64,000 nucleotides of DNA, from positions 1,426,001-1,490,000 of the forward strand of contig JAIQGG010000002.1 in the NCBI GenBank assembly GCA_020072785.1. The letters are read 5' to 3'. Made by a program: the position numbers and the translations under genes. The notes under the pieces are model-generated. The model ran no database searches, was not told where the DNA came from, and saw only the letters and a list, made by a program, of their open reading frames with translations. Shown piece by piece: positions 1-64,000 of the stretch. Within the stretch, counting starts at the first letter, position 1. Each line of letters opens with the position of its first letter. Source of the DNA: Terriglobia bacterium. Lineage in GTDB: Bacteria; Acidobacteriota; Terriglobia; Acidiferrales; UBA7541.

Positions 1-264
1 GATTGCTTTCTGCGCTGCCAGATAAGCGTAAGCCCCCTTCGCAGCGCAGACAACTTTCCTCACGGGCACCGTTGCCTATCAGCCACGGGGGCTGGTTCGC
101 GCCGGTCCACCGCAACACGCTGCGAGCCAGCACGGGCGTGGTCTCCGCTCCCGGCTTTTTGCTCGTGCAAGATGTAATCGAAAACCGTACACTATCGTCC
201 TGGAATTGACAGACAGCGTGGAAGGCCGGCGGGCCTATCCAGGAAGCGGCGAGGATACGGAGAC
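1..264. other. left-edge non-coding stretch
   Basis: No convincing gene here. A 68-codon frame at 3-209 (+) has no recognisable domain and no usable ribosome site, so it is not called. The stretch presumably carries the promoter and leader of the cytochrome c gene that starts at 265; I cannot place a good -35/-10 pair. Confidence 0.5.
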
Positions 265-798
265 ATGTTCAAAACCCTGGTGGGTATTGTGCTGGGAGTT
301 CTGCTGGTCGCAGCGGGAGTGGGATTTTACTTCGCTACCGGGCGCGCGCCCGTGGCCGTGACCGACCCGCCGATGCCCTTCGAAAAGAAGCTGGCGAACA
401 TTGCGCTGCACGCCTACATCGAAAAACAGAAGCCGCAGGAGCCGGCCGTGCCCGCCGATGAAAAGAACTATCTGGCGGGTGCGCAGGTTTACAAGCAGAA
501 CTGCGCGGTCTGCCACGGCTTGCCCGGACAGCCGAAAACGGCTATCGCTGAAGGGATGTATCCGTCGCCGCCGCAGTTGTTTCGCGGCATGGGCGTGACG
601 GACGATCCGGCCTTTGAGACCTACATCAAGGCCCGCAACGGCATCCGTATGACGGGCATGCCAGGATTCAAGAGCCACCTGACCGATATTCAGTTGTGGC
701 AGGTCAGCTTGCTGCTGGCCAACGCGGACAAGATTCCTGCTGCGGTCAAATCGGCCCTAGAGCCCGAAGCCGCGCCGCAGAAGCCCGCCGCGCAGTAA
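265..798 (+). CDS. membrane-anchored class I cytochrome c
   Basis: Small electron-carrier protein of 177 aa. Residues 5-25 form one hydrophobic segment, either an uncleaved anchor or a signal peptide, followed by a proline-rich linker to about residue 65. The haem-binding site CAVCH is at residues 80-84, with C80 and C83 for thioether links and H84 as axial ligand. The sixth ligand is probably M129 or M132 in RMTGMPGF. The haem domain should lie on the periplasmic side. The C-terminus is Ala/Pro-rich and looks disordered. It stands alone on +, facing the minus-strand methyltransferase, so no redox partner can be named. Family assignment is secure; the specific pathway is unknown. Confidence 0.88.
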   Translation: MFKTLVGIVLGVLLVAAGVGFYFATGRAPVAVTDPPMPFEKKLANIALHAYIEKQKPQEPAVPADEKNYLAGAQVYKQNCAVCHGLPGQPKTAIAEGMYPSPPQLFRGMGVTDDPAFETYIKARNGIRMTGMPGFKSHLTDIQLWQVSLLLANADKIPAAVKSALEPEAAPQKPAAQ

Positions 799-860
799 GC
801 GCGGTCCACCCCCAGGGGAGCCTGGCTGCGCCACGCCTCCCTGAATCCCGCGTCGGCGCT

Positions 861-1595
861 TTAGCGCACCGCCAGCACTTCCGCGGCCAGCACCAGCGGA
901 TGTTTGGTCCGTGCATTGCGCATCTGGCGAAGAATCCTCGCCTGCGCGAAGTTCGCCGCCAGAAATTCCGCGAGGAAAGCGCCGCCTTCCTTGGCTCCGG
1001 CGATTCAGGCAAACCAGTTGCTTTCGCTGGCGCACACTTCGGCGGGCAAAGGCTCGGAGAGGACCAGTTCCGCAGCATAGAGGGCCCCGCCGGGACGCAG
1101 CACGCGCGCCAGTTCACGGAAGATGGCCTCTCGCGCCGGATTCAAGTTGAAGATGCCGTTGACCAGCGCCACGTCGATGGAAGCGTCCCGGAGCGGCAGG
1201 TTCTCCGCCGCCGCCTCGCAGAACAGAACCCGGGAGAGCCCGGCTTCCTCCGCGGCCCGCCGCGCCAGGCTCAGCATCGAACGGCTGAAATCCACACCGA
1301 TTACTCTTCCCGTTGGTCCCGCGCGCCGGGCGGCCACCAGAGCGTCCAACCCCGCCCCGCATCCCACATCCAGAACCGCCGCGCCCTCCGGTATCTCGGC
1401 GCGCACGGAAACATTGGAAACCCCGGTAAACGCCTCGACCACAACCCCTGGCAGTCCCGCCAGTAACTCCTGCGGGTAACCCACGCTTTCCGCGAACGCG
1501 CGGCCCACCGGAAACGCATGCTTCCCCAGCGGATTCTCAGCCGCGACGGAATACGCCTTCCGCACGGCATCCCGAATATCTTCCGAATTTCTCAA
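861..1595 (-). CDS. ArsM-like SAM methyltransferase, probable selenoprotein (in-frame UGA = Sec)
   Basis: Read to the first stop (1005-1007, TGA) this is a 196-aa class I SAM-dependent methyltransferase related to arsenite methyltransferases: motif I VLDVGCGAG at 74-82, an acidic loop VDFSRSM near 101-107, and LRPGG at 166-170. The TGA interrupts NWFA-stop-IAGA, exactly where ArsM-type relatives carry a conserved Cys in a C-x-x-G-A motif. Reading TGA as selenocysteine (residue 197) continues the same frame for 47 more sense codons to TAA at 861-863, giving 244 aa. The added tail (…RNARTKHPLVLAAEVLAVR) looks like the usual end of this family. A hairpin 14-32 nt past the UGA fits a bacterial SECIS. 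The alternative is a nonsense mutation or a sequencing error. The substrate (arsenite or another metalloid) is inferred from family only. Confidence 0.72.
973..991 (-). promoter_or_regulatory. candidate SECIS hairpin after the UGA codon
   Basis: On the coding strand, 13 nt after the UGA at 1005-1007, AGGAA pairs with UUCCU around the 9-nt loop GGCGGCGCU. The loop opens with two G residues, about 18 nt from the UGA, matching the general bacterial SECIS rule of a short stem-loop with G at the loop start. A GC-richer hairpin (CGCC/GGCG plus GCC/GGC with loop AAGGAA) competes in the same bases, so the structure is tentative. Confidence 0.45.
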
Positions 1596-1761
1596 TTCCC
1601 TGTGCCCTCGCTGCCCATCCTCGGCAGCCTCTTAGTTCCGCATCGAGCGTGGCCGCAGATCCCAAGCGCTCAAAGTCCTCTGCACTCCACACGGGCAGAA
1701 AAACAGAGGCATCCCCGGAGGTTCTGCAAGCCGCTCTTCCCTGCCGCCGTGCGCGATGCGC

Positions 1762-2727
1762 TCAGCCGTGCAGGTCGAAGAACTGGCCCATCTTGCGGAA
1801 TTTGTCGTAGCGCTTACGGACCAGGTCCGCGGGCCCAAGCCCGCTCAATAGGGCCAGCTGCCGCTCCAGCACGGTGTCCAGAAACTGCGCCGCCGCTTCG
1901 TGGTCGGTATGCGCGCCGCCTTCGGGTTCGGGCACGATCTCGTCCACAATGCCCATCTCTTTCAGGTCCTTCGCGGTGATTTTCAGCGCCTCGGCCGCGA
2001 TCTCCGCCTTGCTGGAATCGCGCCACATGATGGCCGCGCAGCCCTCCGGCGAAATCACGGAATAGAACCCGTTCTCCAGAATGTTCACGCGATCGCCCAC
2101 GGCGATGGCCAGGGCGCCGCCGGAACCGCCCTCGCCGGTCACGGTCACCAGAATGGGCACGGGCAGCCGCGCCATCTCCCGCAGGTTGCGCGCAATGGCT
2201 TCCGCCTGGCCGCGCTCTTCGGCGTCAATCCCCGGCGAGGCCCCCTGCGTATCCACGAAGCAGAAAACCGGGCGCTGAAACTTGGCGGCCAGTTGCATGA
2301 CCCGCAGCGCCTTGCGGTAACCCTCGGGCTTGGGCTGGCCGAAGTTGTGCAGCACGCGCTGCTTGGTGTCGCGGCCCTTCTGGTGGCCGACGACCGCGAT
2401 GGCCCGCCCGTGATACTTGGCGAAGCCCGCCACGATAGCCTTGTCGTCGCCATACGCGCGGTCGCCATGCAACTCCGTAAACTCCGTGAACAGCAGCCGG
2501 ATAAAATCCTGCGTGTAGGGACGCTGCGGGTGCCGGGCGAGTTGCGCGCGCTGCCACGGCCCCAGGTGCGAATAGAACTCATTCTTCAGTTCGGAGACTT
2601 CGCGCTTCAGGCGCTCGATCTCCGTGTCGCCCGCGCTGTTGGGCGCCAGGCGGCGCAGCTCTTCGACATCCTTTTCGAGCCGTTCGATCTCTTTTTCCCG
2701 TTCGCTCTGCGGCTTCGCTGGTTCCAA
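1762..2727 (-). CDS. accA: acetyl-CoA carboxylase carboxyltransferase, alpha subunit
   Basis: Transfers CO2 from carboxybiotin to acetyl-CoA to form malonyl-CoA, the committed step of fatty acid synthesis, with AccD (not in the window). The TTG start at 2727 gives 321 aa, close to the usual ~320, and has GAGG 7 nt upstream; a GTG at 2814 inside dnaE would add an unlikely basic leader. A short coiled coil spans about residues 8-50. Family motifs follow: HGDRAYGDD (87-95), GQAEAIARN (173-181), the oxyanion loop [10 protein letters not shown] (198-207) and SVISPEGCA (223-231). It starts 38 bp after the dnaE stop, an accA/dnaE neighbourhood seen in many bacteria. Confidence 0.95.
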
Positions 2728-2765
2728 CGTCGTGCCTCGCTTCCCTTCTGGTGTGCCCTGTCCCC

Positions 2766-5700
2766 TCACGCCGCGGCGCTTCCACTCACAAGCTCGATGG
2801 CGTCCGCGCCGCACAGTTCGCTGACCGCCTCAAGCAGTTCCTGCGCCGGGCGGACGCGTTGCGGCACCTGCAGGGTGGCCACGGAGCCGTCCGGCGAGCG
2901 CAGCTCAAAGACGACCACACAGGAGCCCGGGTTGCTCGCGAACAACTGCTGCAGGCTTTCGAGCGACCTTTCGCTCAGCTGCGCCAGGTCCAGCCGCAGG
3001 CGCATCTGCGCCGGCTGGCGCTCCCCCAGCCCGGCCAGCGGCCGAGCCTCCAGCAGCGAAAGCCGCGTCCCGGCCTCTTCTACCTGCACGCGGGCCTTCA
3101 ACAGCAGCGGCGTCCCGGCCTTCAGCACGGTTTCCAGGCGCGCAAAGCTTTCCGGAAACACCAGCAACTCCTGGACGCCGGTCATGTCCTGCAGGGTGAA
3201 GATACCCCACCGCTGCCCTTTTTTCGAGCGCATCGGGCGCGTGCCCACGATCAACCCCGCCACGGTAATCTCCGCGCGATTGCGATGCTGCTCGACCGCT
3301 TCCAGCGGCACGACTTTCAGTTCCTGCAGCCGCGCGGCGTATTTTTCCAGCGGGTGGCCAGAAACGTAGAAGCCCAGCATCGCGTACTCGCTGGCCAGCC
3401 GCTCCTCTTCGCTCCACAGCGGGGCGTCGCGCAGTTCCAGCGGCGCAGCAGCCGGCGCCGCCGCGCCCCCGAAGAGGCCGTGTTGCCCGGATTCGCGCAG
3501 CCGCGCGGCACGCTGGAGCGCGCTGAGCGCATCGTCCACGGAAGCCAGGAGTTGCTCCCGCGGCCCCAGCGAATCCATGGCCCCGGACTTGATGAGGCTC
3601 TCGAAGACGCGCTTGTTCAAGACGCGCGAATCGATGCGTTCGCAGAAATCGTAAAGACTGCGAAACGCGCCCTGCCGGATCACCGTGTCGCGGATGGCGC
3701 GCGCGCTGTTCTCCCCGACGTTCTTGATGGCCGCCAGGCCGAAGCGCACAGCCTCGCCCACGGGAGTGAAGTACAGATCGCTCTCGTTGATGTCCGGGGG
3801 CAGCACGGTGATGCCCATGCCACGCGCTTCGTTGATGTACTTCACCACCTTTTCGGTGTTCCCGGTTTCCGAGGTCAGCAGCGCGGCCATGAACTCGACC
3901 GGGTAGTGCGTCTTGAGATAGGCGATCTGGTAGGCCAGCAGGGCGTAGGCGCAGGAGTGCGATTTATTGAAACCGTAGCCCGCGAATTCGGCCATCAAAT
4001 CAAATATGCGCTCGGCTTTTTTCTCCGGGATCTTGTTGGCGCGGCAACCGCCCATGAACTTTGCCCGTTGCGCCGCCATCTCTTCTTTTTTCTTCTTGCC
4101 CATGGCCCGGCGCAGGATGTCCGCTTCGCCGAGCGAGAAGCCGGCAAGGCGGTTGGCGATCTGCATCACCTGTTCCTGGTACAGGATGACGCCGTAGGTC
4201 TCCTCGAGGATCTCCTTGAGCTGCGGCAGCTCGAAGGTCACGCGCGTCTTCCCCTGCTTGCGGTTGATGAAGTCGTCGATCATGCCGCCCTGGATGGGGC
4301 CGGGACGGTAGAGGGCGTTCAGCGCCGTCAGGTCCTCGATGCGCGCGGGCTGGTAACGGCGCAGAATGTCGCGCATGCCGTGGGATTCGAACTGGAAGAT
4401 GGCCGTGGTTTCCCCGCGCGCGAAGAGCTTGTAGGTGTCCGCGTCATCCAGAACCAGCGCGTCGATGTCCAGCTGGACGCCCCGGTTCTGCTCCACCATG
4501 CGCACCGCGTCGTGCAGCACGGTGAGCGTGGTCAGTCCGAGGAAATCCATCTTCAGCAGGCCGACGCGCTCGAGCGCGTTCATGTCGTACTGCGTGGTGA
4601 TTTCGTCGCGGTTCGTCTTGTAGACGGGGACGATGTCGGTGAGCGGCCGCGGAGAGATGACCACGCCGGCGGCGTGTGTGGAAGCATGCCGCGAGAGGCC
4701 CTCGAGGCGCTGCGCCACCGCCATCAGCTCCTTCATGCGCTCGTCGCTCTCGACCGCCGAGCGCAACTGCGCGGATTGCTCCAGTGCGCTCTCCAGCGTG
4801 ATCTTCAGCTCGTTGGGCACCAGCTTAGCCACGCGGTCCACGTCTCCGTAAGGGATGTCCATGGCCCGCCCGACGTCCTTGATCGCGGCCTTGGCGGCCA
4901 TGGTCCCGAAGGTGATGATCTGCGCCACGTTCTCCCGCCCGTACTTCCGCGTGACGTAATCGATCACCTCTCCGCGCCGCCGCATGCAGAAGTCTATGTC
5001 GATATCCGGCATGGAGACGCGCTCAGGATTCAGGAAGCGCTCGAACAGCAAATCGTACTGCAGCGGGTCCACGTCCGTAATGCGCAGCGCGTAGCTCACC
5101 AGGCTCCCGGCCGCCGAGCCGCGCCCCGGGCCCACGGGCACCTCCTGGCCCCGCGCGTAGTGGATGAAGTCCCAGACGATCAGGAAGTAGCCTGCAAACT
5201 TCATCTTCTTGATCATCTCGATTTCGCTGGTCAGCCGCCGCTCATATTCCTCGAGGGGGTGGCGCAGCGCGCCCTGCTTGGAAATCTTCTCGAGCGCCGG
5301 AACGCGCGCGGCAAAGCCCTGGCGTACGACCTTTTCGAAATAGCTGTCCGGGGTGTCGCTCGCGGGCACCTGAAAGGCCGGAAACGGATCGGCGATCTTT
5401 GCGATTTTGACATTGCAGCGCTCGGCCACGTCCAGTGTGCGGCTCAGCGCCTCGGGCAGCTCGGCGAAGACGCGGGCCATCTCTTCCGCCGTCTTGTAAT
5501 AGAACTGGTCGGTGGCGAACTTCATGCGGTGCGCATCGCTCATGGTCTTGCCCGTCTGAATGCACAGCAGGACCTCCTGCGCGTGCGCATCGTCGTGATG
5601 CAGGTAGTGGCAATCGTTGGTGGCGATCAGCGGAATGCCGGAATCCTTGGAGAGCCGCAGCAGGTCGCGGTTGACGCTCGTTTCCACCTCCAGGCCCTGG

Positions 5701-6278
5701 TCTTGAATCTCCAGGAAGAAATTGCCCTTGCCGAAAATCTCCTGCAGGCGGTGGGCGTTGGCCAGCCCTTCCTTGTAGCGCTCCTCCATCACCGCTTCGG
5801 TTACCGCGCCGCGCAGGCAGGCGGAGAGTGCGATGAGTCCGCGGCTATGCTTGGCGAGCAGTTCGTAGTCGATGCGCGGCTTGTAGTAGAAACCCTCGAG
5901 GAAGCCAGCGGAAACCAGCTGGATCAGGTTTTGGTAGCCCTCGTTCGATTCACACAGCAGCAGCAGGTGATTGCTGCCGCGCATCCCGGGTTCGGCCTCG
6001 CCACGGGTCTGCGCATCCCCCGAACTGTTCTTCTCGCCGCGCTCATGCCGGCTGCCCTTCGCTACATAGACCTCGCAGCCGATGATCGGTTTCACGCCGT
6101 GCTTGCCCGCTTCGTTGTAAAAATTGGCGGCGGCGAAGAGATTCCCGTGATCCGTAACGGCCACCGCGGGCACGGAACGCTTCGCTGTTTCCTCCAGCAA
6201 CTCGGAGATCTGGCAAGCGCCGTCGAGCAGGCTGAAATCCGTGTGCACGTGAAGATGGACGAACTGCGGTTGACCCAT
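2766..6278 (-). CDS. dnaE: DNA polymerase III alpha subunit (DnaE type)
   Basis: Replicative polymerase, 1170 aa from the ATG at 6278, which places the PHP motif [13 protein letters not shown] at residues 8-20 as in other DnaE proteins; longer frames upstream only add basic filler. The PHP domain (residues 1 to ~280) keeps HLHVHTD, so it may retain metal binding. The palm domain has the catalytic acidic motif PDIDIDF near residues 422-430. A helix-hairpin-helix ([16 protein letters not shown]) lies near 845-860 and an OB fold near 1005-1080, followed by a tau-binding-like C-terminus. There is no separate 3'-5' exonuclease domain of PolC type. A perfect DnaA-box sequence lies 46 bp upstream of the start. 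Confidence 0.97.
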
Positions 6279-6323
6279 AGCTTTCGATTCTAAATCGCTC
6301 CTCCCTGTTTTGCGACCCCGCGC

Positions 6324-6332
6324 TGTGGATAA
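6324..6332 (-). promoter_or_regulatory. single DnaA-box sequence upstream of dnaE
   Basis: TTATCCACA on the minus strand (TGTGGATAA on +) matches the consensus DnaA box exactly. It lies between the nucleotidyltransferase stop and the dnaE start. It could let DnaA tune dnaE expression, but one isolated 9-mer also occurs by chance. Confidence 0.3.
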
Positions 6333-6360
6333 CGGGCGCGCTCCGCGGCCGCAGATTTCC

Positions 6361-7842
6361 TTACTTGTGCCCGCTGTGCTTTTTCGCCGGCTTTGGCTTT
6401 TTCGCTGTTGCGGGCGCCTTCTTCCCTGCCGTCTTTCCGGCCGGCTTGGCCGGCGGCGTCGCAGCCTTCGCATGGGATTTCAACGCCGGCACCGGCGCAT
6501 GGCTTTTTACCAGAGCCTTGCCCATTTTCTTTCTCTTCTCTTCCTTTTTCGGCGCTTCCTTGATGCCCGAAAGCTTGCGCAGCACCTTGACGCGATCCTC
6601 CGGCGTCTTGCCGCGGCCGGTCAGCTGCAGGGCGAAGAACTGCTCGATGACGGCATCAAATTTGGGGCCGCGCGGCATGCCGATGGCCTCAAGTTCCGCC
6701 ACCGCCGAAGGAAGCGCGGCGCGCAGCGGCCGCCACTTCTGCAGATACGCGCGAATCTTGGAGAGCGCCTTGGAGTTCGAGGACTCGGCCATCAGATAGG
6801 CGATCTGCTCGAGGGGAACCTTTTCGAGAAAGTGGTAGGCGTCCACCGGGGCGTGGCACTTGCGCCCCGCTAATTCCTTCTGTACGCGCCGAGCCGTGCC
6901 TTCGAGCCCCAGCGAGGCCGTGACTTCTGTCTGCCGGAAGCCCACCTTGGCCAGCAGCGCGTGCTGCTCGCGCGATCTCAGCCGTCCCAGAATCGCCAGG
7001 AGCATGGGGTTGGCCAGCCGCGGACGCAGCCCAGCGTTGAAGAGATCCTCACGGACCCGGGAGAGGCGCGCAATGGCCTCGTAATCGGGATGGCGTTTCG
7101 CCAGATGGGGATGGATGGCTTCGAGGATTCCGTGCGTTTCCCAGGTTTTCAGGACGGATGTGGGTCGTTCCTCGCGGGCGACGGCTCGCAGTTCCTCGCC
7201 GGCGTCCTCCGGAGTGATGGAGTGGTGCAGATCGCGTTCCAGCGCCAGGGCGAACCACTCCTGCGTGCGCTGCTCAAGTTTGAAACCCATGCGCGCCGCA
7301 TAGCGCAACGCGCGCAGCAGGCGCACCGGCTGGTTGGTGAAAGAGTGGATAGTCAGGGCCCGAATCTCGCCGCGCTCGATGTCCGAGAGTCCGTTCGCCG
7401 GGTCCAGCAAAAGCCCGCGCGAAGCCGGATTCAGAGAGATGGCGATGGCGTTGAGGGAAAAGTCGCGGCGGCGCAGGTCCTCCATGATCGTGGACCAACG
7501 ATATTCCGGACGCGTGCCGGGGCGCACGTAATAGTCGTCGCGCGCCGCGGAGAGGCTCCCCTCGCAGTCGCCGGAGAAGAGCAGTTCGACGTGGCGCATC
7601 CGCTCGTCTTCGTGAACAATCTGGGCGCCTCCCTTCTCCAGCTCCCGCGCCATCTTCAGCGGATTGCCCTCGACCGTAAAGTCGAGATCCCGGAGCGTCG
7701 CCCCGGTGATCAGATCGCGTACCGTGCCGCCCGTCAGGTAAACGTTGCAGCCTAAAGCGGCGGCCAGCTCCTGCACGCGCAGCATTGCCGCGCGCTGCTC
7801 CGGCAAGAGCCGGCTTTCCAGCAAGAACATGTAATCGGGCAT
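6361..7842 (-). CDS. CCA tRNA nucleotidyltransferase / poly(A) polymerase family, with histone-like tail
   Basis: Class II nucleotidyltransferase that adds or repairs the tRNA 3' CCA end, or adds poly(A). The ATG at 7842 (GAGGAG 4 nt upstream) gives 493 aa. The catalytic head has GGTVRD at 38-43 with metal-binding D52 and D54 in LRDLDF. RRDFSLNA (125-132) and RLLRALRYAARMGF (174-187) are typical nucleotide-template and neck motifs. An all-helical body follows. The last 64 residues (430-493) are an unusual Lys/Ala/Pro-rich, low-complexity tail, probably a non-specific nucleic-acid binding extension. CCA-adding and poly(A)-adding members cannot be separated from sequence alone here. Confidence 0.88.
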   Translation of the reverse strand: MPDYMFLLESRLLPEQRAAMLRVQELAAALGCNVYLTGGTVRDLITGATLRDLDFTVEGNPLKMARELEKGGAQIVHEDERMRHVELLFSGDCEGSLSAARDDYYVRPGTRPEYRWSTIMEDLRRRDFSLNAIAISLNPASRGLLLDPANGLSDIERGEIRALTIHSFTNQPVRLLRALRYAARMGFKLEQRTQEWFALALERDLHHSITPEDAGEELRAVAREERPTSVLKTWETHGILEAIHPHLAKRHPDYEAIARLSRVREDLFNAGLRPRLANPMLLAILGRLRSREQHALLAKVGFRQTEVTASLGLEGTARRVQKELAGRKCHAPVDAYHFLEKVPLEQIAYLMAESSNSKALSKIRAYLQKWRPLRAALPSAVAELEAIGMPRGPKFDAVIEQFFALQLTGRGKTPEDRVKVLRKLSGIKEAPKKEEKRKKMGKALVKSHAPVPALKSHAKAATPPAKPAGKTAGKKAPATAKKPKPAKKHSGHK

Positions 7843-7924
7843 TGCTCTCCTCGCCTCCGGGGTCTCCGGCACAGCGCTGCCGTGCCCCCAATCAATCTCC
7901 CCAGGGTCCGTGCTTCGCGCCCCT

Positions 7925-8830
7925 CTAGGCGCGCGGATGGTGCGCCTTGTAAATTTGCTTCAGGCGCTCTTCGACCACGTGCGTATAGATCTGCGTCGTC
8001 GAGATATCGGCATGTCCCAGCATGAGCTGCACCGAGCGTAGATCGGCGCCGCGCTCCAGTAGATGCGTGGCGAAACTGTGCCGCAGCATGTGCGGCGTCA
8101 GCGGAACACGCAGGCCCGCACGCCGTCCGTAAGCCGAAAGAATTTTCCACACGCCCACGCGGCTGAGCTTCCCGCCGCGCCGGTTCACGAAGAGCGGCGC
8201 AGGGCCCCCGACCGGCCGATTTTTCCGCAGCAGCAGCGGCCGGGCTTCGCGCAGGTACCGGTCCACCATGGCCAGCGCCTTCTTCCCCACCGGCACGATG
8301 CGCTCCTTGTCTCCCTTGCCGATGCAGCGCACGCAGCCCACCCTGGCGTCGAGGTCCAGGATACGCAGCCCGATCAGCTCGGAAACGCGCAGCCCCGTGG
8401 AGTAAAGCACCTCGAGCATGGCGCGGTCGCGCAATCCCAGGGGGGTTCTGGCGTCTGGCTGTTCGAGCAGGCGCTCGACCTCCTCCAGACGCAAATAGCC
8501 TGGCAGCGAGCGCCGGATTTTCGGCGATTCGAGGTTCGCGGAGGGATCCGTGGCAATGTAATCCTGGGACTGCGCGAAGCGGAAGAAATTCCGCAACGTC
8601 ACCAGGTGGCGCGCCACGGTGCGGCTCTCCAGCTTTAGGCGGTACAGCCCGGCTAGGAAATCGACCAGATCGTCGCGTCCGGCCTGTTCCAGCGTCAGCT
8701 TGCGCTTCAGCGCAAACTCCTGAAACTTCAGCAGGTCGCGGCGGTAGGCCGACACGGTGTTCGCCGAGAGGCCCTTTTCGACCCGCACGTGCGTGAGAAA
8801 CGCCGAAATAGCCGCGCTGAGTTCCATCAC
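7925..8830 (-). CDS. xerD: tyrosine recombinase XerD/XerC
   Basis: Site-specific recombinase of 301 aa that resolves chromosome dimers at dif with FtsK and a partner Xer. The N-terminal SAM-like core-binding domain spans residues 1-90. The catalytic set is complete: R148 (STGLRVSELIG), K172 (GKGDKER), H247 and R250 (HMLRH), H273 (LGHADISTTQ) and nucleophile Y282 (IYTHV). The length and lack of extra domains fit XerD/XerC rather than a phage integrase, and no attachment sites or mobile genes flank it. Its start overlaps the murJ stop by 4 nt, so translation is probably coupled. XerC versus XerD is not certain. Confidence 0.9.
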   Translation of the reverse strand: MMELSAAISAFLTHVRVEKGLSANTVSAYRRDLLKFQEFALKRKLTLEQAGRDDLVDFLAGLYRLKLESRTVARHLVTLRNFFRFAQSQDYIATDPSANLESPKIRRSLPGYLRLEEVERLLEQPDARTPLGLRDRAMLEVLYSTGLRVSELIGLRILDLDARVGCVRCIGKGDKERIVPVGKKALAMVDRYLREARPLLLRKNRPVGGPAPLFVNRRGGKLSRVGVWKILSAYGRRAGLRVPLTPHMLRHSFATHLLERGADLRSVQLMLGHADISTTQIYTHVVEERLKQIYKAHHPRA

Positions 8831-10434
8831 GATTCCAAATAATTGCTTTCCGCAGCGCCGCGCCGCCGCACGGCGATGCCATAAACCTCTTCGATTTCAT
8901 GGCAGCGGAACAGCCACGCCAAGGCCAGATACAACACTGTCGCCCCGGAGACCATCCCCGCTAACACCAGAACCTGGAGCCCGAAAGGGGAGTGCACTGT
9001 GAAGGCGGTGTAATGCACCCCGAACCAGCAGCCCACGGCCATGATCCCGGCGCACAGGGAGATTTTCACAAAGGACGCCAGAACTTTCAGCGTACCCATG
9101 GTCCCGTGGCGCAGGCGGAAAATAATGAACAGGGCGAAGAAATCGAAGAAACAGGCAAGGGCCGTGGCCAGCGCAGGACCGCCATTCTGCACGCGCTTGA
9201 AGAAAAACTCCAGGAACACGATGTTCAGGATGATGTTGATGACCAGGGAAATCGAAGCCACCACCACGGGCGTCTTGGTGTCCCGCGTGGAATAAAATGC
9301 CGGCACCACCAGCTTTACGGAGGCCAGCGCGGGTAATCCCACGGCGTAATAGAGCAGCGCCCGCGCCGTCAATCGCGTCGATTCCGCGACGAACTGCCCG
9401 TGCTGGAAGAGCACGCGAATGATCGGCTCGCGCAGAATCATCAACCCCAGCGCCGCGGGCACGGTGATGAACGCCACGATGCGCACGGAAAACGTCAGCG
9501 TCTTTTTCAGAGAATCATAGTCCTTCGCCGCCGCCTGGTGCGACATCATCGGCAAGATCGCCGTGGCCACGGCAATCGCATAGCCGCCCAGCACCAGCTC
9601 CATGACTCGGTCGGCCACGTACAGCGCGGTCAGGCTTCCGCGCGGCATCTTGGCCGCGTTCGCAAAGTATGTATCCACGAAAAAATTGATCTGCGCGATG
9701 CCGATTCCGAAAAAGCGCGGCAGCATCAGCCGCGCCACATTGCGAATCCCCGGGTCCGAGAACGATATCCCGAAATTAAATGTCATTCCCTTCTGCACCA
9801 ATCTCGGTATCTGGACCAGAAACTGCAGTGCCCCGCCGACCAGCACTCCTACGGCGAGCGATATGGCCGGCTCCTTGAAGTATCTCCACACCGCCCCCAC
9901 TGAAAATAAGATGATGGAAAGATTCAGGAAGATCGGCGTGGCTGCTGGCAGGCCGAAAATATTGAAGCAATTGAGGATGCCCATGGCCAGCGCAGCCAGC
10001 CCGATGAAAAACAAGTAGGGAAAGATGATCCGATTCAAGGTCACCGCTTCATCCCAATGCACGCTTTTGTCAGAGGATGCAGTAAAGGTATGGACCACCG
10101 TGGGAGAGAAGACCATACCCAAGACGGTGATGATCGCCAGGACCAGCGCCAAGGTCCAAAACAGGCGATTGGCAAAATCCCAAACCTCCTCTTTGGTCTT
10201 TTCCCGCATGTAGGTCGTGAAGACGGGGATGACCGAAGCGGTCATCGAGCCCTCACCGACCAGGCGCCGAAACAAGTTGGGGATACGATAGGCGAGGACG
10301 AAGGAATCGGCGGCCAGCGTGGTTCCGAGAAGAAGCACGATGCGCTGGTCACGCAGATAGCCGAGAATGCGGCTAACGATAGTGACCAGGGTGATGATTG
10401 AAGCGGACTTGAGGATCTGCTTTTTCTCGGTCAA
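8827..10434 (-). CDS. murJ: lipid II flippase MurJ
   Basis: Inner-membrane MOP-superfamily protein that moves lipid II across the membrane for peptidoglycan synthesis. About 535 aa with roughly 14 hydrophobic segments. The N-terminus has the family signature VSRILGYLRDQ followed by ADSFVLAYRIPNLFRRLVGEGS, typical of MurJ. I place the start at TTG 10434 because GGGGGAG sits 7 nt upstream; another TTG at 10470 would add 12 residues. The 3' end overlaps xerD by 4 nt. Divergently transcribed from the gene at 10555, with a shared promoter region between them. Confidence 0.93.
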   Translation of the reverse strand: MTEKKQILKSASIITLVTIVSRILGYLRDQRIVLLLGTTLAADSFVLAYRIPNLFRRLVGEGSMTASVIPVFTTYMREKTKEEVWDFANRLFWTLALVLAIITVLGMVFSPTVVHTFTASSDKSVHWDEAVTLNRIIFPYLFFIGLAALAMGILNCFNIFGLPAATPIFLNLSIILFSVGAVWRYFKEPAISLAVGVLVGGALQFLVQIPRLVQKGMTFNFGISFSDPGIRNVARLMLPRFFGIGIAQINFFVDTYFANAAKMPRGSLTALYVADRVMELVLGGYAIAVATAILPMMSHQAAAKDYDSLKKTLTFSVRIVAFITVPAALGLMILREPIIRVLFQHGQFVAESTRLTARALLYYAVGLPALASVKLVVPAFYSTRDTKTPVVVASISLVINIILNIVFLEFFFKRVQNGGPALATALACFFDFFALFIIFRLRHGTMGTLKVLASFVKISLCAGIMAVGCWFGVHYTAFTVHSPFGLQVLVLAGMVSGATVLYLALAWLFRCHEIEEVYGIAVRRRGAAESNYLES

Positions 10435-10474
10435 CGGGCGGCTCCCCCGGCCTAACCCCTGCAAAAACAATGAG

Positions 10475-10503
10475 TTGACAGAAATCGGAGCTTAACATAA
10501 CAT
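10475..10503 (+). promoter_or_regulatory. sigma70-type promoter
   Basis: -35 TTGACA (10475-10480), 17-nt spacer, -10 TAACAT (10498-10503). Reads rightward into the gene starting at 10555, with a predicted leader of about 45 nt. Confidence 0.6.
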
Positions 10504-10554
10504 ACTCGCCGCGAATTGGCAACTTGGGTATCCCTAGCTGCAAATCGGGGTAAC

Positions 10555-11046
10555 TTGAAGACCAGCTCTCCAGCTTCCACGCACAAAAAGGTGATCGTCG
10601 TCCTCGTGGACAAACGCTCCTTGCGCGGCTACCTTAACCCGGCCCGCCTCGGGTCGCCGGAACCACTTGACCTCCTCACCCCCGAGGGTGAGCACCAGGC
10701 TATTCCCCTCGATCGCGTGCGCTGCGTCTACTTTGTGCGAGATTTTTCCGCTCATTTCGCGCTGGAACGCAAGACCTTTCTCAGCCGTCCCAAGCTGGAC
10801 GGCCTCTGGGTGCGCCTGCGTTTTCCGGACGGCGAAGCCCTGGAAGGAGTGGTACCCAATGACCTTCTGGCGCTACTCGATCGTGGCGTGCAGATCACGC
10901 CCCCGGACATTCACGGCGGAACCGACCGCATCTTTGTGCCGCGCACGGCGCTCAGCGAGTTGACGGTACTAGGCGTCGTGGGCATCGCCCGCCGCAAGCC
11001 CGCCGCTGCTGCAACCGCCGCGCAGCCCCGGCTGTTCAACGAGTAG
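10555..11046 (+). CDS. uncharacterised cytosolic protein
   Basis: 163 aa from a TTG at 10555 (GGGG 4 nt upstream); an earlier TTG at 10516 lies near the predicted transcription start. I do not recognise a named family. The chain has alternating short hydrophobic strands (KVIVVLVDKRSLRGYL, DRVRCVYFVRDF, LWVRLRFPDGEALEGVV), suggesting one or two small beta-barrel (SH3/PilZ-like) units. There is no signal peptide, membrane segment or cysteine cluster. The C-terminus is Ala/Pro-rich. It lies just upstream of lpxD on the same strand (106-nt gap). Confidence 0.7.
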   Translation: MKTSSPASTHKKVIVVLVDKRSLRGYLNPARLGSPEPLDLLTPEGEHQAIPLDRVRCVYFVRDFSAHFALERKTFLSRPKLDGLWVRLRFPDGEALEGVVPNDLLALLDRGVQITPPDIHGGTDRIFVPRTALSELTVLGVVGIARRKPAAAATAAQPRLFNE

Positions 11047-11152
11047 CACCGCGCGGCCCCTGCGCGCTGGCTTTCCCCGCGCTGCTCGCGCCCATCTGTA
11101 CTTCCCTGCTCGCGGTGTGCGAGACTCGCAGAGTTTTCGAGGAGTAGTGCTC

Positions 11153-12235
11153 ATGAACATTGCCTCCCTGAAGCTTTCCGAAGTGGCCCAGAAGCTGGAC
11201 TGCCGCCTTGAGGGCGATCCCGCCGCGGAGATCACGGGCGTCGCCGGGCTCGAGTACGCCGCGCCCGGCCAACTGACCTTCCTGGCCAACCGCAAGTATT
11301 TTCCGCTGTTGCGCTCCACCCGGGCTTCGGCGGTCCTGGTCGAGGAAGGCGTTGCTCTGAAGCGCGGCGCCGGGCTGCCGCCGCTGGCGGCCCTGCGCAC
11401 GGCGAATCCTTACCTGGCCTTTGCCCACGCCATCGAGCTGTTCTTCCAGCCGCCGCGCTACGCCCCGGGCATCCATCCAACGGCGGTCGTGGCGGCCAGC
11501 GCGCGCATCGGCGCCGGCGCGCACATCGGACCGTACTGCTACGTGGACGACGGCGCGGTCATCGGCAAGAACGCCGTCCTGCACAGTTTCGTGACCATCT
11601 ATCGCGGCGCGCAGATCGGCGACGATTTCTTCGCCCACTCCCAGGTGGTCGTGCGCGAATTCTGCCGCTTGGGCCACCGCGTCATCCTGCAGAACGGCGC
11701 GGTCATCGGCGGCGACGGCTTCGGCTACGCCCGTCAGGCTGACGGCACATGGTACAAGATGGCCCAGGCCGGCCCCGCGGTTCTCGAAGACGACGTGGAG
11801 GTCCAGGCCAATTCCTGCGTGGACCGCGCCACGATCGGCGAGACGCGCATCGGCCGCGGCTCCAAGCTGGATGATCTGGTCGTTGTTGGACACGCCTCGC
11901 AGCTCGGCCAAAACGTCATGCTTTGCGGCCATGTCGGTCTTGCCGGCTCCACGAAGGTCGGCAATAACTGCATTTTGGCCGGGAGGGTCGGCTCCGCCGG
12001 GCATCTGACCATTGGCGACGGCACCATCGTCACCGCGCAGAGCGGGGTGCCCCACGACATCCCCCCAAAGAGCGTTTATTCTGGCTATCCCGCCGTGGAA
12101 AATAAGCAGTGGCTGAAGGCCACCGCGGCGTTGAACCGCCTGCCGGAGCTGCAACGCCGCGTGCGCGAGCTCGAAGAACTGGTGCGCGAAACACTCGCCC
12201 GCCGCCCCGCCTCGACACCGCCTGCCGAGCCCTGA
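11153..12235 (+). CDS. lpxD: UDP-3-O-acylglucosamine N-acyltransferase
   Basis: Adds the N-linked 3-hydroxyacyl chain in lipid A synthesis (Raetz pathway), using acyl-ACP. 360 aa from the ATG at 11153 (GAGGAG about 8 nt upstream). The N-terminal uridine-binding domain spans residues ~1-100, then a left-handed beta-helix of hexapeptide repeats runs from ~105 to ~310 (for example ARIGAGAHIGPYCYV, AVIGKNAV, CGHVGLAGSTKVGNNC). The expected catalytic His lies in VVVGHASQLGQN. A C-terminal helix (ELQRRVRELEELVRETL) closes the trimer. Supports an LPS-bearing outer membrane. Confidence 0.95.
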   Translation: MNIASLKLSEVAQKLDCRLEGDPAAEITGVAGLEYAAPGQLTFLANRKYFPLLRSTRASAVLVEEGVALKRGAGLPPLAALRTANPYLAFAHAIELFFQPPRYAPGIHPTAVVAASARIGAGAHIGPYCYVDDGAVIGKNAVLHSFVTIYRGAQIGDDFFAHSQVVVREFCRLGHRVILQNGAVIGGDGFGYARQADGTWYKMAQAGPAVLEDDVEVQANSCVDRATIGETRIGRGSKLDDLVVVGHASQLGQNVMLCGHVGLAGSTKVGNNCILAGRVGSAGHLTIGDGTIVTAQSGVPHDIPPKSVYSGYPAVENKQWLKATAALNRLPELQRRVRELEELVRETLARRPASTPPAEP

Positions 12236-12254
12236 CGCGGGGGCACTTTTTCCG

Positions 12255-13013
12255 CTAGATGATGGAATTGCCGTTTTCGGGCAGCGGCTCCGCCGGCACA
12301 TCGAGCGGGCGCTGGTCCGGCGGAAGGCCCGCCGCGAGCGCGCCGCGAACAATCGAGTTCAGCTCGTCGCGCTGCTCCACGGTGAAGCGCGAGGTGTCAA
12401 TCGGCGGACAGAACCGCACCACAATTTCCCCGGGATGGATGACCAGCGAGCGCTTCTCCATGATGCGGTGCGCTCCCGCGCAGGCCACCGGCACGATGGG
12501 CACCCCGGCTTTGATAGCCATGACCACCGCGCCCTTCTTGAACGCCTGTAACCGCCCGTCCAGGCTGCGCGTTCCCTCCGGATAGATCAGGAACGACGTT
12601 CCCGCGCGCAGTCCCTGCGTAGCACGCTCTACGCTGCTGATCGCAGCTTCGCGGTTGCTCCTGTTCACCGCAACAAATTTAGCCAGACGGAACGCCTGCC
12701 CCACAATCGGATACCGGAATAGCGACTCCTTCAAGAGAATGGCCACCTGCCGCGGAATGGCCCCGACCACCGCCGGTGCATCGGCCGAACTCGTGTGGTT
12801 GGCTACAAACAGGCAGGCGCCAGAAGGCACATTTTCCAGACCTTCCACGCGGATCTTTACCCCCACGGCGCGCACCGCAAACAGCACCCCGCCCAGCCCA
12901 GCGCGATACAGCAAAATGGCGTTCCCCACCATCAGGGAATAGACCAGAAGCGGCGGCCCTACCAGGAGGATATAGATGGTGAGAAAACAGATTAGGAACA
13001 GGCTTCGCAGCAT
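12255..13013 (-). CDS. 1-acyl-sn-glycerol-3-phosphate acyltransferase (PlsC family)
   Basis: Acylates lysophosphatidic acid to phosphatidic acid, or a related lipid, at the inner membrane. 252 aa. Hydrophobic residues 5-36 anchor the N-terminus. The catalytic block NHTSSAD is at 72-78 (H73, D78) and the substrate-binding YPEGTRS at 144-150. The C-terminus has a conserved VPVACAGAHR. Convergent with lpxD (19 bp between stops). The bases immediately upstream of the start are the last unit of a triple palindromic repeat, leaving no obvious Shine-Dalgarno. Confidence 0.9.
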   Translation of the reverse strand: MLRSLFLICFLTIYILLVGPPLLVYSLMVGNAILLYRAGLGGVLFAVRAVGVKIRVEGLENVPSGACLFVANHTSSADAPAVVGAIPRQVAILLKESLFRYPIVGQAFRLAKFVAVNRSNREAAISSVERATQGLRAGTSFLIYPEGTRSLDGRLQAFKKGAVVMAIKAGVPIVPVACAGAHRIMEKRSLVIHPGEIVVRFCPPIDTSRFTVEQRDELNSIVRGALAAGLPPDQRPLDVPAEPLPENGNSII

Positions 13014-13016
13014 CGG

Positions 13017-13090
13017 TTGACCGCTTTGCGGTCACACTTGATTTGACCGCTTTGCGGTCACACTTGATTTGACCGCTTTGCGGTCACGCA
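13017..13090. repeat. three tandem copies of the TGACCGC-N3-GCGGTCA palindrome
   Basis: The 17-nt inverted repeat TGACCGCTTTGCGGTCA occurs at 13018-13034, 13044-13060 and 13070-13086, an exact 26-bp period with spacer ACTTGATT or similar. The array starts 4 bp before the plsC-like start codon. Related copies lie at 27613, 41380, 41407 and 52492. As RNA each unit would form a 7-bp hairpin with a 3-nt loop. Confidence 0.9.
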
Positions 13091-13244
13091 TACACAGGTT
13101 TAGACTTTGGCGAAAGTTCTCGTGCAGGTCAAGCACAAGCTTATGCGCAGGAATCCAAGACGAAAACGCAATTCCAACTTCACCCCTCCCTGTGCACCTT
13201 AAACGAACTCGAATTTCGAATTTCAATTTTTGAATTTCGGTAAA

Positions 13245-15077
13245 TTACGGAGCCGCCGCCTCAGCGCGGGATTGCGTAACGCCGCGCAGCAGACCCGCAA
13301 GGATACGCCCAGCCTTCTCCGTGTGCGAACGTGCTTCGCCAACCTGCCACCCGGCCTCGACGTGCTCCTCCAGCGGAACCTCCAGCGCGATCTCCCGGGC
13401 CTCGCCCTCGGCTTCTTCGTGGCGCAGGCGGAGGCGCAGCTTCTCCCCGGGTTTCCGCTCGCGCACCCAGCGCTCGAGCTTCCGTGGTGCCGCGCCTTCG
13501 TTCCACTGCAGGATCACGTCGCCTTCGCGCAGCCCCGCGGCAGCCGCACGCTCGGAGAGCGGGCCGGTCACGCGCAGTTGCCCCTCGAAGTTGCGTTCCA
13601 CGGCAAAGCCCAGCGCCGCGCGGCTGCTCCGCCGCTCCCGGACTTCCAGCCCGGCAAGTCCCAGGATCTGCGCATAGGGAAGAGGATCGGCTCCGGAAAC
13701 GTAGCGGCGGAAAAACTCTTCGAACGATCCTCCGGCCACGCGCTCGGCGGCCAGCCGGATGTCCAGGCTGTCGCGATACGTCCTTTTCTTCTTCGCAAAT
13801 TCGATATTCATTTCGCGGAGAACGTCGTCCAGGCTGGCAGTGTTGTCCGTGCGGTCGCGGATCAGCACATCCAGCAGCACCCCGAGAATCTGCCCCTTGG
13901 TGTAGTAGGAGACGCTGGAGTCGCCGCCGTTGTACAGCGGATATTTCTCCAGCCAGGCGTCCAGGCTGGATTGCTCGGCGCTCTGCCAACGGTTGGCGGG
14001 GCGCGCTTCTAGGTCGGTGATCTGATACCCCAGATCGGCGTAGAACTGCTCCTTGCTCCACAGCCCGCTGCGCAGCAGCGTGTAGGAGCCGTAGGTGCTG
14101 GTCACGCCCTCGGCAAACCACAGCGCCCGCGTGTATTGCTCCTTCGTGTAGTCCACCGGATCAAGCGAAGACGGACGGATGCGCTTGACGTTCCAGAGAT
14201 GAAAAAATTCGTGCGCCGCAACTCTTTCCAGATAGTCCGCCGACGAAACGGCGATGGCCGTGGAATTGGCATGCTCCATACCGCTCTCGGCACCACCCGC
14301 GGCCTTCCCGATGTGCAAGAGAAACGTGTAGCTTGCATATGGCGCGCCCTGCATCAGCGAATTCTCGTAGCGGCAGATGCGTTCCAGGGCGGACTGCACT
14401 TCCTTGCGGTCCCAGTTGTCACCGTGGATCACCACGCGGATGGGCGGCGAAATCTCCCGCAGCGTGAACTCCTGGAACGTTCCCGCCTCGATCGGCGCAT
14501 CTACCAGCGCGTCGTAGCCGGAAGCGGCAAACTCGGCGCCGTGTTCATCACCGGCCTTGTTCGCCAGGGGCGAGAGCGCGGAGGCAACCCGCCAGCCATC
14601 CGGCAGGCACACCAGAGAAAGGCGCACATCCTCGCCGCGGCGCTCCGGCACATAGAAAAGGACCATGGCGAGATTCACAAAGGCATGCTCAGCACTGAGT
14701 TGCGTTGCGAAGGGCCCGGCCTCATCCCAGTAGACGGAGTAGCGCACCGAAATTGTGCCGCTCCCGGCAATGCGCCAGGTCTGCTTGTCGACCTTGTCGA
14801 TCCGCAGATCCTGACCGCCCGCGGATGCCGTCACCTGGCGGACATGGCTGCTGAAGTCGCGTATCTGGTAGAGCGTGTTCCATGCCGGTATCTGCACCGT
14901 CACGCCGCCGGCTACGTCCGGAATCTGCATTTCTACCAGGAAAAGATGCCGTTCTGGATGATCGAGCGAGATGGAATAACGGATCGTCGCCGACGCGCCC
15001 GGCGCTAAACCCGGGAGAAACAGCGCCGCCAACACCAGCGACAGCGCGAGAATTGCTGGCCGCCGCGGGCAACTCAC
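13245..15077 (-). CDS. secreted M61-family metallopeptidase with PDZ domain
   Basis: 610 aa. Residues 1-30 form a signal peptide ending in GASA. A beta-rich N-terminal domain precedes the gluzincin catalytic domain: HEFFH at 289-293 with zinc ligand E323 in FAEG, and GGAESGMEH (261-269), a typical M61 glycine-rich stretch. A PDZ-like domain covers about 495-590. M61 enzymes are glycyl aminopeptidase-like; the substrate here is unknown. The start codon overlaps the mpl stop by 4 nt (15074-15077), so it is translated from the wall-recycling transcript. Confidence 0.9.
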   Translation of the reverse strand: MSCPRRPAILALSLVLAALFLPGLAPGASATIRYSISLDHPERHLFLVEMQIPDVAGGVTVQIPAWNTLYQIRDFSSHVRQVTASAGGQDLRIDKVDKQTWRIAGSGTISVRYSVYWDEAGPFATQLSAEHAFVNLAMVLFYVPERRGEDVRLSLVCLPDGWRVASALSPLANKAGDEHGAEFAASGYDALVDAPIEAGTFQEFTLREISPPIRVVIHGDNWDRKEVQSALERICRYENSLMQGAPYASYTFLLHIGKAAGGAESGMEHANSTAIAVSSADYLERVAAHEFFHLWNVKRIRPSSLDPVDYTKEQYTRALWFAEGVTSTYGSYTLLRSGLWSKEQFYADLGYQITDLEARPANRWQSAEQSSLDAWLEKYPLYNGGDSSVSYYTKGQILGVLLDVLIRDRTDNTASLDDVLREMNIEFAKKKRTYRDSLDIRLAAERVAGGSFEEFFRRYVSGADPLPYAQILGLAGLEVRERRSSRAALGFAVERNFEGQLRVTGPLSERAAAAGLREGDVILQWNEGAAPRKLERWVRERKPGEKLRLRLRHEEAEGEAREIALEVPLEEHVEAGWQVGEARSHTEKAGRILAGLLRGVTQSRAEAAAP

Positions 15078-16537
15078 GGACGGATCGTATCCGCGGGCCG
15101 CTGCGGAAGGGCGGCGAGGCGCTTAAGGAGCTTGTCGCACAGGCCGTCGAAACTGCCGTTGGACATGACCAGCAGCAGGTCGCCCGGCCGGGCTTCCCCG
15201 GCGATGAACTCGGCGATGGCCGCGGAGTCCGCGATTAGCCGCGCGTCGCGCCCGAGCTGCCGCACGCTTTCCGCCACGCTTTCCGGGGAGAGCCGCTCCG
15301 TATCGTTAAGCTGCTGTGCGCGGAAGACCCCGCCGAGGACCACGCGGTCGGCGAGAGCCAGCGACTGCGGCAGCGCCTCCTGGAAGACGCGCCTGCGCAT
15401 GGAATTGGAGCGCGGTTCGAGCAGCGCCCAGACACGCCGGCCGGGCCAGCGCAGACGCGCGGCTTCGATCGTCGCGCGCACCGCCGTGGGATGATGCGCG
15501 AAATCGTCCACCACCAGGATGCCGCCGGCCTCGCCCTTCACGTCCATGCGCCGCCGCACGCTGCGGAAGCTGGCCAGCGCCTCTGCCAGCGATTCCGCGG
15601 AGATGCCCCGGATCTGCGCCACGGCGATCGCGGCCAGTGCATTCAGGACGTTGTGCCGTCCACTGGCCGCCAGCGAAAACGCGCCGAATTCTCTGCCGCG
15701 GTGCGCCACGCGAAAGCGAGTGTATTCGCCTTCGACGACCACGTCGCCCGCCAGCCAGTCGTTGCCTTCATGGAACCCATACGTCTCCACCGCGCAGAAC
15801 GCCTTTTCCGCCGCGGCCCGGATCGCAGGGCCGGACTCTTCCGTGTCGCCCCAGTGCACCACGCGCCCGCTGCGCGGCACCAGATTCACCAGCCTGCGGA
15901 AGGCCAGCTCGTAGGCCGTAAAGTCCGCATAGATGTCCGCGTGGTCGAATTCCAGCGACGTCAGCACCAGCGTGTCCGGGTGGTAATGAAAGAATTTCGG
16001 CCCGCGGTCAAAAAACGCGGTTTCGTATTCGTCGCCCTCGAGGATGAACTCTTCGCCGCCGCCGAGGCCGTAACTCTTGCCGAAATTTTCGGCTACCCCG
16101 CCGACCAGAAAATCCGGGCGCTTGCCGGCGACGTGAAAGATCCAGGCCAGCATGGCCGTGGTGGTCGTTTTCCCGTGCGTCCCGCTGACCACGATGGAGT
16201 GATGCCCCGGCAGAAACACGTCCTCGAGTATTTGCGGCATCGAGCAGTAGCGCAGCTTGCGGTCCAGGACTTCCTCGAGCTCGGCATTGCCGCGGGCAAT
16301 CACGTTGCCCACCACGACCAGATCCGGCGCGGGCACGAGATGCGCGGGGTCGAAGGAAGAAAAATAGGAGATGCCCAGCGTTTCCAGCAGCGTCGAAGCC
16401 GGCGGATATACCCCGGTATCCGACCCCGTGACCCGGAACCCCGCTTCGCGCAGCATCCCCGCCACCGGAGCCATGGCCGATCCGCCGATGCCCAGCAAAT
16501 GGACGTGCTGTCCAGCTTTCAATAGCGTCGCGCTCAT
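15074..16537 (-). CDS. mpl: murein peptide ligase (UDP-MurNAc:L-Ala-D-Glu-mDAP ligase)
   Basis: Recycling enzyme that joins a recovered tripeptide to UDP-MurNAc. 487 aa from ATG 16537, which puts the Rossmann motif HLLGIGGSAM at about 14-22. The ATP-binding GTHGKTTT is at 119-126. The run LVVVGNVIARGN is typical of Mpl, separating it from MurC. The Mur ligase middle and C-terminal domains are complete (ILVVDDFAHHPTAVR in the C-terminal part). It lies downstream of ldcA, the enzyme that makes its tripeptide substrate. Confidence 0.92.
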   Translation of the reverse strand: MSATLLKAGQHVHLLGIGGSAMAPVAGMLREAGFRVTGSDTGVYPPASTLLETLGISYFSSFDPAHLVPAPDLVVVGNVIARGNAELEEVLDRKLRYCSMPQILEDVFLPGHHSIVVSGTHGKTTTTAMLAWIFHVAGKRPDFLVGGVAENFGKSYGLGGGEEFILEGDEYETAFFDRGPKFFHYHPDTLVLTSLEFDHADIYADFTAYELAFRRLVNLVPRSGRVVHWGDTEESGPAIRAAAEKAFCAVETYGFHEGNDWLAGDVVVEGEYTRFRVAHRGREFGAFSLAASGRHNVLNALAAIAVAQIRGISAESLAEALASFRSVRRRMDVKGEAGGILVVDDFAHHPTAVRATIEAARLRWPGRRVWALLEPRSNSMRRRVFQEALPQSLALADRVVLGGVFRAQQLNDTERLSPESVAESVRQLGRDARLIADSAAIAEFIAGEARPGDLLLVMSNGSFDGLCDKLLKRLAALPQRPADTIRP

Positions 16538-16559
16538 CGCCCCGTTCCCACCCGGCCGC

Positions 16560-17531
16560 TCAGACCACCGCCGGCTCGAGAATCTCCAGTGTCCCGGCGC
16601 CATGGGCCACCAACCGTGCCTCGACGCCCAGCGGCAGCGTCAGCATCGCCCGCGCCGTGTGCCCCACCGGCGCGCCGTAAACAACCGGCAGGCCATGCCC
16701 GCCGAGAATGCGCCGGCACACATCGCGCACCGTCGGGCTACCCGCCACCGGCGGCGCGCACTCCGGAAAATCGCCCAGCACAATCCCCTGGATCCCCGCC
16801 AGGACGCCGGCTTGCACCAGGTGCATGAGCACGCGGTCCACCTGATACGGCTTCATCGCCCGGTCTTCCAGCACCAGGATCGCCCCGCTGGCGTTGAACT
16901 GCCACGGCGTGCCAATGGTGGCTTCCAGCAGCGTCAGGCAGCCCCCCAGCAGACGGCCCTGCGCTTCGCCGGCCTCCAGGCATTCGCCCTGCAATTCGAG
17001 TGGCCAGCCGGAACGCGTCTCCCCGGTGGCCCGCAGGAACGACGCTTCGTCGTACCCGCCCGGTTTCCCCGCTCCGGCATCGAATCCCGCAGCCAGCATC
17101 GGCCCGTAAAACGAGACCCAGCCCAGGCGCTGCCAGAGAAAAATCTGCAGCGTGGTGAGATCGCTGTAGCCGACCAGTGCCTTTGCCGGGGGCAACGTGT
17201 CCGCATCGCGGCTGCCCAGCAGATAGTTCGAGCCGTAGCCGCCACGCAGGGCGATCAGCGCATCCGCGGCAGGATCGGCCAGCGCCCCGAGGAACTCCTT
17301 CCGGCGCTCCGCAGCAGGGGCGGCAAAGTAGCCCTCGGATGCGCGCGCCGCCCCGGGCAGCACAGAAAATCCGAGGCGCTGCAGTTCTGCGGTGCCAGCC
17401 TCTATTTTCCGGGGGTCGGCGGGAGAAGCCGGAGCGACAACAGCCACACGCGCTCCCGGGCGCAGACCATGTGGTTTGCGGGGAATTACGGAGGACAGGC
17501 TCGAAAAACCATGGGGCTGGTGCGCACTCAT
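16560..17531 (-). CDS. ldcA: LD-carboxypeptidase (S66 family)
   Basis: Cytosolic serine peptidase that trims the terminal D-Ala from muropeptide tetrapeptides. 323 aa. The catalytic triad is S123 in GYSDLT, E222 in LVLEDRA and H291 in GAPVGHT. The motif ALRGGYGSNYLL (94-105) is characteristic. The fold is the usual two-domain S66 form. The start overlaps the mgtC stop by 4 nt and mpl starts 22 nt after its stop, so the two recycling steps are co-expressed. S66 also includes microcin immunity proteins (MccF), but the Mpl neighbour favours murein recycling. Confidence 0.92.
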   Translation of the reverse strand: MSAHQPHGFSSLSSVIPRKPHGLRPGARVAVVAPASPADPRKIEAGTAELQRLGFSVLPGAARASEGYFAAPAAERRKEFLGALADPAADALIALRGGYGSNYLLGSRDADTLPPAKALVGYSDLTTLQIFLWQRLGWVSFYGPMLAAGFDAGAGKPGGYDEASFLRATGETRSGWPLELQGECLEAGEAQGRLLGGCLTLLEATIGTPWQFNASGAILVLEDRAMKPYQVDRVLMHLVQAGVLAGIQGIVLGDFPECAPPVAGSPTVRDVCRRILGGHGLPVVYGAPVGHTARAMLTLPLGVEARLVAHGAGTLEILEPAVV

Positions 17532-18190
17532 TCGTGATGGCTCTCGATGGGCACCACCTCGCTGATAATGCCGGGGCGGTCCAGCCGCGTCAGAATTGCT
17601 TGCTGCTGGCGATAGGTAACGTCCGCTTCGAACTCCACCACCGAAGTCGCGCCCGCCATGGAAACCCGGAAGCGCTGCATCGGCACCCTGATCTCGGCTA
17701 GGAATTGCTGTAGCTCGGCGGCTACGCTTTCCGCATGGCTGGTGGTGAAGCGGAAGACCATGACGCGCACCTTCAAATTCAGGCGCTCCGCCGCCCAGGC
17801 CATAACCACGAGACCGAAGAGAACCAGGCCCGCGGAAAAACCCGCCACGGCATAGAACCCCGCGCCCGCCGCCATACCGATGGCCGCCTCGACGAAAATG
17901 GTAGCCGCGGTGGTCAGCCCGGTGACCCCGCCGCGCTCCCGCAGGATGGCGCCCGCGCCCAGAAAACCGATGCCCTGCACCAGGTTCGAAACGATCCGCG
18001 TCGGGGAAGGGTCGCCAAAGCGCTGCGCGATCACCACAGAAAGAATCGTGAAAAGCGCCGAAGCCAGGCAGACGAACGCGCTCGTGCGGATCCCCGCGGG
18101 GCGCTTGCGCAGGTCGCGCTCCACGCCGATGGCCGCGCCGAGCAGCGCGGCGAAGGTTAAACGCAGCAGAATCGTGCTGGTCGTCAGCAT
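17528..18190 (-). CDS. MgtC/SapB family membrane protein
   Basis: 220 aa. Four to five hydrophobic helices in residues 5-135, with the family signatures GAAIGVERDLRKRPAGIRT and QGIGFLGAGAILRERGGVTGLTT. A soluble ACT-like domain (about 140-220) follows. MgtC homologues affect growth at low magnesium and ATP-synthase activity in pathogens; the role in free-living species is unsettled. Heads the four-gene group with ldcA, mpl and the M61 peptidase. Confidence 0.9.
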   Translation of the reverse strand: MLTTSTILLRLTFAALLGAAIGVERDLRKRPAGIRTSAFVCLASALFTILSVVIAQRFGDPSPTRIVSNLVQGIGFLGAGAILRERGGVTGLTTAATIFVEAAIGMAAGAGFYAVAGFSAGLVLFGLVVMAWAAERLNLKVRVMVFRFTTSHAESVAAELQQFLAEIRVPMQRFRVSMAGATSVVEFEADVTYRQQQAILTRLDRPGIISEVVPIESHHE

Positions 18191-18262
18191 GTTCCCAGAG
18201 ATCTATCCGCCCCCACCACCGCGTTCCGCTCGCGGACTGGATCGAACGGGATTTTAACCCCC

Positions 18263-19171
18263 TTAGAGCTTGAAGTGCGTCAATTTCGCAAAGTGCCGTG
18301 CGCGAGCGTTAATCTCCGCGCGCTTGAGCGTACGCAGCCGCTCCAGCCCGAAGCGTTCGACCGCGAAGCTCCCCAGCACCGAGCCGTACACCATGGCCCG
18401 GCGCAATTCCGCATCGCCATGCTTGTCCGCACCGGCCAGATAGCCCATAAAGCCGCCGGCAAAGCTGTCTCCCGCTCCGGTGGGATCGTGCGGCTCTTCC
18501 AGCGGAAACGCCGGCACGCAGAATACCCCCGTCTTGTCCACCATCATGGCCCCGTATTCCCCGCGCTTCACGATCAGCGTCGAAGGGCCCATCTTGAAGA
18601 TGTGCTTCGCGGCGCGCAGCAGGTTGTGCTCGTTCGAAAGCTCGCGCGTCTCCGAGTCGTTGATCATCAGAATGTCCACGTGCCGCAGCGTTTCCCGCAG
18701 CTCCGCGTTGCTCCCCGCGATCCAGTAGTTCATGGTGTCCAGCGCCGCGAGTTTCGGCCGCTTCTTCACCTGCTGCAGCACCGAGCGCTGCAGCTCCGGC
18801 GCGATGTTGGCCAGGAAGACGTGGCGCGCGGCCCGGTACTTCTCCGGCAGCCGCGGCTTGAACTCGGCGAAAACATTCAGGTCGGTGGTGAGCGTGACGC
18901 GCTCGTTCAGATTCTCCGAATAGCGCCCCGCCCAGAAAAACGTCTTCCCGGAGGCGCGCTCCAGCCCTTCCAGGTCGATGCGCCGCCCGCGGAACACCTG
19001 CGCATCCTTCTCCGTGAAATCGTCGCCCACAATGCCGACAAGATTCACCGGGGTGAAAAAGCTGGCAGCCACGGCGAAATACGTGGCCGCCCCGCCCAGC
19101 GCGCGGTCCACCTTCCCGTACGGGCTTTCCAGCGCATCAAAGGCCACGGAACCTACAACCAGTAGCGACAC
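18263..19171 (-). CDS. PfkB-family sugar/nucleoside kinase
   Basis: 302 aa ribokinase-fold kinase. The N-terminal glycine pair motif DRALGGAATYFAVAA (22-36) binds substrate and the C-terminal DPTGAGDS (229-236) carries catalytic D235 and the anion hole. The N-terminus starts directly with beta strand SLLVVGSVAFD. Substrate is not readable from sequence. It sits 9 nt after mtnP in the same orientation; PfkB genes beside mtnP suggest handling a product of methylthioadenosine cleavage or nucleoside salvage, which is inference. Confidence 0.88.
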   Translation of the reverse strand: MSLLVVGSVAFDALESPYGKVDRALGGAATYFAVAASFFTPVNLVGIVGDDFTEKDAQVFRGRRIDLEGLERASGKTFFWAGRYSENLNERVTLTTDLNVFAEFKPRLPEKYRAARHVFLANIAPELQRSVLQQVKKRPKLAALDTMNYWIAGSNAELRETLRHVDILMINDSETRELSNEHNLLRAAKHIFKMGPSTLIVKRGEYGAMMVDKTGVFCVPAFPLEEPHDPTGAGDSFAGGFMGYLAGADKHGDAELRRAMVYGSVLGSFAVERFGLERLRTLKRAEINARARHFAKLTHFKL

Positions 19172-19180
19172 AAGCGTCTC

Positions 19181-20080
19181 CTAAGAAAGATACTTTCCGA
19201 CAATAGCCGCGAGCCGTTTCTTCGTTGCGGCCGGCACAACCTTCGGATCGGTCACCAGAGCATGCTTCAGCGCCGACCCGCACTTGCAGCTCCGCTCCTC
19301 GGGAACCGCGCGGACCGCTTCGCGAATCACCCGCTGCGCGTTTTCCGCGTTCTTGTTCAGGTTCTCGAGGATCTGCGCCAGCGTCACCGTCTCGTGCTCC
19401 GGGTGCCAGCAGTCGTAATCGGTGATCATGGCCACCGTCGCGTAGCAGATCTCGGCCTCCCGCGCGAGCTTCGCTTCGGTGACGTTGGTCATCCCGATCA
19501 CCTGGAAGCCCAGCTTGCGGTGCATGTGCGATTCCGCGGTCGTCGAAAACTGCGGCCCTTCCATGCAGATGTACGTGCCGCCGCGGTGCGACTTTACCCC
19601 GGCGCGGCCGCAGGCCTCGCCAAGAATCCCGGAAAGCTGCGCGCAGACCGGCTTGTCGAAGCTGACGTGCCCCACCAGGCCGCTGCCGAAAAACGTGGAA
19701 ATCCGCCCCTTGGTGCGGTCCACGAACTGGTCAGGAATCACGAAGTCCAGCGGGCGGAGCTCTTCCTGCAGCGAGCCCACCGCGCTCACGGAGAGGATGC
19801 GCTGTACTCCCAGCAGCTTCAGGGCGTAAATGTTCGCGCGGTAGTTGATCTCCCCCGGCAGGATGCGGTGCCCGCGCGCGTGCCGCGCCAGAAACGCCAC
19901 CCGCTTCCCTTCCAGCGTCCCGGCGATGATGGCGTCCGAGGGATCGCCGAACGGCGTCTTCACGCGCACCTCGCGCGCTTCGCCCAGCCCGCCCATGGCA
20001 TAAAGTCCGCTCCCGCCGATGATGCCGATCTCCGCGCGCGGCCTGCTGCCGGCTTTCCTCTTGGCGCCCTTCTTGGCCAT
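19181..20080 (-). CDS. mtnP: S-methyl-5'-thioadenosine phosphorylase
   Basis: Phosphorolysis of methylthioadenosine, a by-product of polyamine and related synthesis, to adenine and methylthioribose-1-phosphate. 299 aa. After a basic leader, GIIGGSGLYAMGGL holds the phosphate-binding loop. The motif TYICMEGPQFSTTAES with NVTEAKLAREAEICYATVAMITDYDCWH is typical of MTAP rather than plain purine nucleoside phosphorylase. The C-terminal SCKCGSALKHAL has a C-x-C pair as in several thermophilic MTAPs. Sits between the MBL hydrolase (18 nt upstream) and the PfkB kinase. Confidence 0.92.
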   Translation of the reverse strand: MAKKGAKRKAGSRPRAEIGIIGGSGLYAMGGLGEAREVRVKTPFGDPSDAIIAGTLEGKRVAFLARHARGHRILPGEINYRANIYALKLLGVQRILSVSAVGSLQEELRPLDFVIPDQFVDRTKGRISTFFGSGLVGHVSFDKPVCAQLSGILGEACGRAGVKSHRGGTYICMEGPQFSTTAESHMHRKLGFQVIGMTNVTEAKLAREAEICYATVAMITDYDCWHPEHETVTLAQILENLNKNAENAQRVIREAVRAVPEERSCKCGSALKHALVTDPKVVPAATKKRLAAIVGKYLS

Positions 20081-20098
20081 GTTTCCGTCTCCTGGATT

Positions 20099-20941
20099 CT
20101 ACTGGTTCGCGTCCACCGGCTCGACTACGATTTTTCCGTCGCGTTCCCGAAGCTGCGCCGCGGGCATGTCCGGATCGTGCCCGAACAGGATTACCGCGTC
20201 CTCACGCACCATCCGCGCAATCCACTTTCGCTTGGTTTCCAGCGTGATCATGGGATAGAGGTCGTAGGCCATGATCCACGGCAGCGGAACATGGTGCCGC
20301 GTCGGAATGAGGTCGGCAACGAAGAACGCGCTCTTTCCCCCGCCGGAAATCAGCACGCCCTGAATCTGCAGGTTGTGCCCGGGAATGAGGTGCACCGACA
20401 CGCCGGGAAGAATCTCCGCCTCGCCGTCCACCAGCCACCACTGCCTCGCTTCCGTAATCGCTGCGAAGTTCTCCGGGAAATAGCTGGCGCGGTCGCGCTC
20501 CGTGGGGTGCTGCGCATGCTCCAGTTCGGAGCGCTGCACGACGTAGCGCGCGTTGGGAAACGCCGCAACGATCCGCCCGTTTTCGAGCCGCGTGTTCCCG
20601 CCCGCGTGGTCGAAATGCAGATGCGTATTGATGACGAGATCCACCTCGCCAGCGCGCACCCCCGCGCGGGCCAGCTCTTCCGGCAGCGGATCGGCCTCCG
20701 CGAGGCCGTAGATGTCGCGGTTCTTGGCGTCCCAATTGCCCCCCGCGCCGGTTTCCACCACCACGGTCTTCCCCGCGACGCGCAGCAGCAGAGCGTTCAT
20801 TCCCAGGCGGATGCGGTTGCGGCTGTCCGCAGGCGCCTTGCGCTCCCATAACGTCTTCGGGACCACGCCGAACATCGCTCCACCGTCGAGGTAGAACGTG
20901 CCTGCATTCAGGATGCTTACTTCGATGTCGCCAATGCGCAT
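20099..20941 (-). CDS. metallo-beta-lactamase-fold hydrolase (lactonase-like)
   Basis: 280 aa, no signal peptide. The metal motif HLHFDH is at 107-112, with further ligands in IPGHN and FGHDP later in the chain. The order and spacing (INTHLHFDHAGGN, then HLIPGHNLQIQ) resemble the AHL-lactonase/ArsR-associated group of MBL hydrolases. The true substrate is unknown. Ends 18 nt before mtnP and starts 11 nt after the meaB stop, so it is in the same run. Confidence 0.85.
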   Translation of the reverse strand: MRIGDIEVSILNAGTFYLDGGAMFGVVPKTLWERKAPADSRNRIRLGMNALLLRVAGKTVVVETGAGGNWDAKNRDIYGLAEADPLPEELARAGVRAGEVDLVINTHLHFDHAGGNTRLENGRIVAAFPNARYVVQRSELEHAQHPTERDRASYFPENFAAITEARQWWLVDGEAEILPGVSVHLIPGHNLQIQGVLISGGGKSAFFVADLIPTRHHVPLPWIMAYDLYPMITLETKRKWIARMVREDAVILFGHDPDMPAAQLRERDGKIVVEPVDANQ

Positions 20942-20952
20942 GTGCGTGGTAG

Positions 20953-21921
20953 TCAGGACCCCAGCCCGCTTCGCGAGAGGATTTCGCTGACCGCGGCGAA
21001 GGGATCGATCTTGCGCTCGGCCACTTCCCGGGCCAGTTCGGTCAGGCGCGCTTCGCCTCCCGCTCCGCGCAGCGCGCGTTCCAGCAGCCGCGACCCCAGC
21101 ATCTCGATCAGCCGCTGCTTCCAGTGTTCGGCGCGCTTGCGGAGGCGCTCCTGGCTGGAATCGAAATGCGCGCGGAAGCGCACGATGGTTTCGGCCAGCT
21201 CGTCCACGCCTTTATTTTCGGTGGCCACCGTGCGCACCACCGGCGGGTGCCAGCTGTCGCGCGGCATTACCAGCGCAAGCATCGCCAGCAGCTGTTGCTC
21301 CAGCCGCTCCGCGCCTTCCCGGTCGGCCTTGTTCAAGACGAAAATGTCCCCGATCTCCATCAGCCCGGCCTTCATGTTCTGAATGTCGTCGCCGAGACCC
21401 GGCACCATCACCACCAGCACGCAATCGGCCAGCCGCACAATGTCCACTTCGTCCTGGCCCACCCCTACGGTCTCGATCAGGATCTGCTTCTTGCCCGCGG
21501 CGTCCAGCAGCAGCGCCACTTCCGCCGTCGTACGCGCCAGCCCGCCCAGAAACCCGCGCGTGGCCATGGAGCGGATGAACATGCCGGAATCGCCGGCGTG
21601 CCCCTGCATGCGGATGCGGTCGCCGAGAATCGCCCCGCCGGTGAAGGGGCTGGTGGGATCCACCGCGATAACGCCCACCTGCTCCTGCCGCTTGCGGTAG
21701 TACGCCGCCAGCCGGTCCACCAGTGTGCTCTTGCCGGTGCCCGGCGCTCCGGTCACCCCGGTAAGATAGGCCCCGCCGGTCGCGGGAAACAGCCGGCGAA
21801 GCAGCTCCTCGGCGTCGGGCTCGTGGTTTTCAATTGCGGAAATCGCGCGCGAAACAGCGCGCACGCTGCCGCCGCGGACCTCTTCGGCCCACTTTTCTAC
21901 CGCGTCAACGGTCAGAGGCAT
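20953..21921 (-). CDS. meaB: methylmalonyl-CoA mutase-associated GTPase
   Basis: G3E-family P-loop GTPase that guards cobalamin loading of methylmalonyl-CoA (or isobutyryl-CoA) mutase. 322 aa from ATG 21921 with AGGAG 4 nt upstream; longer in-frame extensions run into the acyl-CoA dehydrogenase gene and are rejected. Walker A GAPGTGKST is at 58-66, VDPTSPFTGGAILGDRIRM follows, then ETVGVGQDEVD (switch II region) and the base-specificity motif NKAD. The mutase itself is not in the window. Confidence 0.95.
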   Translation of the reverse strand: MPLTVDAVEKWAEEVRGGSVRAVSRAISAIENHEPDAEELLRRLFPATGGAYLTGVTGAPGTGKSTLVDRLAAYYRKRQEQVGVIAVDPTSPFTGGAILGDRIRMQGHAGDSGMFIRSMATRGFLGGLARTTAEVALLLDAAGKKQILIETVGVGQDEVDIVRLADCVLVVMVPGLGDDIQNMKAGLMEIGDIFVLNKADREGAERLEQQLLAMLALVMPRDSWHPPVVRTVATENKGVDELAETIVRFRAHFDSSQERLRKRAEHWKQRLIEMLGSRLLERALRGAGGEARLTELAREVAERKIDPFAAVSEILSRSGLGS

Positions 21922-21965
21922 GCCGCTCCTGCTGCAGACTTCGGGTGCAAACGTGCATACCCCTA

Positions 21966-23114
21966 TTATTTCTTGCCGAGTAGCTGCCGGGCAATGACTA
22001 GTTTTTGAATTTCGCTGGTGCCTTCGCCGATGGTGCACAGCTTCACGTCGCGGTAGTACTTCTCCGCGGGGTAGTCCTTGATGAAGCCGTAACCCCCATG
22101 GATCTGCACGCACTCGTTGGCCACACGCACCGCCACCTCGCTGGCGAACAGCTTGGCCATGCTCGATTCCTTCGTAAAACGCGCGCTCTTCTGGTCCGCC
22201 AGCCACGCCGCCTGATACACCAGCAGGCGCGCCGCCTCGACCTCCGTGGCCATGTCCGCCAGCTTGAACTGGATGGCCTGAAACTCGCTGATCGCCTTGC
22301 CGAACTGCTTCCTCTGTTTCGCGTAACGCGTAGCCGCCTCCAGCGCCCCTTGCGCCATGCCCAGCGCCAGCGCCGCGATGGAGATCCGCCCGCCGTCCAG
22401 GATCTGCAGGCTGTTCACGAACCCTTGCCCCTCCTGCCCCAGCAGATTCTCCTGCGGCACCCGGCAGTCGCTGAAGATCACCTCGGAGGTATCGCTGGCG
22501 CGCATTCCCAGTTTGTTTTCCTTCTTTCCCGGCTTGAACCCGGGCATGCCCTTTTCCAGGATGAACGCCGATATCCCGTGCGACTCCCTGGACTTGTCCG
22601 TCACCGCCATGGCCACGCACACGTCCCCGTAGTGCCCGTTGGTGGTGAACGTCTTAGCGCCGTTCAGCACCCACTCCGTCCCGCTGCGCACCGCCGTCGT
22701 GCGCGTGCCTCCGGCGTCCGACCCTGCTTCCGGCTCGGTCAGCGACCACGCCCCGATCTTTTTCCCCTGCGCCAGCGGTACCAGATACTTTTGTTTCTGC
22801 CCCTCGCTGGCAAACCTGTAGATATGGTTGCTGCACAGCGAATTGTGCGCCGCCACCGTCAACCCGACCGACCCGTCCACCCGGGAAAGCTCCTCGATGG
22901 CCGTGGCATATTCCACGTAGCCCAACCCCGCCCCGCCATACTGTTCCGGGAAGATGATCCCCAGCAGCCCCATCTCCGCCAGCTTGGGAATGATCTCGTG
23001 CGGAAAGCGCGAGGCCTCGTCCCACTCCATGACGTGCGGCGCGATCTCCCCTTCGGCAAATTCGCGCACGCTGCGGCGGAGCTGCTGCTGTTCCTCGGTA
23101 AACGTGAAGTCCAT
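21966..23114 (-). CDS. acyl-CoA dehydrogenase
   Basis: FAD enzyme that introduces the alpha-beta double bond in acyl-CoA. 382 aa from ATG 23114 (MDFTFTEEQ…), the normal length; a GTG 36 nt upstream is possible. Signature [19 protein letters not shown] lies about residue 125-145 and the C-terminal [20 protein letters not shown] is typical. The expected catalytic Glu falls in the segment before the C-terminal helices. Short- or branched-chain substrates are likely given meaB 44 nt downstream, fitting branched-chain amino-acid or odd-chain degradation, but this is inference. Confidence 0.93.
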
Positions 23115-23209
23115 GGCGTCTTTGGTCCTATCTGTTTTTAATATACCCACCCAAAGTTTTATTTATACCACATTTCACACCTCTGGCGATGCCGCATGCG
23201 CCGGAATAG

Positions 23210-24295
23210 CTATTGGGTTTTCAGGAGGCTGCGCAGCACGGCGAGCGCCCGCTCGCAGCCGGCGCGGTTCACGTCGCAGTGCGTCACGAAGCGCACCGAA
23301 TGCAGCGCCGTATCCTGCGCCCAGATTCCCTGCTGCTGCAGGGCTTCGCACAGCTCCACCGCCGTCTTCCCGGTCTTCTCGCAGCCGAAAATTAAGATAT
23401 TCGTCCGTACCTTGCCCGGGTCCAGGCTCAGGCTCGGAATGGCGGCGATGCCCTCCGCGAGCAGCCGCGCGTTGGCGTGGTCTTCGTGCAGGCGCAAGGG
23501 CGATTTTTCCAGCGCAATCAGCCCCGCGGCCGCCAGCACGCCCGCCTGGCGCATTCCCCCGCCCAGCATCTTGCGGTAGATCCGCGCTTTCTCGATGAAC
23601 CCCCGCGAGCCCACGAGCATCGACCCCACCGGCGCGCCCAGCCCCTTCGACAGACAGAACATCACGGAGTCCGCCGCGCGCGTCATCTGCGCCACGCTCT
23701 CCCCCAGCGCCACCGCCGCGTTGAACACTCGCGCCCCGTCCAGATGCACTTTCAGCCCGGCCGCATGCGCCTGCCCGCAGATCTCTTCCACTGCCTTTGT
23801 CGGGTACAGCGTCCCCCCGGCCATGTTGTGCGTATTTTCCAGGCACACCAGCGCCGTCTGCGAATCGTAATAAATCTTCGGCCGGATCACCGCCTCGATG
23901 GCCTTCCACGAGAGGATGCCGTCCTCGCCTCGCGCAATCCGCGGCATACAGCCGGCGATCGCCGACATCGACGCCAGCTCATACAGGTTCACGTGACTCC
24001 GCTCGTCGCACACCACTTCGTTGCCGTGGTGCGTCCAGACCTTGATCGCAATCAGGTTGCCCATGCACCCCGTAGGCACAAACACCGCCGCATCCTTTCC
24101 GAAAATCGCGGCGGCGCGCTGCTCCAGCCGGTTGACCGTTGGGTCTTCCCCGTAGACATCGTCCCCGACCTCCGCCTCTGCCATGGCCCGGCGCATCTCC
24201 GCGGTCGGCCGCGTTACCGTGTCGCTGCGCAGGTCCACCACGCCGCCGGGCGCGGAAGCAGCCTTCAGATCCGTACGGGAATCGTGTGCAGTCAC
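23210..24295 (-). CDS. ltaE: low-specificity L-threonine aldolase
   Basis: PLP enzyme that cleaves threonine or allo-threonine to glycine and acetaldehyde. 361 aa. N-terminal [18 protein letters not shown] is the family hallmark. The Schiff-base lysine is K217 in [13 protein letters not shown], and [11 protein letters not shown] (184-194) binds the cofactor. A short polar N-terminal leader (residues 1-18) is longer than usual; a later start cannot be excluded. Same strand as hemW, whose stop is 33 nt upstream. Confidence 0.92.
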
Positions 24296-24328
24296 TTGGA
24301 ATGAACCTTTCTTGGAAAATTTCGCATG

Positions 24329-25495
24329 TCAGCGCAGCAGCTCGACGAATACTTCGTTCGAAACGCTCAGGCGCGCAGGCGCCAGCCGCACCCGCGGCCC
24401 GTCTTGCTCAACGAATCCGCCCGCGGCCAGCCCCTCGAAGCGTTTCGCCAGTTGCACCCCGTAGCGGGCTTCGATCTGTTCCAAATCAATTCCGTCAAGC
24501 TGCCGCAGGCCGAGAAACAGCTCTTCCTCGAGGGCCCGCTCGCTTGTCAGCGTTTCGCGCTCCGCGACCTGCAGCCGCCCGGCATCCATGGCGCGCACAT
24601 AGGCCGCGGCATCGGGCTCATTGCCCCAGCGCTCCGCCCCGGAAAACGAATGCGCTCCGGCCCCGAAGCCAAGATACGCCTCGCGCCGCCAGTACTTGAG
24701 GTTGTGCAGCGACTCCAAGCCGGGCTTGGCCCAATTGGAGATTTCGTAGTGGTGATAGCCGGCCGCCGCCAGCGCGCCGCAGGCATACTCGTAAAACTCC
24801 ACGACGGCATCGTCGCCGGGCACCGCTGCGGCGCTGTAGCGCGTCCCGTCGCTGAGAATTTCTTTGCCCAGCCGGCTGCCTTCGTCAATCTCCAACATGT
24901 AGATGGAGACGTGCTCGGGGGACAGCGCGAGCAACTCCGCGATGCTGGCGCCCCAACTCTCCCCGGTTTGGTGCGGCAGTCCGGCGATCAAATCGAAGCT
25001 GATATTCCCGATTCCAGCCTCGCGCAGGATGGGCACCGCGCGGAAGACGTCGGCGCGGCGATGCATGCGTCCCACGGCGGTCAGTTCCCGGTCGGAAAAC
25101 GATTGCAGCCCGAAGCTGATGCGGTTGATTCCCATCCGCACCCAGGCCCGCGCCTTGGCCTCCTCGATCGTTTCCGGGTCGGCTTCCAGCGTGACCTCGC
25201 GCAGTTCCGGGGCAAACGTTTCTCCAACAGCCTCCACCAGGCGCTGCAGCTCGCCGGGATCCAGCAGGCTAGGCGTTCCCCCGCCGATATACAGTGTGTC
25301 CACCACGGCATCCGTCAAGGCTTCCGGCCGGACCAGTCCGGCCTCCTCGTACAGCATCCGGTGCCCGCGTATTTCGCGTGCAACGGCGTCTATATACGGC
25401 TGGAAGCGCGCCGGGGACACCACTCCCGTATGGAAGTTGCAGTACGTGCACTTCGTCTGGCAGAACGGCACCTGGATGTAAACGCCGAGCTGCAT
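24329..25495 (-). CDS. hemW: radical SAM haem chaperone HemW-like protein
   Basis: 388 aa from ATG 25495 (a GTG 21 nt upstream is alternative). The radical-SAM cluster motif is C12-x3-C16-x2-C19 (FCQTKCTYCNF), followed by the TIM barrel with GGGTPSLLDP and the family-specific GINRISFGLQSFSDREL. The C-terminal HemW domain is complete (LGFGAGAHSF). HemW delivers haem; older annotations call it oxygen-independent coproporphyrinogen III oxidase. The absence of the extra Cys of true HemN (C-x3-C-x2-C-x-C) supports HemW. Confidence 0.9.
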   Translation of the reverse strand: MQLGVYIQVPFCQTKCTYCNFHTGVVSPARFQPYIDAVAREIRGHRMLYEEAGLVRPEALTDAVVDTLYIGGGTPSLLDPGELQRLVEAVGETFAPELREVTLEADPETIEEAKARAWVRMGINRISFGLQSFSDRELTAVGRMHRRADVFRAVPILREAGIGNISFDLIAGLPHQTGESWGASIAELLALSPEHVSIYMLEIDEGSRLGKEILSDGTRYSAAAVPGDDAVVEFYEYACGALAAAGYHHYEISNWAKPGLESLHNLKYWRREAYLGFGAGAHSFSGAERWGNEPDAAAYVRAMDAGRLQVAERETLTSERALEEELFLGLRQLDGIDLEQIEARYGVQLAKRFEGLAAGGFVEQDGPRVRLAPARLSVSNEVFVELLR

Positions 25496-25564
25496 ATGCT
25501 GGAAAAACTGTAACACAAACCGGCGAGGTGTTCGTTCCCGGAGCGCCGGCGCTCCCGCCCCGCT

Positions 25565-25966
25565 TCAGCGCGCATCCGCCACGATCTTGATCCACAGACT
25601 GCGCTCGCGCGGCCCGTCAAACTCGCAGAAGAAGATCCCCTGCCAGCGCCCGAGCGCCAGCCTGCCCCCTTCCAGGAACACCACCTGGCTCGTGCCCGTC
25701 AGTACCGCTCTGATGTGCGCATCGGAATTCCCTTCGCTGTGCCGGTACGGCCCCTGATGCGGGACCAGGCGCGCGAGCGCCGCTTCCACGTCGCTGGCCA
25801 CGTCCGGATCGGCATGCTCGTTGATCGCGATTCCCGCCGTGGTATGCGGCACGTACAGGTAGCAGACTCCCGCGCCTACCCCGGACTCCTTCACCGCCTT
25901 CTGCACCTCGGCGGTGATGTCCACAAGCTGCATTCGCCGCGTGGTCTTCACGCGCAGGGTGATCAT
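25565..25966 (-). CDS. YjbQ/UPF0047 family protein
   Basis: 133 aa single-domain protein. Conserved motifs: VPHTTAGIAINEHADPDV, the strand SDAHIRAVLTGTSQVV, and C-terminal GRWQGIFFCEFDGPRER. Some members have weak thiamine-phosphate synthase activity, but the main role is uncertain. Lies 21 nt downstream of bshC on the same strand. Confidence 0.9.
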   Translation of the reverse strand: MITLRVKTTRRMQLVDITAEVQKAVKESGVGAGVCYLYVPHTTAGIAINEHADPDVASDVEAALARLVPHQGPYRHSEGNSDAHIRAVLTGTSQVVFLEGGRLALGRWQGIFFCEFDGPRERSLWIKIVADAR

Positions 25967-25987
25967 CGGGGCTCCTTCCTCGCAACC

Positions 25988-27601
25988 TCAGTCGAGAAAA
26001 AGGATCTGGTGCGCGCCCAGCTTCTTGCTGCTTGAGAGCCGCTTCAGTTCGTCCAGCGCTTCCGGCCCCCATTTCGCCAGAAACGGCAGGAAAGAAAGCG
26101 TACGCGCCGCCGGGGCCTTGTGCGGAAACAGCAGCGCGTGCAGGTACTCGGCATGCGCGGAAAGAACGCCTTCGCGGGCGTCGCGGGCCCTTCCGGCCTT
26201 GCGCTGGAGTTTTTCGAGGTGAAACGTGGCCGCCTGGCGGGCGCGTTCCAGCGCTCCGTCCAGCGTCGGATCGAGCTTCCCGAGCGGCCGCCGCAACCGC
26301 TCCAGCGCCTGCTCCACCTCTTTGGCGCTGCGCGTAAAATCCTTCGCCAGCGAGGGCGGAACCGCGCGCAGTTCCATGCGCCGCCGTACCTCTTGTTTCC
26401 CTTTCCAGAGATCCTCCACGGTGAATCCGTAGCGCTTCAGGAGTTTCCCCGCCTTGGCATCCACCAGCGTGAAGTCCGCCCGTGGCAGAATCACCGGCAT
26501 GCGCCCCAGGAGATGCTCGTAAACCACGTCCGCTTGCGCGTAGTAAGCAATCTCGCCAGGCCCCCCGATGTAGGCCGCCGTCGGCAGCAGGAAATCCTGC
26601 ACCACCGGCCGCAGCAGCGCATTCGCGCTGAGCGATTCCGCCCCGTCGTCGGCCGCCTGCAGCAGTTCCTCCCGCGAAACTGGCGTTTCCCCCGCCAGAA
26701 ACTTCCCGCCGTTCTCCGTGAGAGCCCGCCGTGCGCCGCCGGCCAGGCTGAAGAGCAGCGTACTGCGCGCCGTAACCTTGACCTGCGCGGCATAGCCCGC
26801 GCGGTCCAGTTCGCGCCCCCGCTCCAGAAGCTTCTCGCGCAGCGCCGCGCTCTCCGCTACCGCTCTCCGGTAGATCGGCGCCGCGATGCGGTGCAGCCGC
26901 CCATCCAGCGGATCCAGCAGGATCAGCCCCTGCTCTTCGAACAGCCGCGCGAAGAGCCTGCCGAACGCGCCACCGTAAGTTTCTCCGCGCTGGTAGCAGG
27001 CGCGCAGGATCTCCGCCAGGCGCGGCGCTTCCGGACCTTCGAGTTGCTCCGCGGCCTGGCGCACCAGCGCCTCCACCTCCGCGCCCAGCGCGATGCGCCC
27101 CACGGGGCGTGGCGCTTCTGATGTCCCAGGAAGCTCGAACGACGCGAGATGCCCCTGCCGGTAAAAATGCGTGGAGCGCACTTCGTCCAGGTCGTGATCC
27201 TCGGTGGCCAGCCAGAAGACCGGAACGGCGCGCACGCCCGCGCGGGTCAGCTCCTCGGCCACCGCCACCGCCGTCAACGCCTTGTACACGGCGTACGCCG
27301 GACCGGAGAAGAGCCCCACCTGCTGCCCCGTAACCACGGCCACCGCGCCCTTCTCCAGTTGCTCGAGCTGCCGCTGCGTCGCCGCGCCGCAGCCAAACAC
27401 CGCATTCTGTTCGCGCAGCACGCCCGCGACCTCGCGCCGACGTTCCGCGGGAAATTTCAGCTTGCGCGCTACGCGCAGAACGGCCGGCAGCTTCGGGGGA
27501 TGGGCATAAAATGGAGCGACGCGGGAAAATTTCTCGAGATAGGCGAGGAACAGCTTAGACGCGTGCGGCAACCGGCGGAAAGGGATGGCATGACAGCGCA
27601 T
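25988..27601 (-). CDS. bshC: bacillithiol biosynthesis cysteine-adding enzyme
   Basis: Adds cysteine to GlcN-malate in the last step of bacillithiol synthesis. 537 aa, the full family length. Rossmann-like core begins VVTGQQVGLFSGPAYAVYKALTAV and includes VFWLATEDHDLDEV, both BshC hallmarks; a long coiled coil follows (ERLRRPLGKLDPTLDGALERARQ region) near residues 430-490. BshA and BshB are not in the window. A copy of the TGACCGC-N3-GCGGTCA palindrome lies 11 bp upstream of the start, replacing a clear Shine-Dalgarno. Confidence 0.93.
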   Translation of the reverse strand: MRCHAIPFRRLPHASKLFLAYLEKFSRVAPFYAHPPKLPAVLRVARKLKFPAERRREVAGVLREQNAVFGCGAATQRQLEQLEKGAVAVVTGQQVGLFSGPAYAVYKALTAVAVAEELTRAGVRAVPVFWLATEDHDLDEVRSTHFYRQGHLASFELPGTSEAPRPVGRIALGAEVEALVRQAAEQLEGPEAPRLAEILRACYQRGETYGGAFGRLFARLFEEQGLILLDPLDGRLHRIAAPIYRRAVAESAALREKLLERGRELDRAGYAAQVKVTARSTLLFSLAGGARRALTENGGKFLAGETPVSREELLQAADDGAESLSANALLRPVVQDFLLPTAAYIGGPGEIAYYAQADVVYEHLLGRMPVILPRADFTLVDAKAGKLLKRYGFTVEDLWKGKQEVRRRMELRAVPPSLAKDFTRSAKEVEQALERLRRPLGKLDPTLDGALERARQAATFHLEKLQRKAGRARDAREGVLSAHAEYLHALLFPHKAPAARTLSFLPFLAKWGPEALDELKRLSSSKKLGAHQILFLD

Positions 27602-27612
27602 CGGCTATTCGT

Positions 27613-27629
27613 TGACCGCTTCGCGGTCA
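27613..27629. repeat. TGACCGC-N3-GCGGTCA palindrome copy
   Basis: TGACCGCTTCGCGGTCA, one copy, just upstream of bshC. Same family as 13017-13090, 41380-41423 and 52492-52508. Confidence 0.9.
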
Positions 27630-27707
27630 CACCCATCGATGATACCCGGCGCATTCGGTCCCGGCAAATCACTTCGTGCCGCCGGAATCTACGGTTCGCG
27701 CAGGCGC

Positions 27708-28589
27708 TTACAAACCCCGCACAACGGCCTCGATCTGCGCGCGCTGCTCGGCCGCGAGCGGCGCCAGCGGCTCGCGCGGGGCTCCGCCGCGGTAGCCGCG
27801 GGCGTCCATCGCGCACTTCACTCCGGCCGGGCCATACTGCGCCACCACCAGCTTCGATGCCGGCAGCACCGACTCCTGCAACTGTCGCGCCCGCTCGTGC
27901 TTCCCGCTGCGCGCTGCCTCAAAAATCTCCAGGCACAGCTCCGGTACCACGTCGGCCAGCGCCAGGATTCCGCCCCGCGCTCCGAGCATTAGCGCGGGAT
28001 AGAGCGTGGAGGCCGAGCCTGTCAGCGTCTGAAACTCCTTTGGCGCCATGGCCAGGATCTCCCCGACCCGCTGCACGTTCCCGGAGCTTTCCTTGAGCCC
28101 CGCAATATTCGCATGCGCCGCCAGCGCCGCCACCTCCGCCGCCTCTAGCGCCACCCCGGTAAACTGCGGCACGGAATAGAGCAGCACGGGAATGGGCGAA
28201 GCGTCCGCCACCCGCCGGAAGTGCGCGATCAGGACCTCCGGCTTGTATTGCGGCTTGTAATAGTAGGGCGTCTTGACCAGCGCGGCTTGATAGCCGAGTT
28301 CCGCGGCCCGGCGCGTGCGCGCAATCGTCTCCGCGGTGGATTCTGCTCCGGTGCCGGCGATGAGCAGCTTGCCCGGCGCGGCCGCTTCCTTCACCGCGGC
28401 CAGCACGGCGTCCGCCTCCGCGCGCGAGAGCAGCACCGCCTCTCCGGTCGAGCCGAGAACGACGTAGCCGGCGAGAGCGGTCTTGTTGTACAGCCCGACG
28501 TTGTGCTTCAGGTCGGCGACTGCCACCGAGCCGTCGGCGGCAAAAGGCGTCGTCAATGGCGGAAAGATTCCGGAAAAATCGATGGCCAT
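27708..28589 (-). CDS. dihydrodipicolinate synthase family aldolase
   Basis: Class I (Schiff-base) aldolase of the DapA/N-acetylneuraminate lyase superfamily, 293 aa from ATG 28589. Lysine K166 in IAGLKESSG forms the Schiff base and Y138 in LLYSVPQ is the proton relay. VLGSTGEAVLL (44-54) is the pyruvate carboxylate-binding site. The run KTPYYYKPQY resembles 4-hydroxy-2-oxoglutarate aldolase-type members more than true DapA, so I give no symbol. It begins 2 nt after the carB stop (TGA GC ATG), so it is translated from the car transcript. Confidence 0.88.
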   Translation of the reverse strand: MAIDFSGIFPPLTTPFAADGSVAVADLKHNVGLYNKTALAGYVVLGSTGEAVLLSRAEADAVLAAVKEAAAPGKLLIAGTGAESTAETIARTRRAAELGYQAALVKTPYYYKPQYKPEVLIAHFRRVADASPIPVLLYSVPQFTGVALEAAEVAALAAHANIAGLKESSGNVQRVGEILAMAPKEFQTLTGSASTLYPALMLGARGGILALADVVPELCLEIFEAARSGKHERARQLQESVLPASKLVVAQYGPAGVKCAMDARGYRGGAPREPLAPLAAEQRAQIEAVVRGL

Positions 28590-28591
28590 GC

Positions 28592-31852
<3,261 letters not shown>

Positions 31853-31883
31853 AGAGGCGTTGTGAGCGTTTTCCGCGGGGGCG

Positions 31884-33059
31884 CTAGCGGCCCGCCGGCC
31901 GGAACTCCTTCATCATCTCCGTGAATTGCGTGAAGAGATAGCGCGAATCGTGCGGCCCCGGCGACGCCTCGGGGTGGTACTGCACGCTGAAGAGCGGCAG
32001 TTTGCGGTGCCGCATCCCCTCGTTGGTCTGGTCGTTCAGGTTGACGTGCGTGATCTGCACGTCTTTCGCCGGCAGCGACTCCGGATCCACCGCGAACCCG
32101 TGGTTCTGCGCCGTGATCTCCACTTTTTGCGTAAGCAGATTCTTCACCGGATGGTTCGACCCGTGGTGCCCGAACTTCAGCTTGAACGTTTTCCCGCCCA
32201 GCGCCAGCCCGCACAGCTGGTGCCCCAGGCAAATCCCGAACATCGGCACGCGCCCCGCCAGCTTGCGGATATTGTCCACCGCGTAGGTTACCGGCTCGGG
32301 ATCACCCGGTCCGTTCGAAAGAAAGACCCCGTCCGGCTTGAGTGCCAGCACGTCCTCCGCGGACGTCTTCGCGGGAACCACGCGCACTTCGCACTGATGA
32401 TCCACCAGCAGCCGCAGAATGTTCTGCTTGATGCCGTAATCGTAGGCCACCACGCGGAAACGCCGCATCTCCCCCTGCGCGCCAGCCTCCCCCATCTGCT
32501 CGCTCCAGGGCGAGGTGGCTAGATCGATCGAACCCTTATCCCAGGCGTAGGCTTCCCCGCAGGTCACCCGCCCGGCCAGTTCCTGCCCGGCCATGCTGGG
32601 GAGCTGCCGCGCCTCGGCGATGCACTGTTCGGCCGGCGTGCCGTCGGTGGCCACCATGCCCCGCAGCGCCCCGACCGTGCGCAGATGCCGCACCAGCGCG
32701 CGCGTATCCAGGTCCCAGATCACGGGAATCTTGTGGCGGTTCAGGTACAGCTGCGCGCTCTCCACACTGCGCCAGTTGGAAGTAACCGCGGAAAACTCTC
32801 GCACGATCAGCGCTTCGATATACGGCCGCGGCGCCTCCTCGTCGTCCAGGTTCGCGCCTACGTTGCCGATGTGCGGATAGGTGAAACACACGATCTGCCC
32901 CGTGTAGCTGGGGTCGGTGAATACTTCCTGGTATCCGGTGAGGCTGGTATTGAAAACGACTTCGCCGCCGCGGCGCGTTAGCGCGCCTGCCGCGCGGCCG
33001 TTAAAGACGCGCCCGTCTTCCAGGACCAGAATGGCGGGCCGGTGCTGAATCTCGGTCAG
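31884..33059 (-). CDS. carA: carbamoyl-phosphate synthase small subunit, likely CTG start
   Basis: Glutaminase subunit, 391 aa if started at CTG 33057-33059. The frame holds the full conserved N-terminus ([47 protein letters not shown]), yet between the preceding in-frame stop (the lepB TGA at 33078) and a GTG at 32889-32891 there is no ATG, GTG or TTG. AGGGAGG lies 5 nt before the CTG, so CTG is the best start; ATT four codons in is an alternative. Starting at the GTG would remove 56 conserved residues. The class I amidotransferase domain has nucleophile Cys in FGICLGHQ (near 276) and HPEASPGP with catalytic His/Glu. Confidence 0.93.
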
Positions 33060-33077
33060 ATCTGCCTCCCTCGGTGG

Positions 33078-33692
33078 TCATTTGTCCTGCGCATTCGCCT
33101 GCGACAGTGTCCCAAAGTGCTCGAACGGCCAGTATGCGAAAACCGCCCGCCCGTAAATGTAGCGGTGGGCCACCGGGCCGAAAATGCGTGAATCGTTCGA
33201 GCTGATGCGATGATCGCCCATTACGAAATACTGGTCGCTCGGAACGCGCATCGGCCCGAAGTCGCTGAAATCCTCAAACTGTGGCGGCACGTACGGTTCG
33301 TCGATCAGCCGGCCGTTCACGAAGACCCGCCCCTGGCGGATTTCCACCGTTTCCCCCGGCAGGGCGATGATCCGCTTGATGAACGACTTCGACCGGTCTA
33401 GCGGATACCAGAAGACCACCACGTCGCCGCGCTCGATGGCTTCAAACCGGTACACAAACTTGTTGATGAAGATCCGCTCTTGATCGGAAAGCAGCGGGGC
33501 CATGCTCGTGCCTTCCACCTTCACCGGCTGGTAGAGAAATACGATGATGACCAGGGCCAATCCGATGGCCAGGAGCAGGTCACGCGTCCACGCGCGCACC
33601 TCTTGCCGGAACGATCCCGGGGGAACACTTGCCGTAGCCGGCCGTTCACCCGCCGGTGGCGTGTTCAGTTCTCTCTCGTCTCCGTTTTGCAT
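33078..33692 (-). CDS. lepB: signal peptidase I
   Basis: Cleaves signal peptides of Sec and Tat substrates on the outer face of the inner membrane. 204 aa. One membrane anchor at residues 37-55. Nucleophile S63 in GTSMAPLL and general base K106 in KSFIKRIIALPGE. The box VMGDHRISSNDSRIFG near 165-180 is typical. The 25-residue N-terminal stretch before the helix is polar and cytosolic. Heads the lepB-carA-carB-aldolase run, its TGA being 18 nt before the carA start. Confidence 0.95.
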   Translation of the reverse strand: MQNGDERELNTPPAGERPATASVPPGSFRQEVRAWTRDLLLAIGLALVIIVFLYQPVKVEGTSMAPLLSDQERIFINKFVYRFEAIERGDVVVFWYPLDRSKSFIKRIIALPGETVEIRQGRVFVNGRLIDEPYVPPQFEDFSDFGPMRVPSDQYFVMGDHRISSNDSRIFGPVAHRYIYGRAVFAYWPFEHFGTLSQANAQDK

Positions 33693-33786
33693 GTGTGGTG
33701 TGTATCATATATTTATAACACGGCCGCCGCGCATCGCGCCACTCACTTGCGCGTACCCGCGCAGTGCGCCGGGGCTGGTCTGGTTG

Positions 33787-34641
33787 TCAGTGGATGCGCT
33801 CGTAGTCGAAAAGACGAATCTCCCGGCTCACCCCGAACGTGAACCCGGTTTTCGGATCGTGCGCCTGCAGCCCGGCGACCCCCGCGAAGTCCCACGTAAA
33901 GCCCCCGGCCAGAATCTGCAGCCCCAAGCGCGCCTGCCCCGTGCTGTTCGTTCCCACGAGCGCGGCATTGATCTTCCGCGAGGAGTACAGCCCGTTCACT
34001 TCCCCCACCACGTTCACCTTCCGGTGCACCGGATAGCTGAACGCCCCGCCGTACATCAGTACATCGTTCTGCGAGAAGAGCGCCGTCGGCGCCTGCAGGA
34101 TCTCCAGCCCGGCGTTTCCGAACAGCTTGAGCTTGTAAATGTGCTTCTCCAGCGCCACCAGCGCGAATACGTTGGTCGTATTCGTTCCGATGCCCCGCGC
34201 CTGGTTGGAATTCGGAAGGATGAAGCCGAACTTAACGGCCAGCGAGGGCCGCTTCCCGCGTTCCGGCAGAATGCGCACCTTCGTCGACAGCACGTAATCG
34301 CCGGAGTCGTGCGTGGAGTTCGGCCCGGTAAGCGTGAGCGCCGGCACGAACGAGGCCCCCTGCGACTTCACATCGAGAAAGTTTTGGATCGCGCCCTCAA
34401 GCTGCACTTCCGCGATCTTCCCCACGCCCATGCGGAAATTGATCACGCCCACCGACGTCAGATCGCCGGAAAGTCCGGACAGCGGAAAATCCGCGTCCTG
34501 CAGAAAGTCGAAGCCCACCTCGGCGCGCAGCGTTCCCGGTGCCACCGTCTCGGTATCCACCGTGCGCAACGGACGGTCCTGCGCCCCTGCGCTTCCAGCA
34601 AGCAAACTAACTGCCAGTAAAAAGAAGAACACGCGGTGCAT
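33787..34641 (-). CDS. predicted outer-membrane beta-barrel protein
   Basis: 284 aa from ATG 34641 (AGGA 8 nt upstream; an ATG 9 nt earlier is possible). Residues 1-20 are a signal peptide ending GSAGA. The rest is a series of amphipathic, alternating strands with turns (for example VRILPERGKRPSLAVKFGFILPN, KLFGNAGLEIL, VNVVGEVNGLY) ending in an aromatic-rich strand and ERIH rather than a terminal Phe. It resembles the porin-like transporter group seen beside aromatic-degradation genes, but I cannot assign a substrate. Starts 22 nt after the rsmE stop. Confidence 0.75.
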   Translation of the reverse strand: MHRVFFFLLAVSLLAGSAGAQDRPLRTVDTETVAPGTLRAEVGFDFLQDADFPLSGLSGDLTSVGVINFRMGVGKIAEVQLEGAIQNFLDVKSQGASFVPALTLTGPNSTHDSGDYVLSTKVRILPERGKRPSLAVKFGFILPNSNQARGIGTNTTNVFALVALEKHIYKLKLFGNAGLEILQAPTALFSQNDVLMYGGAFSYPVHRKVNVVGEVNGLYSSRKINAALVGTNSTGQARLGLQILAGGFTWDFAGVAGLQAHDPKTGFTFGVSREIRLFDYERIH

Positions 34642-34663
34642 GGCCGTCATCCTAGAACAGAGC

Positions 34664-35383
34664 CTACCGTTCGCCAAGCGCATAATTGAGCGCCGCCAGC
34701 CCCGCCACCACCGCCGTCTCCGTCCGCAATATCTGCCGCCCCAGCGAGACCTGCGTGAACCCGCATTTTTCCGCCGCGGCAAACTCTTCCGCGGTCCAGC
34801 CCCCCTCCGGGCCCACCGCAAATGTCGCTTCCCGGCTCACCGCCGGCTCCAGCACTCGCCGCAGCGGCGGCGCTTCCCGCCGTTCGGAGAGCAGCACCCG
34901 CACGCCCTCGCCGTATGCCGCAAACGCGCTTTGCGGCCGCGCCAGCTCTTTCAGACGAGGCGACCGCAGTCTTCGCGACTGCTGCGCGGCCTCCACAACT
35001 ATTCGCTGCCACCGCTCGGCGCGCTTTGGCGCCGCCGCCAGCAGCGCCTTCTCGCTCCGCGCGGCGCTTAGCGCCACAATCGTGCCAACCCCCAGCTCCG
35101 TAGCCTTCTCCAGCGCCCACTCGAACGCGTCAAATTTCACCACCGCCAGCAGCAGCGTCAGCCGCACTTCCGGCTGCTCCGCCGGCAACTCTTCCACCAG
35201 CGCGAACTCGATGCGCTCCTTCCCCGCGCTCTCGATCCGGCCCAGCCACACCCGCTCGCCGTCGCTCAGCTCGTACAACTGCCCCGGCTGCGCGCGCAAC
35301 ACCCGCCCGAGATGATGCGCCGTCTCGCCCTCGAGCACGCACTTCCCGGCTCCAAATTGCTCCACAAAGAATCGTCTGCGCAC
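34664..35383 (-). CDS. rsmE: 16S rRNA m3U1498 methyltransferase
   Basis: SPOUT-class RNA methyltransferase, 239 aa. N-terminal PUA-like RNA-binding domain (residues 1-75, HHLGRVLRAQPGQLYELSDG). C-terminal trefoil-knot domain has the SAM motifs FAVGPEGGWTAEEF and VSLGRQILRTETAVVAGLAALNY, the RsmE signature. Complete in length. Confidence 0.94.
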   Translation of the reverse strand: MRRRFFVEQFGAGKCVLEGETAHHLGRVLRAQPGQLYELSDGERVWLGRIESAGKERIEFALVEELPAEQPEVRLTLLLAVVKFDAFEWALEKATELGVGTIVALSAARSEKALLAAAPKRAERWQRIVVEAAQQSRRLRSPRLKELARPQSAFAAYGEGVRVLLSERREAPPLRRVLEPAVSREATFAVGPEGGWTAEEFAAAEKCGFTQVSLGRQILRTETAVVAGLAALNYALGER

Positions 35384-35504
35384 GCGTGGATTCTACCGCA
35401 GGTAGGGAAACTTCCTGTAGCCGCCCTCTTCAGAACACGGGGGTTCCACAATAAACGAGAGGCCGTTTCCAGCGGACCGAGGGCCCGGTCTTCACGCCGC
35501 AGCC

Positions 35505-36641
35505 CTACCCGAAAATATCCTTCATCTTCTCGAACATCGAGGAGTTGCGTTCCGCCGGCTGGTTCTCCAGATTCAGCGTCGCCCCCAGCTGCTCCAGCAG
35601 CTTCCGCTGTTCCCGCGTCAGCTTCGTCGGCGTAATCACGCGCACGTGATAGTAGAGGTCGCCCTTGCCCCCGCCGTGGGGGTCCGGCAGGCCCTTCCCT
35701 TTCAGACGAAACACTGTCCCGCTCTGCGTGCCCTCCGGAATTTTCAGCTTTTCGTTTCCGCTGAGCCCCGGCACGACCAACTCCGTGCCCATCGCCGCCT
35801 GCGCGATGCTCACCGGAATCGTGCAGTAGAGATCCGCCCCGCGCCGTTCAAAGAACTTGTGCTCCTTCACTTCCAGCACCACGTACAGGTCGCCTGCCGG
35901 ACCCCCGCTCGGCCCCGGCTCGCCTTCTCCGGTCACCCGCAGCCGCGTCCCGCTGTCCACCCCGGGCGGCACGCGCAGTTCGATCGTCCGCTCGCGCTCG
36001 ATGCGCCCCTGCCCCCGGCAGTCCGGGCAGCGCTCGCGCACGATCTGCCCCGCTCCGTGGCACGCCGGGCACGTCCGCGAAATCATGAACATGCCCTGCT
36101 GGTGCACCACCTGCCCGCGCCCGCCGCACGTCTGGCACGCCACCACGCCCGTGCCCGCCTTCGCGCCCGTGCCGTTGCACACCTCGCAGAACTCCAGCCG
36201 CGGCACTTTGATCTTGGTGTTCACCCCGGCAGCCGCTTCTTCAAACGTCAGCGACATGTCGTAGCGCAGATCCGCTCCGCGCTGCACCCGTCCCCGCCCG
36301 CGCCGCCCCGTCGAGAAAAAATCCTCGAACCCGAAAAAGTCCCCGAAGATGTCGTGGAAATCCTGATAGATCGTGTTGCTGAAGTCCGTCTCCCCGCTCA
36401 CCCCGGCAAGCCCCGCGTGACCGTAGCGGTCGTAGAGATCGCGCTTGTGCGCGTCGCTCAACACGCTGTAGGCCTCGGTCGCCTCGCGGAAGCGTTCTTC
36501 GGCTTCCTGTTTCTTGTCCGGGTTGCGGTCCGGGTGCCACTTCAGCGCCGCTTTGCGGTACGCCGACTTGATCTCGTCCACCGCCGCGGTGCGCCCCACG
36601 CCCAGCACCTCGTACAGATCCCGTTGCACTCCCTTGGGCAT
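35505..36641 (-). CDS. dnaJ: chaperone DnaJ
   Basis: Class A J-protein, 378 aa, co-chaperone of DnaK. J domain residues ~7-75 with HPD at 36-38. A short Gly/Phe segment includes [18 protein letters not shown]. The zinc domain has all four repeats: [24 protein letters not shown] and CPDCRGQG. Two C-terminal beta domains and a dimer tail follow. Downstream of grpE (20-nt gap) in an hrcA-grpE-dnaJ group; dnaK is not in the window. Confidence 0.97.
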
Positions 36642-36661
36642 AATAAGTTCCTGTTCGCTCC

Positions 36662-37243
36662 CTAGTTGACCTGGTCTTTGGATGCCGGATCCGCGTGCAC
36701 CGCTACACGCACCAGCGCCGGCCGCAGCACCCGCCCATGAAACACGTAGCCCGGCTGAAACACCTGCAGGATCGTTCCCTCTGCGTGCTCCGAAGTCTCG
36801 GTGCGGTCCATCGCCTGGTGCGCGTGCGGATCGAACGGCGTGCCGGCCGGATCGACGCGCTCCACTCCCAGTTTGCCCAGGTTCTCCAGAAGCTGCTTGT
36901 AGATCAGCTCAAAGCCCTTGCGGTAGCCCTCATACGCCGGCTCCTTGTGCGCCGCCAGCGCCTGCTCGAAGCCGTCCAGGATGGGGATGATCCCTTCAAT
37001 GACCCGCGCCGTGGTGCGCCGCGCGTCCTCGCTGCGCTCCTTCTCGATCCGCTTGCGGTAGTTGTCGAAATCCGCCTGCCGCCGCTGCAGCATTTGCCGC
37101 AGCTCGTCCAGGTCAGCAGCCAGCTTGCTCACGTCGGCATCGATGCGCGCCGAATCCGCGGCCACTGCCCGGGCTTCCGAGGACTGTTCCAGCTCCTCGG
37201 CCCCGCTCTTGTCCACATTTCTCTTACCGCCCTTTTCAGACAC
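36662..37243 (-). CDS. grpE: nucleotide exchange factor GrpE
   Basis: 193 aa. Polar N-terminus, then a long coiled coil (about residues 30-85, including [17 protein letters not shown], the family core). The C-terminal four-helix and beta-wing part ends with the conserved [23 protein letters not shown]. Exchanges ADP on DnaK. Starts 35 nt after the hrcA stop. Confidence 0.95.
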
Positions 37244-37278
37244 GGTCGAACATCTCCTGATTCTCTTCGGGAATGGCT

Positions 37279-38322
37279 TCAGATCTTGTCCAGGGCTTCG
37301 CTAAACAGCTGCGCCACGTAGGCCACCGCCGTCACCGCCCGCTCGTAGTGCATCCGCGTCGGCCCGATCACTCCCAGCGAGCCCTGTACTTCGTCGTTGC
37401 GCAGATACGGCGCGCTGATCAGCGCCAGGTTCTCGCCGGACTGCGAAATCTCCTTCACCCCGATCTGCACGTGCACCGGCTCGGGCGTGTCGATGCAGGC
37501 GTTCAGCACGCTGATCAGCCGGTGCTTCTCCTCGATCGCCGCCAGTAGCTCGCGCAGTTGCGCCTGGTCGGTAAATTCCGTCGAGGACACGATCTGCGCC
37601 GCTCCCTCCACGTGCACCTGCCGCGAAGGTTCGTCCCCCAGCATCACCGGGTCGCACAGCGTCAGCGCGCTGCGGAAGATGCTGTCGTACTGTTCGCGGT
37701 CCCCCGCCACCTTCTGCAGCAGGTCCCCGCGGATCGCCTCCAGCGTCCACCCCGAATAGTGCCGGTTCAGAAACTCCGAGGTCGCATCCAGCTCCGCCTG
37801 CGTGAAGGGGCGCTGCGTCCGCAGGATTTTGTCCCGCGTAATTCCCCCCGGCGAGATCAGTACCACCACCACGCGCCCGTCCGGCAGCAGCCACATCCGC
37901 GCGTGCTCCAGAACGGTCTTCCCCAGCGGCGGCGAGATGATGATCCCCAGCCCGTTGGACACTTCCGCCAGCACGTGCCCCGCACGTTCCGTGATCTCCG
38001 CCGCTGTGCCCGCCCCGGCCAGCTCGCGGTGGATCCAGTCGCGGTCCGCTACGGTCAGCGTGGCCTGCAGCGCGATCTCCTGCGCAAAAAACCGGTACGC
38101 CGACGCCGTCGGCACCCGCCCCGCCGACGTGTGCGGCTGGTAGAGCAGCCCCGCGTCTTCCAGATCGGCCATAATGTTGCGAATCGTGGCGGTGCTCAGC
38201 GCCTCTTCGAAGCGCTTGGAAATGGCGCGCGACGATACCGGCTCGCCCGTTTCGATGTACGTCCGGACGATATCCGCCAGAATCTGCCGGTTACGTCGTT
38301 CGTGGAGAGCTGGATTGCGCAT
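37279..38322 (-). CDS. hrcA: heat-shock repressor HrcA
   Basis: Repressor of chaperone genes that binds CIRCE operators. About 347 aa from ATG 38322; in-frame starts at 38352 (ATG) and 38379 (TTG) are possible and none has a strong Shine-Dalgarno. Winged helix in residues ~1-90 (RQILADIVRTYIETGEPVSSR, STATIRNIMADLEDAGLL). GAF-like and dimerisation domains follow, with GPTRMHYERAVTAVAYV at the C-terminus. I found no CIRCE inverted repeat (TTAGCACTC-N9-GAGTGCTAA) in the short upstream gap, so the operon may not be self-regulated by the classic site. Confidence 0.93.
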   Translation of the reverse strand: MRNPALHERRNRQILADIVRTYIETGEPVSSRAISKRFEEALSTATIRNIMADLEDAGLLYQPHTSAGRVPTASAYRFFAQEIALQATLTVADRDWIHRELAGAGTAAEITERAGHVLAEVSNGLGIIISPPLGKTVLEHARMWLLPDGRVVVVLISPGGITRDKILRTQRPFTQAELDATSEFLNRHYSGWTLEAIRGDLLQKVAGDREQYDSIFRSALTLCDPVMLGDEPSRQVHVEGAAQIVSSTEFTDQAQLRELLAAIEEKHRLISVLNACIDTPEPVHVQIGVKEISQSGENLALISAPYLRNDEVQGSLGVIGPTRMHYERAVTAVAYVAQLFSEALDKI

Positions 38323-38399
38323 AGCAGCAGCCGTCCCGGCTGCTAATTTCATTCTAGAGAGCCGTTCCAGCCCAGTCAACGCGCCTTTCGCCCCCGCGC

Positions 38400-39902
<1,503 letters not shown>

Positions 39903-39984
39903 ACTTCCTCCTGAAATTTTTCCTCGGTCTTGCTTGCTGGTCCTTTGCGGGCTCGAACGCGGGCAGCTACCGCGTGGAAACAAA

Positions 39985-40013
39985 ATTCTACAATCGCTTG
40001 CCACAAGCGTCAA
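39985..40013 (-). promoter_or_regulatory. promoter of the aldehyde dehydrogenase gene
   Basis: Minus strand: -35 TTGACG (40008-40013), 17-nt spacer, -10 TAGAAT (39985-39990). The leader to the ATG at 39902 would be about 75 nt. Confidence 0.6.
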
Positions 40014-40028
40014 ATTGCGTGGTATACT
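39998..40028 (+). promoter_or_regulatory. promoter of the DEAD-box helicase gene
   Basis: Extended -10 TGGTATACT (TATACT at 40023-40028) with a -35-like TTGCCA (39998-40003) at a long 19-nt spacing. It overlaps the divergent dehydrogenase promoter. The predicted leader to the ATG at 40223 is near 190 nt, long enough for cold-shock-type control, which is inference. Confidence 0.5.
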
Positions 40029-40222
40029 CCTTTTGCGCTTAATAGCTCGGTTGTGTTGTGCGGTCCCTCTGGTTGTCTCGCTGATCTGAGAATACCCGCC
40101 TTCAGTTCCCTCCGTTCGTTTTCAGCGTAATTTAAACGAAGACTGGCCTTGCAGACCGTTGAGCCGCACGAATGTTGTGTGCGCGCCGCGGCCGCTCTCA
40201 CCAGCAAGAAAGCAAAACTCGA

Positions 40223-41512
40223 ATGCTAAGTTTTACAGATCTACAGATTTCCGATTACACCAAGGAGCGCCTCACCGCGGCTCGCTTTGTCACTCCCACG
40301 CCCGTGCAGGATGCCACCATCCCGCAGGCTCTGGCCGGCAAAGACGTTCTCGCCACCGCTCAGACCGGCACCGGCAAAACGCTGGCCTTTCTGATTCCGG
40401 TGATGGAAAACCTCCTGAAACACAACACCCCGGGCATCGCCGCTCTGGTCCTCGTGCCCACGCGCGAGCTGGCCATGCAGGTTGTCGAGCAGTTCAACGC
40501 CCTGCGCGGCAAGCAGCTTTCCCCCGCAGCTCTGGTCGTCGGCGGCCTTTCCGAAGGAGACCAGCTCCGCACATTGCGCAACGGCGCGCGCCTGGTCGTG
40601 GCCACCCCCGGCCGTCTGGAAGATTACATCGACCGCGGCCTCATCCATTTCCGCGGCCTCAAGATTCTCGTCCTCGACGAAGCCGACCGCATGCTGGACA
40701 TGGGCTTTATCCCGGCGATTCGCCGCATCGCCTCCATCCTGCCCACGGAACGCCAGACCATGTGCTTCTCCGCGACCCTGGAAGCCTCCGTCGTCCATCT
40801 CGTCAAGGACTACATGAAGAGCCCGGTGCGCCTGGCCTTCGGTTCCACCCTCAAGCCCTCGGAAAACGTGCGCATCCAGGCCTTTGAAGTTTCCGTGGAC
40901 CGCAAGCCCGAGCTCCTGCAGCGCCTGCTGGCCAAGGAAACCGGCCGCTGCCTGGTCTTCGCCCGCACCAAGCGCGGCGCGGACCGCATCGCCAGGCGCC
41001 TCAACAGCGATGGCTTCACCGCCACCATGATTCACGGCGACCGCTCGCAGTCCCAGCGCACCGCCGCCCTGGCCGGATTCCAGAAGGGCCGCTTCCGCGT
41101 CCTCGTCGCCACCGACTTGGCTTCTCGCGGCATTCACGTCCAGGACATCGTGCACGTCATCAATTACGACCTGCCCGCCATCGCCGAGGACTTCATCCAC
41201 CGCGTCGGCCGCACCGGCCGTAACGGCGGCCACGGCGTCGCTTCCACCCTCTTCGCCCGCGAACAACGCTCCGAAATCTTCCAGCTCGAGCGCACTCTCG
41301 GCATCAAAATGGAGCGCCTCCAGGCGGAACACTCGGACAGCTCCCGCTCTTTCAGCCAGGATCGCGCGCCGCTCGCCGTTGACCGCTCTGCGGTCACACA
41401 TAATGCTGACCGCTCCGCGGTCACCCATGTCAGCGACTCCGCTCCCCGGCCCAATCGCTCCACCATGGTCCGGCTCCCCGGCGAAGTCCTGCAAATCCAG
41501 ATGGAGAATTAA
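40223..41512 (+). CDS. DEAD-box RNA helicase with repeat-derived tail
   Basis: 429 aa, RhlE-like. Q motif upstream of AQTGTGKT (46-53), then PTRELAMQ, TPGRL, LDEADRML, FSATLE, the second RecA domain (RCLVFARTKRGADRIA) and HRVGRTGRNG. After the core the tail holds two in-frame copies of the genomic palindrome at 41380-41396 and 41407-41423, coding the repeated peptide DRSAVTH, so the repeat appears to have inserted in the coding region without breaking the frame. The likely role is RNA remodelling in ribosome assembly or at low temperature. A strong terminator follows at 41586. Confidence 0.93.
   Translation: MLSFTDLQISDYTKERLTAARFVTPTPVQDATIPQALAGKDVLATAQTGTGKTLAFLIPVMENLLKHNTPGIAALVLVPTRELAMQVVEQFNALRGKQLSPAALVVGGLSEGDQLRTLRNGARLVVATPGRLEDYIDRGLIHFRGLKILVLDEADRMLDMGFIPAIRRIASILPTERQTMCFSATLEASVVHLVKDYMKSPVRLAFGSTLKPSENVRIQAFEVSVDRKPELLQRLLAKETGRCLVFARTKRGADRIARRLNSDGFTATMIHGDRSQSQRTAALAGFQKGRFRVLVATDLASRGIHVQDIVHVINYDLPAIAEDFIHRVGRTGRNGGHGVASTLFAREQRSEIFQLERTLGIKMERLQAEHSDSSRSFSQDRAPLAVDRSAVTHNADRSAVTHVSDSAPRPNRSTMVRLPGEVLQIQMEN
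41380..41423. repeat. two TGACCGC-N3-GCGGTCA copies inside the helicase gene
   Basis: TGACCGCTCTGCGGTCA (41380-41396) and TGACCGCTCCGCGGTCA (41407-41423), a 27-bp period, so nine codons and in frame. Arm sequence is identical to the intergenic copies; only the centre differs. Confidence 0.9.
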
Positions 41513-41585
41513 CCTCTTATCTCTTTTCCTTGCGCCCCCCGCCGCACTTTTTCGGCGCCAAGCGCAAGCCGTGAAACGCAATCCC

Positions 41586-41629
41586 AGCAGGCGTGCGAAG
41601 CTTGGGCTTCGCACGCCTGCTTTTCTTTC
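41586..41629 (+). terminator. rho-independent terminator of the helicase gene
   Basis: Perfect 16-bp stem: AGCAGGCGTGCGAAGC (41586-41601), loop TTGG, complement at 41606-41621, then a T-rich run TTTCTTTC. It lies 74 nt after the helicase stop. Confidence 0.85.
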
Positions 41630-41700
41630 TGCCCCTTCATTCCTCATGACGCCCCGCCCTTTTTCCGTGTACACTCGTCTCGTTAAAAAAGGAGGGCGTG

Positions 41701-42486
41701 ATGTACATCCATGCCCTGCTCGTAGCTGTACTCCTGTTTCCATATTCCCCGCTGCTGCTCTCGACGCATCCGCAGGACCAGCCAGCGCCATCCGCGCAAG
41801 AGGCCCCGCCCAAGGAGCAGGACCCGCGCTGGTATGCGCAGCAGGAACTTCCCCTCGCTCTCAGCCTCGTCGATATCGAAAGCCAGCTGCGCTCCGCCCG
41901 CGAATCCAGGAAGACGGCAAAAGGGACCGGCGGAGGTATCGCCCTCGAGACGGAGAATGTGGGAATAACTCCCGAAGCCACCATCGAAATTCTGGAAGCA
42001 CGCCGGCTCAAAACCCAGCGCCAGATCGATGATCTCGAGGAAGAGGCGCGTCGCCAAGGCGTTTCCTCCGGAGAGATCCGCGCCGCTCTCCGCGAGCTGG
42101 AAACTGCCCCGCCGCCCGCTGCCCCTTCCGCAGCCGCGCAAACGCCCGAAGCCCTGGAGAAAGCCGCTGCCGAGCAGCGCAAAGCCCAGCAGGAGAATCC
42201 CGAAAAATATTGGCGCTCCCGCTTCGCGCAAGCCTACGCCAAACTCCGCACCGCCGAAAAGGAACTCGACGTCCTTCAGCGCGAATGGGCTCGCCTGCAG
42301 AAGCAGTACTACGACGATCCCAATAAGGCCCTCCGCGAGCAATACACCCGCAAGGAAATCAATGAACGCGCCACTCTGATCGAGGAGAAAAAGAAGGATA
42401 TCTTGCGCTTGAAGCAGGACCTTTCCGACCTGGAGGACGATCTGCGCCGCTCTGGCGGACTTCCTGGATGGGCGCGCCCCGAGTAA
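41701..42486 (+). CDS. secreted coiled-coil protein of unknown function
   Basis: 261 aa from ATG 41701 with AGGAGG 5 nt upstream (GTG 41698 is too close to it). Residues 1-22 form a signal peptide or N-terminal anchor. A proline-rich linker follows, then long charged helices predicted as coiled coils near residues 95-140 and 170-250 (QIDDLEEEARR, ELDVLQREWARLQKQYYDD, DILRLKQDLSDLEDDLRR). No known domain. Such proteins may be periplasmic spacers; nothing more can be said. Confidence 0.75.
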   Translation: MYIHALLVAVLLFPYSPLLLSTHPQDQPAPSAQEAPPKEQDPRWYAQQELPLALSLVDIESQLRSARESRKTAKGTGGGIALETENVGITPEATIEILEARRLKTQRQIDDLEEEARRQGVSSGEIRAALRELETAPPPAAPSAAAQTPEALEKAAAEQRKAQQENPEKYWRSRFAQAYAKLRTAEKELDVLQREWARLQKQYYDDPNKALREQYTRKEINERATLIEEKKKDILRLKQDLSDLEDDLRRSGGLPGWARPE

Positions 42487-42620
42487 CCCGACGGCCCGAT
42501 GCTCTGTAGAATATTTTTTCCGGATTATTAGGACAAATCTGCCGGGATTGGCCTGAAGAATATTCGCTGCCGCGCTCTTACTTCAGAGAAGGAAGAAGAT
42601 CTATCGCCAAGTGCGCACCA

Positions 42621-43091
42621 TCAGCGCTGCGGATCGTTTCCCTCTGGAAGCGCGGTCGAAGTAGAGGAAACGCCCGTCGCCGGCGGCATGGGTGCCGCCA
42701 CCCCGGCCACTTCCGAGCCCAGCCCCAGCTTCTGCAGGCTAAGCGCCTCTAGCTTCCCTGTGGGGGTCAGGCCGTGCGCCGCTTGGAACCGCCGCATCGC
42801 TTCACTGGTCGCCGCATCCCACTTTCCAGTCGGCGCCCCGCTGTACGAGCCGTCTTTTGCCAGCGCCTCCTGGATCTCCCTGATCCGCTCCGGCGCCGGC
42901 GCTTTCTGCCCGCGCTCACGCCGGCCATGCCGCTTGCGGACCTTGGCCTTCCCCGCCACGGCCTTGACGCGCCTCGCGGACGCGCCCGTCTTGCGCGCCT
43001 TTTGCGCCGGGGTGCCCTCCGCGGCCGGAACCAACAACGCAGCTGCTGCCAGTAACGCCAGCACCACTCGCCTTAGGGTTCTGCTCGGCAT
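42621..43091 (-). CDS. secreted peptidoglycan-binding-domain protein
   Basis: 156 aa. Signal peptide residues 1-26. A very basic linker (KARKTGASARRVKAVAGK, KVRKRHGRRERGQK) spans 30-65. A PG_binding_1-like domain runs ~70-120: IREIQEALAKDGSYSG, then EAMRRFQAAHGLTPTGKLEALSLQKLG. The C-terminus is Pro/Ser/Thr-rich. Lies 35 nt after the degP stop on the same strand, so it may share its transcript. No catalytic domain is attached. Confidence 0.85.
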   Translation of the reverse strand: MPSRTLRRVVLALLAAAALLVPAAEGTPAQKARKTGASARRVKAVAGKAKVRKRHGRRERGQKAPAPERIREIQEALAKDGSYSGAPTGKWDAATSEAMRRFQAAHGLTPTGKLEALSLQKLGLGSEVAGVAAPMPPATGVSSTSTALPEGNDPQR

Positions 43092-43126
43092 CTGATTCTT
43101 CCCTCGACCCGTTTATTGCCGTCCGC

Positions 43127-44698
43127 TTATTGCTGATTGTCCGCCGGAACAACTCCCGGCAGAAACACCGTCAGCATCCGGTCGGCATCCTGCCGCCGCA
43201 GCACTCGGAACACCACGCTTTGCCCGGGCTTCAGCTTCCCCACCACCGTGCGGTAATCCGTCACGCTGCTCACCGCTTCGTGGTTGATCTCCGTGATGAG
43301 ATCCCCGGCCGCGAACCCCAGGTCCTCCCCGAAGCTCGCCGGTTCCACCCCGGTCACCAGCACGCCCTTGGTGAACTCGATCCCCGCGCGGCTGGCGCGC
43401 GCCGGCGTGAATTCCTCCACCCGCAGCCCGAATTCCGCCGGAACGCTCTCTCCCGGCTGGTCTCCGGCGCGCCCCGCGCGATCGGGAAACACCTTCGTGC
43501 GGTCTTCGACCACCACGCTGGTCTCCTTCTGCGCCCGGTCGCGGACGTACGTCACCTTCACCTTGCTCCCAATCGTCGCCAGCGCGATGGGGTTCACCAG
43601 GTCGTTCCCATTCTTCACCGGTTTCCCGTCAATGCTCGTAATCACGTCGCCGCCCTTCAGCCCCGCCTTCTCCGCCGGGCTGCCCGGCTCCACGCCCATG
43701 ATCACCACGCCATACGGCGCGCCCAGTTCCTTCAGCGTTATCGCATTCGTCCCCAGGTCTTCCTGGAAGCTCACCCCGATCGATCCCCGCGTCACGCGGC
43801 CCTGCGCCACGATCTGGTTGTACACTGTTCGCGCCGTATTCGACGGCAGCGCGAAGCCCACTCCTTCATATCCCCGGCTCCCCGTCATGATCGCCGTATT
43901 GATCCCGATAATCTGTCCCGCCAGGTCCACCAGCGGCCCGCCCGAGTTTCCCGGGTTGATCGCCGCGTCCGTCTGCAGAAAACGCTGGAACTGCCGCCCC
44001 ACTCCCGCGCGGTCCTTCGCGCTGATGATTCCCGCGGTCACTGTCGCCTGCAGCCCGAACGGGCTGCCGATCGCCAGCGCCCAGTCGCCCACCTGCACCC
44101 CGTCCGAATTGCCCAGTTGCGCCACCGGCAAGTCCTTGCCCGCCTCAATCTTGATCACCGCCAGGTCCGTCTCTTCATCCGTGCCGATGACCTTGGCCGT
44201 GTATTTCGTCGTCTCCCCGTTGAGCTGCACCTGGATCTTGGTGGCCTGCTCGATCACGTGATTGTTCGTCAGGATGAACCCGCGTTTGTCCACGATCACC
44301 CCGGAGCCCAGGCTGCGCTCCGCCGCCGGCGGACCGTCCGGTCGCCCGTCAAAGAAGCGGTCGAAAAAGTCCTGGAACGGATCTTGCTGCCCGTCCGGCG
44401 CCGGCTGGCGGCGCTGCCCCTGCCCGCGCCGGCGCTCCAGCACCTGCGTCGTTGAGATATTCACCACTGCAGGCTCGACCCTGTTCACAATCCCCGAAAA
44501 CGAATTGGACATCTGCACCGGATCCGGCACCGCCAGAGGCGCCGCGTTCATCAGGCCGAAGCTGCGCATGGCCGACACGCGCCCCGACACCAGCGTCCCG
44601 ATCATGATCCCGATCGCCAGCGTCATGCTCAGAAAAAATGCCGCCAGCGGCTTCCGCCGCCGCGCCCAATCCATCAATTCCCGCACCTGGTAACCCAT
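43127..44698 (-). CDS. degP: Do-family periplasmic serine protease (DegP/HtrA)
   Basis: Envelope quality-control protease, 523 aa. A hydrophobic segment at 19-38 is an N-terminal membrane anchor or signal. Catalytic triad: H147 (TNNHVIE), D178 (DEETDLAVIK) and S252 (NPGNSGGPL). An unusual Gln/Arg/Pro-rich loop (residues 88-125) precedes the protease core. PDZ1 is about 295-385 and PDZ2 about 415-510. An extended -10 promoter lies 30 nt upstream. Confidence 0.95.
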   Translation of the reverse strand: MGYQVRELMDWARRRKPLAAFFLSMTLAIGIMIGTLVSGRVSAMRSFGLMNAAPLAVPDPVQMSNSFSGIVNRVEPAVVNISTTQVLERRRGQGQRRQPAPDGQQDPFQDFFDRFFDGRPDGPPAAERSLGSGVIVDKRGFILTNNHVIEQATKIQVQLNGETTKYTAKVIGTDEETDLAVIKIEAGKDLPVAQLGNSDGVQVGDWALAIGSPFGLQATVTAGIISAKDRAGVGRQFQRFLQTDAAINPGNSGGPLVDLAGQIIGINTAIMTGSRGYEGVGFALPSNTARTVYNQIVAQGRVTRGSIGVSFQEDLGTNAITLKELGAPYGVVIMGVEPGSPAEKAGLKGGDVITSIDGKPVKNGNDLVNPIALATIGSKVKVTYVRDRAQKETSVVVEDRTKVFPDRAGRAGDQPGESVPAEFGLRVEEFTPARASRAGIEFTKGVLVTGVEPASFGEDLGFAAGDLITEINHEAVSSVTDYRTVVGKLKPGQSVVFRVLRRQDADRMLTVFLPGVVPADNQQ

Positions 44699-44728
44699 GT
44701 CTCGAGCTCCTCTTTATCCGCGTTTAAA

Positions 44729-44737
44729 ATTATAGCA
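44729..44737 (-). promoter_or_regulatory. extended -10 element before degP
   Basis: Minus strand TGCTATAAT, with TATAAT at 44729-44734, is a consensus extended -10. No clear -35 is seen at the usual distance, which is common for extended -10 promoters. Confidence 0.5.
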
Positions 44738-44949
44738 CCGTGCTCCCTCTTCCCCGCGCCGTACACATTCCGCGTGCGCAGGAAGAAACTGGCCTGTTTG
44801 CCAGGGTGCACCGGAGGCAATTGCCTCTGCCTTCTTTCTTTGACGCACCTTACCCCATTTATGTTGTCAAACAATTTTACTCCCGGCCCATTTTTCTTTA
44901 TATCCTCTTTAGCTTGTTGACTCTTATCTTCCCTCCTCTTGATTCTCCT

Positions 44950-45114
<165 letters not shown>

Positions 45115-45209
45115 CATTTCCCCCTCTGCGCTGCCCTGAACCTTATTCACGTGACTTGACCGCGCCACCCGCGCCGCTTCTTGCGCCCGTGTCGCTCCTG
45201 GAGTGCAGC

Positions 45210-46463
45210 ATGCCCGAGCTCTATGAATTGCGCTGCCGCGAATGCGGCAAGCTGTGGGGCAACGCCCCCCGTTCGTTCTGCGAAGAGTGCTTCTCTCCGC
45301 TCGAAGTGACCTACGACTACAACGCCATTCGCAGCTCCCTGCGCCGCGACCAGCTCGCCGCGCGCCCCGGCAACATCTGGCGTTATGCCGAACTGCTCCC
45401 GCTGCCCGAAGGCCGGATCCCCGCGCTCCCCGTCGGTGGCACCCCGCTGCTGCCCGCGCCCCGCCTCGCCAGGGACTGGGGCCTCGGCGCCGGCCTGTAC
45501 ATCAAGAACGACGCCGTCTGTTTCCCCACCCTCTCCTTCAAGGATCGCGTCGTCGCCGTCGCTCTTTCCGCCGCCAAGCGCTTCGGCTTCCAGGTCGTTG
45601 GCTGCTCCTCCACCGGCAACCTCGCCAACTCCGTCGCCGCGCAAGCCGTCCGCGAAGGCCTGGACGCCTGGATCTTCATCCCCTCCGACCTCGAAGCCGC
45701 CAAAGTCCTCGGCACTTCCATCTACGGCGCCAAGGTTGCCCGCATCGCCGGCAACTACGACCACGTCAGCCGCCTCTGCTCCCAGATCGCCGAAAAGTTC
45801 CGCTGGGGCCTGGTCAACGTCAACCTCCGCCCCTACTACGCCGAAGGTTCCAAGACCGTCGGCTACGAAATCGCCGAGCAGCTCGGCTGGCGTCTCCCCG
45901 ACAACGTCGTCGTCCCCATGGCCGGCGGCTCGCTCATCACTAAAATCGCCAAGGCTTTCCGCGAGCTCATCGAGCTCGGCTGGGTCGAAGCCCGGCCCGT
46001 GCGCTTTTTCGGCGCGCAGGCCACCGGCTGCTCGCCCATCTCCACCGCCGTCAAGCGCCAGCTCGAGCGCTTCGAGCCCCAGAAGCCCAACACCATCGCC
46101 CGCTCCCTCGCCATCGGCAATCCCGCCGACGGCCCTTACGCCATGAAGTGCATGCGCGAAAGCGGCGGCTGGGCCGAAGACGCCAGTGATCCTGAAATCG
46201 TCGCCGGCATCCGCAAACTCGGCGAAACCGAAGGCATCTTCACCGAGACCGCCGGCGGCGTCACCGTCGCCGCCGCCGAAAAACTTGTCCGCCAGGGCCG
46301 CATCCCCAAGGGCGGCACCACCGTTCTGTGCATCACCGGCAACGGCCTCAAGACCACCGACGCCCTCACCGGAGAATTTCCCGTAACCGAAGCCATCGCC
46401 CCGCGCCTGGACGCCTTCGAAGCCTACCTCGAAGGCCGCCTCGCCTCCGCCGCAACCAAATAG
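45210..46463 (+). CDS. thrC: threonine synthase-like PLP enzyme
   Basis: 417 aa from ATG 45210 (GGAG 7 nt upstream). An N-terminal zinc ribbon has C9, C12, C24 and C27 (CRECGKLWG, CEECFSPLE), as in many bacterial ThrC proteins. The PLP lysine is K111 in TLSFKDR, followed by SSTGNLANSVAA for phosphate binding and GGGSLI-like PMAGGSLITKI. Normally converts O-phosphohomoserine to threonine. Because a MoaD/ThiS-like carrier lies just downstream, a sulfur-transfer variant of this fold is a possibility to keep open. Confidence 0.88.
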   Translation: MPELYELRCRECGKLWGNAPRSFCEECFSPLEVTYDYNAIRSSLRRDQLAARPGNIWRYAELLPLPEGRIPALPVGGTPLLPAPRLARDWGLGAGLYIKNDAVCFPTLSFKDRVVAVALSAAKRFGFQVVGCSSTGNLANSVAAQAVREGLDAWIFIPSDLEAAKVLGTSIYGAKVARIAGNYDHVSRLCSQIAEKFRWGLVNVNLRPYYAEGSKTVGYEIAEQLGWRLPDNVVVPMAGGSLITKIAKAFRELIELGWVEARPVRFFGAQATGCSPISTAVKRQLERFEPQKPNTIARSLAIGNPADGPYAMKCMRESGGWAEDASDPEIVAGIRKLGETEGIFTETAGGVTVAAAEKLVRQGRIPKGGTTVLCITGNGLKTTDALTGEFPVTEAIAPRLDAFEAYLEGRLASAATK

Positions 46464-46496
46464 ATGGCGTCATACATGGGCCGTCATGCAAAAACT

Positions 46497-46557
46497 GTCA
46501 TTCCGGGCGGAGGGCCGATGGTTTTTGTCGGCCCGGAGTCGAGGAATCTCTCTTCTC
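46497..46557. repeat. interspersed palindromic repeat, family B copy 1
   Basis: Begins TGTCATTCCGGGCGG and ends GAGGAATCTCTCTTC, with an internal hairpin GGGCCGA (46512-46518)/TCGGCCC (46528-46534). Related copies lie at 52579-52635, 58724-58779 and 59156-59229, all intergenic. Confidence 0.75.
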
Positions 46558-46621
46558 TTCGCTCTTTTTCGACATTCAACTTTGAAATGCCTTTCTGGAA
46601 TTGACCAAGGAGCCTGAACCA

Positions 46622-46897
46622 ATGCCCGTTACCATCGAAATCCCCACCGCCTTCCGCCGCTTCACCGGCGACACCGCCAAGGTCGAATGTACCCCCGCGA
46701 CCGTCGCCGGCGTCCTCGATCAGCTCACCGCCCGCTATCCCGCCCTCGCCCGCCACATTCGCGACGAAAAAGGCCAGATTCGCCAGTTCCTCAACGTCTA
46801 CCTCAACGAAGAAGATATCCGCTTCCTCGGCGGCGAATCCTGCCCCGCAAAAGACGGCGATCGCCTCATGCTCGTGCCCTCCATCGCCGGCGGCTAA
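46622..46897 (+). CDS. MoaD/ThiS-like small sulfur carrier protein
   Basis: 91 aa beta-grasp protein from ATG 46622 (AGGAG about 10 nt upstream). It ends in the diagnostic Gly-Gly (SIAGG) needed for adenylation and thiocarboxylate formation. Conserved features: IPTAFRRFTG, LNVYLNEEDIRFLGG and DGDRLMLVPSIAGG. Sulfur carriers of this type supply molybdopterin, thiamine, cysteine (CysO) or methionine pathways. The only plausible partner nearby is the threonine synthase-like enzyme 158 nt upstream; no E1 (MoeB/ThiF) or JAMM protease is in the window. Confidence 0.9.
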   Translation: MPVTIEIPTAFRRFTGDTAKVECTPATVAGVLDQLTARYPALARHIRDEKGQIRQFLNVYLNEEDIRFLGGESCPAKDGDRLMLVPSIAGG

Positions 46898-46978
46898 CCC
46901 CAGCTTCCCGTGTAGGGGCGGGGCTTGCCCCTCCCGCCGCTCCACGTCCGCCCACCTCTTCCGCTCGGCAACTCCCCC

Positions 46979-47021
46979 CTCTTCTCTGCGCCCTCTGTGT
47001 CTCTGCGTTGATTCCCTTCTT
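46979..47021. repeat. short interspersed repeat (CTCTGTGTCTCTGCG type)
   Basis: The stretch around CTCTGTGTCTCTGCGTTGA resembles a short repeat commonly scattered in genomes of soil bacteria. Only one copy is in this window. It overlaps the proposed TTG start of the permease. Confidence 0.4.
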
Positions 47022-48543
47022 TCTCCCGCCCCAGAAAACCATTGACCCTCCCCGCTCCCCATCGCAAACTACCCCCGCTTTTTCCGGCTACGACGCGCAC
47101 ACGCCATTGCCCACGCCACTTGCCGCCGCCGAAGCACAAGCCCAATCCCGCAGCGCCGTCCTGCGCAAAGAGCTCGGCTTCGCCGACCTCATCCTCGCCT
47201 CCATCCTCCTCGTCGTCATTCCGGACTTCTTCGGCACCGCCGTCAAAGCCGGCCCTTCTCACGTCGTTCTCTGGATCCTCGCCATCGCCCTCTTTTTCAT
47301 TCCCCAGGCCCTCGTCGTCACTCATCTCAATCAACTCATGCCCCTTGAAGGCGGCCTTTACGAATGGGCCCGCCTCGCCTTCAACGACGCCATCGGCTTC
47401 CTCGTCGCCTGCAATCTCTGGTTTTACGTCGTCCTCTACGTCGCCTCCATCGGCCTCGTCTCCGTTACCTACGCCGCCTATGCCCTCGGCGCCGATGCCG
47501 CCGCCGTGGCCGCCAACAAATGGCTCGTCCTCGCCGCCTCCGTCACCATCATCGCTGCGCTCATGTTCGTCGCCCTTCTCGGCCTGCGCATCGGCAAATG
47601 GGTCACCAACGCCGGCAGTTTCCTCACCGTCCTCACGATTACCTTGCTGGCCCTGCTCCCGTTTCTTCACGTCTGGCGCGGCACGCTCTCCGCCTACCAT
47701 CCCCTGCGCCTCGCCGCTCCGCCCCTCACTCTCTTCAGCCTCAGCGTCTTCAGCAAGATGACCTTCGGCGCTCTCTGCGGCTTCGAATACGCCGCCATCT
47801 TTGCCGGCGAATCCCGCAACCCGGTCCGCCACCTCACCCGCGCCATTTTCTTCACTGCCCCGCTTATCGCCCTTCTCTATATCTTCGGCACCAGCGCCAT
47901 CCTCGCCTTCGTTTCCCCGGACGCCATCAACGTCATCGGCCCCATCCCGCAGGCCCTCAGCCGTGCCTTCCAGGGCCTCGGCTTCGCACGCATCATCGTC
48001 CCGGTCGCCATCCTCCTTCTCCTCACCAACTACCTTTCCAGCTTCAGCCTCAATTTCGCCGCCAACGCCCGCCTCCCCATGGTCGCCGGATGGGACCATC
48101 TCCTGCCCCCATGGTTCACCCGCCTCCACGCCAGGTACCGCACCCCCGTCAACTGCATCCTCCTTCTCGGCGCCGTCACCCTCGCCGCCAGCATCGCTGT
48201 CCTCACCGGCGTTGGCGAACAGGAAGCCTTCGAGCTTCTCCAGATCTGGGGCTTCGCCTTCTACGGCATCGCCTACCTCGCCCTTTTCGCCATTCCCCTC
48301 TTCGCTCCCAAATCCACGGGCATCCGCCCCGCCTTCTGGCTCCGCATCGCCTCCGTTTCCGGCCTCCTCCTCACTCTCCTCTTCGTGCTCCTCTCCGCCT
48401 TTCCCATCATCCCCGTGGCCAACCAATCCGCCTACACCACCAAAACTGTGGCGGTCCTCCTCGGCGCCAACCTCTTCGCCCTCCTTCTCTACCGCCTCGG
48501 TGCCCGCCGCAATACTTTTCGTTCGCGCTCGCGGCCCCGCTGA
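47008..48543 (+). CDS. APC-family amino acid permease
   Basis: Inner-membrane transporter with about 12 hydrophobic segments, the first at residues ~55-75 (FADLILASILLVVIPDFFG) and 511 aa from TTG 47008. There is no ATG or GTG in frame before the first helix; TTG 47107 is an alternative that removes a proline-rich leader. The loop LEGGLYEWARLAFNDAIGFL after helix 2 and the ESRNP motif (FAGESRNPVRHL) are typical of the APC/AGT group. Substrate unknown. Coding-strand composition is extremely C-rich. Confidence 0.85.
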   Translation: MIPFFLPPQKTIDPPRSPSQTTPAFSGYDAHTPLPTPLAAAEAQAQSRSAVLRKELGFADLILASILLVVIPDFFGTAVKAGPSHVVLWILAIALFFIPQALVVTHLNQLMPLEGGLYEWARLAFNDAIGFLVACNLWFYVVLYVASIGLVSVTYAAYALGADAAAVAANKWLVLAASVTIIAALMFVALLGLRIGKWVTNAGSFLTVLTITLLALLPFLHVWRGTLSAYHPLRLAAPPLTLFSLSVFSKMTFGALCGFEYAAIFAGESRNPVRHLTRAIFFTAPLIALLYIFGTSAILAFVSPDAINVIGPIPQALSRAFQGLGFARIIVPVAILLLLTNYLSSFSLNFAANARLPMVAGWDHLLPPWFTRLHARYRTPVNCILLLGAVTLAASIAVLTGVGEQEAFELLQIWGFAFYGIAYLALFAIPLFAPKSTGIRPAFWLRIASVSGLLLTLLFVLLSAFPIIPVANQSAYTTKTVAVLLGANLFALLLYRLGARRNTFRSRSRPR

Positions 48544-48668
48544 ACGGATATCGCACGCCAGCCAGACAATTCCTGCCCATCCATTCCCCAAACTTGGTAT
48601 AAAGGTCGGCCTCCGGTAAGCTGCCCTTCTGGTTTCTGGAGGAAGTTCTGACTAGGGAGACAAAGCGT

Positions 48669-49037
48669 ATGCAATCGCAGACCTGGCCGTGGCCCGATGA
48701 CCTCGATGCCCTGGTCGCCGCTCCCGCCTTCCACCGCCGCCTGTTCGAGAACGACCATGTGCGCTATCTCGAAGTGCTCATCAAGCCGGGTGATTTCGTG
48801 CCCGTGCACACGCACAAATGGACAAGCGTGATCTATGTGCAGAGCACCAGCGATTTCATTCGTCGCGACGCCGACGGCAAGGTGCTCTTCGATTCCCGCC
48901 AGGCCGGCCCTCCGAAGCAAACACCCTTCGTCGAGTTCCTGGGGCCGCTGCCGCCTCACTCCGTCGAAAACATCGGGAATTCCGAGGTCCGCCTGCTCAC
49001 CGTCGAGCTCAAGGACGTGCCCGCCGCATCGGCGTAG
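48669..49037 (+). CDS. small cupin-fold protein
   Basis: 122 aa, no signal peptide. Single cupin-like domain: LIKPGDFVPVHTHKWTSVIYV carries the two metal-site His (HTH), and the second motif is reduced to LGPLPPHSVENIG. Could be an isomerase, dioxygenase or binding protein; no specific role can be given. A TIM-barrel isomerase gene follows 56 nt downstream. Confidence 0.8.
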   Translation: MQSQTWPWPDDLDALVAAPAFHRRLFENDHVRYLEVLIKPGDFVPVHTHKWTSVIYVQSTSDFIRRDADGKVLFDSRQAGPPKQTPFVEFLGPLPPHSVENIGNSEVRLLTVELKDVPAASA

Positions 49038-49093
49038 AATAAATCTGTTTCGTGCTGCATTTCGCTTCCTCGCATACGAATGGGGTACACACG

Positions 49094-49945
49094 ATGGCGA
49101 AAAATGTCGAGTTGATCGTTACCTATTGGACGCTGGCCGGCGGCGCTCAGCCGCATACCGATCACGAATACAGCGACTTCGACTTCAAGGACCGCGTCGA
49201 AGCCGCCGCCAAAGTCGGCTTTAAGGGTTTCGGCCTCTGGCATTCCGACCTCGATCATGTCCTCCAGAAATACACCCTCCAGGATATGAAGCGCATCCTC
49301 GACGACAACGGCATGAAGCACATCGAGGTCGAATTTCTCGCCGACTGGTTCCTCAAGGGCGAAATGAAGCGGCTGTCCGACATCCGCAAGAGAAAGCTGC
49401 TGACCGTGTCCGAGGTTCTCGGCGCGCGCCACATTAAAGTCGGCGACTTCGAGCACAAGACAACTCCCATGCCCCAGGTGATCGAATCTTTCGCCGCTCT
49501 CTGCAAGGACGCCGCCGAGCACGGCGCCCGGATCGTCTACGAACTCATGCCCTTCGCCATGATCGATACCCTCGAGGACGCCTTGACCATGCTCAAGGGC
49601 GCCGGCGCAAAAAACGGCGGTATCATCTTCGACATGTGGCACGTCGCAAAACTCGGCATTCCCTACGAAAAAATCTCCAGTTTTCCCATGGAATATTTTT
49701 TCGCCGTCGAACTCAATGACGGCACCTTCACCGCTCCCTGGGACCTCGTCGAAGACACCGTCAATCACCGCAGACTCTGCGGCGAAGGCGAATTCGACAT
49801 CCCCGGCTTCCTCGATGCTGTCTCGAAGGCCGGCTACCGCGGCCCCATCGGCGTCGAGGTCCTCAACAAAGAGCTGCGCTCCCGCCCCCTCGACGAGCTG
49901 GTGACCCGCGCCTACAACACCACCATGGCCCAGTTCCGCCCCTAG
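49094..49945 (+). CDS. sugar phosphate isomerase/epimerase-like TIM barrel
   Basis: 283 aa from ATG 49094. AP-endonuclease-2/xylose-isomerase-like barrel with metal ligands expected in YELMPFAMID (Glu), IIFDMWHVAK (Asp/His), FAVELNDGTF and GVEVLNKE. Members include inosose dehydratase, hydroxypyruvate isomerase and 2-keto-myo-inositol isomerase; which applies is unclear. May be co-transcribed with the upstream cupin. Confidence 0.85.
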   Translation: MAKNVELIVTYWTLAGGAQPHTDHEYSDFDFKDRVEAAAKVGFKGFGLWHSDLDHVLQKYTLQDMKRILDDNGMKHIEVEFLADWFLKGEMKRLSDIRKRKLLTVSEVLGARHIKVGDFEHKTTPMPQVIESFAALCKDAAEHGARIVYELMPFAMIDTLEDALTMLKGAGAKNGGIIFDMWHVAKLGIPYEKISSFPMEYFFAVELNDGTFTAPWDLVEDTVNHRRLCGEGEFDIPGFLDAVSKAGYRGPIGVEVLNKELRSRPLDELVTRAYNTTMAQFRP

Positions 49946-50041
49946 CGGGTTCTCCCGAAAATTCGCGTGCTATCCCGATCGGGGGGGCAGGGCTGATTCG
50001 ACCAACTTTCCACAGCCATTCGAATACTATTCAGTAATTCA

Positions 50042-50070
50042 TTGAAATCGAGTTAATGTTCTGCTATCCT
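50042..50070 (+). promoter_or_regulatory. strong sigma70 promoter with extended -10
   Basis: -35 TTGAAA (50042-50047), exactly 17-nt spacer, -10 TATCCT (50065-50070) preceded by TGC. Transcription would begin near 50077 and run about 445 nt before the next start codon at 50523. Confidence 0.65.
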
Positions 50071-50160
50071 TTTTCGTGTTACGTCAGCCCGCCATTCGAA
50101 ACTTCCCCGGAAATTACCCGCGGCCTTTTTCGCTCCCCTTTCCGCAACGCAACTCTTGTA

Positions 50161-50250
50161 GAATCCGCAGTTCCAAGATTCCCGCCTGTAACCCCCGCAG
50201 AATCTGCAGTTCCAATTTTCAGGACTTAAACTCCTTTGGAATCCGCACTT
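50161..50250. repeat. three direct repeats with exact 39-bp period
   Basis: GAATCCGCAGTTCCAA at 50161, GAATCTGCAGTTCCAA at 50200 and GAATCCGCACTTACAC at 50239. Sequence between cores is only weakly conserved. The period is 13 codons, so a coding origin is possible. Confidence 0.75.
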
Positions 50251-50287
50251 ACACAAAACCACGGGGGGTGGGGGTCTTATTGTTAAC

Positions 50288-50310
50288 CTGGCATCCGATG
50301 AGGATGCCAG
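50288..50310. repeat. perfect inverted repeat (hairpin)
   Basis: CTGGCATCC, loop GATGA, GGATGCCAG. No T-run follows, so it is not a standard terminator. Confidence 0.6.
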
Positions 50311-50522
50311 TCCTGAGCGACCGCAGGGAGCCGAAGGACCTCTCTTCGCATCCGATCGGTTCCGAACCCGGAGCGCGCATTGCGACCCGCAGGGTCTCCC
50401 TTGCACCAGCCACGACTCCCCACTCACCTTCCTTGCCCCTTTCGACTCTCCCCCCTCCTCGGTGTACAATGCCCCCCGCACGACACCAACGCATTACCCA
50501 AAATCGTTCCGAGGAGAGCTCC

Positions 50523-50990
50523 ATGCCCAAGAAGCCCACAGCCGCCGACGCCCAACTGATTCTTCAGCTCTACGATCTGCGCCGCGAATCCGAATTGCGC
50601 AAGGCCCGCAATTGGTGGCTGGTCGAATTCTGGCCGGAAACCGCCGAGGACTACATGAAGCACGGCAACACCCTCGGCACCCAGGAGAACAACTGGCTGC
50701 GCCAGGTAGGCGGCTACTGGAGCCTGGCCTCTTCTCTTGTGCTCAATGGCGCGCTCAACGAAACCCTCTTCTTCGATCCCTCCTTCTCCGGCGAGATGTT
50801 CTTCCTCTTCGCCAAGGTCCAGCCTTTCCTGAAGGAGCTGCGCGAGAAATCCCAGAACCCCACCATGTTCGCCAACATCGAAAAAGTGATCATGAGCACC
50901 AAGGCCAGCCGCGAGCGCTTCGCGCAGGTTTCCAAGTTCGTCGCCGGCCGCCGCAAAGCCATGCTGGAGGCCGCCAAGAGAACGAACTAG
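50523..50990 (+). CDS. uncharacterised helical protein
   Basis: 155 aa from ATG 50523, with GAGGAG 6 nt upstream. No signal peptide or membrane segment. Predicted mostly alpha-helical with a Trp/Tyr-rich centre ([32 protein letters not shown]) and a basic C-terminal helix. I do not recognise the family. Good codon use and ribosome site argue it is real. The leader is unusually long if the promoter at 50042 drives it. Confidence 0.78.
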
Positions 50991-51060
50991 CGGCGATTTC
51001 CCGCCGCTGCGCCGCGATTTGGACTTCCATTTCGCCGGTGCTAAAATCGAAATGACAGCC

Positions 51061-52482
51061 ATGCCACCAAAAACACTCTACGAGAAAATCTGGGATAACC
51101 ACGTTGTCTACGAAGAGCCCGGCCAGCCCGCGCTCCTCTACATTGACCGCCACCTGATCCACGAAGGCACTTCCCCGCAGGCCTTCGCCGGGCTTCGCGC
51201 CGAGGGCCGCAAAGTCCGCCGCCCCGACCTCACTTTCGCGGTGATGGATCACTCGGTGCCGACGACCGACCGCACCCTGCCGATCCTCGACCAGGACGCC
51301 ATCAAACAGTTCGACGCCCTCGAAAAGAACTGCCGGGAATCCGGCGTACGCCTGTTCGACATGAATAGCCGCAATCAGGGCATCGTGCACATCATCGGCC
51401 CCGAGTTGGGCATCACCCAGCCGGGGCAGACCATCGTCTGCGGCGACAGCCACACCTCGACGCATGGCGCCTTCGGCACGCTGGCCTTCGGCATCGGCAC
51501 CAGCGAGGTCGAACACGTCCTCGCCACCCAGTGCCTGGTGCAGGGCCGTTCCAGGACCATGCGCATCCTGGTGCACGGCAAGCGCCCCAAGGGCGTCACC
51601 GCCAAGGACATCATCCTGGCCATCATCGGCAGGATGGGCATCAGCGGCGGCAACGGCCACGTCGCCGAATACGGCGGCGAAGCCATCCGCGGCCTCTCCA
51701 TGGACGGGCGCATGACCGTCTGCAATATGACCATCGAAGGCGGCGCGCGCGCCGGCATGGTCGCCCCGGACGACACCACCTTCGCGTACATGGAAGGCCG
51801 GCCCTTCGTTCCCCGCGGCAAAGCCTTTCAGGAAGCGGTCGAGCGCTGGAAACTGCTCAATACCGACGACGGCGCAAAATTCGACGCCACCCTCGAACTG
51901 CAGGCCGGTTCTCTCGCTCCGCAGGTCACCTGGGGCACCAATCCCGGCATGGTCACCGCGGTGAACGGCCGCGTGCCCGATCCCGGATCCTTCGCCGATC
52001 CCAACGACCAGAAAGCTACGGAGAGCGCGCTGAAGTACATGGGTCTGAAACCCGGCACGCCCATCGTGGATATCCCGGTGGATCGCGTCTTCATCGGCTC
52101 GTGCACCAACGCCCGCCTGGACGATCTGCGCGCCGCGGCCCATCTTGTCGCCGGCAAGCACGTGGCCAGGACCATCAAGCAGGCGCTGATCGTGCCCGGC
52201 TCGCGGGGTATCAAGGCTGCCGCCGAGAAGGAAGGCCTGGACAAGGTTTTCCGCGAGGCCGGCTTCGAGTGGCGCGACGCAGGATGCAGCATGTGCATCG
52301 GCATGAACGCCGACGTGCTCCCGCCGCACGAGCGCTCGGCCAGCACCTCCAACCGCAACTTCGAAGGCCGCCAGGGCAAGGATGGGCGCACGCACCTGGT
52401 CAGCCCGGTCATGGCCGCCGCCGCGGCCATCGCCGGCCACTTCGTCGACGTCCGCGAATTCGACGTCGCCCACGTGGAGTGA
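51061..52482 (+). CDS. leuC: 3-isopropylmalate dehydratase, large subunit
   Basis: Aconitase-family enzyme that isomerises 2- to 3-isopropylmalate in leucine synthesis. 473 aa from ATG 51061 ([12 protein letters not shown]); an ATG 9 nt earlier is equally possible. The 4Fe-4S ligands lie in [12 protein letters not shown] (near 348) and [11 protein letters not shown] (near 409 and 412). [14 protein letters not shown] and DHSVPTTDR are active-site motifs. The small subunit follows after a repeat-rich 195-nt gap. Confidence 0.96.
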
Positions 52483-52491
52483 GCATTTTGT

Positions 52492-52508
52492 TGACCGCTT
52501 CGCGGTCA
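52492..52508. repeat. TGACCGC-N3-GCGGTCA palindrome copy
   Basis: TGACCGCTTCGCGGTCA, 10 nt after the leuC stop. It is followed by a second hairpin, GCCGGGC-TTTA-GCCCGGC (52520-52537), and a long T/G-rich run. Confidence 0.9.
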
Positions 52509-52519
52509 CGCATGTAGAC

Positions 52520-52537
52520 GCCGGGCTTTAGCCCGGC
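52520..52537 (+). terminator. hairpin between leuC and leuD
   Basis: Stem GCCGGGC (52520-52526), loop TTTA, GCCCGGC (52531-52537), then ATTCTTGGCTTTTGG. The T-run is interrupted, so it may be a repeat or a weak attenuator that lowers leuD relative to leuC rather than a full stop. Confidence 0.4.
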
Positions 52538-52578
52538 ATTCTTGGCTTTTGGTTTTGGTTTTGCTTTTGCTTTTTTCC

Positions 52579-52635
52579 GTCATTCCGAGCGAAGCGATGG
52601 AAGATTCCGACCCGGTCGGAAGGAATCTCTCTTCT
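52579..52635. repeat. interspersed palindromic repeat, family B copy 2
   Basis: Starts GTCATTCCGAGCGAAGCGAT, holds the palindrome TTCCGACCCGGTCGGAA (52605-52621) and ends GGAATCTCTCTTC. Near-identical in inverted orientation to 58724-58779. Confidence 0.85.
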
Positions 52636-52677
52636 TCTCCCGCTCGAGGAGAAAGAATCTGAGGAGCTAGCGAACCC

Positions 52678-53319
52678 ATGCAACCCTTCACCACACACGC
52701 CGGCCTGGTCGCCCCGCTCGACCGCGTCAACGTGGACACCGACCAGATGGTGCCCAAGCAATTCCTGAAGGCCCTCACCCGCGAGGGCTTTGGCCGCATC
52801 CTTTTCTACGACTGGCGCTATCTCCCCGGCGAAAAGCCCAATCCGCAATTCGTGCTGAACTTCCCGCGCTATAAGGGCGCCTCCATCCTGCTGGCCCGCG
52901 CCAACTTCGGTTGCGGCTCCAGCCGCGAGCACGCTCCCTGGGGCGTGAAGGACTACGGCTTCCGCGTGATCCTCGCGCCGAGCTTCGCCGACATTTTCTA
53001 CAACAACTGCTTCAAGAACGGCATCCTCCCGGCGATTCTCTCCGAAGAGCAGGTCGAGGAGATCTTCAAACGCACGGAAAAAGAAGAGGGCTACACGCTC
53101 ACTGTGGACCTGCCCAAGCAGACCATCACCGACAAACACGGCTTGTGCTGCAAGTTCGAGATCCCGGCGTCACGCAAGGAAGTCCTGCTGAAGGGCCTCG
53201 ACGACATCGGCACCACGCTGCAGCACGAAACCAGCATTACCGCCTACGAAAAATCGCACGCCGCCACCGCCACCATGTTCGAGCCCGTGGACGTGAAGTA
53301 CTCCTCCAACGGCCGTTAA
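52678..53319 (+). CDS. leuD: 3-isopropylmalate dehydratase, small subunit
   Basis: Swivelling-domain partner of LeuC, 213 aa. Substrate-specificity and oxyanion region [20 protein letters not shown] near residues 77-96 is the hallmark. The N-terminus [29 protein letters not shown] is typical. GGAG lies 12 nt before the start. The LeuA-like synthase at 57.4 kb could feed the same pathway, but leuB is not in the window. Confidence 0.96.
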
Positions 53320-53332
53320 TTCCCGGCCCCGT

Positions 53333-54256
53333 TCAAGCCGCACCCGCAGCCGGCTCGGCAGACTCCGCCGCCGCCGGCGCCGGGCCTTTCAGTTCGGCCA
53401 CTAAAATTCCCGCCATCACCAGCCCCGCGCCCAGCAGCGCCCGCCCGCCGAGCCGTTCGCCCAGAAGCAGATACGAGGTGCCCGCCGCAAACACCGGTTC
53501 CAGCGTGAAGAGCACCGCCGCGTGGCTCGGTGAAGTGTAGCGCTGCGCCCACAGCTGGATCGTGAAGGCCACGGCCGTAGCGAACACGGCGGTGACCCCG
53601 ATTCCGGCATAGAGTTGCCAGCTGGCGTCGAAGCGCGGGCGCTGCCAGCTGGTGGCGGCGGCGAACACGCACGCTCCCGTGGACAGCAGCGCCGTCGCCG
53701 CGACCTGCAGGAAGCAGAGAGAGGCATGCGGGTGGGTGCGCGCGTACCGCCCCACCAGGATGATGTGGAAAGCGTAGAGCATGGCGCCAACAAGTGTCAG
53801 CAGATCGCCGAGATTCAGCCGGGAGACGTGGCCCCCAGGCACAGTCAGAAAGTAGAGACCGCCGATCGCGGCCAGCGCTCCGGCGTACTCCCAGAAGTGC
53901 AGGCGGCCGCGCCAGAAGAGCGCCAGAAGCAGGGGCACAAGGACCACGCTGGAGCCGGTGACGAAGCTCGACTTGGTGGGCGTGGTGAAGACCAGGCCGA
54001 AGGTCTGAAAGGCATATCCGCCGAACATGAACAGGCCGAGCCACACGCCGGCGAGGAGTTCTTCGCGGCGGAGTTTGCGCAGCGCCTTGCGTTGCAGCAG
54101 CGCCAAGATGAGCGCCGCCAGGCCGAAGCGCAGAGTAAGAAAAAGAAAAACGGAGGCGTGGGAAACCGAATCTTTGACGACGACGAAGGTCACGCCCCAG
54201 AGAAAGGTGGTCAGTGCGAGAGAGAGATCGGCTTTGAGACGCTGAGTGAGGGCCAC
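53333..54256 (-). CDS. EamA-family (DMT) transporter
   Basis: 307 aa from GTG 54256, giving ten predicted membrane helices in two EamA repeats; an ATG at 54325 would add 23 unlikely residues. The first repeat starts TTFLWGVTFVVVKDSV and the second around GDLLTLVGAMLYAFHIILVGRYA. Exports small metabolites such as amino acids; substrate unknown. Convergent with leuD, 13 bp between stops. The Ala/Pro-rich C-terminus is cytosolic. Confidence 0.87.
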   Translation of the reverse strand: MALTQRLKADLSLALTTFLWGVTFVVVKDSVSHASVFLFLTLRFGLAALILALLQRKALRKLRREELLAGVWLGLFMFGGYAFQTFGLVFTTPTKSSFVTGSSVVLVPLLLALFWRGRLHFWEYAGALAAIGGLYFLTVPGGHVSRLNLGDLLTLVGAMLYAFHIILVGRYARTHPHASLCFLQVAATALLSTGACVFAAATSWQRPRFDASWQLYAGIGVTAVFATAVAFTIQLWAQRYTSPSHAAVLFTLEPVFAAGTSYLLLGERLGGRALLGAGLVMAGILVAELKGPAPAAAESAEPAAGAA

Positions 54257-54402
54257 GGAAACGCAACCATTCCAAACACGAAGATGACGGCAAGCAAGTG
54301 TAGAAGCTGCGGAAAGCCAAGGCAACTCTGCGCTGCAGGAAAGCAGGCCGGGAGATGACCTGCATGCCGAAACGTTCGCGGATTGACCGGGAAACCGCGC
54401 AG

Positions 54403-56103
54403 CTACTGCGCCTGGTAGACCGTGCGGCCGCCGACCACGGTGCGCAGTACACGGACTTTTGTGTATTCAGAGGGCGGGATCCTGGTCAGGTCGCCGGAAA
54501 GAACGACGAAATCGGCGTCTTCGCCCTCTTTGAGTTCGCCCTTCTTCCCTTCCGCAAATTCCGCGTAGGAGGACCCAGTGGTGTAAGCACGGATGCAATC
54601 GGCGAGCGAAATTTTCTCCTGCGGCTGCCAACCACCTGCGGGGCCGCCACCGGGGAGTTCGCGGGTGACGCAGGCGTAGAGACCGCGCAGAGGGCTGAGG
54701 GGCTCGACGTCATAATCGGTGCCGAAGGCTAGGCGCGCGCCGGACTTCTGCAGGCTGGCCCAGGCGTAGGCGCCTTTGGCACGGCCGGGGCCGACGCGCT
54801 GTTCGGCCCAGCGCATGTCGGTGGTTTCGTGCGAGGGCTGCATGGAGGCGATGACGGAGAGCTGGCCGAAGCGGGGAATGTCCTCGAGGGCGACGACCTG
54901 GGCGTGCTCGATGCGGTCGCGGCGGTCGCGCGGGCCGTTAGCTTTGGCGACGGCCTCGAAGACATCCAGAGCGATGCGGTTGGCACAGTCACCAATGGCG
55001 TGGAAGGCGAGCTGGAAGCCGGCGCGGTCGCGCTCGATGGCCAGTTTGCGCAATTCATCCGGTTCCAGGATGAAGATGCCGCGGCTGCCGGGTTCGTCGG
55101 AGTAGGGAGCGAGCATAGCGGCGGTGCGCGAGCCAAGCGCGCCGTCCGTGACCATCTTGAGGGCGCCGGTGCGCAGCCAGGAGTCGGTGGTGCCTCCTTC
55201 GCGGCGCATGGCTTCGAGGCGCTCGAGCGGCGCCTGGAACGGCAGCCACTCGGTGATGCGCGCGGTGAGACGGCCATCTTTCTGCAGGTCGCGGTAGACG
55301 AGAAAATCTTCCCAGGCGGAATTGTCCTGGACGGAAGTGACGCCATTTTTGGCGGCATCGGCAAGGGCCAGTTCGATGCCCTTACGGCGCTGCGCGGGCG
55401 TGGGCGGCGGGATTTTCTTTTCGACGAGGGCCATCGCCGTGTCTTCCTTGAGCATGCCGGTGAGGTCGCCTGCGGCGTCACGCTCGACTTCGCCCCCTGC
55501 CGGATTCGGCGTGGCTTTGCTGACGCCGGCGAGTTGCAGGGCCAGAGAATTGGCGGCGGCGACATGGCCGGAGACGTGAGTCAGCAGGACGGGATTGCCG
55601 GGAGCGGCGGCATCGAGCTGCTGGCGCGTGGGAAAACGCTTTTCTGGCCAGAGGGTGTGGTCCCAGCCGCTGCCGACGATCCATTCGCCGGGTTTGCGCG
55701 CGGCGGCGGCTTCGCGGATGCGGCGCTGCAACTCCGGAACGGAGGCTACGCCGTTGAGCTGGACGTGGAGGAGATCGGCGCCGGCGCCGCCGAGATGGAC
55801 GTGCGCGTCGTTGAAGCCGGGGAGGACGAAAGCGCCGTGGAGATCAATGACGGGAGTTCCCTGCTCCGTCCACTGCGCGACGCCGCTTTCGCCGATGACG
55901 CCGAGGATGAATTCGCCGCGGACGACGAGGGCTTCGGCCCAAGGATGCCCGGGATTGTTGGTGTAGATGCGTGCGTTGCGATAGACGACAGTCTGGGGAG
56001 CGCTTGGGGCGGATTTCGTGGTGACTTGCGGCGCGCTCTGCGCCCACGCAACCGGCGCGAGGAGCGCGGCGCCGAGACACAGCGAGAGGGCGGCAGGCTT
56101 CAC
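54403..56103 (-). CDS. exported amidohydrolase (YtcJ-like)
   Basis: 566 aa from GTG 56103, which overlaps the M20 peptidase stop (GTGA). Signal peptide residues 1-21, ending in VAWAQ. Metallo-dependent hydrolase fold: NARIYTNNP, VIDLHGAFVLPGFNDAHVHLGG (metal HxH), LTHVSGHVAAAN, FHAIGDCANRIALD, RIEHAQVVA and AFGTDYDVEPLSPLRGLY with the final metal Asp. The YtcJ group has few known substrates. Translationally coupled to the M20 gene, suggesting exported amide or peptide breakdown. Confidence 0.88.
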   Translation of the reverse strand: MKPAALSLCLGAALLAPVAWAQSAPQVTTKSAPSAPQTVVYRNARIYTNNPGHPWAEALVVRGEFILGVIGESGVAQWTEQGTPVIDLHGAFVLPGFNDAHVHLGGAGADLLHVQLNGVASVPELQRRIREAAAARKPGEWIVGSGWDHTLWPEKRFPTRQQLDAAAPGNPVLLTHVSGHVAAANSLALQLAGVSKATPNPAGGEVERDAAGDLTGMLKEDTAMALVEKKIPPPTPAQRRKGIELALADAAKNGVTSVQDNSAWEDFLVYRDLQKDGRLTARITEWLPFQAPLERLEAMRREGGTTDSWLRTGALKMVTDGALGSRTAAMLAPYSDEPGSRGIFILEPDELRKLAIERDRAGFQLAFHAIGDCANRIALDVFEAVAKANGPRDRRDRIEHAQVVALEDIPRFGQLSVIASMQPSHETTDMRWAEQRVGPGRAKGAYAWASLQKSGARLAFGTDYDVEPLSPLRGLYACVTRELPGGGPAGGWQPQEKISLADCIRAYTTGSSYAEFAEGKKGELKEGEDADFVVLSGDLTRIPPSEYTKVRVLRTVVGGRTVYQAQ

Positions 56104-57374
56104 TTCGTTTTCTCCGGGGCCACGCCGGAAACGCCGAGGAGCGTCAGGAGGGCGCGCTTGAGGCCGAGTTCGCGCGCGTCCGGGTCGTACCATTCCTGCA
56201 GGGAATGCGCGCCGCCGCCGGAGCCGCCGGCGCCGATGGAAATGGCGTCAATGCCTTCGGAGAGCGGAATGTTGGCGTCGGTGGAGGAGCGCTCGATGCG
56301 CGATTCATTGCCGAGGAACTCGTCGGCGGAGCGCAGAGCGGCGAGCAGGGGCGAATCCGGGCGGGCTTCGCCGCCCGGGCGGCTGCCGAGCACGTTCAGT
56401 TTCCAGTCGAGCTTGCCGGGGCGTGTGGCGGCCTGCAGTTCGTCGCGAATGCCGGCGGCAATGCACTCGCGCAGGGCCACTTCCAGACGCACGATTTCTT
56501 CCTCGCTCTCGGAGCGGATGTCCACTTTCAGCCGGGCCTCGTGGGGAATGGAGTTGACGGAGGTGCCGCCCTGGATTTCACCGAGGTTGAAGGTGGTGCG
56601 GGGGCTCCCGGGGACGCGAGTGTTGATGAAGCGCACGGAGCCGCGGATGAGAGCGTTGATGGGATTGGGGAGGCCGAAATCCGACCAACTGTGGCCGCCC
56701 GGGCCGGTGACGGCGACTTCGATGCGACGGGAAGCCAGGGCCTTGGTGCTGACGTGCTCGGTGCCGGCGCCATCCAGGACGAGGACGGCTTTGAGGCGCC
56801 CGGGGTAGGCGTCCACGAGGGCGCGCATGCCGCGGAGATTGCCTTCGCCTTCTTCCCCAACGTTGGCGACAAAGAGAATGGTGCGCTGCGGGCGCACGTG
56901 GGCGCCATGCAGGGCGCGGGCGAGGGCCACCAGCGCGGCGAGCCCCGTGCCGTTGTCGGAGATGCCAGGAGCCAGCAGGCGGGATTTCTCACGGCGCACG
57001 CGGACGTCGGTGCCGGGAGGAAAGACCGTGTCGAGATGCGCGGAGAGCATGACCAGCTCGCGCTCGCTCGAGCCGCGCAGCTCGCCGATGACGTTACCGG
57101 CGGGATCGATGTGCACCTGCAATCCGGCAGCGGAAAGCGCGGCCTTCATTGCGGCAGCACGCCCGGCCTCCTGGAAGGGCGGCGCGGCAACGGCGGTGAT
57201 GCGCGCCTGCTCCTCATTGATCCAGGAGAGATTGGGGACAAACCAGTCGAGGGCCGCGCGGATGTGCGATTGCAGGGCGAGCGACTCCGCCGAAGCGGAG
57301 GCGGCACCCCGGTTGAGAGGAGCGGTGCGAGCCGGCATAGCGAAGAGAATAACCCAAAGAATGGTGCGTTTCAC
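56100..57374 (-). CDS. exported M20-family peptidase
   Basis: 424 aa from GTG 57374, which supplies a signal peptide (KRTILWVILFAMPARTA); ATG 57338 is an alternative start. Di-zinc ligands lie in MLSAHLDTVFPPG (His, Asp), GISDNGTG (Asp) and NVGEEGEG with the general base Glu pair. The dimerisation lid begins RIEVAVTGPGGHSW. C-terminal GGAHSLQEWYD carries the last His. M20 members split dipeptides, tripeptides or N-acyl amino acids. Confidence 0.88.
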   Translation of the reverse strand: MKRTILWVILFAMPARTAPLNRGAASASAESLALQSHIRAALDWFVPNLSWINEEQARITAVAAPPFQEAGRAAAMKAALSAAGLQVHIDPAGNVIGELRGSSERELVMLSAHLDTVFPPGTDVRVRREKSRLLAPGISDNGTGLAALVALARALHGAHVRPQRTILFVANVGEEGEGNLRGMRALVDAYPGRLKAVLVLDGAGTEHVSTKALASRRIEVAVTGPGGHSWSDFGLPNPINALIRGSVRFINTRVPGSPRTTFNLGEIQGGTSVNSIPHEARLKVDIRSESEEEIVRLEVALRECIAAGIRDELQAATRPGKLDWKLNVLGSRPGGEARPDSPLLAALRSADEFLGNESRIERSSTDANIPLSEGIDAISIGAGGSGGGAHSLQEWYDPDARELGLKRALLTLLGVSGVAPEKTK

Positions 57375-57430
57375 GACCGCAGTTGCGGGGCGGGTGGCCA
57401 ACGCGGAACCGGTTCTGCGTGCCGGAGGTT

Positions 57431-58681
57431 TCAATTGCGGGCCGTTTCGGAGCACAGAGCCAGGATCTCGCCGTCGGTCAAGACCCGCGGCGACTGCTTG
57501 GCGGCGTCGAAGATGCGGTTGACCAGGTCGTCGCCGGCCGGGATGTGGTGCTTCTCGAGCCAGAACAGGACGTTGGACTTGCCGCTCATAGGGCCGATTT
57601 CGACAACCTGGTCGAGGCCGAAGAGATGCGCGGGAACGCCGCTGTAGATGGAGTCGGCGAGCATTGGATCGTTCTTGCGGTAGGCCTTGACGATGGCCGC
57701 AGCGTGAACGCCGGTGGCGGTGCGGAAAGCGTCGCGGCCGACGACGGGATAGTTCGGGGGGATGGTGGTATGCGTGGCGCGGGCGACTTTCTCGCAGTAC
57801 TCCTTGAGGCGGGAGAGGTCGCGGTCGATGAGGCCCATGAGGCGGAGATTGACAAGCATCAGCTCCATGGGGGTATTGCCGACGCGCTCGCCGAGGGAGT
57901 TGGCGGCGGCGTGGACCTGCTGCGCGCCGGCTGCAACGGCGGCGAGCGAATTGGCGATGGCCAGGCCACGGTCGCAATGGCCGTGCCAGTCCACGCGGAT
58001 CGCTTCGCCGGAAGGCTTGACGATTTCCTCGACGGCGAACTTGACGAGATTGTAGGCGCCCTGGGGAGTAGCGTGGCCGACGGTGTCGCAAAGAACGATG
58101 GCGCGCGCGCCGCAGGAAATAGCGGTCCCGTAGAGGCGCTTGACCGTGCCGGGATCGGTGCGCATGGTGTCTTCGGTGACGTACATGGAGGGCAAGCCTT
58201 CGGCTACGGCGAAGCGCACGGCTTTTTCGGTGGTGCGCTGGAGGTGATCGACGGTCCAGTCTTCAACCAGGCGGCGGATGGGGCTGGAACCGAGGAAGGT
58301 GGCGGCTTCGAGGGCGATGCCCACGCGCTGGGAGATTTCGGCGATGGGGCGGATGTCATTTTCGAGGGTGCGCGCGGCGCAGTTGGGGCGGATGCGCATG
58401 CGGTTGGTGGCGATCTCGCGGGCCAGGGCTTCGGTGTGCTCGACGGCGCGGGGCCCGGCGCCGGGGAGGCCGATGTTCACGGCGTCGAGGCCGAGGGCTT
58501 CCATGAGGTGCAGGATTTCGATTTTTTCCGCGATGCTGGGGTCGTGGACGGAGGGGTTCTGCAGGCCGTCGCGCAGGGTTTCATCGTTGAGGAGGACGCG
58601 CGTGCCGGGCGGGATGGCCGGCGGGACGACGGTATTCCAATCGTAGATCAGGTCTTCCCGGGACAGATCATTTTGCGGCAT
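57431..58681 (-). CDS. LeuA-like 2-isopropylmalate/citramalate/homocitrate synthase
   Basis: 416 aa, only the catalytic TIM barrel plus a short C-terminal part; the leucine-feedback (LeuA dimer) domain of ~120 residues is missing. DETLRDGLQNPS (33-44) gives the metal Asp, HGHCDRG (233-239) the two metal His and GERVGNT (264-270) the C-terminal motif. Usual DRE-TIM motif reads DETLRDG rather than DTTLRDG. It could make 2-isopropylmalate, citramalate, homocitrate or a related acid; lack of the regulatory domain suggests it is not a standard feedback-controlled LeuA. Confidence 0.85.
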   Translation of the reverse strand: MPQNDLSREDLIYDWNTVVPPAIPPGTRVLLNDETLRDGLQNPSVHDPSIAEKIEILHLMEALGLDAVNIGLPGAGPRAVEHTEALAREIATNRMRIRPNCAARTLENDIRPIAEISQRVGIALEAATFLGSSPIRRLVEDWTVDHLQRTTEKAVRFAVAEGLPSMYVTEDTMRTDPGTVKRLYGTAISCGARAIVLCDTVGHATPQGAYNLVKFAVEEIVKPSGEAIRVDWHGHCDRGLAIANSLAAVAAGAQQVHAAANSLGERVGNTPMELMLVNLRLMGLIDRDLSRLKEYCEKVARATHTTIPPNYPVVGRDAFRTATGVHAAAIVKAYRKNDPMLADSIYSGVPAHLFGLDQVVEIGPMSGKSNVLFWLEKHHIPAGDDLVNRIFDAAKQSPRVLTDGEILALCSETARN

Positions 58682-58723
58682 TGCTGGATCCTCCAGTGCC
58701 CTGCTTTTGCCTGCCCTTTCCCA

Positions 58724-58779
58724 AGAGAGATTCCTTCCGACCGGGTCGGAATCTTCGATCGCTGCGCTCGGAACGACGG
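58724..58779. repeat. interspersed palindromic repeat, family B copy 3
   Basis: AGAGAGATTCCTTCCGACC then the palindrome TTCCGACCGGGTCGGAA (58735-58751) and ATCTTCGATCGCTGCG. Inverted relative to 52579-52635. Confidence 0.85.
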
Positions 58780-58801
58780 GAATAGGAGCTCTTAGAAACT
58801 C

Positions 58802-59098
58802 TCAATAGCGCAGAGTGTAACTATGGGGCTGCTGCGCAGGATCGGGACGGTAGAGCGTCTTACAGAATTCGCAGCGATAAATTTCGGCCGCCGGGCCGAT
58901 CAGTGCGGCGATCTCCTGGGGGTAATCGTACCAGCGCTTGAGGTGCCCGTTGCAGAGCTTGCCCTTGGCGTCCTTTTCGTCGCAGGCACGCTGCTTGGGT
59001 TTGCGGGTTTTGAGCTTGGGGGCGCTGGCGACCGCTGCGCCGCCCGAGGCGCCCGCAGTTTCCGGAGCGCCTGCTTCTCCCTTGGGTTCTTCCGCCAT
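58802..59098 (-). CDS. small zinc-ribbon-like protein
   Basis: 98 aa from ATG 59098 (AGGGAGG 7 nt upstream). Low-complexity Ala/Gly/Pro/Glu N-terminus (residues 1-35), then a compact domain with Cys in ACDEKD, KLCNGHLKRWYDYP and YRCEFCKTLY, a C-x9-C…C-x2-C pattern that could bind one zinc. No family recognised. Flanked on both sides by family B repeats. Confidence 0.78.
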   Translation of the reverse strand: MAEEPKGEAGAPETAGASGGAAVASAPKLKTRKPKQRACDEKDAKGKLCNGHLKRWYDYPQEIAALIGPAAEIYRCEFCKTLYRPDPAQQPHSYTLRY

Positions 59099-59155
59099 GT
59101 GCGTGCCTCCCTGAACAATGCACCGATATTTAAAGCTTTGCAAACTCTGCCGATT

Positions 59156-59229
59156 GAGATTCTTTCCGACAGGAGTCGGAATCTTCGATCGTCCCGGTAA
59201 AAACAACCGGGACTCAGAATGACAAACGC
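59156..59229. repeat. interspersed palindromic repeat, family B copy 4
   Basis: GAGATTCTTTCCGACAGGA opens the copy. The palindrome is TTCCGACAGGAGTCGGAA (59164-59181). After ATCTTCGATCG it has a second hairpin CCCGGT (59193-59198)/ACCGGG (59206-59211) and ends GACTCAGAATGAC. Confidence 0.8.
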
Positions 59230-59250
59230 AAAACCAGCGCTCGCTACCAG

Positions 59251-60822
59251 CTACATGCCGTGGTTGCGGAACATGGTTTTGAGCGCAGCACGAGCGTGAC
59301 GCAGGCGCACGGCAACACCGCGGCCAAACTGAAATTGCAAGAAAGCGTCGGCGGCGCGCTCCAGATCCGCGCCATAACGATACCACCAGGGCTTGGCGCG
59401 GCCGGGGAGCAGGTCCGTGTCCACATATTTCAGGCGCACCATTTCGAGCAGGCCGTAGCGGGAGTGCGTGCGGCCCCAGCCGCTGGCGCCGCAGCCGCCG
59501 TGCGGGGCCTCAGCAATGGCGAAGCCGCTGATGACGTCGTTGACCATGACCGCGCCGGCGCGGAGGCGGCGGGCGATCTCGCGGCCACGGCGGGCATCGG
59601 CGGTCCAGACACTGGCGGCAAGGGCGAAGGGCGAGTCGTTGGCGCGGGCCACGGCTTCGCCGGCGTCGCGCACGGCCTGAATGGCCAGGATGGGGCCGAA
59701 GGTCTCTTCCTGAAAGACGCGCATCGTGGCGTCGGCATCCAGGAGGACGGTGGGCTCGTAGAAGCAGGGGCCGAGATCGGGGCGGGGGCGGCCGCCGGCG
59801 AGGAGGCGTGCGCCGCGGTCTACGGCGTCCTGGACCAGGTCGTGGACGCGCTGGACGTGCTGCGCGCGGATGAGCGGGCCGACATCGGTGTCCGGGTCGC
59901 TCCCCGGGCCGAGGCGCAGGCGGCGGGCTTTTTCGGCGCAGAGGCGGGCGAACTCTTCGCTGACGGACTGTTCCACGAAAATGCGCTCGACGGAGAGGCA
60001 GACCTGACCGCAATTGGTGAAGCCGCCCCAGACGGCACCGCTGGCGGCGATGTCCAAATCGGCATCGGCGAGGACGAGCATGGCATCCTTGCCGCCCAGC
60101 TCCAACACGGAGGGAATGAGACGCGTGGCGCAGGCCTCAGCCACGCGGCGGCCAGTGGCCACGCTGCCGGTGAAGATGACTTTGTCCGGGCCGGCGGCGA
60201 TGAGCGCCTGGCCCACTTCCCCGCCGCCCTGGACGATGCTGACGACGCCGTCGGGAAAACCGGAGTCGCGGAAGAGGCCGGCGATGGCCTGGCCACAGGC
60301 GGGAGTGAACTCGCTGGTCTTGCAGACGACGGCGTTGCCGGCGGCGACGGCGGGAATGATCTGCCCGATGGGAATGGCCAGGGGGTAATTCCAGGAGCTG
60401 ACAATGCCGAGAACGCCGTAGGGCTCGAACTCGAGGCGGCCGGATTTGGCCTTGGCGGCGAGGCTGTGGTGGGCGACGGATTCGGAGCGCAGCATGGCGG
60501 GGGCGTTGGCGGCGTAGTAGTTCGCGGTATCGAGGGAGACGAAGAGGTCGGCGAACAGGGCTTCGACGCGGGGCTTGCCGGTTTCGCGGACGACGAGAGC
60601 GGCGAGCGCGGCGCGCTGGGCGAAGAGTTGCGCGGCGAATTCCTTGAGGAACGCGCAGCGCTCGGCAATGGGGCGCTGGGCCCAGACGGACTGCGCTGCG
60701 CGGGCGTGTCCGAAGAGGCCGGGCAGGAGCGCGGCCGGGGTCTTCACAAACTGCCCGGCAACTTCGCCGGTGGCGGGGTTTAAGGAGTCCAAAAGCTCCG
60801 CCGGAATCGCAGGGGCAGCCAT
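59251..60822 (-). CDS. aldehyde dehydrogenase (succinate-semialdehyde-like)
   Basis: 523 aa. Rossmann motif FTGSVATGRRVAEA (217-230), catalytic E241 (LELGGKD) and catalytic C275 (TNCGQVCLSVER). SSWNYPLAIPIGQIIPAVAAGNAVVCK near 142-168 binds NAD(P). The C-terminal extension (GRAKPWWYRYGADLERAADAFLQFQFGRGV) is longer than usual and arginine-rich. 27 nt downstream of truA. Different subfamily from the one at 38400. Confidence 0.9.
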   Translation of the reverse strand: MAAPAIPAELLDSLNPATGEVAGQFVKTPAALLPGLFGHARAAQSVWAQRPIAERCAFLKEFAAQLFAQRAALAALVVRETGKPRVEALFADLFVSLDTANYYAANAPAMLRSESVAHHSLAAKAKSGRLEFEPYGVLGIVSSWNYPLAIPIGQIIPAVAAGNAVVCKTSEFTPACGQAIAGLFRDSGFPDGVVSIVQGGGEVGQALIAAGPDKVIFTGSVATGRRVAEACATRLIPSVLELGGKDAMLVLADADLDIAASGAVWGGFTNCGQVCLSVERIFVEQSVSEEFARLCAEKARRLRLGPGSDPDTDVGPLIRAQHVQRVHDLVQDAVDRGARLLAGGRPRPDLGPCFYEPTVLLDADATMRVFQEETFGPILAIQAVRDAGEAVARANDSPFALAASVWTADARRGREIARRLRAGAVMVNDVISGFAIAEAPHGGCGASGWGRTHSRYGLLEMVRLKYVDTDLLPGRAKPWWYRYGADLERAADAFLQFQFGRGVAVRLRHARAALKTMFRNHGM

Positions 60823-60849
60823 GGGCGGGATTCTAACCGAAAACGGGGC

Positions 60850-61644
60850 TCAAGACACAGATGCGGGGCCCGTAATACGCCAGGGCTCGGGATAGGCGAC
60901 TTCGACCATCCACAGGCCCTGCGGGGGAACGGTGGGCCCGGACTTGGAGCGGTCGCGCAACTCGTAGAGGCGGTCGATGTCCGCGAGCTGGAGTTTGCCG
61001 CGGCCAATATCGAGCAGGGTTCCGGCCATCTTGCGAACCATGTAGCGGAGGAAGGATTTCCCGCGCACGGTGAAGTGCAGCTCTTCGGGGTCAGCGGCAC
61101 GCTTCAGTTCGGCGGAAAAGATTTCGCGCAAGGTCTCGCGCTCGCGGTCGTCCTCCTCGGAACCGGTGGAGGCGGCGAAGGACGCGAAATCGTGGATGCC
61201 GACGTAGCGGACAGCGGCCTCGGCCATGCGCGCTTCGTCGAGCGGAAAGGGATAGTGCAGGACGTAGCGCCAGTGGGTAGGCGGGACGACGCGGCCGCGG
61301 TAAATGCGGTAGCGGTAGGTCTTGCCGATGGCGTCATAGCGGGCGTGGAAAGCCGGGCCGACTTCTTCGGCAGCGACGATGCGAATGACTGGGGGGAGGA
61401 GGGCGTTGCAGGCGCGCTGGAACTCGGCGGCGCCCAGGCTGGAGCGGGTCTCGAAGTGCGCCACCTGTCCGAGAGCGTGGACGCCGGCATCGGTGCGCCC
61501 CGCGCCGTGGAGGGCGATGCGCTCCAGGGTGAGACGGTTGAGAACCTCGGTGATGGCGCCCTGAAGGGTGGGCTTGTGGGGCTGGTTTTGCCAGCCGTGA
61601 AAGCCGGTGCCGTCGTAGGCGATGGTCAGCTTGAAGTAGCGCAT
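60850..61644 (-). CDS. truA: tRNA pseudouridine(38-40) synthase
   Basis: 264 aa from ATG 61644, starting MRYFKLTIAYDGTGFHGWQ, the family N-terminus. The catalytic Asp is D52 in GAGRTDAGVHA. RYRIYRGRVVP and FRVRGKSFLRYMVRKM-like FTVRGKSFLRYMVRKMAG are typical. Modifies U38-U40 in the anticodon arm. Between pyrE (22-nt gap) and the aldehyde dehydrogenase. Confidence 0.95.
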   Translation of the reverse strand: MRYFKLTIAYDGTGFHGWQNQPHKPTLQGAITEVLNRLTLERIALHGAGRTDAGVHALGQVAHFETRSSLGAAEFQRACNALLPPVIRIVAAEEVGPAFHARYDAIGKTYRYRIYRGRVVPPTHWRYVLHYPFPLDEARMAEAAVRYVGIHDFASFAASTGSEEDDRERETLREIFSAELKRAADPEELHFTVRGKSFLRYMVRKMAGTLLDIGRGKLQLADIDRLYELRDRSKSGPTVPPQGLWMVEVAYPEPWRITGPASVS

Positions 61645-61666
61645 GCGGTGAGCACGGCGCGGGGCC

Positions 61667-62296
61667 TCAGCGCCCGGCGCGGACGAAGCGGCTGCCGGGT
61701 TTGACGGCGGGGCGGCCCTCGCGGCAGAGGGGGCAGGCGGCGGGCTGGTAGCTGTCAATGGTCAGGCCGAGCAGGGCGCGCGCTGGAACGGGAAAGGCGA
61801 TCTTGCCGCCGCTGCGGTCGATGAGCGCGCCCACGGCCACGACCACGCCGCCGGCCTCTTGCACCACACGGATGGTTTCGAGGGTGGAGCCGCCGGTGGT
61901 CCAGACGTCTTCGACGACCAGGACGCGCTGGCCGGGGTTGAGGCTAAAGCCGCGGCGCAGGGACATGGAGCCGCCGGCATCGCGCTCGACGAACAGCGCG
62001 GGAGTGCCGCCACCGGAGTCGCCCGGAGGGGCGGGAAGAGCACGGGCCACCTCTTGGCCGATGATGACGCCGCCCATGGCCGGGGAGACGACAGCTTCGA
62101 CGCGGTCCTGCGCGAAGCAGGTCGCCAGGGCCGCGCCCAGGCGCTCCGCGTAACGGGGATACTGCAGCACCAGGGCGCACTGCACGTACATGGCGCTGTG
62201 CAGACCGCTGGAAAGCTCGAAATGGCCGCGGCGGATGGCCCCTGCGGATTCGAAAAGCTTGAGGAATTGCTCGCCAGAGTCCATGCCGTCCATCAC
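61667..62296 (-). CDS. pyrE: orotate phosphoribosyltransferase
   Basis: Orotate plus PRPP to OMP in pyrimidine synthesis. 209 aa. PRPP loop VLVVEDVWTTGGS at 125-137; SPAMGGVIIGQEVA near 71-84 and the flexible-loop region SMSLRRGF at 111-117. The C-terminal SYQPAACPLCREGRPAVKPGSR is the form found in Thermus-type and many deep-branching PyrE proteins. First gene of the pyrE-truA-aldehyde dehydrogenase run, divergent from the TolC gene. Confidence 0.95.
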   Translation of the reverse strand: MMDGMDSGEQFLKLFESAGAIRRGHFELSSGLHSAMYVQCALVLQYPRYAERLGAALATCFAQDRVEAVVSPAMGGVIIGQEVARALPAPPGDSGGGTPALFVERDAGGSMSLRRGFSLNPGQRVLVVEDVWTTGGSTLETIRVVQEAGGVVVAVGALIDRSGGKIAFPVPARALLGLTIDSYQPAACPLCREGRPAVKPGSRFVRAGR

Positions 62297-62527
62297 CCGG
62301 AAAAGTGCAGTAAATCACGAAGCCTCAGCAGCCTAGTCGTGGTCCGGCGCGTTGTCAAGAAAGAGGCCCCCTGCTAGACTCAGCGGGTGCCGCGGGGTGC
62401 GGCGCGCCTCGAAAGAATGCTGCGATGTGGCGATTTGATGAAACAAATTCCCTTTCGCCAACGTTCCACTGATTTGAGAGTCTTGCGTCTAACTGCGGGT
62501 ACGGGATACCGAGGGGTGAGGATCACA

Positions 62528-64000
62528 ATGAGAATGTCGTTCGCTCGTTCGCTATTCGCGGCTTGGCTGGCACTGGTGCTGGGCGCCGGCCCGGGCACTC
62601 CGCTATTTGCACAGGAAGCGGCGCAGCAGCCCGGCACGCCGGCGGTAAAGACCGCGCCCGGCGCGGCGCAGCAGCCCGGCACGCCGGCGGCAAAGACCAC
62701 GCCCGGCGCGACGCCGCTCTCGCTGCAGCTCTCCACGCACAATTTTTCGCGCGCGCCGCGGGCGTTCCCCAACCTCATCAATCCCTATCGGCCAATCAAG
62801 CTGGAGCCGCCGAACCTGGAGAATTCGCTGCGGCTGGAGCAGTTGATCCACGACGGGAAGCTCGAGATCAGCCTGCGGGAGACGATCGAATTGGCGCTGG
62901 AAAACAACCTGGACATCGTGGTGCAGCGCTACAACCCGTGGATCGCGGACACGGACATCCTGCGCACGCTGGGAGGCGGTACGGGCCGGGGACTTTCGGG
63001 CACGGGAACGGCGACGTCGCTGGGCTCGATTCCCCCGCTGAATTTCGATCCGACCCTGACGTCGACAATCGCGTATGACGACCGCACCACGCCCGTGAAC
63101 AACCCCTTCACGGCGGGGACCGGCACAGCGGCGCTGACCAGCCTGAAGACGCACACGGCGCAGTACAACATGCAATATTCGCAGGGCTTCTGGACGGGCA
63201 CGGGCCTGGGGGTTTCCTGGAACAATACGCGAAGCTCGACCAGCTCTCCGGCGGCGCTGTTCAATCCGTCGGTGCAGAGTTCGCTGTTTGTTTCCATTCA
63301 GCAGGAACTGCTGAACGGCTTCGGGCTGCTGCCGAACACGCGCAACATCCGCATCGCCAAGAACAACCGCAAGATCGCGGACCTGCAGTTCGAGCAGCAG
63401 GCCATCACCACGATCACGGGGACGATCAACACCTACTGGGAGCTGGTGTACGCGCGGGAGAACGTGAAGGTGCAGGAGCGCGCGGTGGGGGTCGCGGAGA
63501 AGCTCTATTCCGACAACAAGAAGCAGGTGGAGATCGGCACGATGGCGCCGATCGACGTGGTGCGCGCGGAATCCGAGGTGGCGACCAACCGGCAAAACCT
63601 GATCGTGGCCCAGACGGTGCTGCTGCAACAGCAGCAGGCGCTGAAAAACGCCATTTCCAAGAATCCGCTGGATGCGAAACTGATAGACGTGGAAATCATC
63701 CCCACGGATCTGCCGGCCAAGCCGGAGCAGATCGAGGCGCCGACGTTTGCGGAAGCACTGAGAGAGGCGTTTGCCAACCGGCCGGACCTGCGGCAGCAGG
63801 ACTACAACCTGAAGAACGCGGACATCAGCGTGCGGGCGACGCGCAATGCGCTGTTACCCGTGGCGTCCGTCAGCGCGCAGTACGGCACGGTGGGGCTGGC
63901 GGGCAATTCCGCCCTTCTGGGGACGCCGTCGGTAGTGGCGGGCACGCCGGTGGTGGACGCCAGCGGATTGCCGGTCACCGTGCTCGACGCCAGCAATGCG
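62528..64000 (+). CDS. TolC-family outer-membrane efflux protein (3' end outside window)
   Basis: 491 codons are present and the frame stays open to the right edge. GAGG lies 6 nt before ATG 62528. Signal peptide residues 1-28. Residues 32-61 are a 15-aa tandem duplication (AQQPGTPAVKTAPGA and AQQPGTPAAKTTPGA), a Pro/Thr/Ala linker. Then LEISLRETIELALENNLDI marks the first TolC helix; QELLNGFGLLPNTRNIRIAKNN and LRQQDYNLKNADISVRATRNALLPVASV match the coiled-coil hairpin repeats. Probably the outer-membrane part of an RND or ABC efflux system whose other genes should lie to the right. Confidence 0.9.
   Translation, partial: MRMSFARSLFAAWLALVLGAGPGTPLFAQEAAQQPGTPAVKTAPGAAQQPGTPAAKTTPGATPLSLQLSTHNFSRAPRAFPNLINPYRPIKLEPPNLENSLRLEQLIHDGKLEISLRETIELALENNLDIVVQRYNPWIADTDILRTLGGGTGRGLSGTGTATSLGSIPPLNFDPTLTSTIAYDDRTTPVNNPFTAGTGTAALTSLKTHTAQYNMQYSQGFWTGTGLGVSWNNTRSSTSSPAALFNPSVQSSLFVSIQQELLNGFGLLPNTRNIRIAKNNRKIADLQFEQQAITTITGTINTYWELVYARENVKVQERAVGVAEKLYSDNKKQVEIGTMAPIDVVRAESEVATNRQNLIVAQTVLLQQQQALKNAISKNPLDAKLIDVEIIPTDLPAKPEQIEAPTFAEALREAFANRPDLRQQDYNLKNADISVRATRNALLPVASVSAQYGTVGLAGNSALLGTPSVVAGTPVVDASGLPVTVLDASNA
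62621..62710 (+). repeat. 45-bp tandem duplication in the TolC gene
   Basis: Units 62621-62665 and 62666-62710 differ at only a few bases. The change adds 15 residues to the linker after the signal peptide. Confidence 0.9.

Follow-up and report, generated by a model that had tools for sequence, protein, structure and literature searches.

Does an in-frame TGA in a methyltransferase gene of a soil acidobacterium end the protein, or is it read as selenocysteine (Sec), and what might such an enzyme methylate? We examined this question for the minus-strand frame 1595-861 of the window, the whole stretch of 64,000 nucleotides that was analysed. The explanation that we favour, with a probability of about 0.87, is that the gene encodes a selenoprotein, namely a class I SAM methyltransferase of the ArsM superfamily that would grip a soft substrate through a single selenolate.

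Gene, reading frame and surroundings

Translation of 861-1595 gave 244 residues with one in-frame TGA at codon 197, right behind NWFA, followed by 47 codons that begin IAGAKEGGAFL and run to the TAA. This agrees with the frame described in the original prediction, which also expected a gene caller to truncate the protein; the table-11 call for this frame indeed ends at 196 aa. The start codon is TTG, and the orthologue from a genome of the same genus (G007) has ATG at that position. Pfam placed the protein among the class I methyltransferases. The features of the gene and its surroundings are as follows.

861-1595, minus strand: coding sequence of the putative selenoprotein methyltransferase, 244 aa plus stop (TTG 1595, predicted Sec 197, TAA 863-861), with full-length orthologues
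1005-1007, minus strand: UGA (1007-1005) predicted to be read as selenocysteine, residue 197, at the position of CmArsM Cys224; of 80 public homologues, 75 have TGA here and four have Cys
957-1002, minus strand: SECIS-like stem-loop within the coding sequence, apical stem 991-973, loop GGC 983-981, from pairing and a synonymous-site signal at the family level
861-1004, minus strand: tail after the UGA, 47 codons plus TAA, with a predicted helix (204-213) and core beta strands (218-225, 235-243), from AlphaFold2 and dN/dS
903-920, minus strand: tail motif RNARTK (226-231), clade-diagnostic, with N227 and R229 invariant in 63 aligned members
1344-1364, minus strand: SAM-binding motif I, GCGAGLD (78-84), assigned by sequence
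1137-1160, minus strand: NGIFNLNP (146-153), with G147 at the As-binding Cys174 site of canonical ArsM in the alignment
1413-1427, minus strand: TGVSN (57-61), with V59 at the As-binding Cys72 (GCGNP) site of canonical ArsM in the alignment
1762-2814, minus strand: accA-like gene, upstream on the same strand, assigned by sequence; the same neighbour in G007
265-798, plus strand: c-type cytochrome-like gene (CAVCH motif), convergent, assigned by sequence; the same neighbour in G007

The accA-like gene probably has no functional tie to the methyltransferase gene. Rfam gave no matches near the gene, and a search for promoter-like signals at it found none. Elsewhere in the window, a tRNA nucleotidyltransferase-like protein (6361-7872, minus strand) carries a long C-terminal tail rich in Lys, Ala and Pro.

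Decoding of the UGA codon

Family searches of the host genome, which is 98.9% complete, returned SelA (556 bits), SelB (356 bits), SelD (349 bits) and tRNA-Sec, so that all the genes named for checking in the original prediction were found. The host SelD is itself a selenoprotein with an in-frame UGA in ...KAAGUAAK... (L076), which we take to be the usual Sec site of SelD. Two tRNA-Sec genes lie 3.6 kb apart (L039, 7065-7159 and 10714-10808) with a large lipoprotein-like gene between them. One copy, with anticodon TCA, matches at 87 of 99 positions and has broken pairs in the variable arm and the anticodon stem; this second copy looks like a decaying duplicate. In the class sample, selA was present in all 16 genomes that carry the methyltransferase gene versus 290 of 399 overall (chance about 0.6% by simple multiplication), and because the genomes are related, this co-occurrence lends modest support only.

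We next considered the codon in relatives of the gene. The G007 orthologue is 92% identical, has the TGA too and is flanked by the same genes. Of 399 genomes searched across the class, 16 (host included) yielded full-length orthologues, each with one TGA; whether close relatives stop at the UGA had been posed as a check, and none does, since G007 and 14 other class genomes are full-length. One class genome (G179; C21 and C77) holds two copies of the gene. When public genomes were scanned with a profile built solely from residues before the UGA, the scan returned 80 loci from more than ten phyla (Acidobacteriota, Chloroflexota, Myxococcota, Planctomycetota, Methylomirabilota, Nitrospirota, Verrucomicrobiota, Actinomycetota, Eremiobacterota and others), many of the homologues deriving from metagenome-assembled genomes. 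The codon at this site was TGA in 75 loci, TGC or TGT (Cys) in four and truncated in one, and a TGA at one codon in 75 of 80 homologues rules out chance. The idea that the UGA takes the place of a conserved Cys is borne out by these four Cys homologues and by the alignment of U197 with C224 of CmArsM. Plasmid matches were distant only, with at most 42% identity among the matches listed.

The tail was compared between the host and G007. Eight tail codons differed, five of them synonymously, and dN/dS was 0.043/0.240 after the UGA versus 0.045/0.289 before it; across the family, third codon positions hold most of the tail differences. Judged by these substitution patterns, the tail is under purifying selection. 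An AlphaFold2 model with Cys placed at 197 had a mean pLDDT of 93.9 and folded the tail into a single helix plus the two final strands of the core sheet, indicating that a 196-residue product would lack these parts of the predicted fold. The downstream peptide had been called family-like, and the relatives read through the UGA with a conserved tail.

For the hairpin, the results showed an 8-bp apical stem in the window, located 3' of the UGA, with a loop that starts 21 nt past the UGA and has G at its first two positions, as in a bacterial SECIS element. The original prediction had a G-opening hairpin at about 18 nt; the hairpin is real, and the evidence for it lies at the family level. It is common to the Sec members, with the loop 20-21 nt after the UGA. 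Across 76 Sec sequences, 90% of the cells for the eight stem pairs were standard pairs versus 50-66% with the partner slid by 1-3 nt, and the four Cys homologues retained one or two of the eight pairs. Measured against synonymous recodings that follow the codon usage of the respective gene, stability gave a mean z of -1.37 for the 76 sequences (Stouffer -11.9, for sequences that are not independent); control windows of the same genes gave z from -0.38 to +0.08, and Cys homologues were near 0 in three of four. The window hairpin by itself had no extra stability over alternative synonymous codings of its peptide (z = +0.2), so its support comes from the family and not from the window alone.

These comparative sequence findings make selenocysteine at codon 197 a very well supported reading: the Sec machinery, the conserved UGA, the Cys counterparts and the read-through relatives all agree with the probable selenoprotein that had been proposed. 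A true stop, with a 196-residue methyltransferase and a decaying remnant behind it, would suit the table-11 call and the non-significant hairpin of the window; it is very improbable, however, given a tail whose dN/dS is near that of the rest of the gene, which is conserved with the UGA across more than ten phyla and supplies two core strands of the predicted fold, and given a sister clade with Cys at the UGA position. Decoding as another residue, either Cys by a special tRNA or Trp, could draw on the degenerate tRNA-Sec-like gene with anticodon TCA and on the Cys of the sister proteins. Against it stand the complete Sec pathway, including a SelD with its own UGA, and a SECIS-like hairpin that goes with the UGA and is absent from the Cys homologues; UGA is also a stop here, because other genes of the region end in TGA. 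We regard such decoding, too, as highly improbable. That the TGA is a Cys codon miscalled in sequencing or assembly is scarcely credible: nothing was found in support of this, and the same TGA occurs in the independent assembly of a second species and in 75 of the 80 homologues.

Arsenic ligands and the proposed function

A maximum-likelihood tree of 78 proteins united the Sec proteins of the present type in one group, clade A (SH-aLRT 99), whose sister group consists of the Cys homologues, four in number (100). Canonical ArsM and a further group of Sec proteins, clade B (91), fell outside. The signatures of clade A are NGIFNLNP and the tail motif RNARTK. The closest solved structures were CmArsM and CrArsM (4fr0, 6cx6, 5evj; Z 25.8, rmsd 1.8-1.9 over 200-204 residues), and the predicted fold is that of a class I SAM methyltransferase nearest ArsM. 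In the alignment with CmArsM, U197 corresponds to C224, V59 to C72 and G147 to C174, so that only the third of the three ligand sites is kept, as Sec. The canonical ArsM proteins of these genomes have all three cysteines (8/8); only the C224 site remains in clades A and B and in the Cys sister group. Both C72 and C174 are lost in 59/59 clade A Sec members of the tree and in all clade B Sec relatives found. The motif changes that had been pointed out, GCGNP to TGVSN and the Cys of C-x-x-G-A to UGA, are present, the canonical CIAGA appearing here as UIAGA. The accompanying claim that Sec would be the main thiol-like residue left near the active site held for the missing GCGNP Cys and did not go far enough, as C174 is gone too.

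The loss of C72 and C174 makes "arsenite methyltransferase" doubtful as the function. The C174A and C224A mutants of CmArsM have no activity towards either inorganic As(III) or methylarsenite (PMC3877260), and methylation uses three cysteines in the first step and two in the second, dimethylarsenite being bound by one (PMC3877260). These mutants and the lost ligands suggest that the protein would not run the normal arsenite cycle and would instead use its single selenolate on a soft substrate that needs one ligand. In the proposed mechanism, SelB and tRNA-Sec would insert Sec at the UGA, aided by the stem-loop just 3' of it, to give a 244-residue stand-alone enzyme in which Sec197 would replace the catalytic Cys224 of ArsM. 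Since the other two As(III) ligands are missing throughout the clade, the selenolate is probably the sole soft ligand for the substrate, and it may hold one substrate atom beside the SAM methyl group. By fold topology, the invariant RN-R motif would sit in the loop joining the two final strands, at the substrate-pocket side of the class I fold, and probably completes the pocket. The enzyme would use SAM to methylate a soft nucleophile for which one ligand suffices. The most likely candidate substrates are a dimethylated trivalent arsenical, other metalloid or organometal species, and a selenol or thiol; inorganic arsenite, for whose methylation ArsM requires three cysteines, is an unlikely one.

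An ordinary ArsM, in which Sec merely replaces Cys224 and improves arsenic methylation, has several points in its favour. By fold and sequence the nearest relatives are ArsM enzymes, one homologue (L117) lies near a canonical ArsM gene and another (L113) beside an ArsR-type regulator, and NCBI names related Sec families arsenite methyltransferase. In addition, PMC10190100 reports As(III) methylation by ArsRM through non-cysteine ligands, which leaves some room for arsenite as the substrate. We nevertheless consider an ordinary ArsM unlikely, at roughly one chance in four, because C72 and C174 are missing from every Sec member found, CmArsM C174A is dead on inorganic arsenite and methylarsenite (PMC3877260), the host genome already encodes a canonical ArsM (C2:62509), and the protein scores 166 bits against the cut-off of 263 for the NCBIfam arsenite methyltransferase model NF008823. 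The broader form of our preferred reading, a large unnamed selenoenzyme family in which one selenolate without partner cysteines holds and methylates a substrate other than inorganic arsenite, is more tentative, and we give it a little less than even odds.

The neighbours of the 80 loci were clustered, with about 50 of them scanned against Pfam. The results showed heterogeneous neighbours (LysR, nucleoside phosphorylase, MerT, ArsR, ZIP, GRDB and others) that indicate no substrate. A divergent LysR-family regulator lies directly upstream at eight loci (L087, L128, L145, L146, L148, L155, L156, L158), mainly from Planctomycetota and Eremiobacterota. At ten Acidobacteriota loci (L100, L121, L137, L138, L139, L147 and others), the methyltransferase gene has a nucleoside phosphorylase-like gene (PF01048) nearby, which might remove SAH-type by-products. 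The metal-related neighbours (MerT, ArsR, ZIP) are too scattered to argue for an arsenic or mercury operon. In the genus, selA lies close to canonical arsM, which looks like ordinary conserved order among housekeeping genes. Two Chloroflexi genomes carry a clade A gene followed directly on the same strand by a clade B Sec methyltransferase with LWTAUIGGA (L120, about 5730-6550; L124, about 3739-4560). In G047 (L169, 4823-9545), a clade B Sec methyltransferase adjoins selB and selA on the opposite strand, and a Nitrospira genome has a GRDB-like (glycine reductase selenoprotein B) frame near the gene (L113, 2643-3194).

Most known selenoproteins are thought to work in redox chemistry. Here, since every Sec member found lacks C72 and C174, the prediction is that inorganic arsenite is not their substrate and that the selenium takes part in a different methyl transfer. 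If this were true for all Sec ArsM-like proteins, the label "arsenite methyltransferase" of the named Sec families would be wrong, and a separate Se-dependent methylation chemistry would be common in bacteria of soil, groundwater and sediment. Because standard gene callers stop at the UGA, losing the catalytic residue as well as the C-terminal part of the fold, the annotation of a widespread selenoenzyme clade is wrong. Biochemists working on selenium or on arsenic would take an interest in a Sec methyltransferase that has a single chalcogen ligand.

Comparison with known ArsM-type selenoproteins

The best NCBIfam models for residues 5-224 were NF041537 (197 bits, cut-off 510), NF047649 (190 bits, cut-off 460) and NF041536 (162 bits, cut-off 575). 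The protein belongs to a distinct, strongly supported clade beneath every NCBIfam cut-off, a widespread unnamed branch of ArsM-like selenoproteins; a search of the phylum sample for NF041537 members gave none above the cut-off. Haft and Tolstoy reportedly defined several related families in 2025. PMC13188914 (UxxG motif), PMC9312934 and PMC5029168 list arsenite methyltransferase selenoproteins, and PMC2398784 also reports them. An ArsM-type selenoprotein with UxxG is therefore of a kind already published and not new in kind, whereas the literature searched contains no description of this clade, how widely it occurs, its tail motif or the disappearance of C72 together with C174 from every Sec relative found.

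Compared with the UxxG arsenite methyltransferase selenoprotein (NF008823/PRK11873), our protein is likewise an ArsM-like SAM methyltransferase with one Sec in UxxG (here UIAG) at the Cys224 position, but it scores below that cut-off, falls in a separate clade with the RNARTK tail and itself lacks C72 and C174. The UxxG Sec motif is also common to NF041537 (ArsM_AhpD_UU), NF047649 (MTase_UXPK_star) and NF041536 (ArsM_DUF2284_UU); these, however, are fusions with a second domain and two to three Sec, whereas our protein has no second domain and ends after its single methyltransferase domain. Clade B (L011, L063-L065, L067; relatives L161-L166) shares the UIAGA Sec site, the loss of C72 and C174 and the single domain, and differs in a tail without RNARTK and in SNGV(I/L)NL instead of NGIFNLNP. 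CmArsM and CrArsM share the fold and the Sec/Cys224 position; CmArsM has Cys72, Cys174, Cys224 and a further C-terminal part, whereas the selenoprotein has V59, G147 and the predicted Sec197 and no such part.
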